A stretch of 41,650 bases of DNA from a virus, in the IMG/VR virus record IMGVR_UViG_3300044627_002952, positions 1 to 41,650 of that record; one strand, written 5' to 3'. Positions 1-41,650 of the stretch are shown one piece after another. Each line of letters begins with the position of its first letter. The stretch's first letter is position 1. The notes under the pieces are model-generated. The model saw only the letters and a program-made list of their open reading frames with translations, made no database searches and was not told the origin of the DNA. A program made the translations under genes and the position numbers.

Positions 1-172
1 TCTCGTTGCAGGAACGACCGCAGGCAAGCACCTCGTCAATTACATACCGCTCGCTGGCCTCCGTGTAGGTACGGATGCTGCGAATCTTGTTGTCGATGTA
101 GTTCTTGACGATCAGGCCGCAAGCAAGAACACCAAACACGACGGCAAAAATCAAAGCGTAATTTTCGTTCAT
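1..172 (-). CDS. Small membrane protein, 3' end outside window
   Basis: Partial gene running off the left edge; 57 residues are visible. Residues 5-19 (YALIFAVVFGVLACG) form one N-terminal hydrophobic segment followed by a positively charged stretch (KNYIDNKIRSIR), which fits a single-span inner-membrane protein with a cytoplasmic tail. No family is recognised. Unlike its neighbours it has a clear Shine-Dalgarno site (AAGGAG, 6 bases before the ATG) and a leader of about 20 bases behind a strong TTGACA/TATAAT promoter, and it lacks the ACC-ACC motif after the ATG. The 5' end of its leader does contain ACCACC. Function unknown. Confidence 0.6.
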   Translation of the reverse strand, partial: MNENYALIFAVVFGVLACGLIVKNYIDNKIRSIRTYTEASERYVIDEVLACGRSCNE

Positions 173-196
173 CTGAATCTCCTTGTTGTTGGTGGT

Positions 197-224
197 ATTA
201 TACCACGGGTTTGTTGGTTGTCAA
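197..224 (-). promoter_or_regulatory. Early promoter for the leftmost gene
   Basis: On the minus strand TTGACA (219-224), a 16-base spacer and TATAAT (197-202). The predicted start near 190 gives a short leader beginning with ACCACC-like sequence and ending with AAGGAG before the ATG at 172. This is one of the few left-arm promoters that does not give a leaderless mRNA. Confidence 0.75.
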
Positions 225-231
225 GTCTGAA

Positions 232-315
232 TAGGACGGGTGAGATTCGAACTCACGGTGCATAAAGCGGGCAATTATAAGTCGCCTGCTGCTCTCCATC
301 GCAGCACGCCGTCCT
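232..315 (-). tRNA. tRNA-Ile (UAU)
   Basis: Minus-strand cloverleaf. The acceptor stem AGGACGG/CCGTCCT is perfect. The D stem is GCTGC/GCAGC, the anticodon stem GGCGA/TTGCC with loop CTTATAA (anticodon UAU), and the T arm GTGAG-TTCGAAT-CTCAC. The anticodon arm resembles bacterial tRNA-Ile2 (CAU loop). The variable region is about 13 bases, longer than usual for a tRNA-Ile. The discriminator is A and no CCA is encoded. It would read the AUA codon, which is plentiful in the AT-rich structural genes. Confidence 0.75.
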
Positions 316-433
316 GTGTGAAGCCTTTTTACGGATGCTCCTTTGTCCGTGCATTCGCAGAATGCCTCTGTATGGTTTCTTGGAAGCCATCAAACTTTTA
401 TAATATAATCTGCATTGTGTTTCTCAATAGTGC

Positions 434-462
434 ATTGTAGCACCTCTTCTGTTGCTTGTCAA
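434..462 (-). promoter_or_regulatory. Promoter upstream of tRNA-Ile
   Basis: TTGACA (457-462), 17-base spacer and TACAAT (434-439) on the minus strand, immediately after tRNA-Arg. Transcription would start near 427 and cross about 110 bases before reaching tRNA-Ile. Confidence 0.65.
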
Positions 463-464
463 GG

Positions 465-538
465 CGTTTCCGGGGGGACTCGAACCCTCAACCTGCCGCT
501 TAGAAGGCGGCTGCTCTATCCGGTTGAGCTACGGAAAC
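465..538 (-). tRNA. tRNA-Arg (UCU)
   Basis: Minus-strand cloverleaf: acceptor GTTTCCG/CGGAAAC, D arm beginning GCTC, anticodon stem GCCGC/GCGGC with loop CTTCTAA (anticodon UCU), T loop TTCGAGT. CCA is not encoded. It reads AGA, a codon common in the AT-rich half of the window. It follows tRNA-Leu by 7 bases, so both probably come from the promoter at 640-668. Confidence 0.9.
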
Positions 539-545
539 ATCTGAA

Positions 546-630
546 TGGGATTGGTGGGACTTGAACCCACAAGACTTTTGAGGTCGGCAGATTTTGAGTC
601 TGCTGCGTATGCCGATTCCGCCACAATCCC
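546..630 (-). tRNA. tRNA-Leu (CAA)
   Basis: Type II tRNA on the minus strand: acceptor GGGATTG/CAATCCC, anticodon stem GCAGA/TCTGC with loop CTCAAAA (anticodon CAA, codon UUG), a long variable arm typical of Leu, T loop TTCAAGT. CCA is not encoded. The promoter TATAAT ends 9 bases upstream of the mature 5' end. Confidence 0.9.
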
Positions 631-639
631 GATGCGCCC

Positions 640-668
640 ATTATATCACACAATGGGCGGGCTGTCAA
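640..668 (-). promoter_or_regulatory. Promoter of the tRNA-Leu/tRNA-Arg operon
   Basis: TTGACA (663-668), 17-base spacer, TATAAT (640-645) on the minus strand. The promoter lies inside and just past the 3' end of the preceding protein gene (stop at 646-648), so the coding end doubles as promoter spacer. Confidence 0.8.
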
Positions 669-921
669 CCCTATCTTCTAGGGAAAACTTTTCTTCGATT
701 TCCTCAAAGAATTCCGAATTGGCTCGGACCACCTGCTCATGGAGCCGGTCAACATTGAGGCATTGGGCTGCGTTGTCCACCTCATCGAAGTACTGATTGA
801 TCAGTTCCTTCGGCGGGTTGCCGTTGCCGTGCAGGATGTGTTCCATGATGCGGTCTGCGACGATGACCACGCGGTCATAAGCCTGGAGCGAGCTGATGTA
901 GTGCTGTTCTGAAATGTTCAC
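646..921 (-). CDS. Hypothetical 91-residue protein, GTG start
   Basis: No family recognised. It is predicted mostly helical and acidic, with a C-terminal stretch rich in Glu (EFFEEIEEKFSLED). The chosen GTG at 921 overlaps the upstream gene's stop as GTGA and is preceded by AAGGAGG at a good distance, which favours it over the TTG-type start further upstream. It is the last gene of a three-gene chain (1495 to 646) joined by 4-base overlaps, so translational coupling is likely. It has no ACC-ACC motif, as expected for a coupled gene. Confidence 0.7.
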   Translation of the reverse strand: MNISEQHYISSLQAYDRVVIVADRIMEHILHGNGNPPKELINQYFDEVDNAAQCLNVDRLHEQVVRANSEFFEEIEEKFSLEDRVDSPPIV

Positions 922-1325
922 TTGCCGTCCTCCTTGAAACAATCCCAGCCTCGCTTGTCTGCGTAGTACTGTTCGGATGATGTCTTATCCCAATGGTGTT
1001 CCCATTGGCACACTTCCCGCCTCGCCTCGTCGCGCTCGGCAGCAATCACTCCACACTCAACGCGGAGCATGGAGGATTCAGTTTCAGCCTTCCGTAGTTC
1101 GCCCTGCATTTCGTCGCGCTCGACGGTGAGGCGGTCGGTCAATACAAACAAGGCATCGCGCTCTTCACGGAGCCGTTCGATCTCCTTGATCGCACAGTTG
1201 ATGTAGTGCGCTGCGGTGGCGGGGGAGTCGAAGTGTCCTCCGTCCTCAATGGTTGCAGCGATCTGCTGTAGCCGGGGAATGGGGTCGAAGTTGCTCATGT
1301 GTGCAGTTATGGGTGCGGGTGTCAT
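918..1325 (-). CDS. Hypothetical coiled-coil protein, 135 aa
   Basis: Residues about 45-105 are rich in Glu, Arg, Lys and Leu in heptad-like spacing (IKEIERLREERDAL, then DRLTVERDEMQGELRKAE), which predicts a long coiled coil. The C-terminus has a Trp/His segment (CQWEHHWDK). No family is recognised. Its ATG overlaps the stop of the upstream 57-residue gene (ATGA), so it is probably translated by re-initiation from the same leaderless mRNA. An internal ATG at residue 10 is an alternative start. Confidence 0.72.
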   Translation of the reverse strand: MTPAPITAHMSNFDPIPRLQQIAATIEDGGHFDSPATAAHYINCAIKEIERLREERDALFVLTDRLTVERDEMQGELRKAETESSMLRVECGVIAAERDEARREVCQWEHHWDKTSSEQYYADKRGWDCFKEDGK

Positions 1326-1495
1326 GGCTTGATCTGATTCTCGTTGAGAGCCTTGAGGATGTTCATTTCCTCCATCTCATCGATCTTTTCGGGAGTGTAT
1401 CCCTTTGCCTTCAGTTCGTCGGTCTTGATGGACTGTGCCTTCAACTGGGCGTAGAAGGCGTCAGCGTCAACATGGATGATGGTGGTCTTGCACAT
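1322..1495 (-). CDS. 57-aa protein with Y-family polymerase-like N-terminus
   Basis: Residues 5-16 read TIIHVDADAFYA. This closely resembles the first strand and metal-binding motif of Y-family DNA polymerases (DinB/UmuC start near IIHVDMDAFYA, where the first Asp binds Mg). The remaining 40 residues (DELKAKGYTPEKIDEMEE) do not continue that fold and the palm and fingers are absent, so it cannot be a polymerase. It may be a decayed fragment, an inhibitor that mimics the motif, or chance. Its promoter -10 box ends 6 bases before the ATG (leaderless). ACC-ACC encodes Thr4-Thr5. Confidence 0.7.
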   Translation of the reverse strand: MCKTTIIHVDADAFYAQLKAQSIKTDELKAKGYTPEKIDEMEEMNILKALNENQIKP

Positions 1496-1501
1496 GGGTG
1501 T

Positions 1502-1530
1502 ATTCTACCAGTTAGGGGTGCGAGTGTCAA
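1502..1530 (-). promoter_or_regulatory. Leaderless early promoter (gene at 1495)
   Basis: TTGACA (1525-1530), 17-base spacer, TAGAAT (1502-1507), then six bases ACACCC and the ATG. Confidence 0.8.
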
Positions 1531-1537
1531 GTCTGAA

Positions 1538-1610
1538 TGCCTCCGGTGGGGTTCGAACCCACGACCAATAGATTAAAAGTCTACTGCGCTACCAACTGCG
1601 CTACAGAGGC
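1538..1610 (-). tRNA. tRNA-Lys (UUU)
   Basis: Minus-strand cloverleaf: acceptor GCCTCTG/CGGAGGC with one G-U pair, D arm GCGC...GCGC, anticodon stem GTAGA/TCTAT with loop CTTTTAA (UUU), T loop TTCGAAC. CCA is not encoded. It reads AAA/AAG. The 3' flank TTCAGACTTGACA is the same as that after tRNA-Ile and supplies the -35 box of the next gene. Confidence 0.9.
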
Positions 1611-1619
1611 GAGATGCCC

Positions 1620-1648
1620 ATTATATCCGATGGGCGCGGTGAAGTCAA
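1620..1648 (-). promoter_or_regulatory. Promoter of tRNA-Lys
   Basis: TTGACT (1643-1648), 17-base spacer, TATAAT (1620-1625), ending 9 bases upstream of the mature tRNA end, the same spacing as at tRNA-Leu. Confidence 0.8.
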
Positions 1649-1649
1649 G

Positions 1650-2045
1650 TCAGTCCTTGTCGTTGTTTCCCAGTTCCTCTTCGATGTCGTTGATGTACTC
1701 CCGCCGGTCGTGGGGGAAGTGCTTCCGCTCCAACTCACCCGCGAACTCGTCGTAGGTCATGGACATCATGTCGCCCAAGAGCATCATGAACGCCGCGTCG
1801 CCTGCGGTGACATCCTTCGGACGCTCGTTGCGCTCCTTCGCATCCGCGAGTTCCTGGGTCGCGTAGGCCATCGCAGCGGAGGCGACGAGGCGGAGCTTCT
1901 GATCCTTGAAGAAGGTCGGGTTCCGCATCACCAGTTCCACGAGGCTGTAGATCACCTCGTGGATGCTGGGCTTGAACTGCTCCATCATGGGGTGCGGCTC
2001 GTTGTTGTCGAAGAAGTTGCTGAAGTTGTTCGTCGGGTCAGGCAT
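1650..2045 (-). CDS. Hypothetical acidic protein, 131 aa
   Basis: No family recognised. The composition is helical and charged, with a Met-rich stretch around residues 88-97 (MMLLGDMMSM) and an acidic tail (INDIEEELGNNDKD). It overlaps the end of the upstream 76-residue gene by 8 bases, so it is probably translated by coupling from the mRNA that starts at 2268. It has neither its own promoter nor the ACC-ACC motif. Confidence 0.78.
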   Translation of the reverse strand: MPDPTNNFSNFFDNNEPHPMMEQFKPSIHEVIYSLVELVMRNPTFFKDQKLRLVASAAMAYATQELADAKERNERPKDVTAGDAAFMMLLGDMMSMTYDEFAGELERKHFPHDRREYINDIEEELGNNDKD

Positions 2046-2268
2046 TGTTGGCTTCCTTGATTTGGGCGTGAAGGTTGAGGATGAACTCGTACTCGTCGTC
2101 GGTGGTCATGTCGGGGTCGGCCATCTTGGTCAGCATCACATACGCTGACCCCATTCGCATCACCTTCTCCGGGTCGGTGTCCCAGTCCGGGTTGGCGAAG
2201 ATGAAATCGGAGATGGTGTTCAGCAGGTCGCTGACATTGCAGGTGGTGGGCTTGGTGGGCTTGTTCAT
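2038..2268 (-). CDS. Hypothetical 76-aa protein
   Basis: No family recognised. It is a small acidic helical protein (for example NVSDLLNTISDFIF and TTDDEYEFILNLHAQ). The N-terminus MNKPTKPTT is Pro/Thr-rich and contains ACC-ACC at codons 8-9. It is first gene of a two-gene unit with the 131-residue protein. The promoter at 2275-2303 places the expected transcription start on the A of the ATG. Confidence 0.78.
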   Translation of the reverse strand: MNKPTKPTTCNVSDLLNTISDFIFANPDWDTDPEKVMRMGSAYVMLTKMADPDMTTDDEYEFILNLHAQIKEANNA

Positions 2269-2274
2269 GGTGGT

Positions 2275-2303
2275 ATTGTACTGAAGTCAGAGGGGGCTGT
2301 CAA
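2275..2303 (-). promoter_or_regulatory. Leaderless early promoter (gene at 2268)
   Basis: TTGACA (2298-2303), 17-base spacer, TACAAT (2275-2280), then ACCACC and the ATG: exactly six bases, no room for a ribosome binding site. Confidence 0.85.
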
Positions 2304-2616
2304 GCAGGGAATAGTCGATATTTGAAACAGAAACTTCAAGGCCCCAATGCTCCAAAGTTTTCTTCATATCGTCCACGAAAGTCAACTGGAGCATCGGGTC
2401 GCACTCAAAGTTGAGAGAGGCGGTCAACATGCAGAACTCGTTCGCAATGTCGAACTGGAAGGTGGGGTTCTGTCCACGGGTCACGGCGTACCTATCGTCC
2501 GCGAAGTTCCATGCATGGAGGTATGCGTTCGACATCTCCTTGAGGCGCATGGTAGCCCAAGACCGGCTCCGTGCCGTCTTGTGCATGATGACGGTGATGT
2601 TGCTGTAGAGTGCCAT
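2287..2616 (-). CDS. Hypothetical 109-aa protein
   Basis: No family recognised. It has a mixed alpha/beta composition, with a basic N-terminal third (HKTARSRSWATMRLKEM) and an acidic C-terminal part. Its start overlaps the stop of the very acidic 78-residue protein as TGATG, so the two are probably co-translated in a fixed ratio. It has no promoter of its own and no ACC-ACC. Confidence 0.78.
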   Translation of the reverse strand: MALYSNITVIMHKTARSRSWATMRLKEMSNAYLHAWNFADDRYAVTRGQNPTFQFDIANEFCMLTASLNFECDPMLQLTFVDDMKKTLEHWGLEVSVSNIDYSLLDSPL

Positions 2617-2852
2617 CAGTCGAAGTCCTCGTCATCCACGAAGTCAGATGCGTCGAAGTCGCTCATCTCCGGGATGTCATCGTCGTGTTCGGTGTAGTCA
2701 TCGTCCGCGTCGTAGAGGCCGATCATGCGTCGAGCCTCCGCTTCGCTGTAGCCTTCAGCCATCAACTCTTCGATGGCCTCCTCGTCGGTCATCTCCTCAA
2801 TGGCGTGGTCGTACTGATCGTCGGTGTTGTCGAAGTCGGTGTCAATGTCCAT
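2616..2852 (-). CDS. Extremely acidic 78-aa protein, possible DNA mimic
   Basis: By my count 34 of 78 residues are Asp or Glu, and there are only two Arg and no Lys. The middle (DEEAIEELMAEGYSEAEARRMI) resembles a small three-helix UBA/TS-N type motif; both flanks are Asp-rich. Size and charge fit DNA-mimic proteins such as anti-restriction proteins, but no specific family is recognised. The start at 2852 was chosen because TATACT ends six bases upstream; the longer reading frame would start inside the repeat element. Just after the start it has ACACC instead of the full ACC-ACC. It leads the two-gene unit with the 109-residue protein. Confidence 0.72.
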   Translation of the reverse strand: MDIDTDFDNTDDQYDHAIEEMTDEEAIEELMAEGYSEAEARRMIGLYDADDDYTEHDDDIPEMSDFDASDFVDDEDFD

Positions 2853-2858
2853 GCGCGC

Positions 2859-2886
2859 AGTATAGCCTATACCGGCGGGGATACAA
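2859..2886 (-). promoter_or_regulatory. Leaderless early promoter (gene at 2852)
   Basis: TTGTAT (2881-2886), 16-base spacer, TATACT (2859-2864), six bases GCGCGC, ATG. The -35 is the weakest of the set. The promoter sits just downstream of repeat element copy A. Confidence 0.7.
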
Positions 2887-2905
2887 GTGGTATCATCCAA
2901 GAAAA

Positions 2906-3007
2906 CGAAATATATTTTGCGTCCCATAACGTCCAGGTGGTCCGGGCTACTATCAGGCGGCCGGTCCTATAAGAAATCAAAAATGCCTGGGGCATTTTTG
3001 ATAGTAG
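2906..3007 (-). repeat. Structured repeat element, copy A
   Basis: One of three copies (A 2906-3007, B 4280-4378, C 5529-5602). Outer arms GGCTACTATCA (2945-2955) and its near-complement (2999-3009) flank an inner hairpin at 2976-3002: 12-bp stem, 3-base loop. On the minus strand the hairpin is followed by a T-rich run, as in an intrinsic terminator. After it come the conserved blocks TGATAGTAGCC and CTGGACGTTATG, then a T/A-rich tail. The inner stem sequence differs completely from the other copies but stays paired. It lies between one operon end and the next promoter. Confidence 0.85.
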
Positions 3008-3009
3008 TC

Positions 3010-3041
3010 AAATAAAATACCCCACCTTGAAGAAGGTGGGG
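3010..3041 (-). terminator. Intrinsic terminator
   Basis: On the minus strand CCCCACCTT, loop CTTC, AAGGTGGGG, then TATTTTATTT. It ends the transcript of the 77-residue membrane protein gene and abuts repeat copy A. Confidence 0.8.
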
Positions 3042-3148
3042 CGTGGGAGCATCCGTCCAAACTCCCGCGTTTCTCCGCACAGCGCTGTACGGATCTTTTT
3101 TATGCCGCTTGTGGCCACACAGGGCATCCGGTTTTGATGGTTTGGGCG

Positions 3149-3382
3149 TTAGTCCTTGAACTCGCATCCGGTCACGACATAGCGAAGTCCGCCAAGCGTG
3201 AAGGTCAGGGTGAACGCGCAGAAGTACATCACGCCAGCGCAGAAGAGTCCGACTGCGTTCAGCAGCCACGAAATGTCGTTGGGGGCGAGGAATGCGTAGG
3301 TGAAGATCATCGGAAGGAACCACGCCGCAATCAGGACGAGGGCACCGATGAAACGGTCGATGTAGGAGGTGGTGAGGTTCAT
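3149..3382 (-). CDS. Small two-span membrane protein, 77 aa
   Basis: Two strongly hydrophobic segments are visible, about residues 12-31 (ALVLIAAWFLPMIFTYAF) and 39-62 (LLNAVGLFCAGVMYFCAF), with short charged ends. This predicts a two-span inner-membrane protein. No family is recognised; small phage membrane proteins of this kind are often early host-interaction or superinfection-exclusion factors, which is only a guess here. N-terminus MNLTTS with ACC-ACC at codons 4-5. The promoter gives a leaderless mRNA, and its -35 box contains the stop codon of the upstream gene. Confidence 0.8.
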   Translation of the reverse strand: MNLTTSYIDRFIGALVLIAAWFLPMIFTYAFLAPNDISWLLNAVGLFCAGVMYFCAFTLTFTLGGLRYVVTGCEFKD

Positions 3383-3388
3383 GGGAGT

Positions 3389-3417
3389 ATTGTACCTGGG
3401 TTGGAGGCGAATGTCAA
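3389..3417 (-). promoter_or_regulatory. Leaderless early promoter (gene at 3382)
   Basis: TTGACA (3412-3417), 17-base spacer, TACAAT (3389-3394), six bases ACTCCC, ATG. The TGA inside TTGACA (3414-3416) is the stop codon of the preceding gene. Confidence 0.85.
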
Positions 3418-3713
3418 GCCCAGTTCAGCATCTTCTCCGTCTTGGGCGAGAATCCCATGATCCCGGTGATCTTGTCCTCACCGATCAGGATCCAGTCCTT
3501 CTTGGTGATGTCGAAGGCGCAGATGTAGCCTTCGGTGGTGTGACGGATGCCCTTCGGCAGGTTGCCTCCGAGCTGACGGATGAAGGTCGCGTCCGTGGTG
3601 ACCTCACGGGCGGAGGGGGTGCCGTCCTTCTTCGTGAAGGTGACCATCACGGTGTCGTTGTTGGAGAGCGAGACGCGGAGGACGGTAGCGAGAGGCAGTT
3701 CGGTGGTGTTCAT
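3414..3713 (-). CDS. WYL_2 / DUF2693-like SH3-barrel protein, 99 aa
   Basis: The segment VMVTFTKKDGTPSAREVTT followed by a late strand pair (ICAFDITKKDWILIGEDKI) matches the layout of the phage Sm-like/SH3-barrel family DUF2693 (WYL_2), common in T4-like phages of aquatic bacteria: a strand with F-x-K-x-D-G-T and a C-terminal D-x-x-K-x-x-W strand. The biochemical role of the family is not known to me. A second, more diverged member is at 11159-11842 across the compositional boundary. It is leaderless; the N-terminus MNTTE contains ACC-ACC. Confidence 0.8.
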   Translation of the reverse strand: MNTTELPLATVLRVSLSNNDTVMVTFTKKDGTPSAREVTTDATFIRQLGGNLPKGIRHTTEGYICAFDITKKDWILIGEDKITGIMGFSPKTEKMLNWA

Positions 3714-3719
3714 GTGAGT

Positions 3720-3747
3720 ATTGTAGCCGGTTGGGGGTGAAAGTCAA
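3720..3747 (-). promoter_or_regulatory. Leaderless early promoter with A-tract (gene at 3713)
   Basis: TTGACT (3742-3747), 16-base spacer, TACAAT (3720-3725), six bases ACTCAC, ATG. Upstream of the -35 lies AAAAAATCTTTC (minus strand), a possible UP element also found at the promoter at 5938-5966. Confidence 0.82.
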
Positions 3748-3823
3748 GAGGGAAAGAAAGATTTTTTGGTGGTTTCGGGAGGGGGCGGTAACTCAACCCC
3801 CTCCCATCATGCACCACCATGAT

Positions 3824-4225
3824 TTACTGGATCAGGTCCTGCGCGGTGGGGACGCCCTGCTTCTCGAACTTCTCCGCTTCGGCCTGGAGGATCTCGAAGA
3901 ACAACTTCGGGCACTGCATCTGCAAGGCGGTGATGTTCTCACCGTTGTCCCCCGCGAGGATCGCGTCCCCGACGAGCGGCTGCTTGCAGATGATGGAGGC
4001 GCGGGTGTTGAAGCGCGGGTTGTCGATGCACAGACCCTCCTCATCGATCCACATCATCGAATCCTCGATGTGGTTCAGCGGGACGCTGATCGGCTGCACG
4101 AGGCGGCACGACATGATCGGGTACATCGACTCCAGCGGGTTGTCGGCGTTCAGTTCCACGACGCGGACGGGCTGGGTGATGTCGGCGGGGATCAGGATGG
4201 CGGGGATGGTGTTGGTGGTGGTCAT
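3824..4225 (-). CDS. DUF3846-like phage protein, 133 aa
   Basis: The opening IPAILIPADITQPVRVVEL, the middle MMWIDEEGLCIDNPRFNTRA and PLVGDAILAGDN match the pattern of the phage/actinobacterial DUF3846 family: an N-terminal strand with I-P-A-D, a W/Y-x-x-E-E-G turn with N-P-x-x-N, then G-D-x-x-x-x-G. That family has no established function. N-terminus MTTTN with ACC-ACC at codons 2-3; promoter immediately upstream, leaderless. It is followed by a GC-rich hairpin at 3778-3806 without a good T-tract. Confidence 0.8.
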   Translation of the reverse strand: MTTTNTIPAILIPADITQPVRVVELNADNPLESMYPIMSCRLVQPISVPLNHIEDSMMWIDEEGLCIDNPRFNTRASIICKQPLVGDAILAGDNGENITALQMQCPKLFFEILQAEAEKFEKQGVPTAQDLIQ

Positions 4226-4231
4226 GCGAGT

Positions 4232-4259
4232 ATTGTAACAGAACGGCAGGCAATGTCAA
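4232..4259 (-). promoter_or_regulatory. Leaderless early promoter (gene at 4225)
   Basis: TTGACA (4254-4259), 16-base spacer, TACAAT (4232-4237), six bases ACTCGC, ATG. It lies just downstream of repeat copy B. Confidence 0.85.
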
Positions 4260-4279
4260 TAGGAGGGCACGGAATAAAT

Positions 4280-4378
4280 CGAATATATTTTACGTCTCAT
4301 AATGTCCATACCGGCGGCTACTATCAGGCCGCGTCCAATAAAAAATCAGCAAACCCTTAGGGTTTGCTGATAGTAGCC
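4280..4378 (-). repeat. Structured repeat element, copy B
   Basis: Outer arms GGCTACTATCA (4316-4326) and TGATAGTAGCC (4368-4378) are perfectly complementary. The inner hairpin 4345-4371 is a 12-bp stem with loop TTA. On the minus strand it is followed by TTTTTTATTGGACG, the best terminator-like tail of the three copies, then the conserved second arm, ATGGACATTATG and a T/A-rich end. It separates the 46-residue gene from the promoter of the DUF3846-like gene. Confidence 0.85.
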
Positions 4379-4390
4379 CGAGGGGCTGGC

Positions 4391-4531
4391 TCACACTTCC
4401 CGAGCCAGTTCCCTCTTTCCCTCCCTCCGCGCCATCCGAGGGTCGCGGCTCTTCTTTCCCCAAGTCTTGGGGCGGAGCCGGATGCCTTCACGGAAAGCGT
4501 CGTGGACGAATTTGCCTGGGCGGTGCTTCAT
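4391..4531 (-). CDS. Small basic protein, 46 aa
   Basis: Very basic: Arg/Lys-rich throughout (GIRLRPKTWGKKSRDPR, then MARREGKRELAREV), so it may bind nucleic acid. No family recognised. Its ATG overlaps the stop of the upstream 81-residue gene (ATGA), with GGAG four bases before the start, so it is probably coupled. It lacks ACC-ACC, as do the other coupled genes. It ends 13 bases before repeat copy B. Confidence 0.6.
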   Translation of the reverse strand: MKHRPGKFVHDAFREGIRLRPKTWGKKSRDPRMARREGKRELAREV

Positions 4532-4773
4532 CGTGTCTCCTCTAGGTCAATCAGGGCGGAATCAATCTTCATCTGAAGGCGGCGAATCGTGTCACGCTCC
4601 GCCTTCGCTTCAGCGTAGAATGCATCGTGAGCTGCGGTTTCCCGATAGGTGTTCATTTCGCGCAGCACATCCACCATAGCGGTGAACATGAAACGGGAAA
4701 TAACTTCCATTTCGCGCTTCGACAGTTCCACCTGCATGGCGGGCTTGCGAATCGGCTTGAGGGTGGTGGTCAT
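4528..4773 (-). CDS. Hypothetical helical protein, 81 aa
   Basis: No family recognised. It is mostly helical, with a possible coiled coil at residues 50-78 (FYAEAKAERDTIRRLQMKID). N-terminus MTTTLKP with ACC-ACC-ACC at codons 2-4. Promoter at 4780-4808, leaderless. First gene of a two-gene unit with the basic 46-residue protein. Confidence 0.78.
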   Translation of the reverse strand: MTTTLKPIRKPAMQVELSKREMEVISRFMFTAMVDVLREMNTYRETAAHDAFYAEAKAERDTIRRLQMKIDSALIDLEETR

Positions 4774-4779
4774 GGTGGT

Positions 4780-4808
4780 ATCTTACCTTCCTGTCCTGTC
4801 CCTGTCAA
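4780..4808 (-). promoter_or_regulatory. Leaderless early promoter (gene at 4773)
   Basis: TTGACA (4803-4808), 17-base spacer, TAAGAT (4780-4785), ACCACC, ATG. Confidence 0.83.
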
Positions 4809-4822
4809 TAGGGTAGGGCGGA

Positions 4823-5437
4823 TTACTCCGCCTTTCCCCTGATGATGATCCACAGAAGCGCCTGCATGTCGGCGGCGGGCATGTTCCACGAATCGGCCAC
4901 CGTCCGAACGGCAGCGGCGATGCCACGGTACTCAACGGCGCTGGGCGCATCCTTCGGCTGGCCAGCGTACTTCGACTTGGGGCCGTAGGTGAGGCCGGCA
5001 GCGCGGCACATCCAAATATCGACCACCACCGCATCGGGGTCACCACCGATGGCACGGGCAAACGCGTTCGTCTTCGGCCCGCGCAGGCCGTCGTACCCTT
5101 CGCGCTGGCAACGGTCCGCAGCATCCAGCGCCGAACGCAGGCCCGCAGGCCGCTGGCCCATAGCGTACTCGGCGGCCTTGCGCTTGTTCAGCGCCCAAGT
5201 AACCCGGGGAGAGAAGGCCGACACGACGCTAGCGGACACTTCAAGCGTCCACGACGGCGCGATGGTGCAGAGGGATTCGGCGAACGCGTTCGCGTCGCAG
5301 TACCAAGTACCCGCCCGCTTGATGTCGGCGGGCGTGGCCGAGGCCAGCAGGGTACGGAAGCGGCCTTCGGCCTCAACGCGGACGGCGGACATGCGGGCGA
5401 GGGTAGCGGCGGACGGCTGACGGGTGGTGGTGACCAT
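4823..5437 (-). CDS. Phage DUF7178-like, helix-hairpin-helix glycosylase-like protein, 204 aa
   Basis: Layout from N to C: a helical start, G-T-W-Y-C-D-A-N-A-F-A near residue 43, V-V-S-A-F-S-P-R-V-T-W near residues 70-80, G-P-K-T-N-A-F near 120, and D-A-V-V-V-D-I-W near 134. This pattern is shared by a phage/actinobacterial family usually annotated only as a domain of unknown function. The S-P-x-x-x-W, K-x-x-x-F and V-x-x-D series recalls the HhH-GPD fold of base-excision glycosylases, but I cannot show catalytic activity. N-terminus MVTTT. It has the weakest promoter pair of the set (TTGCAT/TACCAT), still leaderless. It lies downstream of repeat copy C. Confidence 0.78.
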   Translation of the reverse strand: MVTTTRQPSAATLARMSAVRVEAEGRFRTLLASATPADIKRAGTWYCDANAFAESLCTIAPSWTLEVSASVVSAFSPRVTWALNKRKAAEYAMGQRPAGLRSALDAADRCQREGYDGLRGPKTNAFARAIGGDPDAVVVDIWMCRAAGLTYGPKSKYAGQPKDAPSAVEYRGIAAAVRTVADSWNMPAADMQALLWIIIRGKAE

Positions 5438-5443
5438 GCGGTA

Positions 5444-5471
5444 ATGGTACCCGAACGGCTACAGAATGCAA
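5444..5471 (-). promoter_or_regulatory. Leaderless early promoter (gene at 5437)
   Basis: TTGCAT (5466-5471), 16-base spacer, TACCAT (5444-5449), six bases TACCGC, ATG. Confidence 0.7.
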
Positions 5472-5528
5472 TAGGGTAGCCCGCTGAAACGCAAAGAATA
5501 ATTATTCATCGCGGTGCATAGTTATGCA

Positions 5529-5602
5529 GGGCGTCCAGGTCGTCCGGCTACTATCAGGCCGTCCAATAAAATCAAGATCGCAGGGCGATCTTGATAGTAG
5601 CC
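5529..5602 (-). repeat. Structured repeat element, copy C
   Basis: Outer arms GGCTACTATCA (5546-5556) and TGATAGTAGCC (5592-5602) are perfect complements. Inner hairpin 5571-5595: 11-bp stem, 3-base loop, followed on the minus strand by TTTTATTGGACG. The conserved CCTGGACG follows the second arm, after which this copy diverges into AT-rich palindromes (5500-5528). A further hairpin (stem GCCCCGA/TCGGGGC, 5618-5636) precedes the element in transcription order. Confidence 0.85.
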
Positions 5603-5672
5603 CACAAACAACCTAGCCCCGAACGAATCGGGGCAGGGACGAATCCTCTTCGGTTGTAAGAGCACCACCTCT

Positions 5673-5930
5673 TTAGTCTGTGGCCGGTGCGGGCGTTTGC
5701 TGTCCGACGCGCACACCTGCGCGGAATGCGTGGATCAGTTCCAACAGTTCCCGCTTGCTGCGGTAACCGGGGAAGATGGCATCCGTCCCGGAGACGAGAA
5801 CCCTTTGCAGTTGCCATCCGCCGTATGCGCCCTGGAGGCAGTAGGCTCCGGGGTGGCCGGGGGTGGCCCCGACGAGTTGGTTCAGGACGCGGACTGCGGA
5901 TGCGAGGTCGTACTTGGTGGTGCGCTTCAT
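5673..5930 (-). CDS. Hypothetical 85-aa protein
   Basis: No family recognised. The start at 5930 (MKRTTKYDL) is preferred to an in-frame upstream start because the promoter's TAAGAT ends 7 bases upstream and ACC-ACC lies at codons 4-5, the rule for this region. The sequence has a Gly/Tyr-rich middle (GAYCLQGAYGGW) and a Pro/Ala-rich tail. Confidence 0.75.
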   Translation of the reverse strand: MKRTTKYDLASAVRVLNQLVGATPGHPGAYCLQGAYGGWQLQRVLVSGTDAIFPGYRSKRELLELIHAFRAGVRVGQQTPAPATD

Positions 5931-5937
5931 GGTGTGA

Positions 5938-5966
5938 ATCTTACTGTATCGGGGGGCGGGAGTCAA
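5938..5966 (-). promoter_or_regulatory. Leaderless early promoter with A-tract (gene at 5930)
   Basis: TTGACT (5961-5966), 17-base spacer, TAAGAT (5938-5943), seven bases TCACACC, ATG. AAAAAATCTTTC lies upstream inside a long inverted repeat (about 5967-6006), matching the A-tract at the 3720-3747 promoter. Confidence 0.8.
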
Positions 5967-6014
5967 GGGGGCAGGAAAGATTTTTTACTTTCTTTCCTGC
6001 CCCCCACCGGGGGA

Positions 6015-6404
6015 TTAGACGAGGACCGACGGGGCACGCATACGCTGCCGGAAGGCCGTGTCGCGTCCGTCGATCCAGTTGGCCGCAGCGAGGAGGCCGT
6101 AGGCGACCGCCCGCATCTCGTTCGCGGTGCAGGAGCAGCCCGCCCGCTCACCAAACGCACCGATGAGGTTGAAGGACGCCATCCGGGTAGAGGGCGACGA
6201 GAGGACGCGGACGGCGTAGGGGCCGACCGGGATCATGAACGCAGCCGCCGACTCGTGGTCGAACTGGACGCGGGTGTAGTTGCTCCGGTTGCTGATCTTG
6301 CAGTCACCGATGCGGTTCTCGCGCTCACGGCTGCGGAGGCCGTCAACGGAACGCGAGGGGCTGAACACGATGTCGTTGACACAGGCGAAGGTGGTGGTGG
6401 TCAT
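6015..6404 (-). CDS. Hypothetical 129-aa protein
   Basis: No family recognised. N-terminus MTTTTF with four ACC codons. It is the exception in this arm: upstream there is TTGACA (6435-6440) but no good -10 at the standard place, and AGGAG lies 8 bases before the ATG, so it is probably translated by a Shine-Dalgarno route from a leadered or read-through message. It has a Cys pair (AGCSC) near residue 90 and an Arg-rich end. Confidence 0.78.
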   Translation of the reverse strand: MTTTTFACVNDIVFSPSRSVDGLRSRERENRIGDCKISNRSNYTRVQFDHESAAAFMIPVGPYAVRVLSSPSTRMASFNLIGAFGERAGCSCTANEMRAVAYGLLAAANWIDGRDTAFRQRMRAPSVLV

Positions 6405-6436
6405 GGTAGATGCTCCTAGTGAGAGGGGTGCGATTG

Positions 6437-6628
6437 TCAAGCGGTAACGCAAGATTCTGCGCGAAACTTTGCCTTGCTCCAGCGCGGGTCGGCATCGTAC
6501 CCGTTGGTGAGGAGCAGGTAGCGGAACTCCTCAATGGCCTGGGCCTTGGAGTCAGCGCGAACCGTGGTGGAGTGAATGATGCCGCCGAGGGTGCAGGTGA
6601 CGCGGAAGAGTTGGGTGGTGCTGTTCAT
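6437..6628 (-). CDS. Hypothetical 63-aa protein
   Basis: The pattern of strand (FRVTCTLGGIIHSTTVRA) followed by helix (SKAQAIEEFRYLLL) and a W-S-K turn is a compact beta-beta-alpha layout common in small phage early proteins. No family named. First gene leftward of the divergence hub. Promoter TTGACT/TACCAT, leaderless, ACC-ACC at codons 4-5. Its stop codon is the TGA inside the TTGACA at 6435-6440. Confidence 0.75.
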   Translation of the reverse strand: MNSTTQLFRVTCTLGGIIHSTTVRADSKAQAIEEFRYLLLTNGYDADPRWSKAKFRAESCVTA

Positions 6629-6634
6629 GCGTGT

Positions 6635-6662
6635 ATGGTAGCGAATCTACAATGGAAGTCAA
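6635..6662 (-). promoter_or_regulatory. Leftward hub promoter, leaderless
   Basis: TTGACT (6657-6662), 16-base spacer, TACCAT (6635-6640), six bases ACACGC, ATG at 6628. The -35 box lies inside the left arm of the 29-bp inverted repeat. Confidence 0.83.
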
Positions 6663-6745
6663 TACCCTTTCTCAAATATTTCTCGAGCGCCCCCAGGCGA
6701 CCGATAACCTACCGGCAGAAATATTTGAGAAAGGGTATTGACTTC
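6655..6745. repeat. Perfect 29-bp inverted repeat at divergence hub
   Basis: Left arm 6655-6683 and right arm 6717-6745 are exact reverse complements, separated by a 33-base GC-rich spacer. Each arm holds a -35 box (TTGACT) and an AT-rich CTCAAATATTTCT stretch upstream of it, so two identical promoter backs drive transcription outward in both directions. Beyond the arms the two promoters also share the -10 GCTACCAT. It could act as a joint UP element, an operator, or an origin. Confidence 0.9.
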
Positions 6746-6765
6746 GATAGCAAACTTGCTACCAT
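6738..6765 (+). promoter_or_regulatory. Rightward hub promoter, leaderless
   Basis: TTGACT (6738-6743), 16-base spacer, TACCAT (6760-6765), six bases TAGCGC, ATG at 6772. Confidence 0.83.
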
Positions 6766-6771
6766 TAGCGC

Positions 6772-6990
6772 ATGGACACCACCCACACCGATTCGCCCGA
6801 CAACTTCCCCTGCCAGTGCCACCTGTCGAAGTACGCCTACGAGGACGCGCTCTGCCCCGAGTGCGAGGAGCGGGAGCGGCAGCTCGAAGCCCAGGTGGAG
6901 GCCGAAGCGCTGCGCGCCGAGGCCATGGAGGAGAGGGACTGGGACGCCGATAACGATTGGCTCGCCTCAGCGGGCTGGGGCGAGATGTGA
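6772..6990 (+). CDS. Hypothetical acidic protein with Cys pairs, 72 aa
   Basis: Two Cys pairs at residues 14-16 (C-Q-C-H) and 28-31 (C-P-E-C) could bind a zinc ion. They are followed by an acidic, Glu/Ala-rich helix (EERERQLEAQVEAEALRAEA) and a Trp/Asp tail. No family is recognised. First gene rightward of the hub; leaderless; N-terminus MDTT with ACC-ACC at codons 3-4. Confidence 0.75.
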   Translation: MDTTHTDSPDNFPCQCHLSKYAYEDALCPECEERERQLEAQVEAEALRAEAMEERDWDADNDWLASAGWGEM

Positions 6991-7061
6991 GCCCCAAATA
7001 AATCTTCAAACTTCCACCGGCCACCCTTGACATGGGGTGGTCGGTGTGCTAATATGCGCGC
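6989..7061 (+). repeat. Promoter repeat unit 1
   Basis: Intergenic unit repeated at 7228-7302 and, more diverged, 7489-7553. Shared order: AAATAAATC, TCAAA-TTCCACCG, then an inverted repeat whose loop is the -35 box, then GTGTGCTA and a -10. Here CACCGGCCACCC pairs with GGGTGGTCGGTG around TTGACAT(G). Confidence 0.8.
7027..7055 (+). promoter_or_regulatory. Leaderless early promoter (gene at 7062)
   Basis: TTGACA (7027-7032), 17-base spacer, TAATAT (7050-7055), six bases GCGCGC, ATG. The -35 box sits in the loop of a 12-bp inverted repeat. Confidence 0.83.
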
Positions 7062-7229
7062 ATGATCACCACCGACGGTAACGATGAAACCCCCCGCAAG
7101 TACACCGATGGCGAGTACCGGCTGCGGCCCGAGTACCAGGAGGAGCAACACAGCGCCTGTTGGGAGGACCGCTACGGGCCCGACTACGATGACTGCGACG
7201 AGGGCCCTGACTGGGAGGGCGATGACTGA
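7062..7229 (+). CDS. Small acidic Trp/Tyr-rich protein, 55 aa
   Basis: Rich in Asp, Glu, Tyr and Trp (for example YGPDYDDCDEGPDWEGDD). It shares the DNA string GAAACCCCCCGCA, the E-T-P-R motif and the E-G-P-D motif with the next gene at 7303, so the two are probably a tandem duplication that included the promoter unit. No known family. N-terminus MITT with ACC-ACC at codons 3-4; leaderless. Confidence 0.7.
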   Translation: MITTDGNDETPRKYTDGEYRLRPEYQEEQHSACWEDRYGPDYDDCDEGPDWEGDD

Positions 7230-7302
7230 GCCCAGGAAATAAATCGTCAAATTTCCACCGCTACCCCTTGCAACCGAGGGGGCGGTGTGCTATCATACGC
7301 GT
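7228..7302 (+). repeat. Promoter repeat unit 2
   Basis: Second copy of the 6989-7061 unit. The inverted repeat here is CACCGC-(TA)-CCCCT paired with AGGGG-GCGGTG around a loop containing TTGCAA. The stem bases differ from unit 1 but remain complementary. Confidence 0.78.
7268..7296 (+). promoter_or_regulatory. Leaderless early promoter (gene at 7303)
   Basis: TTGCAA (7268-7273), 17-base spacer, TATCAT (7291-7296), six bases ACGCGT, ATG. Confidence 0.78.
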
Positions 7303-7449
7303 ATGGAAAGCACCACCAACATCGAAGAAACCCCCCGCACCCCGATGGTCATCAATCTGGCCAAGCGCAACGCGAATCCCGATGAGGAGCGGGAATTCGC
7401 GGAGGGACCGGATGAGGACACCTACTGGGACTGGTACTGGGGCCAGTAA
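7303..7449 (+). CDS. Small acidic Trp-rich protein, 48 aa
   Basis: A paralogue-like partner of the 7062 gene: E-T-P-R near the N-terminus, E-G-P-D near the C-terminus and a striking aromatic end (TYWDWYWGQ). N-terminus MESTT with ACC-ACC at codons 4-5. Leaderless promoter; followed by a strong terminator. Function unknown. Confidence 0.7.
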   Translation: MESTTNIEETPRTPMVINLAKRNANPDEEREFAEGPDEDTYWDWYWGQ

Positions 7450-7460
7450 CCCCCCAGGCA

Positions 7461-7497
7461 CTCAGAGGCCCCCGCAAGGGGGCCTCTGAGTTTATTT
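7461..7497 (+). terminator. Strong intrinsic terminator
   Basis: 13-bp stem CTCAGAGGCCCCC (7461-7473) with GCAA tetraloop and its exact complement (7478-7490), then TTTATTT. It closes the rightward small-gene block. Confidence 0.9.
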
Positions 7498-7518
7498 GAT
7501 AATCTTTCCAACCGGCCC

Positions 7519-7547
7519 TTGACAGCATGGGTCGGTTGTGTTATAGG
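7519..7547 (+). promoter_or_regulatory. Third repeat-unit promoter, no ORF behind it
   Basis: TTGACA (7519-7524), 17-base spacer, TATAGG (7542-7547). The -35 is in the loop of inverted repeat CAACCGGCCC/GGGTCGGTTG, as in units 1 and 2. At the place where the sister promoters have ATG (7554) there is a G-run instead, so the product is probably RNA. Confidence 0.65.
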
Positions 7548-7553
7548 CAGGGG

Positions 7554-7705
7554 GGGGGTAGGGGTGCCCAAGGAGTCTGACGGAAGTTGCAGCAAAGGTT
7601 CGTTTGGTGCAAGGGGGGTGGGGTCTCAGCGCCGTGTCCAAACAGTATTTTGGGTCCCCTTTGGGATTTGGAACGTTCGAGGGGCCAGCACCCACCCCCT
7701 CTAAT
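7554..7705 (+). ncRNA. Candidate structured non-coding RNA
   Basis: From the predicted start 7554, the 5' end GGGGG-U-(AG)-GGGUGC can pair with GCACCC-A-CCCCC at 7688-7699, closing a roughly 150-base domain just before a T-rich stretch. Internal hairpins include CCAAA/TTTGG around 7638-7652. A second G-run (7613-7623) competes for the same C-rich 3' strand with a 9-bp perfect match, which suggests two alternative folds or G-quadruplexes. No start codon with support and no convincing ORF. No known RNA family is recognised. Confidence 0.45.
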
Positions 7706-7720
7706 ATTCTTTAAATTTTC

Positions 7721-7766
7721 TCAAATATTCTCAAATATATTCAAAGTTCCTCAAATATTCTCAAAG
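7721..7766. repeat. Five 10-bp phased TCAAA repeats
   Basis: TCAAA begins at 7721, 7731, 7741, 7751 and 7761, exactly one helical turn apart. The best units read TCAAATATTC. The same CTCAAATATT string is in both arms of the hub inverted repeat at 6655-6745. The layout suits a protein that binds one face of DNA, such as an initiator or regulator. The rest of the 7450-7888 stretch holds the terminator, the ncRNA candidate and unassigned AT-rich DNA. Confidence 0.8.
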
Positions 7767-7862
7767 CCATCTGTCCACTCAATTTAAAAACGACCCCCTA
7801 CCTCTAAAAACCATGTATGGTCAAAAAAATTTTTGGGCGCAGAAAGGCTCTAAAAGGTTCAC

Positions 7863-7870
7863 TATAAATA
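7863..7870 (+). promoter_or_regulatory. T4-type late promoter
   Basis: Perfect TATAAATA, 18 bases before an ATG that has its own AAGGAG. It is the first late promoter after the compositional boundary and is not leaderless. Confidence 0.8.
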
Positions 7871-7888
7871 CTCTTTTAAGGAGATATC

Positions 7889-8059
7889 ATGTTAGGAAAA
7901 ATTAAAAAGTTTGTTAAGTCCGTATCATCCACCACTTGGATGATCATCGCTGTTGGGGTTGTTGCATTCGTTATTCTAAGCCTTTCCAACTGCCACGGAA
8001 AGCCTCATAAGAAGCATGGTGAGGCAAAGGGCCATGTAGAGGCTCCTGCTGCTCAGTGA
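7889..8059 (+). CDS. Small membrane protein or lipoprotein, 56 aa
   Basis: A basic N-terminus (MLGKIKKFVKS), a hydrophobic segment at residues 17-31 (WMIIAVGVVAFVILS), then L-S-N-C, which could be a lipobox with Cys35 as the lipidated residue, and a His/Lys-rich tail (HGKPHKKHGEAKGH). Behind a perfect late promoter and AAGGAG. A role at the membrane late in infection (for example lysis or spanin-like) is possible but unproven. Confidence 0.7.
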   Translation: MLGKIKKFVKSVSSTTWMIIAVGVVAFVILSLSNCHGKPHKKHGEAKGHVEAPAAQ

Positions 8060-8082
8060 GCCTATAAGTCAATCTAGGCAAT

Positions 8083-8113
8083 AAAAAAGGGATCCATTTT
8101 TGGATCCCTTTTT
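8083..8113. terminator. Bidirectional intrinsic terminator
   Basis: AAAAAGGGATCCA and its complement TGGATCCCTTTTT form a long stem; it has an A-run on one side and a T-run on the other. It separates the rightward 56-residue gene from the leftward purA. Confidence 0.88.
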
Positions 8114-8165
8114 GTTATTTTTATTTGTTGGATTATTTAATTTTTGCCCGATGATTGCAAAATAT

Positions 8166-9161
8166 TTATATATTTGCATATTCTTTACTTCCTGAAAAAT
8201 TAATCAACTTTACATCAGTCTGTTCTTTGATGTAATATTTGATAAAATCTTTCATTACTATAATATCTTCAAAATTTACCAACTGACCTTCATATTTTAG
8301 CCGGAATGTTCCGACACTCTCAAGCACATCACACTTGTTGATATAAAGTTCTGTGCATCCTGAAAGTTTGATGGCAGCAATGAGTTTATCCAAATTCAAC
8401 CAGTTCACCAGACGCTTGCGACCAGTGGTTGAGCCAAATTCCTGACCTTCCTCAATTATCTGGTTGAGGATCTTGTCTTCCCACAGCGACTCTGGAAAGA
8501 GTGGATCCACACCGCTCTTGGTATCATAGATCTTGGCGACACCAATCAGCCGTTCGATCTTCTTTGGCGAGAAGCCAAGCGAGCAGGCACTATAAGGCAT
8601 GGTTGAACTGCTGGTGACATATGGGTAATCTCCATGGTCAATGTCAAGCCAGACACTTTGAGCGCCTTCACATAGTACGCGACCTTTGAGTTCTCCATCC
8701 CAGAGGAAATTTTGCGAAAAAACATCCTCGGCCCGTTTTCCTTTTCGAAGCATCTTATCGGCATAGCAAGGAGCAATGCCCTGACCAGTTGTACCAAGTT
8801 TACCTTTTAGGTTGTTCAAATCATATTCGATGTGATCATCTGTAATGATATGGGCCTTTGGAGAAACTTTTACAAGTCCGATGTCAAATCCGTTTTTGTT
8901 CAAGTAACTGAGTTCTTGATAAAATTTATCAACATGAAGAACACAACCGGGACCAATAATGGATGGCTTGTCCTGAAAAATACCACACGGAATAATGTGT
9001 GTCTTGTATTTTACATTGTTGATCCAGACCGTATGACCTGCGTTGGGCCCGCCATTCCAACGACAAACCATATCGTAGTCTTTAGCAATTGCGTTCGAGA
9101 TCTTTCCCTTGCCCTCGTCACCCCAAGCAAGGCCGTAAATAATATCAACAGATTTAATCAT
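8166..9161 (-). CDS. purA: Adenylosuccinate synthetase, short archaeal/phage type
   Basis: Makes adenylosuccinate from IMP, GTP and aspartate. Visible motifs: the P-loop W-G-D-E-G-K-G-K (residues 13-20) with catalytic Asp15, G-G-P-N-A-G-H-T with catalytic His43, G-T-T-G-Q-G-I-A-P, E-G-A-Q, D-I-D-H-G-D-Y-P-Y-V-T-S-S, and the late S-T-T-G-R-K-R. At 331 residues it is about 100 shorter than bacterial PurA (about 430) and matches the size of archaeal PurA and phage PurZ. The Asp replaced in PurZ is kept, so IMP is the likely substrate. The ATG at 9161 starts the conserved first strand. It lies directly behind tRNA-Asn and shares its late promoter. The GMP reductase at 12059 would supply IMP. Confidence 0.93.
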   Translation of the reverse strand: MIKSVDIIYGLAWGDEGKGKISNAIAKDYDMVCRWNGGPNAGHTVWINNVKYKTHIIPCGIFQDKPSIIGPGCVLHVDKFYQELSYLNKNGFDIGLVKVSPKAHIITDDHIEYDLNNLKGKLGTTGQGIAPCYADKMLRKGKRAEDVFSQNFLWDGELKGRVLCEGAQSVWLDIDHGDYPYVTSSSTMPYSACSLGFSPKKIERLIGVAKIYDTKSGVDPLFPESLWEDKILNQIIEEGQEFGSTTGRKRLVNWLNLDKLIAAIKLSGCTELYINKCDVLESVGTFRLKYEGQLVNFEDIIVMKDFIKYYIKEQTDVKLINFSGSKEYANI

Positions 9162-9174
9162 AAAAAGTTCCAAA

Positions 9175-9247
9175 CTCTCCGAACTGGATTCGAACCAGTG
9201 ACATGAAAGTTAACAGCTTTCCGCTCTACCTACTGAGCTATCGGAGA
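9175..9247 (-). tRNA. tRNA-Asn (GUU)
   Basis: Minus-strand cloverleaf: acceptor TCTCCGA/TCGGAGA perfect, D arm GCTC...GAGC, anticodon stem GAAAG/CTTTC with loop CTGTTAA (GUU), T arm CACTGG-TTCGAAT-CCAGT. CCA is not encoded; discriminator G. It is directly upstream of purA, so the mRNA must be cut from a tRNA precursor. Confidence 0.92.
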
Positions 9248-9250
9248 AGG

Positions 9251-9264
9251 TATAAATATTTATA
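9251..9264. promoter_or_regulatory. Palindromic divergent late promoter
   Basis: TATAAATATTTATA is a perfect 14-bp palindrome and contains TATAAATA on both strands (plus 9251-9258, minus 9264-9257). With T4-like spacing the plus transcript starts on the A of the ATG at 9264, and the minus transcript starts about four bases before tRNA-Asn. Confidence 0.78.
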
Positions 9265-9452
9265 TGGAAAGATTAGAAGATACAATACGCAAAGTTCAAC
9301 AAAAATATAAAAATCGTCCAAGTCCTTTGAGTGAACAGTATACACGATCAAATACAAATGTCAATTTTGTTCCTCAACAATCTAATCCAAATAAAGATAT
9401 TAGAAGCAATTTATTAGGAAATTTTAGACCACCCAACGACATCTTTAGATAA
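9264..9452 (+). CDS. Hypothetical 62-aa protein
   Basis: Polar, Asn/Pro/Arg-rich and probably disordered after an N-terminal helix (MERLEDTIRKVQQKYK). No family recognised. Behind a leaderless late promoter with only five bases between TATAAATA and ATG. Being late and next to a probable virion protein, it may be a minor structural or assembly protein. Confidence 0.7.
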   Translation: MERLEDTIRKVQQKYKNRPSPLSEQYTRSNTNVNFVPQQSNPNKDIRSNLLGNFRPPNDIFR

Positions 9453-9459
9453 TTTAAAG

Positions 9460-9467
9460 AATAAATA
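9460..9467 (+). promoter_or_regulatory. Late promoter, leaderless
   Basis: AATAAATA with five bases to the ATG at 9473. Confidence 0.6.
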
Positions 9468-9472
9468 ATTTT

Positions 9473-10780
9473 ATGGACCAACTTACTCAACTTTACAAAT
9501 CACGTGCCGAAAATCTTCAAAGACAAATTATTATACTTGAATCAAAGTTAAAAAATATTGATAATTTGAATGAAGCAACTAAAAATGAAGAAGAAGGTAC
9601 TATAATTGAAAGAAACGGAAAACGTTATATCAGACTTCCTGATGGTACTGAGATGGAATACTATGGTCCAGGTTCAGAAGATTCTGGATCTCCAAAATAT
9701 GGTGAAGTTACTAAAACAGGATTGGTAGGAGACACAGGAAAAGCCGCTGGAAATGTTTTTGCAAATGCACCTTTGTTGGTGCAAATTCCTGTAGCAGCCG
9801 TCGCCGGTGGTGCTGCTGCTTTGTTTGGAGCTAAAACTTGGGAGACTGTTGTTAGAGCGCGGCATGCAGGTGCAAAAGCAGCAGCAGAAACTGCCAAAGC
9901 ACAGGCCGACGCAGAAACAGCTGCACATAATAGACAAATAAGAGCGGCAGAAGCACAACATGCTCCAAGTTATTATGAAGGACAAGCAAGACAGGCAGCA
10001 GGAAGAGGGGCTGAAGCAGAAGCAATTGGCACAGAAGCGCCTGCAAGAGCGGAGGCAGAAAGACTACGACAACAAGCCTTGGCCGATGAAGCCCTACAAA
10101 GAGCCGCACAAACAGAAGCCCAAGAACAAGCAATAACTGCACAAGAACAAGCAAAGGCTCGTTCAGAACAAGCAAAAGCAGCAAAAGGACAAGTTGGTGC
10201 AAAAGATATTGCAGATAAAGCAAAAGTTACTGCCTTAGAAAATGAATTGGATCTTGCAAGAGCCAGAGCAAGATTACAAAAACCAGGACAAATTCCAAGT
10301 GGTCCTTACAGAAATCAACCAGGATATCAAGATCCCAATACTGGCTGGTGGTTTACAAAATCTCCAGATAGCCCCCGTGCTGCAAGTGGAATTGCTTTGG
10401 ATATAGATGTACAACCATTTTCAGGGTCTGCTGTTAAATCTATAGTTCAAGGAATTAAAACTCCTACTGTTGCTGGAATAGCAGGAACTGTTGCTGGAGA
10501 AATGGCTAAACCACAATTTGAAAAATCTGGGGCAACTGATTGGCTAGCAAAACAATTGACACCATTTATTCCAGATTGGGCTCTCGGTGCATCTCCAGCA
10601 GAAAAAATTCGTCAAAAAGCCGATGTGTTGTCACAAGAAATGAAACTTACAGGTGGAAAACCAATTTCAACATCATTAAGTGGATTGCGTAATCCTGTAA
10701 GTGGTTCTGAATTAGGAACTTCAGATGAAGATGAAGAGGCTATAAAATTAGCTAAAGCAAGACAAAAAGCCTCTAAGTAA
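9473..10780 (+). CDS. Ala-rich coiled-coil protein, probable virion component, 435 aa
   Basis: N-terminal coiled coil (residues 1-35), a short beta module (RNGKRYIRLPDGTEMEYYG, about 48-66), a hydrophobic/Gly-Ala segment at about 96-120 (LLVQIPVAAVAGGAAALFG) that could span or insert into a membrane, a long Ala/Glu/Gln-rich helical region (about 128-270), and a C-terminal part with a second hydrophobic Gly/Ala stretch (IKTPTVAGIAGTVAGEMA). No family is recognised. The layout recalls internal virion or tape-measure-like proteins that interact with membranes, which is inference only. Expressed from a leaderless late promoter. Confidence 0.75.
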   Translation: MDQLTQLYKSRAENLQRQIIILESKLKNIDNLNEATKNEEEGTIIERNGKRYIRLPDGTEMEYYGPGSEDSGSPKYGEVTKTGLVGDTGKAAGNVFANAPLLVQIPVAAVAGGAAALFGAKTWETVVRARHAGAKAAAETAKAQADAETAAHNRQIRAAEAQHAPSYYEGQARQAAGRGAEAEAIGTEAPARAEAERLRQQALADEALQRAAQTEAQEQAITAQEQAKARSEQAKAAKGQVGAKDIADKAKVTALENELDLARARARLQKPGQIPSGPYRNQPGYQDPNTGWWFTKSPDSPRAASGIALDIDVQPFSGSAVKSIVQGIKTPTVAGIAGTVAGEMAKPQFEKSGATDWLAKQLTPFIPDWALGASPAEKIRQKADVLSQEMKLTGGKPISTSLSGLRNPVSGSELGTSDEDEEAIKLAKARQKASK

Positions 10781-10809
10781 TTTTAATATAATTTATAGTA
10801 ACCTTAAGT

Positions 10810-10848
10810 AAACTCTATAGTTATCTTCTATAGGGTTTATTTATTTAC
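10810..10848 (+). terminator. Intrinsic terminator
   Basis: AAACTCTATAG, 7-base loop, CTATAGGGTTT (one T-G pair), then ATTTATTT. It ends the transcript of the 435-residue protein gene. Confidence 0.75.
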
Positions 10849-10900
10849 TTCTAAAGTTTCTTTAGAATATATCATAAGAACCTTAAAAATCAAGAAGCAA

Positions 10901-10908
10901 TATAAATA
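10901..10908 (+). promoter_or_regulatory. Late promoter, leaderless onto GTG
   Basis: Perfect TATAAATA with five bases to the GTG at 10914. Confidence 0.78.
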
Positions 10909-10913
10909 TTATT

Positions 10914-11159
10914 GTGATATTAAATCAAGGAATTTACGGCGTAGTTATTTTGGTGACAAATTCTGATATAAAAAAATCAGAAGATGAATTAAATCAGGTT
11001 GTGCAAAAGTTGTTGGAATTAAAAAAACAACCGTTCACTGATGTTTATGTAAAGATGCCAAGTTTACTGTTTCAAAAGTTTTTGGATAAATTGGCAGAAA
11101 ACAATATAAAGTACAAAGAAGCAGAATTCAAACACCAACAGTTCTTAATTAAGTTCTAA
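10914..11159 (+). CDS. Hypothetical 81-aa protein, GTG start
   Basis: Predicted strand-helix-helix-strand (GVVILVTNSD, then SEDELNQVVQKLLELKK, then LLFQKFLDKLAENN), a small alpha/beta fold. No family recognised. The GTG start is supported by its exact spacing from TATAAATA. Its stop overlaps the next ATG (TAATG), so the next gene is probably coupled. Confidence 0.72.
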   Translation: MILNQGIYGVVILVTNSDIKKSEDELNQVVQKLLELKKQPFTDVYVKMPSLLFQKFLDKLAENNIKYKEAEFKHQQFLIKF

Positions 11160-11842
11160 TGCCTGAACTACCAAGACCACAAATACGAACCGCGAGAGAC
11201 CCAGGCGTCAACACAATAGTTGAGCCTACGACTGATTTTTTTCCACAACCAACATATGCACAACTTCAAGAGTTGTTGATAAAATCTGTGACCAAGGCAA
11301 TGAAAGATGATCATATGAATGATCAATCTTATCTTGGTCAAAAACAAAAATATGAAGGATCTACCCACAAAACATTGAAGTATGAAAATTTAAAAGAAAA
11401 AGATCCTTTGTTTGCACAACACATGTCAAAAATTTATGGATCCTATGAATTATTTTTAAAAGCAGTAGAAGATCAAGCAAAACAAAAAAATTTAATAGAT
11501 CCAAGAAATGATAAAAAACTTGATGTTACTATAATAACACAAAACATATATTACAAGTCTGACCACATTTCTGCACAAGAAATTATAATGGAAGCATTGA
11601 ATGGAATTTGCACTGTTGATTATTTGGATGTAGCGGGAAAAGCACAAAGATTAAATGGAACATTGCAAAAGAAACACATACTTGGAAGCCAAGTTGGAGA
11701 AAGATATCAATTTTTTGGTCCTTTGGCTGGAAAGTATGGTGAAAAAATTGTTTTGTGGAACATAAACAAACAAAAATGGTCTTCGTTTTATTTGAGCAAT
11801 ACTGTAAGATTTGTCAAAGACGACACAATTGATCTAGAATAA
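11159..11842 (+). CDS. Protein with C-terminal WYL_2 / DUF2693-like barrel, 227 aa
   Basis: The N-terminal 135 residues are helical and charged, with no recognised domain. From about residue 140 the pattern I-I-M-E-A-L-N-G-I-C-T-V-D-Y, a Leu-x-G-T-L strand, then ERYQFFGPLAGKYGEK and LWNINKQKWSSFYLSNTVRF matches the phage Sm-like/SH3 family DUF2693: an N-G-x-C/V strand early and a W-D/N-x-x-x-x-W-R/S-F-x-L-x-x-V ending. It overlaps the upstream gene by one base. Confidence 0.78.
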   Translation: MPELPRPQIRTARDPGVNTIVEPTTDFFPQPTYAQLQELLIKSVTKAMKDDHMNDQSYLGQKQKYEGSTHKTLKYENLKEKDPLFAQHMSKIYGSYELFLKAVEDQAKQKNLIDPRNDKKLDVTIITQNIYYKSDHISAQEIIMEALNGICTVDYLDVAGKAQRLNGTLQKKHILGSQVGERYQFFGPLAGKYGEKIVLWNINKQKWSSFYLSNTVRFVKDDTIDLE

Positions 11843-11851
11843 ATAGTATTG

Positions 11852-12025
11852 ATGGCAGAGGAATCAAAAAACCTCGACCACATGTATGCCGTACTCTTCC
11901 GTGAGTCAAAGATTATTCTTAGTAAGTACGAAGCTTATTTGCGTGAACAGATAACATCTAAAGAACTTGCACAATGCATGTTGAGTTTGAAAGATGCTAT
12001 CAAAAGAATAGAAAATAAGAATTGA
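11852..12025 (+). CDS. Small helical protein, 57 aa
   Basis: Almost entirely helical (YAVLFRESKIILSKYEAYL, then SKELAQCMLSLKDAIKR). No family recognised. AATAAATA lies six bases before the ATG. Its stop codon TGA is inside the TTGACA that starts the guaC promoter. Confidence 0.68.
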   Translation: MAEESKNLDHMYAVLFRESKIILSKYEAYLREQITSKELAQCMLSLKDAIKRIENKN

Positions 12026-12050
12026 CAATCATATAACAAGTGTCATAATA
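12022..12050 (+). promoter_or_regulatory. Early promoter of guaC
   Basis: TTGACA (12022-12027), 17-base spacer, ATAATA (12045-12050), eight bases, ATG at 12059. The predicted start is within one or two bases of the ATG. The TGA inside the -35 box is the stop of the preceding gene. Confidence 0.72.
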
Positions 12051-12058
12051 GGTGGCTT

Positions 12059-13096
12059 ATGTTTTTACATGAAGATATTAAATTGGATTATTCCGACGTA
12101 TTGATTGTTCCACAATCATCAAAAGTTTCTTCTCGTAAGGAAGTTGATCTTACGGTTGAAACTGTTTTTAATTGTGGAAAAACTTGGAAAGGAGTTCCAA
12201 TCATGGCATCAAACATGTCAACGATTGGAACTCACGCTATGGCAAAGGCATTGTATCAACATAAGATGGTTACATGCCTCCGCAAAGGCGGGACATATTA
12301 TGAAGTTCTTATTAGAGAAATGCCAGAGATTGAACCTTATGTAACTCTTACTCTTGGTATGGATAAAGAGAGTATGTTGTATATTGATACGGCTGAAATC
12401 AAAGATCCAACTTTTGTTTGCTTGGATGTTGCAAATGGTTACATGGAAAAGTTTGCTGATTTTGTAAATAAGGTGAGGAACAAATGGAAAACATCAATTC
12501 TAATAGCGGGAAATGTGGTAACACCGGAGGGGATGGAACTGTTGGCAAAGGCTGGATCAGACCTCATAAAGGTTGGAATCGGGTCAGGGTCAATGTGCTT
12601 GACCCGGAGAGTGGCGGGAGTGGGTTATCCTCAACTGTCCGCAGTAGCGGAGTGTGCCCAAGCAGGAGCAGAACTTGGGGTTGGGGTCGTCGCTGATGGT
12701 GGAGTTGTACACCCCGGTGATTTTGCTAAGTCTTTTGTGGCTGGGACTGCATTTGTCATGGCTGGAGGCGCATTTGCAGGCCATGACGAGTGTGGAGGTG
12801 AAATACGACACGCCAATCATAACTCATCACTCACGATGCTTCATTATGGTATGTCCAGTAAAACCGCAAATGAAAGATACAATGGCGGCCTCAAGGATTA
12901 CCGTGCTTCCGAGGGCCGCACTGTGGAAGTACCTTATCGTGGATCTATACATCACACCGTTCAGGAAATTCTTGGTGGAATTCGTTCAGCGTGTTCGTAT
13001 GTTGGTGCATTTAACTTGACAGAGTTGTATGCACATGGTAAACTGGTCAAAGTAAATAACCAACTCAACACTATTTTTGAACAGAACGAAATATGA
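12059..13096 (+). CDS. guaC: GMP reductase
   Basis: NADPH-dependent deamination of GMP to IMP. At 345 residues it is close to E. coli GuaC (347) and lacks the CBS domains of IMP dehydrogenase. Motifs: D-Y-S-D-V-L-I-V-P near the N-terminus, the active-site loop G-I-G-S-G-S-M-C (Cys180), G-V-G-Y-P-Q-L-S-A-V, the phosphate site D-G-G, A-G-H-D-E-C-G-G-E typical of GMP reductase, Y-G-M-S-S, and Y-R-A-S-E-G-R-T-V-E-V-P. The stretch from about 12530 to 12780 is noticeably more GC-rich than its surroundings. With PurA it forms a GMP to IMP to adenylosuccinate route. Its stop overlaps the next ATG (ATGA). Confidence 0.95.
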   Translation: MFLHEDIKLDYSDVLIVPQSSKVSSRKEVDLTVETVFNCGKTWKGVPIMASNMSTIGTHAMAKALYQHKMVTCLRKGGTYYEVLIREMPEIEPYVTLTLGMDKESMLYIDTAEIKDPTFVCLDVANGYMEKFADFVNKVRNKWKTSILIAGNVVTPEGMELLAKAGSDLIKVGIGSGSMCLTRRVAGVGYPQLSAVAECAQAGAELGVGVVADGGVVHPGDFAKSFVAGTAFVMAGGAFAGHDECGGEIRHANHNSSLTMLHYGMSSKTANERYNGGLKDYRASEGRTVEVPYRGSIHHTVQEILGGIRSACSYVGAFNLTELYAHGKLVKVNNQLNTIFEQNEI

Positions 13097-13650
13097 ACAT
13101 TTTTGTTGTTGACGAAGATCCTATCATTGCCGCCGAGATGCTTTGCGACAAGCACTGCATCAAGATGATTCTTGAGTCTTGCCAGTTGCTTTCTACTGCC
13201 CATCATGTGTGTGATGGTCAGCAAGTTCAAATTACTGGTAAGCGCACTTACACGACTTATAATTGCAAGAAGCCCAACTTGCTAAAGGCTACGATGATCA
13301 ATCATCCGTGCACTATTTGGGCTCGTGCTTCTCGTGACAATTACTTGTGGCTGTGGAAGCATGCTTACGCTATGTGCAAAGAGTATACTCGTCGTTATGG
13401 CAAAGTTCACAAGTTGGAAGCATTGTTGGTCGGTGATCTTTATAATCCTCCCAAGCACATTCCTAAGGGCAAATTGACTCCTTTTGCACAAGCCATGCCC
13501 GATGATTGTCGTGATGCAAATGCTGTTATTGCATATCGTAAGTATTACATCACTGCTAAGGTTGATATTGCAAAGTGGAAAATGAACAACGCTCCGACTT
13601 GGTATACGGAGCGTTGTGTAGATATTATTAAAGAACCTATTCCGTTTTAA
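13093..13650 (+). CDS. Conserved phage protein of unknown function, 185 aa
   Basis: The opening MNIFVVDEDPIIAAEML, the C-D-K-H-C-I-K-M-I-L-E-S motif near residues 18-29, N-H-P-C-T-I-W-A-R-A-S near 73-83, E-Y-T-R-R-Y-G-K-x-H, T-P-F-A-Q-A-M-P and a final W-K-M-N-N-A-P-x-W recall a family found in many large aquatic phages, known to me only as conserved and uncharacterised. The invariant Cys/His/Arg residues suggest an enzyme or nucleic acid binder. ATGA-coupled to guaC, so it may act in the same pathway. It meets the endolysin gene stop to stop with no space. Confidence 0.8.
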   Translation: MNIFVVDEDPIIAAEMLCDKHCIKMILESCQLLSTAHHVCDGQQVQITGKRTYTTYNCKKPNLLKATMINHPCTIWARASRDNYLWLWKHAYAMCKEYTRRYGKVHKLEALLVGDLYNPPKHIPKGKLTPFAQAMPDDCRDANAVIAYRKYYITAKVDIAKWKMNNAPTWYTERCVDIIKEPIPF

Positions 13651-14529
13651 TTATTTTGGTATTTTAATTTTTTGTCCAACTTGAATTTTATTTGGATCTT
13701 TAATATTATTTGTACCAATAATAGTTTTTAATTTTTCTGGATCATTTCCCGCTATTTTTGTTAAAGTATCACCTTTTTGTATAGTATATTCTATTTCTTG
13801 TTTATCATTATTGGTTGATGTTGATTTAAAAGCATTTCCCAATTCATATGGTCTTTGCAATATTTCACCAACCGGTTTTATTTGCTCAACTGAAGCATAT
13901 GGTTTTAATTTTACACCAGTAGAAGTGGTTTCTTGTTTTTTATTTGATGGAAATCCATGAGTCCAAAGATCTGCTTCTTCTTGTCTTCTTGTAACAAGTC
14001 CGGCAAGAACTTTTTTACCAGATTTATTATATAATTTCATAGTTTCTGGTACTTTATCCCATTCTTTATTTTTTAATACAGTTGTTATTTTTTCAAAATC
14101 TTTATCTCCATAAAAATTTTGACCAAGATTATAAGCAAAACTTAATAAAGATGCCTGTTGACCAGAATGCATATCATCCCATCCAGGAATTTTTTCCATT
14201 TGGGGAGTAATAACTTTATCTATTGAAACGTTTATTAACTCCTCAGCTTTTTCTTTTGTTATTGGATCTCCAACTTTAATTGGTTTGCCTGTATCTGGAT
14301 AAACAAATGTTGTACCATGACCAACAACAATAACATCTTTTTTTTGTTTTTGTGTAGCATCTTTATCTATTTCTGCTACGGGTCTAAATCCTTCTTTTTT
14401 CTTCATAAGATCTACAATATAACTTCTTGCTTCTGGTTTTGGTGGAGCGGCAAGAGCAGCTGATGCAATTCCAGATGTTGCAATTTGGGCTATATTATTT
14501 TCATTTAAAAATTGTTTAAAAGTTTTCAT
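13651..14529 (-). CDS. Endolysin: GH24 lysozyme with C-terminal LysM and capsid-targeting-like N-terminus
   Basis: Muramidase of the T4 lysozyme type. From the N-terminus: MKTFKQFLNE, very like the capsid-targeting peptide of T4 internal proteins (MKTYQEFIAE); an Ala-rich linker to about residue 32; the GH24 domain (about 35-195) with E46 in K-K-K-E-G-F, V-G-H-G-T-T, Q-Q-A-S-L-L-S-F-A-Y-N-L-G and G-L-V-T-R-R-Q-E-E-A-D-L-W; then a linker and a LysM repeat (about 247-292, YTIQKGDTLTKIA to IQVGQKIKIPK) for peptidoglycan binding. Longer than T4 e lysozyme (164). A virion-packaged lysozyme is an alternative to a classical lysis enzyme. Confidence 0.9.
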   Translation of the reverse strand: MKTFKQFLNENNIAQIATSGIASAALAAPPKPEARSYIVDLMKKKEGFRPVAEIDKDATQKQKKDVIVVGHGTTFVYPDTGKPIKVGDPITKEKAEELINVSIDKVITPQMEKIPGWDDMHSGQQASLLSFAYNLGQNFYGDKDFEKITTVLKNKEWDKVPETMKLYNKSGKKVLAGLVTRRQEEADLWTHGFPSNKKQETTSTGVKLKPYASVEQIKPVGEILQRPYELGNAFKSTSTNNDKQEIEYTIQKGDTLTKIAGNDPEKLKTIIGTNNIKDPNKIQVGQKIKIPK

Positions 14530-14536
14530 TTGTTAT

Positions 14537-14564
14537 TTGCCATCCATAAAACTAGTGTTATAAT
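14537..14564 (+). promoter_or_regulatory. Sigma70-like promoter
   Basis: TTGCCA (14537-14542), 16-base spacer, TATAAT (14559-14564). The start near 14571 leaves a short leader with AAAGGAAA before the ATG at 14586: a Shine-Dalgarno gene rather than a leaderless one. Confidence 0.7.
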
Positions 14565-14585
14565 AAACCCATATAAAGGAAACAT

Positions 14586-14897
14586 ATGAACGTAAAAGTA
14601 TTTAGATTAAACTCCGGCGAAGAAATTCTTGCACGATTTGAAGAGTCCGCAACACACTGGACCTTAAAAGATCCTGCAGTATTAATTCCAATGCAAAAAG
14701 GTGCAATTGGAATGATGCCTTGGATGATGTATACTAAGGCTTCAACCGGAATTCAAATTCCAAAAACTTTTGTGGCGTTCACTGTTGAGCCTCTTGAAGA
14801 ACTGAAGGCTCAGTACGATTCTAACCTCAATAACGGACTCGTCACTCCTTCCAAAACCGTTGAATCGGCGTCGAAGCTGAAGCTGACGATGGATTAA
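14586..14897 (+). CDS. Sm-like phage protein, 103 aa
   Basis: The pattern KVFRLNSGEEILARFEES, then WTLKDPAVLIPM, then a hydrophobic Met/Trp loop (GMMPWMMYT) and FVAFTVEPLEELKAQYDSN is that of the small LSm-type proteins conserved in T4-like phages of aquatic bacteria. Such a fold would bind RNA or act as an assembly adaptor; the function is not established. It has AAAGGAAA before the ATG and its own sigma70-type promoter, so it is probably early or middle. Followed one base later by the TTG start of the deaminase-like gene. Confidence 0.8.
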   Translation: MNVKVFRLNSGEEILARFEESATHWTLKDPAVLIPMQKGAIGMMPWMMYTKASTGIQIPKTFVAFTVEPLEELKAQYDSNLNNGLVTPSKTVESASKLKLTMD

Positions 14898-14898
14898 A

Positions 14899-15273
14899 TT
14901 GGACATAGATACGATTAACAAGATTTACCTCCCCATTGCCAAGCCTCTTTCGATGGCTATGGAGAGGCAGAAGAAGCACATCTCATTGGTTCTGTACAAG
15001 CGCAAGGTTATTGCGGTAGGTCAAAACATTTTTAAGACCCACCCCAGTACCTTGCGTTTGGGTTATAGAACGGCTGATATGCATTCTGAACTGGATGCAT
15101 TTCGCAAGGTTCCTAAAAATTTGCGTGGTGAAAAGTTGGTTCTAATTAATTTTAGATTTAACCGTTTTGGTCATTTTAGAAATTCTAAGCCTTGCCCTGT
15201 TTGTTCTAAGTGGTGTTCTGAGGTATTTCACAAAATTTATTATACCACTGATGAGGGTCTAGAAATGCTCTAA
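14899..15273 (+). CDS. Cytidine deaminase-like zinc protein, 124 aa, TTG start
   Basis: H-S-E (residues 62-64, in MHSELDAF) and P-C-P-V-C (near 95-99) have the order and spacing of the zinc and proton-transfer motifs H/C-x-E and P-C-x-x-C of the cytidine/deoxycytidylate deaminase fold. The gap of about 30 residues is normal. It would deaminate a cytosine-type base or nucleotide; the exact substrate is unknown. The only in-frame ATG codons lie inside conserved sequence, so TTG at 14899 is the best start. It follows the Sm-like gene by one base. Confidence 0.72.
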   Translation: MDIDTINKIYLPIAKPLSMAMERQKKHISLVLYKRKVIAVGQNIFKTHPSTLRLGYRTADMHSELDAFRKVPKNLRGEKLVLINFRFNRFGHFRNSKPCPVCSKWCSEVFHKIYYTTDEGLEML

Positions 15274-15276
15274 ATA
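15269..15276 (+). promoter_or_regulatory. Possible late promoter variant
   Basis: TCTAAATA overlapping the end of the deaminase-like gene. It is followed by GAGG before the ATG at 15294, so the large Cys-rich gene would be leadered. Confidence 0.4.
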
Positions 15277-15293
15277 TAGAGCGAGGTCTGTGA

Positions 15294-18200
15294 ATGCCAA
15301 AAAAAGGTTGTTGTTCTTGTAATGTAACTAGTTGCTGTGCCCAACATAATTACACCAATAATGTTGCCATGATTGGTGATTTATTAACTGGTTTAGATTT
15401 TGTTTTAAAAGCAGATGGTTCAATAGAAACAGATAATCAAGGAAATCCAGTTACAATAGAAAAATCTCAAGTTTATCCAATTCATAAAGATGATGAATTA
15501 ATATTATTTCAAACACCATATGAGGGTGATTTAGGAAATAATGCAAATCAAATTTATAACAATGGACAAAATGGATGTAAATGTTGTTATGGTTATTCTA
15601 GAATAGCCTTACAAAGATCAAGAACAATTAGACAAAAATACAAATATACTGGATGTTCGTGGGTATGGTATCCACCAAAGTATTTATTTAATTATGATCA
15701 AAATATTCCACAATGCGGAATTGCCTATGAAAAAATAGGTGGCAGTACACCAGATTTTAATGTAAATTGTTTTGAATTTGCCTCAGGATTTAACGCCGGA
15801 AATGCAGAACCTGAAGAAGGTCCCGATGTTTGTACTGTATGTACGCAAATAAATCCAATGTTGACAAATTCAAATTTAAATGATGCTTTTGGAAATAAAA
15901 TATTTGATATCTATGGAAATTTTACAGGAGCAGACGCTAGTGTTAGTCCGATGTTTGATGTAAGACCTCTTGCGTCTGGGTGGCATTTACAATTTACCTC
16001 AACACTATATCCAGGGCAATTTGCATCAGATGGTGAATGCTGCAGTTGTGTGTGGGCAGATCCAACAATACCACAAATAGTGCCAGATTATTCTACTAGT
16101 TGTTGGGGAAGAACTGGATTAAGATATGTACCAGGAAAATGTAATGCAATTTCTAGTGTAAGATCAGGACAAAATATATTATCTAAAAATGGTGGATATT
16201 TTTATTCAACATTTGAAGGTCGTATAAGAGGACGTGAAGGTTCAAAAGCATTAAAGGAATCTGAAGTTTTTGTTATGGGCGAAGGAACCGAGCCTGCTTA
16301 TTTTTATAAAGCCCCTGAAAGCGTATACAAACCATCTTCTGGTGGATATTTACAAAATTCTTGCACATTTTGCTCATTGAGTCCATATTTAAGGGATATG
16401 GCATATAATGATTATCCATGGGCATATAATTTATTTTGTGCAGGTGGATCTAGATCAGCATCTGCAAAGACTTATAATTTTCCAATATCATTTATAAAAA
16501 CAGGATTTTGGACTTTACCACCTGAAGTTGGTCTTTATAGTGAAACAATAGTAGGCGGAAGTACAAATATAGACATCCCAATGGAACAGTGGATTGAAGT
16601 GTTGGGGGAACACACTTTCTACAGTCAATTAGTTGGTATGGTTCAACTAGAACACTATTGGGAATATACTGGTGTAAATAAATCAGATTTAGATGCAGCA
16701 GTAAAAACAATTCCATATGGTTTAGAAGAGGGGGCAGACGTACAAGATAGATGGAACTATTGGAAACAAAGAACAACTCCTAGAATGTTTGTTTTAAAAT
16801 CTTCAGCAACCCCCTTGTTTACTTTTGACTTGGTATATGCTGATAGAATAGGTATATTTCAAAAATTTGCAGATCCAGATCAAAGTGCAACTCAACCAGA
16901 TGGATCTACTAATATAGATGGCAGAATGACTATTGGTAAATTTTTGTCATATTTTAGTACATTCTCTAATGGCTACTTTAATAAAGCACCAATTCCTATA
17001 GATGACAGAGGAAGAGCAGCATATCCTCCCGGTTGCGATGAACCGGGATACAAATATGTAAGAATTGTAAAAGAAATAATAGATGCAATGTGTGAAGCTG
17101 GAATAATTGGAACCAGAGATCATAGACAAAATATCTATAATGAAATTAAACAGATTATTGAAACTGGTTTAGAAAATGGAAGCAATGGAGCATACTACAA
17201 ACCATTAGAAAATGGAAATCCAATATTTGTAACTCCAGATGATTTTAATAAACTTAAAGAAAAATATTATACGCCATACGAAAGAATGTGTACGCCTGCA
17301 GAAATGTTTCCTGGTATAGATTCTCCAATAGAGGAAACTAGATTAAATGCTTTTGGTAAATTTGGCCCAATAAGAAAAATTATACCACCATCTTATATTT
17401 TTCTTCCAGATGTTTCATGGGATGTACAAGATTGGAGAAATAATAATGATGGTGAAAATCCCCCAGAAATGCCTGCCTTTATTTACAAATCAAATGGAGT
17501 AAATCCAGATGATATTTTTACTGATGGTCCAAAACAAGTAAGAAGTTGTGTTGATGGAACAATATTACAAACAACATCTAGAAAAAAAATACAAGATCTA
17601 CAATATTCAAAATATTATAGCGGTGGAGTTTATTCTGCTGGGGCACCAGATTATGTAAATAGTCAATTGTTTTTTAGAGCAATTCCAGGTCGTTGGTCGT
17701 TTGTAAAATGGGCTCCAATGACATCACAGTGTGAATGGTGCAATAGACAATCAAGTCCTTGTAGTGCATATGAAATATATGGAGAGGGACCGCCATCTAC
17801 TGGAGAACCGGGATATTTATGGCATTCAGAAGGCATAAGAACTACTTTATATAAAGGAAATAGTAAATTTAGTAATACAAATTTATATGCGGGTGGATAT
17901 TCGGGTATGTGCAATGGAATAAATGCAACAGATTCTAGACCATTGCCAGTTGATAGTGCTCCAGATGGAACCGACTGTACTAGTGCTCCAGGAGATATTG
18001 TTGCTAATAGAACTTTAGGAGCATTATGTGGTTTTCAATCAATTGCTTGGGATGCTAGTGGTTCTCCTAGTACAGTTAAGTGCGTCCCAAGTTGTTCAAA
18101 ACCAAATGACTATTGTTGTGATAATACTATATTTCCATGTGGTTGTGAGTGTACTGGAATTAAAGATTGTGCTCAAACAAATATAGAAGTAAATGGAAAT

Positions 18201-19217
18201 AGTAATTGGACACCAGAACTAACATGTAAACAATTATTTGGAGAAAATTGCTGCGAATGTATTGGTAAAGATCCAAATCAAAATTTAACTATGGAAGAGT
18301 ATGCAGATTTGATGATAGATCAAAGAAAATGTGAAACCTGCGGTGAAGATTGCAATTTTGGTTGCCCAGAAGAAACAACACCATTGTTTACAGCCGAAGA
18401 TGCAAATACTACTTTTAAAAATAGTTATGGAACTACAAATACAACTCCAGTAACAACTGGAGATGCTAGAGATGATTTGTTTGGTACTAGAACAAATTAT
18501 GCTTCTGGTATAAACACAGGAGGTCCTGGTGGTGGTGTATCTACTGGAGGTGGACAAACTGATGGTCAGGGAAATGTATGTGATAATACTGATTGCGACA
18601 ATGAATTTTGCGGGCCACAACCGGCAATTGGGCCTTGTGATACACAATGTGGGTATAATGGGCTTTCTTATGATAATTTAGCATTTGTATTGCAACAAAA
18701 TAATTACAATTATGGAAGAACATATACTGTTAGCGCAGATGATGAAACACAACAAGTTCGTTGCACTGTTTGTAAATGTTCTGGATACAATACATGTTAT
18801 GTAAGATTTGCCGGAAAAGTTCAAAAATATGGTCCAAATTCACAAACAGGGTTTTATGAACCTCAAGAGGATCAAAACGGAAATCTATTTAATACGGGTT
18901 ATATTAACATGGATACTCCATACCATTATTTAAGTCCAAGTTCAAAAGCAGGAAGAGACGCAATTTCTCTTGTTCAAGATTGTAACAATTCATGTAGAGA
19001 TTCAACTACAAATCCTGATATCTATTGTAGATGTGAAAATATTAATACTATAGGAACAATAATGTGTCCCGGTGGAATAGTAAAAGCATATAAACAAAAT
19101 CCTTCCGATTGCCAACTTAATAGCAAATTGTGGTGCGGTTATTTTCGTTCAGGCCGCGTAATATTAAAACCAATAACTATGTCCGATGTTGATGACACCA
19201 ATTACGCATACGTATAA
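15294..19217 (+). CDS. Giant cysteine-rich protein, 1307 aa
   Basis: I count about 63 Cys, many in pairs or clusters: GCCSCNVTSCC at the start, G-C-K-C-C near residue 95, and a dense C-terminal third (CSKPNDYCCDN, PCGCECTGIKDC, CETCGEDCNFGC, CTVCKC). Large Tyr/Trp/Pro-rich regions lie between. No signal peptide or known domain is seen. A long Gly-Gly and Thr-rich linker occurs around residues 1075-1090 (GGPGGGVSTGGG). Size and position among late genes suggest a virion surface or adhesion protein stabilised by disulfides or bound metal; that is inference. The small Cys-rich gene at 19233 follows 15 bases later. Confidence 0.8.
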   Translation: MPKKGCCSCNVTSCCAQHNYTNNVAMIGDLLTGLDFVLKADGSIETDNQGNPVTIEKSQVYPIHKDDELILFQTPYEGDLGNNANQIYNNGQNGCKCCYGYSRIALQRSRTIRQKYKYTGCSWVWYPPKYLFNYDQNIPQCGIAYEKIGGSTPDFNVNCFEFASGFNAGNAEPEEGPDVCTVCTQINPMLTNSNLNDAFGNKIFDIYGNFTGADASVSPMFDVRPLASGWHLQFTSTLYPGQFASDGECCSCVWADPTIPQIVPDYSTSCWGRTGLRYVPGKCNAISSVRSGQNILSKNGGYFYSTFEGRIRGREGSKALKESEVFVMGEGTEPAYFYKAPESVYKPSSGGYLQNSCTFCSLSPYLRDMAYNDYPWAYNLFCAGGSRSASAKTYNFPISFIKTGFWTLPPEVGLYSETIVGGSTNIDIPMEQWIEVLGEHTFYSQLVGMVQLEHYWEYTGVNKSDLDAAVKTIPYGLEEGADVQDRWNYWKQRTTPRMFVLKSSATPLFTFDLVYADRIGIFQKFADPDQSATQPDGSTNIDGRMTIGKFLSYFSTFSNGYFNKAPIPIDDRGRAAYPPGCDEPGYKYVRIVKEIIDAMCEAGIIGTRDHRQNIYNEIKQIIETGLENGSNGAYYKPLENGNPIFVTPDDFNKLKEKYYTPYERMCTPAEMFPGIDSPIEETRLNAFGKFGPIRKIIPPSYIFLPDVSWDVQDWRNNNDGENPPEMPAFIYKSNGVNPDDIFTDGPKQVRSCVDGTILQTTSRKKIQDLQYSKYYSGGVYSAGAPDYVNSQLFFRAIPGRWSFVKWAPMTSQCEWCNRQSSPCSAYEIYGEGPPSTGEPGYLWHSEGIRTTLYKGNSKFSNTNLYAGGYSGMCNGINATDSRPLPVDSAPDGTDCTSAPGDIVANRTLGALCGFQSIAWDASGSPSTVKCVPSCSKPNDYCCDNTIFPCGCECTGIKDCAQTNIEVNGNSNWTPELTCKQLFGENCCECIGKDPNQNLTMEEYADLMIDQRKCETCGEDCNFGCPEETTPLFTAEDANTTFKNSYGTTNTTPVTTGDARDDLFGTRTNYASGINTGGPGGGVSTGGGQTDGQGNVCDNTDCDNEFCGPQPAIGPCDTQCGYNGLSYDNLAFVLQQNNYNYGRTYTVSADDETQQVRCTVCKCSGYNTCYVRFAGKVQKYGPNSQTGFYEPQEDQNGNLFNTGYINMDTPYHYLSPSSKAGRDAISLVQDCNNSCRDSTTNPDIYCRCENINTIGTIMCPGGIVKAYKQNPSDCQLNSKLWCGYFRSGRVILKPITMSDVDDTNYAYV

Positions 19218-19232
19218 ATTATGGGAGAATGT

Positions 19233-19694
19233 ATGAATTCAAATAAGACCGTTGTGTTGAATGGATCGATTACTGAAATGAATGTTTCTGGTATGTTAGA
19301 TTTAAGTGATCCAGTTCAAGTAAAAAAATATAATGAAACAATGAAAAAACAATTCAAAAAATCATTTTCATGTGGAATAGGAATAAAAAATTTTGGTTTA
19401 GGTAATATTGTTGATAAAATAACAACATATACTGGAATTAAAAAATTAATTAAATTAGTGTTTAAAGAATGTGGTTGTGAAAAGAGAAGAGTATATCTAA
19501 ACAAATGGAATGTTTATCTACCATATGTTTTTATCAAATTTAATCTAACTTCACAATTTAAAGAATTAGAAGTTGCTCCAAAATCTGAATTAAGAATTGG
19601 CCACGAAGAAGCAATTCCAGAAACTCCCATACCAAGATCTATGGTAAAAAAATCAAAATCTGGTTGTGGGTGCAATAAAAAATTCAATAAATAA
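19233..19694 (+). CDS. Hypothetical protein with Cys-rich ends, 153 aa
   Basis: The start at 19233 (MNSNKTVVLNG) has GGGAG five bases upstream; an ATG at 19221 is in frame but would place the Shine-Dalgarno inside the gene. Lys-rich, with E-C-G-C-E near residue 80 and G-C-G-C-N near the C-terminus. No family recognised. It follows the giant Cys-rich protein closely and shares its cysteine bias, so they may be partners. Confidence 0.7.
   Translation: MNSNKTVVLNGSITEMNVSGMLDLSDPVQVKKYNETMKKQFKKSFSCGIGIKNFGLGNIVDKITTYTGIKKLIKLVFKECGCEKRRVYLNKWNVYLPYVFIKFNLTSQFKELEVAPKSELRIGHEEAIPETPIPRSMVKKSKSGCGCNKKFNK
19686..19693 (+). promoter_or_regulatory. Late promoter, leaderless
   Basis: AATAAATA, overlapping the stop of the previous gene, with five bases to the ATG at 19699. 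Confidence 0.6.
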
Positions 19695-19698
19695 TTAT

Positions 19699-19908
19699 AT
19701 GGCAAAGGGAAAAATTAAAAACACCAAAAGAAAGCCTACGGAAAATAAGTATTATTACTTTGTTGCTCACGTAGATCCTAATGGTGATGTCATTCCCCTT
19801 TTATTGACAGATATTGAGTTTAAAAAAGCCAAAGCAAGGGCAGAACGAAATCCTGAAGATGTCCCGGTGGATTTTATTGCTTTCACACAATGCCACAAGG
19901 ATAAATAA
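19699..19908 (+). CDS. Hypothetical 69-aa protein
   Basis: The start at 19699 is chosen because AATAAATA lies five bases upstream. A basic N-terminus (MAKGKIKNTKRKPTE) is followed by a beta segment (YYYFVAHVDPNGDVIPLLL) and a helix (EFKKAKARAERNPED). No family recognised. Confidence 0.72.
   Translation: MAKGKIKNTKRKPTENKYYYFVAHVDPNGDVIPLLLTDIEFKKAKARAERNPEDVPVDFIAFTQCHKDK
19900..19907 (+). promoter_or_regulatory. Late promoter, near-leaderless
   Basis: GATAAATA with seven bases to the ATG at 19915. It covers the end of the preceding gene. Confidence 0.55.
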
Positions 19909-19914
19909 TTTACC

Positions 19915-20277
19915 ATGACATGCGTACAAAAATTAATGAACTTTCAAAATGAGATTAGACTCCATCACTGGGGAACTAAATCATATTCAGCACACAAAGC
20001 TCTAGGAAATTTATATGAAGGTCTTGATGATTTAATTGATACTTTTACTGAAACATATATTGGTGTTTATGGAAAAGAAAAAATTAAACAAATTTCAGAT
20101 CTTCAACTAAATGGTCCATACAGAACATCTGCCGAACAAGTAGTAAATTCTCTTGAAGATTATTTAATGAATGAAATTGAAAAAGAAATAGAAAAAGATC
20201 AAACATCATTGTTAAATATACGTGATGAGATGCTTGGTCTGGCCCAACAAACCAAGTATCTCCTGACGCTCACCTGA
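19915..20277 (+). CDS. Ferritin-like phage protein (DUF5856 type), 120 aa
   Basis: The pattern QNEIRLHHWGTKSYSAHKAL followed by LYEGLDDLIDTFTETYIGVYG matches the small ferritin-like family DUF5856 common in large phages (H-W-x-T-x-S-Y-x-x-H-x-x-L, then D-x-x-D-x-F-x-E-x-Y). Those residues could bind a metal pair as in Dps, but the family has no proven role. The C-terminal helix is acidic. Late promoter upstream. Confidence 0.78.
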   Translation: MTCVQKLMNFQNEIRLHHWGTKSYSAHKALGNLYEGLDDLIDTFTETYIGVYGKEKIKQISDLQLNGPYRTSAEQVVNSLEDYLMNEIEKEIEKDQTSLLNIRDEMLGLAQQTKYLLTLT

Positions 20278-20291
20278 GCACAGGAGTAAAA

Positions 20292-20663
20292 ATGAAGATT
20301 TCAGAGTTAGTTTACGAAATTCGGTCTCTAGCTCGCAAGGAAACAGATCCCTTAAAGAAGGATCTGTTTTTTCAATGTGCCAAAGCACTTGAAGTGTGTG
20401 GTAATCTCGCAAAGGTTGCAGATCTCGTTGTTGCAGAGCATTACACAACACTAAAGCCAGCAGTAAATGAGTTAGATGAAATCAAATGGCCTATTGATGA
20501 AGTTACAATCAAAGGACTTGAAGATCATCTAAATGAATTAGAACGCTGCAGCATGTTGGAAAAAAATGATCGTTGGCCATATGGAGCAGACATTTTTTCT
20601 AAGTTTACTGTTCCTGTAGCAATCGAACATCTACAAAAGGAATCAGAGCAGAATAAATCTTAG
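20292..20663 (+). CDS. Hypothetical helical protein, 123 aa
   Basis: Helical and charged; no family recognised. CAGGAG lies five bases before the ATG. A hairpin with the look of an intrinsic terminator lies inside the gene (20341-20373). The 3' end overlaps the convergent metallopeptidase gene by 59 bases, so the two should not be transcribed strongly at the same time. Confidence 0.7.
   Translation: MKISELVYEIRSLARKETDPLKKDLFFQCAKALEVCGNLAKVADLVVAEHYTTLKPAVNELDEIKWPIDEVTIKGLEDHLNELERCSMLEKNDRWPYGADIFSKFTVPVAIEHLQKESEQNKS
20341..20373 (+). terminator. Terminator-like hairpin inside a coding region
   Basis: AAACAGATCC, 9-base loop, GGATCTGTTT, then a T-run, about 50 bases after the ATG at 20292. 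It could attenuate the gene when translation stalls. Confidence 0.5.
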
Positions 20664-21225
20664 GTGGAATTGTTTTGTGACTTTTGACCTTCATAGTCGA
20701 AGGCATTAGTTTCATTATAATTCTGCTCTTGTAAGGACTCTTTTTGTACATCCAATATCTTCTTGTTTCTTCCATCAAGAAGTGGGTGTAGATGTAACAG
20801 TTTGCTTGCTTTGCATAATACTTGGTATCTATTGGAAGATTAAATTGCTTTATTAATTTCATAGCGCGTTTTTCACAATCGCGTTCCATAGCACGAACCA
20901 AGAAAAAAGCCCTCTTTACAGTTTGAGGGTCATAATCTTTTCCAAGCAACCAATTTTCTACTATTACGGAGGCTTTATCCGATTTTCTATAAATTTGTAT
21001 GTCGTTTATATATTGGAGGAAATGGCAGTATTCATGAACTAGGGTGGATAAAAATCCTTCCCCGTTCCCCGCCATTTTTATTAAAATTTCTCTATCGTCA
21101 AAGAATCCGGGGCACATTATGCCATTGCAGTTAACCTGCTTACCTTTTCCAATTACCAATTTTCCACCGTATTGTTTTAAGTGATCTCTCACAAACTTTA
21201 CGAACTGATTGATTCCCTGTGCCAT
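20605..21225 (-). CDS. Zinc metallopeptidase-like protein (HExxH), 206 aa
   Basis: H-E-Y-C-H at residues 64-68 in the helix STLVHEYCHFLQY is the classical zinc-peptidase motif. A later helix with M-E-R-D-C-E-K-R-A-M (near 112-121) could give the third ligand, as in ImmA/IrrE-type and other gluzincin peptidases. The C-terminal 40 residues are strongly basic (KKSPYKSRIIMKLMPSTMKV). GAGGAGG precedes the ATG, and a sigma70 promoter (TTGACT 21265-21270, ATAATA 21242-21247) suggests early expression. Its target is unknown; cleavage of a host repressor or stress protein is possible. Confidence 0.75.
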   Translation of the reverse strand: MAQGINQFVKFVRDHLKQYGGKLVIGKGKQVNCNGIMCPGFFDDREILIKMAGNGEGFLSTLVHEYCHFLQYINDIQIYRKSDKASVIVENWLLGKDYDPQTVKRAFFLVRAMERDCEKRAMKLIKQFNLPIDTKYYAKQANCYIYTHFLMEETRRYWMYKKSPYKSRIIMKLMPSTMKVKSHKTIPPKIYSALIPFVDVRLLQEQ

Positions 21226-21241
21226 AGGACCTCCTCAGCCG

Positions 21242-21289
21242 TATTATTTAGAATAATACTTGACAGTCAAGAATTGGGTGCTATATTAT
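21242..21289. promoter_or_regulatory. Overlapping divergent promoters sharing a palindromic -35
   Basis: CTTGACAGTCAAG (21259-21271) is a perfect 13-base palindrome. Rightward: TTGACA 21260-21265, TATTAT 21284-21289. Leftward: TTGACT 21265-21270, ATAATA 21242-21247. The two polymerases would compete for the same site, so the metallopeptidase and the HTH gene are probably mutually regulated. Confidence 0.72.
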
Positions 21290-21318
21290 AGCAACTTCTT
21301 ATAAGAAAGGAAAGTGTT

Positions 21319-21555
21319 ATGGAAATTACTACTGTTGATCGTCCGACCAAGATTCAGAGAGTGTTTGATTACATGCGTTCTGGCCGCCCGCTAACGGCTG
21401 GAGAGGCACGGAAGCGTTTCCGCGTCAGCAACATGCGCGCCACGATGCATGACCTCAAGGAAGCGTTTGACCGACTTGACAGCAACTACACCGTAGTTCG
21501 CATGACCCAGAATGGTCGTAGCTACTACAAGGTTACTCGTAACCGCGCTCGTTAA
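21319..21555 (+). CDS. Winged-helix DNA-binding protein, 78 aa
   Basis: RPTKIQRVFDYMRSGRPLTAGEARKRF followed by a recognition-helix-like SNMRATMHDLKEAF and a wing (YTVVRMTQNGRSYYKV) fits a small winged-helix protein. Basic overall. AAGGAAA before the ATG; sigma70-type promoter shared back to back with the metallopeptidase gene; strong terminator right after. Probably an early transcription regulator. Confidence 0.75.
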   Translation: MEITTVDRPTKIQRVFDYMRSGRPLTAGEARKRFRVSNMRATMHDLKEAFDRLDSNYTVVRMTQNGRSYYKVTRNRAR

Positions 21556-21574
21556 AATTTGTAGTTAAACATTC

Positions 21575-21604
21575 AAAAACCCTCCCATGTGGGAGGGTTT
21601 TTTT
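21575..21604. terminator. Bidirectional intrinsic terminator
   Basis: AAAAACCCTCCC, loop ATGT, GGGAGGGTTTTT. It ends the HTH gene from the left and the convergent virion gene from the right. Confidence 0.9.
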
Positions 21605-22895
21605 ATAGATACAATTCTACTGTAAGTTGATTTGGTCCAGAGAATACACAGTATAGAGTTTTTGGAAGCGATGTTCCATACAGCAATAAAATGTAACTCT
21701 GATCATATCCGGGAACACCAGACTTATAATAACTAGTTATAAGTTTTTGTTGTAGATTTGCATCAGTAAATATATCAACATTCCATCCCTGCAAAGATGG
21801 GTGGCTAAAATCTAATTTGAGATTTCCATTCAATGATGTAAAAGTCAAAGAAGATACTGAACTGGGTATACCTGACAACCCTCTATTGGTGAATACTGAA
21901 TAAGGAACTGTTACGGTCAACTGATCCGCTGTTATGCTTGCTGGGCCAATAGAAAAGTAAACACTATTTACGTAATATACGGTTTTATTTCCATTTAAAG
22001 CAAAAGAAGAATATTGCAAACCATTATCACAGTCTTGGCATGGACCCCAATAAGAATAATAAGTCGCACCTAGAGCCTGCGATCTCATTTGGGCTTGATA
22101 TTCATTTTGATTTTCGTAACAGTTTTGTTTTAATAAATTTGAATCATAAACAACAAACGATCCAATTACATTTTCTGGTTTTTCAATTATTGAAACATTT
22201 GATTCACCACGCAAATATAAATTTAATGTTGTTGATGTTGTTTTTAAATCTTGATCTGTTAGTGTTGAACCTGTTACGTATATTGCTTCTGTTTCATCTT
22301 TAAATTTAACAGCACCATAAGTTTTTATTCTTCCAGAATTTAAAGTTGATCCAGATATTTCAATATATTCCTCAAATCCAAATGCAGAACCAAGGATTCC
22401 GGTATCTTTAAAAGTGGTGTTCTTTTTATTTGGAAGAGTATTTAATATATAATTTGCAGCAGTTGAACCACCGGTATATCCTATGTTAAACTGTGGTATG
22501 GTTACAAAATTTTGTTTATCAAAGAATGTATAATTTGATATGGCTGTAAATCCAGATGTTACTGTACCAATTATTGTTTTATAATCATTAAAGTTTGAAG
22601 AATATGTAAAAGTTCCACCAATAAAAGTTCTTACATTTGCTGTTTCATCATAATATTCAGTGTTTGTAAAATATACACTACTTCCAATAGGTAGATTTGA
22701 AAATATTCTTTTTAAAAATACCCTATCTGAATTGTTGTATGTATCTGAATAATCTATGTAACAAGTAGAACCATCTATAGAAACATTTGGAACGGTGTTA
22801 AACCAACATTTAGAAAAACAAGGGTCTAGGGTTGTTCCTTTGACAACAATCCCAGTATTTACAATACCACGTACTTTATTAAGAGTATATGCCAT
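21603..22895 (-). CDS. Probable virion surface protein, 430 aa
   Basis: Beta-rich, with high Thr, Ser, Asn, Tyr and Gly, and few charged residues, as in phage fibres and decoration proteins. Four-Cys groupings occur near the N-terminus (DPCFSKCWF) and around residue 285 (GPCQDCDNG). No domain recognised. It follows the 314-residue protein by three bases, so the two are one operon. Confidence 0.68.
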   Translation of the reverse strand: MAYTLNKVRGIVNTGIVVKGTTLDPCFSKCWFNTVPNVSIDGSTCYIDYSDTYNNSDRVFLKRIFSNLPIGSSVYFTNTEYYDETANVRTFIGGTFTYSSNFNDYKTIIGTVTSGFTAISNYTFFDKQNFVTIPQFNIGYTGGSTAANYILNTLPNKKNTTFKDTGILGSAFGFEEYIEISGSTLNSGRIKTYGAVKFKDETEAIYVTGSTLTDQDLKTTSTTLNLYLRGESNVSIIEKPENVIGSFVVYDSNLLKQNCYENQNEYQAQMRSQALGATYYSYWGPCQDCDNGLQYSSFALNGNKTVYYVNSVYFSIGPASITADQLTVTVPYSVFTNRGLSGIPSSVSSLTFTSLNGNLKLDFSHPSLQGWNVDIFTDANLQQKLITSYYKSGVPGYDQSYILLLYGTSLPKTLYCVFSGPNQLTVELYL

Positions 22896-22898
22896 TTA

Positions 22899-23843
22899 TT
22901 ACGATGCAAGGAAAGTTATAATTTGTGTTCCAGATGCGGCTTGTACCCAAATTTTATCTGTGTTTGATATATCCAAGAATACGTTATCGCCGGGATCCAT
23001 GGCAAATCCAACGGATGCACCAGCAAAACCAGCGGTATTGCCTACATAAATGAAATCTGTATTTGTTGAGAGCGCTTTCAAATTTACACCTTTACTTGAT
23101 GTAAATCCTGTGGCATCTAATTGTGATGCAGAAGTTGTGGTGCTAACGCGGCTGTTCTTGAACGAAGATGGACGAGTTACTGCAAATCCACCAAGATCGC
23201 TTCTGAGACCTACAACCTGTCCATAGATGGCTGTCATCCCGGAGAGGATCGCAACATCGTTAATGTTTGCAGTTCCGCCTACGGTTACATTTACTGCTGT
23301 GGCCCCGGATAGACCTACTACGGTTACTGTAGAAGGAATTGTTGCACTTATTGTTGCGCCGGTGATATTTACGTTCAACGCACCGTTTGTGTATGATAAA
23401 GAATTTCCGGCCTGATCGACTAGGTTTACATAAACATAAGTTAATCCAGATGGACCCCATACAGAAACAGAGTTTGTTGATTTTGAAAGTGGTACGCCAC
23501 CAGTAACTTCTACTCTGTATCCGGTTGCAGTTGCAACATATATTGGAGAACTTGTAACGCCTGTTACAGTTACGGTTCCAGATACTGGAACTGGAGTTCC
23601 ACCACCGATCCCTTGGACGTTGATGGTTCCGGTAAATCCAGAAATTGTTGCTGTCATTCCAGCGGCTATTGTTACTGGTAATGGATTTGTAGAGTTGACC
23701 ATTGTGGCAACCGCATCAGTACCATATGCCAGTTTAATCAACTGGTAATGGCCTGTAATACCACCTGTGCCGACATAATCGGTGGCGATGCTTGCGGTTA
23801 TACCAGATGTAGTGATTTGGATTGAGTCTGATGTTGCTCCCAT
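22899..23843 (-). CDS. Probable virion fibre/decoration protein, 314 aa
   Basis: Starts with HYQLIKLAYGTDAVATMV and NPLPVTI, an opening I associate with structural proteins of aquatic phages. It then runs through repeated Val/Thr/Gly strands (GTVTVTGVTSSP, STVTVVGLSGATAVNVTVGG) and ends in a compact domain. It is probably a trimeric beta-structure. AGAGG lies five bases before the ATG. A CCTAAATA variant upstream (about 23870-23877, minus) may be its late promoter. Confidence 0.7.
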   Translation of the reverse strand: MGATSDSIQITTSGITASIATDYVGTGGITGHYQLIKLAYGTDAVATMVNSTNPLPVTIAAGMTATISGFTGTINVQGIGGGTPVPVSGTVTVTGVTSSPIYVATATGYRVEVTGGVPLSKSTNSVSVWGPSGLTYVYVNLVDQAGNSLSYTNGALNVNITGATISATIPSTVTVVGLSGATAVNVTVGGTANINDVAILSGMTAIYGQVVGLRSDLGGFAVTRPSSFKNSRVSTTTSASQLDATGFTSSKGVNLKALSTNTDFIYVGNTAGFAGASVGFAMDPGDNVFLDISNTDKIWVQAASGTQIITFLAS

Positions 23844-23887
23844 AGGATCCTCTAAATAGTTCTAGAATATTTAGGTCTAAGTAATTA

Positions 23888-23915
23888 TTGAACTTTATTA
23901 TTTATGAGGTATACT
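23888..23915 (+). promoter_or_regulatory. Promoter of gp33, leaderless
   Basis: TTGAAC (23888-23893), 16-base spacer, TATACT (23910-23915), five bases, ATG at 23921. The same leaderless layout as in the GC-rich arm. Confidence 0.7.
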
Positions 23916-23920
23916 GTTAT

Positions 23921-24154
23921 ATGTACATTGATGATACAGCCAAAGAAAAATTTTCAAATAAGGTTTTAGAAAGAGTAAAATCTACTAAATTACCTTTTAT
24001 GGATTGTGTTTTAGAACTTTCAGAAGAAATGGGATTAGATCCATCGGCTGCTGGAAAACTTCTTACAAAACCTTTAATTGAAAAAATTCAATATGAAGCC
24101 CAAGAATTGCATTTGATTAAAAAATCCAAATCTCGTAAGCTTCCAATTGACTAA
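23921..24154 (+). CDS. gp33: Late transcription co-activator gp33
   Basis: In T4, gp33 bridges RNA polymerase, the late sigma factor gp55 and the sliding clamp gp45 to activate late promoters. The segment S-T-K-L-P-F-M-D-C-V-L-E-L, then D-P-S-A-A-G-K-L-L-T-K-P-L-I-E-K-I-Q-Y-E-A fits the short gp33 of marine T4-like phages. 77 residues, against 112 in T4. Its neighbour gp32 is also its T4 neighbour. ATG at 23921 is preferred over an upstream TTG because TATACT ends five bases upstream. It should act on the TATAAATA promoters seen here. Confidence 0.85.
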   Translation: MYIDDTAKEKFSNKVLERVKSTKLPFMDCVLELSEEMGLDPSAAGKLLTKPLIEKIQYEAQELHLIKKSKSRKLPID

Positions 24155-24174
24155 CTAAAACCGCGATATATACT
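24147..24174 (+). promoter_or_regulatory. Promoter of gp32
   Basis: TTGACT (24147-24152), 16-base spacer, TATACT (24169-24174), overlapping the end of gp33. The predicted start near 24181 begins the gp32 leader. Confidence 0.75.
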
Positions 24175-24180
24175 ATAGAC

Positions 24181-24221
24181 AACTATTAGGCCGAGGTAGT
24201 TCCTCGGGGAAAGATAATACT
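24181..24221 (+). promoter_or_regulatory. gp32 leader with hairpin and possible pseudoknot
   Basis: CCGAGG (24191-24196), loop TAGTT (24197-24201), CCTCGG (24202-24207), followed by GGGGAAAG as ribosome site. The first five leader bases AACTA (24181-24185) can pair with the loop, giving a pseudoknot at the very 5' end. T4 gene 32 mRNA is autoregulated by gp32 binding cooperatively from a 5' pseudoknot; this looks like a shorter counterpart. Confidence 0.65.
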
Positions 24222-25076
24222 ATGGGTTTTTCAGACTTTAAAAAGAAGAGTAAGAATTCAGTCGCATCCCTAACCGAGCGTCTTGACAAGATGAACTCCA
24301 AGGAGAGTTACAAGGACGACCGTCTATGGAAGCCGGGAATTGACAAGGCAGGCAACGGATATGCCGTAATTCGCTTCCTACCGGAGATTGAGGGTGAGGA
24401 TGCACCCTTTGTCGCAGTTTACAGCCACGCATTTAAAGGCAAGGGCGGCTGGCTATTCGAGAACTGCCCAACCACGCTAGGAGAGAAGTGCCCAATTTGC
24501 CAAGCCAATACCGAACTGTGGAACAGTGGTATTGAGGATGACAAGAACATTGCTCGTAGCCGTAAGCGTAAATTGACTTACATCTCAAACATCCTTGTCC
24601 TTGAGGATCCTGCTAATCCAGAGAATAAAGGTAAAAACTTCCTCTATCAGTATGGTACCAAGATCTTTCAGAAGATCCAAGGCTTGGCCCATCCAGAATA
24701 TCAAGATGAGGTTGCAGTTGATCCGTTTAACTTTTGGACTGGTGCAGACTTTAAAATCAAGATTCGCAATGTCGGCGGTTATGTAAACTATGACCGTTCG
24801 GAATTTGCAGCTCCAGCACCTCTATTTGCTGGAGATGACAAGAAGCTTGAGGAACTTTGGAAGAAGCAGTATTCTCTAAAGGAGTTTACTGACAAGAGTC
24901 AGTTCAAGAGTTACGAGGAACTACAGGCTCGTCTAAAGAAGGCAACTGGCGACGATATCCGTGCCCAGTTTACCGAGAAGACCATTGAGGATGATGTTAC
25001 TGAGGACCCAGTGGCATCGGAGGAAATTGAGGAAAAGGATCCTCTAAAGTACTTCTCCGAAATGGAGAATGATTGA
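24222..25076 (+). CDS. gp32: Single-stranded DNA-binding protein gp32
   Basis: Coats ssDNA in replication, recombination and repair. 284 residues (T4 301). N-terminal cooperativity region with S-V-A-S-L-T-E-R-L; the core OB domain; zinc ligands H69, C82, C90 and C93 (T4 H64, C77, C87, C90) in YSHAFKGKGGWLFENC and GEKCPIC; an acidic C-terminal tail (EEIEEKDPLKYFSEMEND) for partner binding. Preceded by a structured leader and GGGGAAAG; followed by a strong terminator. More GC-rich than neighbouring virion genes, as expected for a highly expressed core gene. Confidence 0.95.
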   Translation: MGFSDFKKKSKNSVASLTERLDKMNSKESYKDDRLWKPGIDKAGNGYAVIRFLPEIEGEDAPFVAVYSHAFKGKGGWLFENCPTTLGEKCPICQANTELWNSGIEDDKNIARSRKRKLTYISNILVLEDPANPENKGKNFLYQYGTKIFQKIQGLAHPEYQDEVAVDPFNFWTGADFKIKIRNVGGYVNYDRSEFAAPAPLFAGDDKKLEELWKKQYSLKEFTDKSQFKSYEELQARLKKATGDDIRAQFTEKTIEDDVTEDPVASEEIEEKDPLKYFSEMEND

Positions 25077-25077
25077 G

Positions 25078-25102
25078 AAAAGCCCCGCAAGGGGCTTTTT
25101 TT
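25078..25102. terminator. Bidirectional intrinsic terminator
   Basis: AAAAGCCCC, GCAA tetraloop, GGGGCTTTT plus T-run. It ends gp32 and the convergent baseplate operon. Confidence 0.92.
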
Positions 25103-25700
25103 ATGCCCATGTAGGTCTATCCATTGCCGATTCCGATCTATCATTAAACGCTAGATTGTTTGGTGATATTGTTGGCAATTCATCGTGAACATTTTTATGA
25201 TCTGTATTTAAATTTGATGATTGTTGAATATATTGTGCAACATTTTCTAATGCAGGTACAATATCTTTAGTTATTGCTTTTTGAACTTGTTTGTTTACAT
25301 CGGAATGACTAATCGGAGGCTGTTGATTTAATGTTGAACTTGTAAGTTGTTGTGATGCTAAAAAATTTGATAAAGACTTAAAAGTATCATTGTTGCTATC
25401 CAAACCAGTCATCAAGGATGACTGATTCAACATATTAAATGCTGTAGATTGATCAAACTGCAATGTTTGCGATTCTAGTGCAATTGGAGGTTGATCTTGA
25501 GATCCCATAACATTTTTTTCAAATTGGAATGGGTTAAATGAATCTGGTTTTGAAAAATCGGAAGCAAATGGATCTATTTTAATATTTTCCGACGGCATTG
25601 CCATATCACGATACACAGTCGGTGTAGCGATTTTATCGCTAAATGCAGTTTTTTCTGCATCAACATTTATTTGAATTTTGTTATCTTCATTTATTGCCAT
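25101..25700 (-). CDS. Hypothetical protein, 199 aa
   Basis: Polar, Asn/Gln/Ser-rich and low in complexity in the middle (NFLASQQLTSSTLNQQPP). Probably largely disordered, with a helix near residues 135-165 (NKQVQKAITKDIVPALENVAQYIQQ). No family recognised. Last gene of the leftward baseplate operon (27549 to 25101), so possibly a minor baseplate or hub assembly protein. Confidence 0.65.
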   Translation of the reverse strand: MAINEDNKIQINVDAEKTAFSDKIATPTVYRDMAMPSENIKIDPFASDFSKPDSFNPFQFEKNVMGSQDQPPIALESQTLQFDQSTAFNMLNQSSLMTGLDSNNDTFKSLSNFLASQQLTSSTLNQQPPISHSDVNKQVQKAITKDIVPALENVAQYIQQSSNLNTDHKNVHDELPTISPNNLAFNDRSESAMDRPTWA

Positions 25701-25888
25701 TGGTTATTAATTTCTTTTTCTCTTCTAAGTTGTTCTTGTTCTTCATTAAAATCAATTAACAATTTAACATACAATTCTCTTTCCCAAAACATCATATTAT
25801 CAAGGTCGGCAATACTAAGATTTAATTGTTTAAACAAATTAAAATTTGTTTTGTAATAATCAATCAAGTCAAAGTATTTTACCGCCAA
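25691..25888 (-). CDS. Small protein next to gp26, possibly gp51-like
   Basis: 65 residues, helical (YFDLIDYYKTNFNLFKQLNLS, then MMFWERELYVKLLIDFNEEQE). T4-like phages often carry a hub-assembly factor beside gp26 (gp51). Placement and composition fit, but I see no diagnostic motif. Overlaps both neighbours by about 10 bases. Confidence 0.62.
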   Translation of the reverse strand: MAVKYFDLIDYYKTNFNLFKQLNLSIADLDNMMFWERELYVKLLIDFNEEQEQLRREKEINNQWQ

Positions 25889-26541
25889 GTAAAAAAAGTT
25901 AGTGGGCCACTTACCTCGCTTTCGTTTGATTCATTTTTAATTGTAACAAACAAGGTAGGATCTGAAGAAGCAAAACTGTTTATTTGTTTTATTACCGATA
26001 AGGGAAGATTATCTATTAGTTTTTTAAATTCTTCTGGAACAAATTTATTAAATTCGTATATTTCATTTTCAACACATAATTTTTCTAAACATGCTTTTAT
26101 ATAATCTTCTTGATCAAAAGACTTCGAAGATACTATATCTTTTATAGTTGGAGTTTGTAATGTCAATATCATGCTATCATTTAATTTAATATTCAAAGTT
26201 TGAATACTGTTTTTAAATTGAATGTTATTTATGTTTATTTTTTGTGGTTTTCCATTTACAAGAAGGTTCAGTACTTCATCAACACTTTTGGATCTTATTT
26301 GTAAAAACAAATACTCAACATCTGCTAGACACAATGATTCTATATTTTTGATATTAGAATTGTCTTTTACACAATCAATCATTGCGTTAAGAGCAAGTTT
26401 TTTATTGTCCTCTTGCAAAATAATTGATATGTTTTTGGCGTCTTTAACTCTGAAAGGATTAAACTTTACAATCTGTTTACTGTATGGCAATTCCACCTCA
26501 TATGAAGGAAATGCCATTTTTAATTTTTCAATCAACTCCAT
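25879..26541 (-). CDS. gp26: Baseplate hub assembly protein gp26-like
   Basis: 220 residues (T4 gp26 is 208). The opening FPSYEVELPYSKQIVKFNPF RVKDAKN with its F-R-V-K-D-K/A motif, E-S-L-C-L-A-D-V-E-Y-L-F-L-Q-I-R-S-K-S, and the later LTLQTPTIKD pattern is the usual signature of the T4-type baseplate hub family in phages. It helps build the central hub of the baseplate. AGGAG five bases before the ATG. Confidence 0.8.
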   Translation of the reverse strand: MELIEKLKMAFPSYEVELPYSKQIVKFNPFRVKDAKNISIILQEDNKKLALNAMIDCVKDNSNIKNIESLCLADVEYLFLQIRSKSVDEVLNLLVNGKPQKININNIQFKNSIQTLNIKLNDSMILTLQTPTIKDIVSSKSFDQEDYIKACLEKLCVENEIYEFNKFVPEEFKKLIDNLPLSVIKQINSFASSDPTLFVTIKNESNESEVSGPLTFFTWR

Positions 26542-26552
26542 AAATACTCCTA

Positions 26553-27137
26553 TTACTCGATTATATAATTTCTAAAATTAAATACTACTTGTGCAGTCAA
26601 AAATTTATCAATAGTCGCTTCATTCAATTCTATTGGCAATGCTTCTATTGGATATACCTCACTAAAAATGTAATTTCCACCAGAGACCCGCTCTCCGTTC
26701 ATATCCAATAAAGAAACTTGCATCTTACAGGGTCGTACAATATCATCATAATACGGTACTGTAAATGTATTAGTTTGAAAGGCGTTGGTGGAAGAGTTTC
26801 CATAAAGTGTATCAAACCATCTGTTTATAAACCTTAATACCCATTGATTTCCGGTTATTGGGACGGTCATTACGATTCCACCAATATATCTTGTGGACTT
26901 GGGAACCATTCTTCCGTATCCGTATCCACTTAATGCATCATATACAACATCGGTTGCTCTGCCGCCAAAAGATACGGCATTAGAAAAGAATGTTTTCTCT
27001 ACAACAGAGCCACCATTAAACAATGCTTGAATTGGTTCTGATAAATTTAAAAATTTAACTTTATACCTATTTGGTCTCTGCAAACCACCGTTTGATTGTA
27101 TGTAATTTTTAATTACTTCTATTGAATTATCTGCCAT
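26553..27137 (-). CDS. Tail-tube-fold baseplate protein, 194 aa
   Basis: R-P-N-R-Y-K-V-K-F near the N-terminus and F-S-E-V-Y-P-I-E-A-L-P-I-E-L-N near the C-terminus match the tube-protein layout (compare the gp19 proteins at 40158 and 40699, which have N-R-F-x-V and W-P-x-x-V near the end). Being inside the hub operon beside gp26 and gp4, it is more likely a tube initiator or hub ring (gp54-type or equivalent) than the major tube subunit. It overlaps gp4. Confidence 0.7.
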   Translation of the reverse strand: MADNSIEVIKNYIQSNGGLQRPNRYKVKFLNLSEPIQALFNGGSVVEKTFFSNAVSFGGRATDVVYDALSGYGYGRMVPKSTRYIGGIVMTVPITGNQWVLRFINRWFDTLYGNSSTNAFQTNTFTVPYYDDIVRPCKMQVSLLDMNGERVSGGNYIFSEVYPIEALPIELNEATIDKFLTAQVVFNFRNYIIE

Positions 27138-27549
27138 TTGTGAATAGTTCTCTTTCTGTCAATAGTTTGAACTCTATGTTGTTTTTTTCACAAAATCGTT
27201 TGGCCGCTTCCCATTTTGCATTGTTTATGGCCCATGTATACTTTTCATTCTTACTTGCATTTTCTTTTAACATGGTTTGTTTTTTTGGTTTTACTTCAAT
27301 TAACCATGTTTTTTTATTTCCATTGGCCACAAATTCTATTAAAAAATCTGGATAGTAGTTTTTTATCTTATTGTCAATTGGACTTATATAAGGTATGGCA
27401 ATTTCTTCAAATGCCCATTTCAAAATAGATGGATGGTCATCACAAAATTTACATACGTTTCTTTCCCATAAAGAGCGACATGTTATTTTTGTATGATCGC
27501 CAACATATTTTTGAATATTTTTGGGATTATACTTTGTTTTGTATGCCAT
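27127..27549 (-). CDS. gp4: Head completion nuclease gp4
   Basis: 140 residues (T4 gp4 is 150). Signature: KYNPKNIQKYVGD, C-R-S-L-W-E-R-N-V-C-K-F-C-D, W-A-F-E-E-I-A-I-P-Y, then the PD-(D/E)xK nuclease core Y-P-D-F-L-I-E-F ... W-L-I-E-V-K-P-K-K-Q. It is needed to finish filled heads before tail joining. It lies divergent from the gp48-like gene; the late promoter CATAAATA (27557-27564, minus) is seven bases from its ATG. Confidence 0.92.
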   Translation of the reverse strand: MAYKTKYNPKNIQKYVGDHTKITCRSLWERNVCKFCDDHPSILKWAFEEIAIPYISPIDNKIKNYYPDFLIEFVANGNKKTWLIEVKPKKQTMLKENASKNEKYTWAINNAKWEAAKRFCEKNNIEFKLLTERELFTNGR

Positions 27550-27556
27550 TACAAAA

Positions 27557-27577
27557 TATTTATGAAAAGCATAAATA
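27557..27577. promoter_or_regulatory. Divergent late promoters
   Basis: CATAAATA on the minus strand (27564-27557) for gp4 with seven bases to the ATG, and CATAAATA on the plus strand (27570-27577) for the gp48-like gene with six bases to the ATG at 27584. Both mRNAs should be leaderless or nearly so. Confidence 0.75.
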
Positions 27578-27583
27578 TTATAA

Positions 27584-28381
27584 ATGGCTTATTATCAGTA
27601 CCCAACATCACAAGATAGCAATGAAATACCACTATGGTTAAACTTTTTTGCTGCTGAATATTCTCTTATAAACACAGAGAGAACCCGTGAATCTATAATA
27701 AGCAGAAGTTTTAATCAACTTAGACTGCCTTTACCAAAAGAACCCGGCTATAGCCTTATCCATCAGTTTGGAGAAGGTCAGAACCCAGTTGGGCCTGTCA
27801 TATCTATGGCAGGAATGAAAAATAGTGGTGGTATGTCAAATTTTGGTACGTTGTTCTCCAGAGTATTGGCCCCGGTGACCTACTTTGCAGAAAGAATGTA
27901 TGCCACCAGTACCTACAGAAGATTTTCTAACGTGACAGAACTTACTATGGTGTCTGAAGCCCGTAAGTCATATTATCTGGAATACATATTTGTTCCAAAA
28001 AATGAACAAGAATCTTATAATGTTTCGGATATAATTGGTTCATTCAGAAAGTCATCATATCCAACTGTAGCAAATGGATTACCAGAAAGAACATATCCTC
28101 AAAATTTGTGGGTGTTGACATGCACGGATGCTTCTGGAACTGATTCTGGGCTATCTGCAAACTGGCTCGGTGAACCCCTTCCATGTGTTTTGAGCGGTAT
28201 GTCTGTCAAGCACGCAGACATTAATGATCCAGTAGTAAGATACTTGCCGAATCTAACCTCATCCGCAATAATGGTTGGATTGAACTTTACTGAGTTTGAA
28301 ACGGGATCTTACGTACCAGATGCAAATGCAACATGGTCAAAGTCCGAAGTATCTGCATTTTATTTTGGTAATAATGAATAA
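27584..28381 (+). CDS. gp48: Baseplate tube-cap protein gp48-like
   Basis: 265 residues (T4 gp48 is 364). Second half: R-K-S-Y-Y-L-E-Y-I-F-V-P-K-N, S-D-I-I-G-S-F-R-K-S-S-Y-P, Y-P-Q-N-L-W-V-L, L-P-C-V-L-S-G-M-S-V, then L-P-N-L-T-S-S-A-I-M-V-G-L-N-F-T-E-F-E. This order is that of gp48 family proteins: paired strands, W near the centre, P-C strand, final F-x-E-x-E. It starts the tail tube on the baseplate. First gene of the rightward virion block. Confidence 0.75.
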   Translation: MAYYQYPTSQDSNEIPLWLNFFAAEYSLINTERTRESIISRSFNQLRLPLPKEPGYSLIHQFGEGQNPVGPVISMAGMKNSGGMSNFGTLFSRVLAPVTYFAERMYATSTYRRFSNVTELTMVSEARKSYYLEYIFVPKNEQESYNVSDIIGSFRKSSYPTVANGLPERTYPQNLWVLTCTDASGTDSGLSANWLGEPLPCVLSGMSVKHADINDPVVRYLPNLTSSAIMVGLNFTEFETGSYVPDANATWSKSEVSAFYFGNNE

Positions 28382-28398
28382 TATGGAATAAAGTAACT

Positions 28399-29214
28399 AT
28401 GAAATATTTTGAAAAATTACCAAAAATAAATTATGAAACAACCGCTGGAACTTTTACAGTTACCACTCCATATGCTTATTATAAATTTGATGTTGACTCT
28501 ATTCTTAAACAGGATTATGCAATAGACGCCAAAACAACTTTATTAGAAGCTGGGGCGATATTGTATAAAGATGCTAACTCATTTTGGTTATTTTTACTTG
28601 CAAATAAAAAAATAAATCCGTTTGATTTAGTCCCGACAAACGTTCAGATATTCAATAAACAGAGTGAAGATAAGTATACTTTCAACGTATCCGGTTCTAC
28701 TGCAAATCAATATGTTGTTTTAGGTAAACAATCTGTATTGGTAAAGTATGATCCAACTAAATCAGATGGAATAACCGCAACTTATGGAGAAACTGGTCCA
28801 TGGGATATTTATGGAGATTTTGCTCTAGTTGAAAGCACAAATGCATATAACAAAAAGATAACTGTTAAGCCGGTTCAAGGTACAAGCGGAGATCTTATAA
28901 TAGGAACTTCTGGAATCAGCCCACTTTTAGGATTTAATTATTCCACAGTGACAGACAGTTATGCAACATCTACAAAAAGTCTAACCGCAGGAACTGCAAC
29001 ACAGTATATTTCAAGTAACGCTGGTTCAAGAATTCCATCTATAGGAGAAACTGTAATCGAATCCATAGCAGATGAAGTTGGTCCTACAACACCGACTGCT
29101 GTAGATTATACTGTTTCAGATGTGTTAATTGAAACACCAAAAACTGTAAAAGCATTTTTACCTGGTCAAGTTTCCAAAATATTTAATAACTTAATCTATA
29201 TTAAATATAATTGA
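28399..29214 (+). CDS. gp53: Baseplate wedge protein gp53-like
   Basis: 271 residues (T4 196). A-G-A-I-L-Y-K-D-A-N-S-F-W-L-F-L-L-A-N near residues 52-70 corresponds to the A-x-x-I-Y-G-x-x-x-x-Y-W-x-L-L-x-x-N module of gp53, followed by N-P-F-D. The middle is a longer, Thr/Ser-rich beta region not present in T4. The C-terminus PGQVSKIFNNLIYIKYN resembles the late helix. It joins wedges to the hub. Confidence 0.75.
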   Translation: MKYFEKLPKINYETTAGTFTVTTPYAYYKFDVDSILKQDYAIDAKTTLLEAGAILYKDANSFWLFLLANKKINPFDLVPTNVQIFNKQSEDKYTFNVSGSTANQYVVLGKQSVLVKYDPTKSDGITATYGETGPWDIYGDFALVESTNAYNKKITVKPVQGTSGDLIIGTSGISPLLGFNYSTVTDSYATSTKSLTAGTATQYISSNAGSRIPSIGETVIESIADEVGPTTPTAVDYTVSDVLIETPKTVKAFLPGQVSKIFNNLIYIKYN

Positions 29215-29215
29215 T

Positions 29216-31183
29216 ATGAACGATACACGCTCAAATGCATTTCATTCTTCATTAGTTCAAATTGTGCTTGAAGACAATGATGGCGGTGAAACGGGAAATA
29301 GACCTACATTTTCTTATGACATAATGGCCAGAAATCCAGAGTGTGAATTTCACAGATTGGAAATGGAAGAAAATGTATTTGAAATATATCCTGTTGGTGC
29401 TTTAATTTTAAGAGATAAAAAAGATATATTATCTTTTATTAAGACAAATCAAGTTACAAATGTAAAATTAGTATTTCAAAATGCAACTGATAAATCATAT
29501 ATTAATTTATCAGTAACTAGTACAAGTTATGTCACAAACGCGGCATCTGATACTGAGCAGAACTTTGTTTCTATAAATGTTTCAAACTACTTTTATAAGT
29601 ATTCACAAAAATCTTCTCTAATAAAAGAGTTAAACGTAAAAAAACCACAAGTCCACAAAACTAGTGATTTTATATCCAAAATTTCTAGAGAATTGTTAGA
29701 TGTTAAATTTGCAAATTCAAAACCAACACTGAGAACATGTGATCCCACTGATAATTTTATATTGTATAGGCCATTAAATCCAAATGGTCATCATTTAGAA
29801 TCTGCATCAGATAATACATTTCAATATTTGATGTACTTATCTACTCTTGCTACAGGTAAAGATACAAAAAATCCAAGATTCATGTTTTGGACAGAATTTG
29901 GAAATACAATTAATTTTAAATATTTTCCTGAAACACCATTACAAGATAGACAAGCAATATTAGACAAACTAGATTCCTTTAACTTTAAATATGCAGTTTA
30001 CAGCGGAGATGTTCCACAACAAAAATTTACTGTAGATAACTCCAATGTTACTTTTAAAAAGATTTATACTATAAGCACAGATCCTGCCGATCAATATGTT
30101 TCAAAAAACTATTATTATATAAGATCTGTTCCTAAATTTTTAGATAATAATCCCAAACCAGGAAATGCTGCAAGTACAGAATACCTAACATTATTTGTTC
30201 AAGATGATGGTCTTAAAAATAATACAGAAATAATTGCTTCTAGTGGAGCCATAAATGGAATTACTGCGGGATCGGATGAATTGCGATACGAAAGCGAATG
30301 GGGATATCATGCAAAATACATGTCTCCAAATCATGATAACGGAAGTTTGATATCGACCGAATATGGAGTAAGCCCAAAATATGCACTATTCAATTATATG
30401 GGTGCAACTGGTTTTATGAACTATGTCGATTCTGGCCACATGTGGAAAAATATATTTGATTTTACTCCTGTTAGCCCAAACTACCCACTTCCACCAACTG
30501 GAAATCCAAACACATTTAATTTACAAAAAATAATCGATATCAGATATCAAGTATTAAGTGGAAATAATTTTTCTAATAAAAATTTAGAACTTATAAGAAA
30601 GATTGAAAAACAAAATTTTATCTTGTATACTTTGTGTTGTATGGGAGAAGACACAGAGGACTCTTTCTTTGCAGAATTGATACAATATAGACCAGATCAA
30701 AATGCAAAGACTGCAGAAAACGGAAAAGGTCTTAAATTTAGATATAGATGGAAAGGTTTAAAATATACAACAAAAAATACTACGGGCAATGATGGTGGCA
30801 CATACTATACAGATGTAGAAAATTGGGAATACGATCCAAATTTGCAATCAACTGAAGGTGTTGTTATTAATGGAAAAACATATCCAGACAGCACATGGGC
30901 AATAAATTTAAATGAAAGGACTGCAGGTCTGGGAACACCAGATTATTATCCTCCCGGATGGGTTAGTTCAAATTTACCATCAGGATTTAAATATAGACCT
31001 GTTGGGGCGTATGATACCACATTTAATCCAGAAGAGGGAACAATATCTCACATAGTTAGAATGTACAGGGTCAGTGCAGACAAACTATTGGTTGATTCTG
31101 GAGTAGAAGTTCCATATGATTTAATTGGGGCAAAGATGTATTACTTTACAGTTGAAAATATCGTAGATGGAACATGCAGTTAA
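29216..31183 (+). CDS. Baseplate hub-type protein, 655 aa
   Basis: No exact T4 counterpart is recognised. The N-terminal 120 residues (beta, with ILRDKKDILSFIKTN and a VSISVSNYFY-like strand) and the position between gp53 and gp25 suit a hub protein of the gp27 kind. Large aromatic, Asn-rich middle. The start follows the gp53-like stop by one base with no ribosome site, so coupling is likely. At 655 residues it is longer than T4 gp27 (391) and may combine hub and spike-attachment roles. Confidence 0.65.
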   Translation: MNDTRSNAFHSSLVQIVLEDNDGGETGNRPTFSYDIMARNPECEFHRLEMEENVFEIYPVGALILRDKKDILSFIKTNQVTNVKLVFQNATDKSYINLSVTSTSYVTNAASDTEQNFVSINVSNYFYKYSQKSSLIKELNVKKPQVHKTSDFISKISRELLDVKFANSKPTLRTCDPTDNFILYRPLNPNGHHLESASDNTFQYLMYLSTLATGKDTKNPRFMFWTEFGNTINFKYFPETPLQDRQAILDKLDSFNFKYAVYSGDVPQQKFTVDNSNVTFKKIYTISTDPADQYVSKNYYYIRSVPKFLDNNPKPGNAASTEYLTLFVQDDGLKNNTEIIASSGAINGITAGSDELRYESEWGYHAKYMSPNHDNGSLISTEYGVSPKYALFNYMGATGFMNYVDSGHMWKNIFDFTPVSPNYPLPPTGNPNTFNLQKIIDIRYQVLSGNNFSNKNLELIRKIEKQNFILYTLCCMGEDTEDSFFAELIQYRPDQNAKTAENGKGLKFRYRWKGLKYTTKNTTGNDGGTYYTDVENWEYDPNLQSTEGVVINGKTYPDSTWAINLNERTAGLGTPDYYPPGWVSSNLPSGFKYRPVGAYDTTFNPEEGTISHIVRMYRVSADKLLVDSGVEVPYDLIGAKMYYFTVENIVDGTCS

Positions 31184-31198
31184 TTATAGGAAATTATC

Positions 31199-32029
31199 AT
31201 GAGTGACGCAGGACAAATAAAAATAATTGGAAGTAATAAAATGAAAGCACCAATTTATCCATTGGTGTCTGTTAGTGAATATACATGTGCAAACGCTCAA
31301 ATAACCAAAGGATTTACAAACGCTCCAGATAGTTTAGAATATTGTTTTGAAAAATTTCCAAAGATAAAACAAGTTGCAGAAATAATAGGAATAACATCTT
31401 CTGCTAGCCTATGGACCGGACCAGGTAAACAATATGATCCAAATAATTTAAATGATATTTACTTACCAGATCCGTCCGAGGAGATGACTTTAGTAAAACA
31501 AAACATGGGAGACGAATGGCTTGGATGCTACTGGCCAGCACCAGATGCTCCATTTAGCACAAACTGTCCAGACATAAATTCTAGATATGAAGCATATTTA
31601 AAACTAAGATTAAATATAGCAACATTTTGGAACACACCCAAAGAAACTCCAGTAAAAAGAAGAGAGTTTTTGGATTCTTTAAAATATGCTAGAAAACTTG
31701 ATCTTGTCATATCAGGTGATTTAAATCTAAAAATAGGGGATATTGTATATGTAAAAGCCGACAATATAAGTGGTTACCCATATTCAACGGGCCAGTCTGT
31801 TATGAACGATTATTATTGGGTGATGGGCGTAAAGCACACATTCACAAACAGTGGAACACATGAAACCATGATTCGTGTATCGCAAATTTTGCATACATAT
31901 TACTCAAATAGCCCGAGCGGGTCTAACACAACAGTAAGTTCTAGTGCTGGTGGATTCAACTTGCCCGGGATAGGATCATCCAATCCAACCAGTCCGTTTA
32001 CACCACCTGATAACGAGATATGGGGTTGA
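31199..32029 (+). CDS. Hub / tail-spike-adaptor-like protein, 276 aa
   Basis: The C-terminal part D-L-V-I-S-G-D-L-N-L-K-I-G-D-I-V-Y-V-K followed by Y-Y-W-V-M-G-V-K-H-T-F and T-M-I-R-V-S-Q-I is the ending found in hub proteins related to gp27 and phage gpD (G-D-x-x-L-x-x-G-D-x-V, then H-x-F, then T-x-L-x-L). This suggests that the hub is split between this gene and the 655-residue protein. The Ser/Pro/Gly tail is probably flexible. AGGAAA precedes the ATG. Confidence 0.7.
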   Translation: MSDAGQIKIIGSNKMKAPIYPLVSVSEYTCANAQITKGFTNAPDSLEYCFEKFPKIKQVAEIIGITSSASLWTGPGKQYDPNNLNDIYLPDPSEEMTLVKQNMGDEWLGCYWPAPDAPFSTNCPDINSRYEAYLKLRLNIATFWNTPKETPVKRREFLDSLKYARKLDLVISGDLNLKIGDIVYVKADNISGYPYSTGQSVMNDYYWVMGVKHTFTNSGTHETMIRVSQILHTYYSNSPSGSNTTVSSSAGGFNLPGIGSSNPTSPFTPPDNEIWG

Positions 32030-32035
32030 TAAATA
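32028..32035 (+). promoter_or_regulatory. Late promoter of gp25, leaderless
   Basis: GATAAATA with six bases to the ATG at 32042. Confidence 0.6.
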
Positions 32036-32041
32036 TTTAAA

Positions 32042-32422
32042 ATGGCAACTAAAGATTTTTCAATATATTTTGAGCCATCAGTCACCACCAACAGTAAGGT
32101 AGACATATCAACTGTTTCTGGATATAATTCCATAGTTCAACAGATACAACATGTTGCTAGAACGCAACAAAATGAATTGATTTCTGATATGAGTTTTGGA
32201 TCAAAAATATATGACTACATATTTCAAGGAAATGTAGATAGAACTTTAATTAACATAACAATGGCGGCTGCTATACAATCAAGCATACCTAGATTGTCTA
32301 ATGTTAAAGCCCAAATGTCTTATTATTCGACAGATTTGATAAAATTTGATGTTTATTTTTCAACATTTGATGGTGTCAATTTTCAGAAAAATTCTTATTG
32401 CAGCATAGAGGTCCCACTATAA
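32042..32422 (+). CDS. gp25: Baseplate wedge protein gp25
   Basis: 126 residues (T4 132). I-V-Q-Q-I-Q-H-V-A-R-T-Q-Q-N-E-L, F-G-S-K-I-Y-D-Y-I-F, I-N-I-T-M-A-A-A-I-Q and I-P-R-L matches the gp25/W family of contractile tails: the start of the sheath-like layer of the baseplate that nucleates sheath assembly. Directly coupled (TAATG) to gp6, as in most contractile systems. Confidence 0.9.
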   Translation: MATKDFSIYFEPSVTTNSKVDISTVSGYNSIVQQIQHVARTQQNELISDMSFGSKIYDYIFQGNVDRTLINITMAAAIQSSIPRLSNVKAQMSYYSTDLIKFDVYFSTFDGVNFQKNSYCSIEVPL

Positions 32423-33495
32423 TGGCTTATAATTTAAACGAACTTAAGGTTGCTTCTCTAGATTATTCTTATATTGTAAATTCTTTGGTTACTTTTTTAG
32501 AAAAGCAACCTGAACTAAAAGATATAGACTTTAGAAATAAAGCAAGCGCCGCCAATATGATTGTAAACATATTAGCTACTGCAACTGCTTATAATGGAAT
32601 ATATACACAATTAGGTTTAAAAGAATCATTTGTGTCCACTGCATCTTTAATTGAATCTTTGGTTGGTATAGCCTCTAATAGTGGTATTTTGATTTCTCCT
32701 GTAAAATCTGCAAAATCTGTTGCAACTACAACTAAAAGCATTTCTGATTATACAAGTTTTGATGCTATAACACCAGATGGAAGTTCAATACATTTTTACA
32801 ATCCAGACACCATTGTAGGTGCTTCTGGTGGATCTAATGTCAATTTATACGCTGGTTCCGGTATAAATGTATATACAAATTGGGATTTTGAAACAGAATC
32901 AATGCTACTTCCATATACTGTAGATCCCGAGACAATAAGTCTCTATGAAATAACTGATCCTTTTAATCCAACAACAAGTCAAGTAAAATGGACAAGAGTA
33001 GAAAAATCTTTTTTATCAACAGCAGACAATCAACAAATATTTACAGTTCAAAATTCACCATTAGGATATTTGGTAACAACAAATTTTGCAAATGCTAAGT
33101 TACTGACAACCAGTTCTTCTGTAATGGTAAAGGCGGTTGTTTCTGCAGGGGCAGTTGGAAACAGCGCAACAATATCTGATCCAAATTCATTGTTTTCATT
33201 CATAGGCCCCGCATCTGGTGGATACAACACTTTGTCTGTGGAGGCAACAAGAGCAAAAGTACTATTTGGACTTAGCCAAGATCGGTGTGTTACTTTACGT
33301 GATTATATAAATGCAATATTGTCTTCTTATATACCCGGAACAGATGATGAAACTTTAATTCAAGTAAGAAATGGAGATGTTCCTGGAACGGTTAACATAT
33401 ATGTCAATGGATTATCTTCAACAAATCAAACACTTTTATTAGAGTATCTATCTCAAAGAGCCCCCGCAGGAACTTCAGTGGTTTACGGACAATGA
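32422..33495 (+). CDS. gp6: Baseplate wedge protein gp6/J-like
   Basis: 357 residues, far shorter than T4 gp6 (660) and close to the minimal J-type wedge of P2. D-F-R-N-K-A-S-A-A-N-M-I-V-N-I-L-A and Y-N-G-I-Y-T-Q-L-G-L-K-E-S-F near the N-terminus, and R-C-V-T-L-R-D-Y-I-N-A-I-L-S and D-E-T-L-I-Q-V-R-N-G-D-V-P-G near the C-terminus are typical. ATG at 32422 overlaps gp25's stop; an upstream in-frame ATG would add eight residues. Confidence 0.85.
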   Translation: MAYNLNELKVASLDYSYIVNSLVTFLEKQPELKDIDFRNKASAANMIVNILATATAYNGIYTQLGLKESFVSTASLIESLVGIASNSGILISPVKSAKSVATTTKSISDYTSFDAITPDGSSIHFYNPDTIVGASGGSNVNLYAGSGINVYTNWDFETESMLLPYTVDPETISLYEITDPFNPTTSQVKWTRVEKSFLSTADNQQIFTVQNSPLGYLVTTNFANAKLLTTSSSVMVKAVVSAGAVGNSATISDPNSLFSFIGPASGGYNTLSVEATRAKVLFGLSQDRCVTLRDYINAILSSYIPGTDDETLIQVRNGDVPGTVNIYVNGLSSTNQTLLLEYLSQRAPAGTSVVYGQ

Positions 33496-34115
33496 TACCA
33501 TTCTTTTTTACAAATCTCCCAGTAACTTTACAGTCTAAACTAGAAACATTCTTAAAAAGAGTGCTAGAAGCATATGGCTCTGAGTATTATAATGTTCAGG
33601 GACAATACTGGGCTGGCGATAAACTAACAGTAGAATCTTTATTTCCAGATTATATTTTAAAGGAATATGAAACCGATCCAACAAAAGTAAGAGTAATACC
33701 ACTTATCAAAAATTATTTAAGATGGTTGTTTAGTATGGAATATGGTTACGGTGCTTATGTTAACTGGGAAAACATAAGAACTGGCTTATTGATGGATAGA
33801 AAACTATTAGAGGGATTGGCAGAAGAATATTTTCCAGGTGAAGACTTTGCATCTTCGGATCTTCAAGATATTTTGCCAAATATAAGATCTTTCTCTTTAT
33901 TTGCTGAACAAAATTATTTAAGAGTTAAAGGTACAACTACAGCAATAAGATATGTTTTAGTAGAATTATTAAATTTGCCATATAATACCACAACAGTGAC
34001 AACATATTCTAACAATGTTATAAAGATTTATGGAACTGTTCCAGACAAATATAAGGCTTTTTTGAATAGAAACGTATATCCAGCAGGAACAACAATTATA
34101 TACGAAAACGTTTGA
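33492..34115 (+). CDS. Baseplate wedge protein, gpI/gp7-N-type
   Basis: 207 residues. It follows gp6 with a 4-base overlap, the position of gp7 in T4 and gpI in P2. T4 gp7 has 1032 residues, so this would be a minimal wedge partner. R-V-I-P-L-I-K-N-Y-L-R-W-L-F, the S-L-F-A-E-Q-N-Y-L-R-V-K-G-T segment and T-T-A-I-R-Y-V-L-V-E-L-L-N-L are helical wedge-like elements. The assignment rests mainly on position and size. Confidence 0.65.
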   Translation: MIPFFFTNLPVTLQSKLETFLKRVLEAYGSEYYNVQGQYWAGDKLTVESLFPDYILKEYETDPTKVRVIPLIKNYLRWLFSMEYGYGAYVNWENIRTGLLMDRKLLEGLAEEYFPGEDFASSDLQDILPNIRSFSLFAEQNYLRVKGTTTAIRYVLVELLNLPYNTTTVTTYSNNVIKIYGTVPDKYKAFLNRNVYPAGTTIIYENV

Positions 34116-34116
34116 T

Positions 34117-34566
34117 ATGATTAAAAAAATTGTGTCTTTGGCTATGTCAATAGCCTCTAGAGGATTTGATAATAATAAAATAGATATACCAACAAAACAA
34201 CTAAGAGTTGTTTCCTGTTTTGGCAACAAAGACAACATTTCAGCCTGCCATCATTTGAAAAAAAGTAAAAATTCAGATTACCACTTTTGTAGTGGTTGTG
34301 GGTGTGGAGACAAAAACAATACTTGGCTATTAAAAAAGGATGGGGAGTATTCAAAATTGGACTACCCAGTTTTAAATTGTCCTTTAAAAATGCCTGGATT
34401 TACAAACTACGATCCAAATTATGTTGTAAAAGAAAATAAAGACAGAAGAGAAAAAATAGAAAATATGTCTTTTGAAGATTTAAAGTTAATTCAGATTACT
34501 GTTAATTCTGACCCGATAAAGGAGCATGATATTAATATTTTAAAGAATATGCTTAAAAATTCATAA
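34117..34566 (+). CDS. Small Cys/His protein, 149 aa
   Basis: Cys/His cluster: V-V-S-C-F, A-C-H-H, then H-F-C-S-G-C-G-C-G-D, and a later N-C-P-L, which together could bind one or two zinc ions. The rest is Lys/Asn-rich. No family recognised. Sits between wedge and neck genes, one base after the preceding stop, so it is probably translated by coupling; perhaps an assembly chaperone. Confidence 0.68.
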   Translation: MIKKIVSLAMSIASRGFDNNKIDIPTKQLRVVSCFGNKDNISACHHLKKSKNSDYHFCSGCGCGDKNNTWLLKKDGEYSKLDYPVLNCPLKMPGFTNYDPNYVVKENKDRREKIENMSFEDLKLIQITVNSDPIKEHDINILKNMLKNS

Positions 34567-34569
34567 ATA
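34562..34569 (+). promoter_or_regulatory. Late promoter of gp13, near-leaderless
   Basis: CATAAATA with eight bases to the ATG at 34578. Confidence 0.55.
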
Positions 34570-34577
34570 TTTTTATC

Positions 34578-35408
34578 ATGGCCATAAACTCACGACAAGA
34601 TTTTATAGATTATTGCTTCAGGGCTCTCGGAGCGCCAGTTGTTCAGATCAATGTAGATCCACAACAAGCCGAAGATCGTTTAGACGAAGCATTAGAATAC
34701 ATGTATGACAGGCACTTTGATTTTAATCAAAGAGCAGTATACATACACCAAATATCCGATACCGACATTGCTAGAAAGTATTTTGACACAACCTCATTTG
34801 GTCCTGCAATGGGAGCCCAAGTAGTAACAGACAGTACAACAGGTCTTACTGGGTATTGGCCAGAAGCAACAGATATAAGAACGGTAACAAAAGTTTATAG
34901 AGCATCAAACGTAGTTGGAGACTATATGTTTGATTTGAGATATCAAATGACTCTATTTGATTTCTTCGGTTTGTATTTTAATCAATCTGGTTTCTCGTCA
35001 GGTCCGATGGCAGCATATATGGAAGGTATGAGTTATATCAAACTCATAAATGACGTATTCAATTATCCAGCATCGTACACATATACAAAAACTACTAATA
35101 GACTATTTTTAGACACAGACTCTACCAAATATATTCCGGGATCATATCTCTTTGTAGAAGCATATGTCAAAATTAACCCAAACGAATATCCTTTGGTTTG
35201 GAATGATCGTGTGTTTAGATTATATTACACGGCCCTTTTAAAAAGACAATGGGCACAAAATTTAATGAAGTTTGCAAATGTTCCTCTTCCGGGTGGCGCA
35301 TCCTTGAATGCCCCTGCAATGATGCAAGAGGCAACTGCAGAATTAGAAAAGATAGAAAATACATTGTTGAGAACACAAGAACTACCAGTTGATCCGATGA
35401 TAGGATAA
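34578..35408 (+). CDS. gp13: Neck protein gp13
   Basis: 276 residues (T4 309). SRQDFIDYCFRALGAPVVQI, then V-D-P-Q-Q-A-E-D-R-L-D-E-A-L-E-Y-M and D-R-H-F-D matches gp13 of T4-like phages. With gp14 it forms the neck that closes the filled head and receives the tail. Followed two bases later by gp14. Confidence 0.9.
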   Translation: MAINSRQDFIDYCFRALGAPVVQINVDPQQAEDRLDEALEYMYDRHFDFNQRAVYIHQISDTDIARKYFDTTSFGPAMGAQVVTDSTTGLTGYWPEATDIRTVTKVYRASNVVGDYMFDLRYQMTLFDFFGLYFNQSGFSSGPMAAYMEGMSYIKLINDVFNYPASYTYTKTTNRLFLDTDSTKYIPGSYLFVEAYVKINPNEYPLVWNDRVFRLYYTALLKRQWAQNLMKFANVPLPGGASLNAPAMMQEATAELEKIENTLLRTQELPVDPMIG

Positions 35409-35410
35409 TA

Positions 35411-36067
35411 ATGGCAATAAATCCATACATTACCAGATATAAAGGTGAACAAGATCTAGTAGAAGGCGTCACTATTGAAATAATAAAGGCAACTGGAATG
35501 GATTGCCTTTATATACCTAGACAATATCTATCAATAGATAAGTTATTTGGAGAAGATCCAGGCTCTTCTTTTAGCACATCTTACACTATTGAAATGTATT
35601 TGGCAAACTTTAAAGGATTTGATGGTACGGATATCATAACCCAGTTTGGTATTGAAATTAAAGATAAAGTAGTTCTTATTCTAGCAAGAAAAAGATTTAC
35701 AGAAGAAGTAACCACATTTGATCCAACTATAATAAGACCAAGAGAAGGCGATTTGATATATTTTCCTTTATCAAAGTCTTTATTTGAAATAAACTTTGTT
35801 GAACACGAAAATCCAATGTATCCATTGGGCAAATTATATTCTTATCAAATAACAGCAGAATTGTTCACCTACAGTTACGAGACAATTCAAACAAACAATT
35901 CTACCGTAAACGATGTCATGAACACTACAAGAGGATTGTCTGGCTCTGGTATAATACCATTGAATAATGTTCTTGGAACAACTGCTGGTATAAACGAAGT
36001 CTTGCAACAAGAAGCAGCGGGATTTACTTTTGATGAAAACAATCCTTTTGCGGTTGAAGATTGCTAA
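35411..36067 (+). CDS. gp14: Neck protein gp14
   Basis: 218 residues (T4 256). NPYITRYKGEQDLVEGVTIE, I-E-I-I-K-A-T-G-M-D-C-L-Y-I-P-R, the D-P-x-x-F fragment and P-R-E-G-D-L-I-Y-F-P-L ... F-E-I-N-F-V-E-H-E are typical gp14 features. AGGATAATA precedes the ATG. Operon with gp13 and gp15. Confidence 0.88.
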   Translation: MAINPYITRYKGEQDLVEGVTIEIIKATGMDCLYIPRQYLSIDKLFGEDPGSSFSTSYTIEMYLANFKGFDGTDIITQFGIEIKDKVVLILARKRFTEEVTTFDPTIIRPREGDLIYFPLSKSLFEINFVEHENPMYPLGKLYSYQITAELFTYSYETIQTNNSTVNDVMNTTRGLSGSGIIPLNNVLGTTAGINEVLQQEAAGFTFDENNPFAVEDC

Positions 36068-36079
36068 TAAGAGGTAAAA

Positions 36080-36754
36080 ATGTACGGCACTGATTATAAC
36101 AAAAACTTAAGAAAATTGGTGGTTGCATTTGGAACCCTTTTTAGTGATATTCATGTCAAGCATGAAAACTCTACTGTTGGTGGCTCCGATCTTGATATCC
36201 GAGTCCCAATTACATACGCATCTCAAGAAAAGTTTATTCAGAGATACTTAAATCCTTCTTCCATAACAGATGGTGTTCGTATTGAAAATCAATTGCCAAG
36301 ATTGAGTTATATAATGAACGCCATATCGCCAGACCCAAATAGAAGAAGAAATAGAAATACACCATTAAAATTTGGTACTTCTACTAATGGAGTCTGTAAC
36401 AACTCAACAAATATGGTCTTTAGTGAAGTGCCCGTAAATGTTGGATTTACATTGTTTGTATATACAAGACATATAGATGATTCATTACAAATAATAGAAC
36501 AAATAATGCCGTTGTTTAATCCAACACATGTTATAAACATGAATTTTACCGATTACATCACTAATATTGCAATACCAATAACGATGGTATCCAATAACAT
36601 CAGTGATAAATATGACGGCGATCTTACTAATAGAAGAGTGAATATATCTACATTTAATTTTATGGCAAAGTCGTTTATATTTGCAAGTTCGGAAGCAGTC
36701 TCTCAAATCAGCACGATTGGGCTTACTGCTGGAATAGATTTAGATTTAACATAA
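36080..36754 (+). CDS. gp15: Tail terminator / connector gp15
   Basis: 224 residues (T4 272). L-V-V-A-F-G-T-L-F-S-D-I-H-V near the start, I-R-V-P-I-T-Y-A-S-Q-E-K-F-I-Q-R and Q-L-P-R-L-S-Y-I-M are the family signature. It caps the tail tube and sheath and binds the head. GAGGT before the ATG; its stop overlaps gp16's ATG (TAATG). Confidence 0.9.
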   Translation: MYGTDYNKNLRKLVVAFGTLFSDIHVKHENSTVGGSDLDIRVPITYASQEKFIQRYLNPSSITDGVRIENQLPRLSYIMNAISPDPNRRRNRNTPLKFGTSTNGVCNNSTNMVFSEVPVNVGFTLFVYTRHIDDSLQIIEQIMPLFNPTHVINMNFTDYITNIAIPITMVSNNISDKYDGDLTNRRVNISTFNFMAKSFIFASSEAVSQISTIGLTAGIDLDLT

Positions 36755-37191
36755 TGAATAAAAATTTAGCCAATTTTTTTAATGTCCCGTTGAATGATTC
36801 AAAAGAAACAAAAGCCATTGCAGGTGGTACTTTTGATTCTAGTAATTTTCAAAAGGATTATGAAAAGGCTCAACAGAACATAAAGGATCTGATCGGGAAC
36901 GGAAACATGGCCCTTGAAAGCGCATTGAAGGTGGCAACCGAATCAGATTCACCAAGAGCATTTGAAGTTGTTGCCATACTGTTAAAAACAATGGCTGACC
37001 TGAATAATAATATGTTGGACATTCATAAAAAAGCCAAAGACACAACTTCAAGCAAAACTGAAATAAAGCAAACAAACAATTCTGTATTTGTCGGTTCAAC
37101 CAAAGATCTGCAAAATTTATTGAACAAGGAAAGAAGCACGGAAAAAGAACTTGTGGAAGCAGAGGTAGTGAAAGATGAGCCAAAACAATAA
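36754..37191 (+). CDS. gp16: Small terminase subunit gp16
   Basis: 145 residues (T4 164). Position just before gp17, a central helical region (NMALESALKVATESDSPRAF, then EVVAILLKTMADLNNNMLDI) for oligomerisation, and a charged C-terminus (EKELVEAEVVKDEPKQ). It regulates packaging initiation and the gp17 ATPase. Overlaps gp17 by 17 bases. Confidence 0.88.
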   Translation: MNKNLANFFNVPLNDSKETKAIAGGTFDSSNFQKDYEKAQQNIKDLIGNGNMALESALKVATESDSPRAFEVVAILLKTMADLNNNMLDIHKKAKDTTSSKTEIKQTNNSVFVGSTKDLQNLLNKERSTEKELVEAEVVKDEPKQ

Positions 37192-38824
37192 TCAGCAGGG
37201 CTATCGTAATAATCCAAAATTAAAACCTCCCGGCGTAGAGTTACAATATACAGAAGAGCAACTTAAAGAATATGTTAAGTGCGCCAACGATCCTGTTTAT
37301 TTTATTCAAAAGTATGTGAAGGTTAAAACTCTTGATAAAGGTATCATGCCTTTCGAGTTGTATGATTACCAACAAAAATTTGTAAGTGCAATTCATAAGA
37401 ATAGATTCGTAATTTCCAAATGGCCGCGCCAATCTGGTAAGTCAACTTCGGTTATTGGATATATTTGCCATTACATAACATTCAATCAAAGCGTTAGCGT
37501 AGCCATTCTAGCCAATAGACTTAAGACAGCAAAGGATGAATTGTATTCCAAGTTGCAATTGGCGTATGAGAACCTACCTCACTTCTTGCAGCAGGGGGTT
37601 GTAGAATGGAATAAGACGTCTTTGAAACTAGAAAACGGGTCCAGAGTGATCTGCGACGCAACATCGTCCTCAGCCATTCGTGGTGGCTCTTTTAACTTCC
37701 TATTGCTGGACGAATACGCATTCTTGCCGTCACACGTAGCAGAAGAATTTTATTCATCGACATATCCAACCATTTCGGCTGGTACGACCACAAAACTTGT
37801 TATTGTATCTACACCAAATGGGATGAACCATTTCCACAAACTTTGGGTTGATTCCAATAGAGCCGAAGGCCACAAATTAAAAAATAAATTCGTCCCGGTA
37901 GAAGTTTCTTGGAGAGATGTTCCAATTACTCCCGGTGGCCCAAAAAGAGATGATGTATGGGCAGCAGAACAGATAGCAAACACCAGTCCAGAACAATTTG
38001 AACAAGAATATGGTTGTAGTTTCTTGGGCTCTTCAAATACATTGATTTCTTCTACAAAATTAAATGTATTGGCTCCAGAAGAGTATCTATCTGAAGATGC
38101 CGAAGGATTGAGAATTTTTGCCGAACCTCAGAAAGACAAAATATATTTTTTACAGGCTGATGTATCAAGAGGACAGGGATCCGACTATTCGGCGTTTACT
38201 GTAATAGAAGGAACGGAATCACCTTATAAAATTGTTGCAACATACAGAAATAATACAATAAGTCCTTTTAATTTTCCTCAATCAATAAAAAAGGTAGGAG
38301 AATTGTACAACAATGCTTATGTATTGGTTGAAACAAACGACATAGGTGGTCAGGTGTCAAGTATTCTTTATAACGATCTTAACTATGAAAATTTGTTAAT
38401 GACCCGTATTGCAGGAAGAAAAGGTCAGATGCTTTCTCAGGGATTTGCAACAGGCAAAAGCGAGATGGGATTAAGAACAACAGCACAAACAAAAAAATTG
38501 GGATGTGCTATATTAAAAAGACTTGTTGAAGAGGATAAGATTTTAATAAACGATGAAAGAATAATTCAGGAACTAATGGCGTTTGTTTCAAAATCAAACA
38601 CATATAAGGCAGAAGAAGGCCAAAATGATGATTTAGTAATGACTTTGGTCTTTTTTGCGTGGCTAACCAGACAAGAATACTATTCTGATTTGATTGAAAC
38701 GGCCAAAATGAACTATGAAGAGGCCAAAAAGCCAGAAGATGACAATGTTTTGTTCATGTACGGTCAAGATGATGATGAAAATGAAAAATTTTCTGATGGC
38801 TCTGTAGTATGGTACCCTGTATAA
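37175..38824 (+). CDS. gp17: Large terminase gp17
   Basis: DNA-packaging ATPase and headful nuclease, 549 residues (T4 610). Walker A S-K-W-P-R-Q-S-G-K-S-T at residues 81-91, Walker B F-L-L-L-D-E at 175-180 followed by Y-A-F, coupling motif V-S-T-P-N-G, nuclease start Q-A-D-V-S-R-G with the first metal Asp, V-E-T-N-D-I-G-G, and a final N-D-D-L-V-M-T. All core residues are present. Confidence 0.97.
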   Translation: MSQNNNQQGYRNNPKLKPPGVELQYTEEQLKEYVKCANDPVYFIQKYVKVKTLDKGIMPFELYDYQQKFVSAIHKNRFVISKWPRQSGKSTSVIGYICHYITFNQSVSVAILANRLKTAKDELYSKLQLAYENLPHFLQQGVVEWNKTSLKLENGSRVICDATSSSAIRGGSFNFLLLDEYAFLPSHVAEEFYSSTYPTISAGTTTKLVIVSTPNGMNHFHKLWVDSNRAEGHKLKNKFVPVEVSWRDVPITPGGPKRDDVWAAEQIANTSPEQFEQEYGCSFLGSSNTLISSTKLNVLAPEEYLSEDAEGLRIFAEPQKDKIYFLQADVSRGQGSDYSAFTVIEGTESPYKIVATYRNNTISPFNFPQSIKKVGELYNNAYVLVETNDIGGQVSSILYNDLNYENLLMTRIAGRKGQMLSQGFATGKSEMGLRTTAQTKKLGCAILKRLVEEDKILINDERIIQELMAFVSKSNTYKAEEGQNDDLVMTLVFFAWLTRQEYYSDLIETAKMNYEEAKKPEDDNVLFMYGQDDDENEKFSDGSVVWYPV

Positions 38825-38827
38825 AAA

Positions 38828-38835
38828 ATCTAAAT
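38828..38835 (+). promoter_or_regulatory. Possible late promoter variant of gp18
   Basis: TCTAAATA just after the gp17 stop, with a 24-base leader holding AAAGG before the ATG at 38860. The sheath gene thus appears leadered, as might suit a very highly expressed gene. Confidence 0.4.
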
Positions 38836-38859
38836 AATACAGAATAAAGGTACAAAAAT

Positions 38860-40146
38860 ATGGCAATTTCCTTAAGCTCTTTTACTAACCCAAACTCATA
38901 CACCAAAGAAACTAGAGGCACGCAGTTAATAACAGGTTTTTTGGCTGGGTCTAGTTTTAATATTGGGGCTACTTATTCTGGTAACACAATCACAGCAGAC
39001 CCAGGTGGTATGTTTGGTTGGTTAGTATATTCAAGATATTTTAAACAATCACCTACAAAAGGTGGAACATCCGATACATACATCGTTTATACCACTCCAA
39101 ATGATCTAGTAAATGATTTTAACGCTTTAGGCGGATCCACGGGGGCTATATTAGCCAGAAATACCGGGGATACTTATGGTCTATTTTTAAATAATGGAAA
39201 CAATACTTTATCTGGTATTACAAACGGAAAAGATTTCCTTTTGGCCATTAGTTATTTGGCATACGGCGGCGCTCTAGTAATAACCGGAAGCACAACAGGG
39301 TTTAATAATTACACAAACACGACCGGAAAAAACATTGATGTTTTGATGGGATCTTGTGCAACTGCAGCAATTTCACAATGGTTGATCAACAATCCCTATA
39401 CTACAGGCGTATTTGCATCACAATCAAATGGATCTGGTTATACTGCCGCAAATTTTGATTCTTTGTTTGGTTCTCCATCTTATGTTGCCTTTGGTGATTC
39501 ACCTGCAGTTGCAGACAGAGTTTTCAATGTGTATGGGCAAAAGACTGTTAGCAATTTCAATACAAGTTCTGTTCTTGGAAGTTCTACATTGACATACACA
39601 CAAACTGCAGTTCCAGATGTATGTGGATTCTTTGCAAGAGCAAAAGATAGAAATGAATTGTATTTGACTGTAGCCGGTATCGATAGATCTACAGTTTTGA
39701 ATGGTAGTGTAGATAACACCGTTGCTTGGTCTGATGCTACTCTAAAAACCATTCTAAAGAACAATAGAGTAAATTATTTCTTAAGTTATAATCCAAAGTT
39801 TTTGGGTCAAGACCTTGTTGGTGCAACCGCAGCTACAACAGATGTAACTGTAAATGAAAGAGTTGGCCCTGCTCAAATGAAAGCAGCTATGGATAGAGAT
39901 ATTACAAACATTGGTTTGAAATATCTGTATGACATCAATAATGAAGCCACAAGAACTTTGGTTACTAATGAAATATTAGCATATTTACAACAGTACACTA
40001 CATTTATAGATACAACTAAAACACAAGTAGTTTGTGATTCTTCAAATAATACTGATAATGCAACTACATTAAATATACTAGTGTCTGTAACACCAAGACT
40101 TGGAGTAACATCGTTTGTCATCAATGTAAATCTAAGTTCAACCTAA
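38860..40146 (+). CDS. gp18: Tail sheath protein gp18
   Basis: 428 residues (T4 659), lacking much of the outer protrusion domains. P-G-G-M-F-G-W-L-V-Y-S-R, D-V-L-M-G-S-C-A-T-A-A-I, then the conserved C-terminal sheath core F-L-S-Y-N-P-K-F-L-G-Q-D-L, N-E-R-V-G-P-A-Q-M-K-A-A-M-D-R-D-I-T-N-I-G and the last strand FVINVNL that donates to a neighbouring subunit. It forms the contractile outer tail. Confidence 0.9.
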   Translation: MAISLSSFTNPNSYTKETRGTQLITGFLAGSSFNIGATYSGNTITADPGGMFGWLVYSRYFKQSPTKGGTSDTYIVYTTPNDLVNDFNALGGSTGAILARNTGDTYGLFLNNGNNTLSGITNGKDFLLAISYLAYGGALVITGSTTGFNNYTNTTGKNIDVLMGSCATAAISQWLINNPYTTGVFASQSNGSGYTAANFDSLFGSPSYVAFGDSPAVADRVFNVYGQKTVSNFNTSSVLGSSTLTYTQTAVPDVCGFFARAKDRNELYLTVAGIDRSTVLNGSVDNTVAWSDATLKTILKNNRVNYFLSYNPKFLGQDLVGATAATTDVTVNERVGPAQMKAAMDRDITNIGLKYLYDINNEATRTLVTNEILAYLQQYTTFIDTTKTQVVCDSSNNTDNATTLNILVSVTPRLGVTSFVINVNLSST

Positions 40147-40157
40147 TATAAAAACTA

Positions 40158-40697
40158 ATGCCAAATAATTCACTAAACCAATTTAAAACAGCCTTTAAAG
40201 GCGGCTCAAGAGCAAACCGATTCGTTGTGAATTCTGCTTTTCCTGCTGGTATACCAAATGCGGCTCAAGCATTTAATAGAGGTAGATTTACTATATCCTC
40301 GGCGTCTTTACCAAAGGCAGACATAGGTGTAGTTGGCGTTCCTTTTAGAGGAAGAATGGCATATTACGCCGGAGATAGACAATACAGTGTATGGCCTATA
40401 ACAATCTATGATGACAATAATAATTTGTTATGGAAATCTTTCCACACATGGAAAGAATTGATGGATGGGCACGTAACACACAAAGTCAGTAACAATGATT
40501 TTTCTTATGCATCATTACAAACCGATTGGACAGTTGAACAATTAGATAATAATGGTAATACAATTCGTCATATAAGATTGCATCGTTGTTGGCCAAGTGA
40601 AGTGGGTGGTATAAATTTTGATATGGGATCTTCTGAAATTGTGACATTTCAAGTAACATTGACTTTTGATCATATAAGTTTTATTACTGGAGTATAA
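40158..40697 (+). CDS. gp19: Tail tube protein gp19, copy 1
   Basis: 179 residues (T4 163). N-Q-F-K-T-A-F-K-G-G-S-R-A-N-R-F-V-V near the start, L-P-K-A-D-I-G, F-R-G-R-M-A-Y-Y-A-G-D-R, W-K-S-F-H-T-W-K-E and C-W-P-S-E-V-G-G-I-N-F-D near the end are typical tube features. It would form the inner tube. A second related gene starts one base after its stop. Confidence 0.9.
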   Translation: MPNNSLNQFKTAFKGGSRANRFVVNSAFPAGIPNAAQAFNRGRFTISSASLPKADIGVVGVPFRGRMAYYAGDRQYSVWPITIYDDNNNLLWKSFHTWKELMDGHVTHKVSNNDFSYASLQTDWTVEQLDNNGNTIRHIRLHRCWPSEVGGINFDMGSSEIVTFQVTLTFDHISFITGV

Positions 40698-40698
40698 A

Positions 40699-41268
40699 AT
40701 GGCACAAACATCACTCAATCAATTTAAAACAGATTTTCTTGGAGGAACAAGACAAAACCGTTTTGAGATTCAGGGTGTTATTCCATATTCTGGCGGTGCT
40801 TTATCGTCATTCCACGTCAGATCATCTTTGATACCAACTCTACAAACAAGCACAATTGTGTATGATTACTTGGGAAGAAAATCATTTTTTCCAGGTGAAA
40901 AAATGTATTCAACATGGTCAGTTGCAGTGTTAGACGATCCCTCTTCAGGCGCAAACAATTTGTGGCAAAAATTTCAATCTTGGCAAAATAGAATAAACAA
41001 TCATTTTACAAACGTATCAGATGTTTCTGCACAACAATCAACCGAACCTTCGTATAAAGCATTTGGTTGGCGTATAAATCAACTTGACTTAAACGGAAAT
41101 ACCATAAAAACTTTTATGTTAAATGGTTGCTGGCCACGATCAGTAAATGAAATTAGTTTCAACATGGGTCGTCCAAATGTGTTAAATACTTTTAACGTAG
41201 TGTTTGTGTTTGATACTGTGCAAATATTCGATAGAACTGTTCAAATTACAAATACTAACATAACATAA
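40699..41268 (+). CDS. gp19: Tail tube protein gp19, copy 2
   Basis: 189 residues, clearly paralogous to copy 1: SLNQFKTDFLGGTRQNRF, Y-L-G-R-K-S-F-F-P-G-E, W-Q-K-F-Q-S-W-Q-N-R-I-N-N-H and C-W-P-R-S-V-N-E-I-S-F-N-M-G in the same order. The two differ in loops and C-terminal tails. GGAG lies 6 bases before the ATG, inside the end of copy 1. One may be the tube and the other a tube-end or baseplate-proximal ring. Confidence 0.88.
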   Translation: MAQTSLNQFKTDFLGGTRQNRFEIQGVIPYSGGALSSFHVRSSLIPTLQTSTIVYDYLGRKSFFPGEKMYSTWSVAVLDDPSSGANNLWQKFQSWQNRINNHFTNVSDVSAQQSTEPSYKAFGWRINQLDLNGNTIKTFMLNGCWPRSVNEISFNMGRPNVLNTFNVVFVFDTVQIFDRTVQITNTNIT

Positions 41269-41286
41269 TGTGAAAAAGGATACATA

Positions 41287-41650
41287 ATGGACCTACCTCT
41301 TTTTGGATTTCAATTCGGTAAAAAGAAAACAGCAAAAGAAGATAAAAAAGATAACCTAATTCAGAGTTTTGCTGCTCCTGAAATTTTTGATGGAACAGTT
41401 ACCGTTGATGCTGGTGGTTTCTTTGGAACTGCTTTAGATTATGCTGCAAATTTGAGAGATGAAAGTGCTTCTGTAATTCAATACAGAAACATGTCCATAT
41501 ATCCAGAAATAGACAACGCAATTGATGAGATTGTTAATGCATCTATTGTGCCGGGAACAGATAGAAAGCCAGTAAAACTGGATCTCAAGGATCTTCCTTT
41601 AGCAGAACCAATAAAGTTAAAAATATACAGAGAGTTTGATAACATCATTC
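41287..41650 (+). CDS. gp20: Portal protein gp20, 5' part
   Basis: First 121 residues only; the gene continues past the window. V-I-Q-Y-R-N-M-S-I-Y-P-E-I-D-N-A-I-D-E-I-V-N is the portal signature of T4-type gp20, preceded by F-F-G-T-A-L-D-Y. It forms the dodecameric head vertex where DNA enters. AAGGA lies 6 bases before the ATG. Confidence 0.93.
   Translation, partial: MDLPLFGFQFGKKKTAKEDKKDNLIQSFAAPEIFDGTVTVDAGGFFGTALDYAANLRDESASVIQYRNMSIYPEIDNAIDEIVNASIVPGTDRKPVKLDLKDLPLAEPIKLKIYREFDNII

Follow-up and report, generated by a model that had tools for sequence, protein, structure and literature searches.

Why should the hexamer ACCACC recur in frame, directly behind the start codon, in one small gene after another that encode unrelated proteins? 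The window analysed here, a stretch of 41,650 nt from the IMG/VR record IMGVR_UViG_3300044627_002952, contains 52 copies of ACCACC against 14.5 ± 4.3 in shuffled sequences. A sequence-only reading of its left arm had listed 13 starts with the motif in frame, and all 13 carry it within codons 2-9 (Table 1). The same reading held that six coupled or Shine-Dalgarno (SD) starts (172, 921, 1325, 2045, 2616 and 4531) lack the motif, which they do, and that the gene starting at 2852 is without its full form; this start reads ...GACACC, and in relatives, too, its family has leaderless starts that lack ACCACC. The presence of ACCACC at these starts is therefore confirmed. The phages form an uncultured, T4-like group whose small accessory genes are predicted to be transcribed from the start codon onwards, and the left arm is a set of such genes, probably early ones.

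Table 1. Start-proximal ACCACC and related features in the left arm of the window.
Feature	Coordinates	Strand	Motif and remarks
ACCACC adjoining TATAAT, upstream of gene 172	191..196	-	Positions -6 to -1, promoter discriminator
MCKTT gene, predicted leaderless	1322..1495	-	ACCACC 1481-1486 (codons 4-5); promoter TTGACA-N17-TAGAAT-N6-ATG
MNKPTKPTT gene, predicted leaderless	2038..2268	-	ACCACC 2242-2247 (codons 8-9); second ACCACC is discriminator, 2269-2274
Predicted leaderless gene without full motif	2616..2852	-	TATACT-N6-ATG GAC ATT GAC ACC
MNLTT gene, predicted leaderless	3149..3382	-	ACCACC 3368-3373
MNTTE gene, predicted leaderless	3414..3713	-	ACCACC 3702-3707; WYL_2-like, match below cut-off
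MTTTN gene, predicted leaderless, DUF3846	3824..4225	-	ACCACCACC 4214-4222
MTTTL gene, predicted leaderless	4528..4773	-	ACCACCACC 4762-4770; discriminator ACCACC 4774-4779
MVTTT gene, predicted leaderless, DUF7178	4823..5437	-	ACCACCACC 5423-5431; promoter weak, TTGCAT / TACCAT
MKRTT gene, predicted leaderless	5673..5930	-	ACCACC 5916-5921
MTTTTF gene	6015..6404	-	ACC x4 at 6390-6401; AGGAG in start region; leaderless orthologs in G008, G002, G031
MNSTT gene, predicted leaderless	6437..6628	-	ACCACC 6614-6619; promoter is inverted copy of that at 6772
MDTT gene, predicted leaderless	6772..6990	+	ACCACC 6778-6783
MITT gene, predicted leaderless	7062..7229	+	ACCACC 7068-7073; second copy of its start unit at 7303 (103 nt, 73%)
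MESTT gene, predicted leaderless	7303..7449	+	ACCACC 7312-7317

Bacterial leaderless genes have a TANNNT-N6-ATG architecture. A promoter of the form TTGNNN-N16/17-TANNNT-N6/7-ATG lies upstream of 12 of the 13 motif starts, the exception being 6404, and as in bacterial leaderless genes the -10 element places +1 on the ATG and no SD precedes it. Among 136 predicted leaderless genes of related IMG/VR contigs the -10 lies about 6 nt before the ATG (N6) and the -35 a further 16-18 nt away; base -1 is always a pyrimidine (127 C, 9 T), which fits a +1 at the A of the ATG. No SD was found at the leaderless starts of the left arm. Transcription from the A of the ATG, leaderless translation and higher expression are inferred. 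The gene at 6404 had been put forward as an SD gene that nevertheless carries the motif. The motif is there, but orthologs in two contigs have perfect leaderless promoters (TACAAT-N6-ATG), so that the AGGAG of 6404 sits at approximately the place of their -10. The ACCACC ahead of the leftmost gene (172) had also been taken as leader sequence that favours a role in RNA. This argument fails, as the hexamer directly follows TATAAT in the promoter discriminator, as it does at 2268 and 4773; judged by the spacing from -10 to transcription start, it is probably outside the transcript.

Scanning related phages, as had been proposed, showed that the motif tracks predicted leaderless starts. ACCACC was present in 66/136 of these against 5/84 other GC-rich genes (Fisher odds ratio 14.9, p = 4e-12), where interior windows of the related contigs give an expectation of 0.6%, and only a single start-proximal copy was out of frame. 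At the level of families, at least half of the members carried it in 32/49 leaderless against 3/43 other families. Genes were called with our own heuristic and starts were picked by upstream features alone, so circularity is avoided; some upstream extensions of ORFs are visibly wrong (e.g. G033 18740 and G027 5648), and such errors would weaken the contrast between leaderless and other genes rather than create it. The stronger claim, that the motif follows translation mode and not protein family, is unsupported as stated. In 12 families of mixed mode ACCACC occurred in 30/73 leaderless and 7/31 SD-led members (Mantel-Haenszel odds ratio 2.0), a small contrast because SD-led orthologs often keep the motif, and the A+C difference between the two kinds of member was not significant (p = 0.15). 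An SD-led ortholog of the 4225 gene in G001, for example, carries ACCACC at shifted codons. The motif does not, then, strictly follow translation mode.

The exact hexamer is missing from half of the predicted leaderless genes, and it is the commonest form of a wider pattern of ANC codons that is A/C-rich and G/U-poor. Codons 2-7 of leaderless genes are 80% A+C, against 52% inside genes, and 11% G against 31%. Observed over expected counts there are 221/25.5 for ACC, 64/12.9 for AGC and 108/28.1 for AAC, whilst ACG (6/15.8), GAG (1/46) and GGC (0/26) are depleted and TCC is unchanged (17 observed, 16.5 expected). The use of Thr codons near the start had been suggested as a check and bears this out: Thr is ACC in 221/242 cases (91%) against 54% inside genes (odds ratio 9, p = 1e-30), whereas in non-leaderless genes the share is much the same at codons 2-7 (60%) as inside (54%). 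Synonymous bias is seen for Thr, Ser, Asn and Asp; Ser, for instance, is AGY in 72% of cases against 32%. The bias fades along the gene, with a Thr share of 46% at codon 4 and of 6% by codons 16-20, and ACC makes up about 0.9 of Thr through codon 15 before falling to 0.53. Moreover, the first 36 nt have a predicted minimum free energy of -1.2, against -8.0 inside genes, and fold 2.4 kcal/mol more weakly than synonymous versions (p = 5e-23, predicted). Orthologs of the DUF7178 gene differ in having unrelated N-termini, and nearly all carry the motif. The start signature is selected at the nucleotide or RNA level, not for the protein.

These data bear directly on the other option of the sequence-only reading, an N-terminal Thr-Thr peptide signal for targeting, stability or processing of the protein. 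Leaderless genes do have Thr at 30% of positions 2-7, with the signal locked in frame, and a second group of contigs (G012, G013 and G035) keeps N-terminal Thr runs with mixed codons (ACC 11, ACA 5, ACT 3, ACG 0), although the contrast with its interior Thr codons (ACG 69 and ACA 2 of 214) speaks for selection on RNA. A peptide signal should keep residues and leave synonymous codons free; instead ACG is depleted whilst ACC is enriched about ninefold, and Ser is gained through AGC and not TCC. The protein families are unrelated, and position 2 is variously N, S, T, K, D, C, E or V, leaving no common processing site. The synonymous tests largely refute a peptide signal, which we now regard as very improbable. 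Common descent of duplicated promoter-plus-start cassettes, with the motif hitch-hiking, deserves equally little credence. It accounts for two pairs in the window (6617-6683/6717-6783, inverted, 84%; 6996-7098/7237-7339, 73%) and is rejected as a general cause: the remaining promoters have mainly consensus bases in common, spacer and prefix sequences show no relation in most genes, both prefix codons and offset change from gene to gene and from ortholog to ortholog, and the motif is spread over 32/49 families.

An effect in the DNA, with the initially transcribed +4 to +20 region adjusting promoter escape or serving as the binding site of a regulator, would suit both the place of the motif, +4 to +27 in the predicted transcript, and its recurrence as discriminator at 172, 2268 and 4773. 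It does not account for a three-base phase whose offset varies (0, 3, 6 or 9), the synonymous bias reaches codon 15, and SD-led orthologs can retain the motif in operon positions; we hold it improbable. Less easily set aside, though still unlikely, is a codon-specific signal, in which in-frame ACC at codons 3-5 is favoured in early elongation beyond a simple lack of structure, with tRNA-Thr-GGU, the ribosome path or a factor of phage or host that recognises an AUG-ANC-ACC-ACC start as candidates. ACCACC stands in frame in 66 genes and out of frame in one, CAC-CAC occurs once and CCA-CCA never, and A-V-C codons are strongly enriched where CAC and CCC are only about twofold. ACC and tandem ACC also exceed what A/C-rich composition alone predicts (221 against 166, and 97 against 64 pairs), so being unstructured may not be the whole story; contig relatedness, however, inflates the tandem counts. 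The phase may equally reflect protein tolerance, Thr-Thr being harmless and Pro-Pro and His-His less so, and relatives also use ACA and ACT. That AUG-ANC-ANC-ACC-ACC is a positive recognition element for leaderless messages, rather than mere avoidance of structure, is a tentative idea that we think rather unlikely, and we are just as doubtful that its reader would be the host ribosome or a phage factor steering ribosomes to accessory-gene mRNAs.

We favour, as the probable explanation, that these openings are a natural version, phased by codons, of the downstream CA-rich enhancer already known, and that they give leaderless messages unstructured 5′ ends. The suggestion of a translational role in RNA thus remains the best reading, given the synonymous tests and the unrelated families, with the enhancer effect itself a prediction. 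Most left-arm genes would own a sigma70-type promoter and be transcribed from the A of the ATG. With neither leader nor SD, the ribosome would have to load on the 5′ AUG, placing codons 2 to about 7, the stretch inside its mRNA channel, under selection in RNA to be A/C-rich and G/U-poor, which would avoid pairing and resemble a CA-rich enhancer. Most likely the A/C-rich, G-poor opening keeps the front of the message open for the ribosome. Where genes are GC-rich and their codons end in C, tandem in-frame ACC would be the cheapest way to be A/C-rich, hence Thr-Thr.

The signature is specific to this clade. Among 2.9 million viral contigs, the combination of promoter, ATG, ANC and ACCACC was found in this clade only, and GTDB genomes, searched strictly for promoter, ATG and ACCACC, gave no match. 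Near-leaderless genes with T4-type late promoters (TATAAATA-like) in the AT-rich part, examined as leaderless controls, show no ACC signal and ordinary AT-rich composition, which counts against the favoured explanation. As hints to the host, a TerL relative was not found in GTDB genomes, nor the photosystem gene PF00124, which would point to a cyanophage, in 18 records.

Support for downstream elements in leaderless translation rests mainly on constructs, and the mycobacterial result is negative. With this phage lineage come dozens of natural leaderless starts whose families are unrelated and whose synonymous signature is strong, so that the question of what makes a leaderless mRNA well translated becomes directly testable by reporter fusions. 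The signature also provides a rule for deciding where small phage genes truly start, and it is a candidate mark of high expression in the absence of an SD.

Placed downstream of the start, CA repeats enhance the translation of leaderless mRNA (PMC9031893); according to the account given there of Martin-Farmer and Janssen (1999), they raise both leaderless and leadered translation in E. coli. The phage starts are likewise A/C-rich directly after the start codon, with a preference for nucleotides rather than peptide. The enhancer is known from E. coli constructs, whereas here it would be natural, in dozens of families, phased as ANC/ACC codons and with predicted activity. Randomising +4 to +9 of a mycobacterial leaderless mRNA revealed no preference (PMC4633059), so a downstream effect is not universal, and the strong downstream preference of the phage starts sets them apart. 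The downstream box, complementary to 16S rRNA, is a model described as refuted (PMC3160421). Also known are 5′ coding regions that lack structure and an excess of A at the fourth site of the CDS (PMC3121790, PMC5850271); phage starts have the weak folding and a second codon beginning with A in common with these, but the signal is far stronger, spans codons 2-7 and prefers C as third base, and a milder general form is also present in the non-leaderless genes here. Lastly, the start-associated sequence (SAS) of cluster K mycobacteriophages, a 13-bp element with an SD core upstream of the ATG (PMC3203893), is similarly a short conserved sequence at the starts of many unrelated phage genes, in that case non-structural ones. 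The motif described here is not a 13-mer of this kind, with AGGAG ahead of the start codon; it lies downstream of the ATG, inside the coding sequence and in frame.

All of the starts at which the sequence-only reading had placed an in-frame ACCACC (Thr-Thr) carry it within codons 2-9, as claimed, and it is missing from the six starts that are coupled or Shine-Dalgarno (SD)-led. Across the window ACCACC occurs 3.6 times as often as in shuffled sequence. Moreover, 12/13 motif starts are preceded by a TTG-type -35 and a TANNNT hexamer followed by 6-7 nt to ATG, so that transcription is predicted to start at or beside the A of ATG, and the motif occurs in 10/10 strictly leaderless GC-rich genes. 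Gene 6404, singled out as an SD gene with the motif, does contain both the motif and AGGAG; however, perfect leaderless promoters precede its orthologs in three related contigs (G008, G002 and G031), and therefore AGGAG probably represents a -10 region that has decayed or been replaced. At gene 172, the ACCACC previously taken as a leader element lies directly after TATAAT, where 2268 and 4773 also have one, and belongs to the promoter discriminator.

Genes were called in 23 stretches (including the window) from related contigs bearing the arm, with starts picked by upstream features only and near-identical starts dropped before comparison. Among genes of at least 50% GC, the motif was found in 66/136 predicted leaderless genes and 5/84 others (OR 14.9, p = 4e-12). 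Interior windows of the same genes contain ACCACC at a rate of 0.6%, and a single out-of-frame case was seen. The share of strictly leaderless GC-rich genes with the motif ranges from about 20% to 100% among relatives. Across all IMG/VR contigs, the strict promoter followed by ATG, ANC and ACCACC was found in 11 stretches on 10 contigs, all of this clade; a control scan with other Thr codons (nine codon pairs vs one) gave 21 scattered single matches, two in the sister group (G012/G013/G035).

The claim that translation mode, rather than protein family, governs the motif holds between families (motif in 32/49 leaderless vs 3/43 other families), but is unproven within them: in 12 mixed-mode families the contrast of leaderless and SD-led members reaches only OR 2.0, with no significant A+C difference. 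DUF7178 orthologs differ at their N-termini, yet nearly all leaderless ones begin with Met, at most two residues and Thr-Thr, and one leaderless MCKTTIIHVDADAF is matched by MCKTRVITVDADAF in an SD-led ortholog. In the DUF3846-like gene, codons 2-4 of the window's copy are ACC, and the SD-led ortholog carries ACCACC at codons 5-6. Some SD-led orthologs retain the motif: members of the MKNTT family, DUF3846 in G001, and, most clearly, 6404 (both in G001 and in the window).

An N-terminal peptide signal had been offered as one reading of Thr-Thr. At codons 2-7 of leaderless genes 91% of Thr codons are ACC, vs 54% in gene interiors, and ACG is depleted; in non-leaderless genes the ACC share is unshifted there. 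Ser at these codons is enriched for AGC and not TCC, and G-rich codons are almost gone (observed vs expected: GAG 1/46, GGC 0/26, GTG 0/21). These three results settle the matter in favour of a nucleotide-level preference and against the peptide-level reading. Thr-Thr kept by other codons, which would favour a peptide, is indeed seen in the sister group, where Thr runs use ACC, ACA and ACT, but the nucleotide rule holds there: ACG, a third of interior Thr codons, is never used. Thr frequency decays from 46% at codon 4 to 6% by codons 16-20, and ACC/Thr stays about 0.9 up to codon 15 before falling to 0.53. The first 36 nt of leaderless genes have predicted folding 2.4 kcal/mol weaker than synonymous versions (p = 5e-23); non-leaderless genes deviate in the same direction, but less. 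The signature is real, clade-specific and RNA-level, on predicted leaderless accessory genes.

The 41,650-base record is a T4-like myovirus with a gp32-like protein; its TerL carries T4-type terminase domains and shares about 49% identity with those of Synechococcus phage DSL-LC02 and Methylophilales phage Melnitz. Its nearest relatives are IMG/VR contigs, mainly one of 94 kb; no host could be assigned from GTDB genomes (promoter + ATG + ACCACC scan, TerL search) or from the photosystem gene PF00124, which is absent from 18 records. Composition breaks sharply between a GC-rich accessory arm (bases 1 to about 7,500; 50-62% GC, with tRNAs and many small genes) and an AT-rich core, the stretch after the arm falling to 31-47%. 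Named relatives of the arm's DUF7178 are from Mycobacterium, Gordonia and Rhodococcus phages (about 35% identity). The phage also carries purine metabolism genes, adenylosuccinate synthetase-like (8166-9173, -) and IMPDH/GMP reductase-like (12059-13096, +).

Repeats and intergenic elements of the arm
Feature	Positions	Strand	Remarks
Intergenic element, three copies	2947-3007, 4318-4376, 5548-5600	both	
Inverted duplication, 67 nt, 84%	6617-6683 / 6717-6783		back-to-back pair of divergent leaderless promoters with their starts
Direct repeat, 103 nt, 73%	6996-7098 / 7237-7339		tandem-duplicated promoter and start, two small acidic genes

The intergenic element has a 9-bp inverted repeat (CTACTATCA...TGATAGTAG) around a variable perfect hairpin with a T-run after it (minus strand), and then a GGACGTTATGGGACGC-like sequence; it looks like a terminator or alternative-pairing switch. 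Most contigs of the clade contain it (about 6 copies each in G001 and G020); it is absent from G012/G013.

A message of A and C only cannot pair with itself. GC-rich, C-ending usage leaves ACC, AAC, CAC and CCC as candidates, and the genes take ACC and AAC (with AGC), in frame. Tandem ACC exceeds expectation from composition, and therefore an ACC-specific component beyond A/C-rich composition is possible. T4-type late promoters (TATAAATA-like) lie 3-8 nt before the ATG of late genes (9473, 27549, 27584, 34578 and others), so these too may be nearly leaderless; the ACC signal is absent from late-promoter genes, which argues against universality, as do mycobacterial leaderless mRNAs, in which no such downstream preference is seen (PMC4633059). 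Leaderless messages load ribosomes via the 5' AUG, nearby structure is inhibitory and CA repeats downstream of the start raise translation (PMC9031893); ACA motifs are enhancers in leadered mRNAs (PMC3879156), and local absence of structure near the start is also described (PMC3121790). The start signature is best read as a naturally occurring CA-type enhancer, a novel natural form of a known type of element; its function here is inferred.
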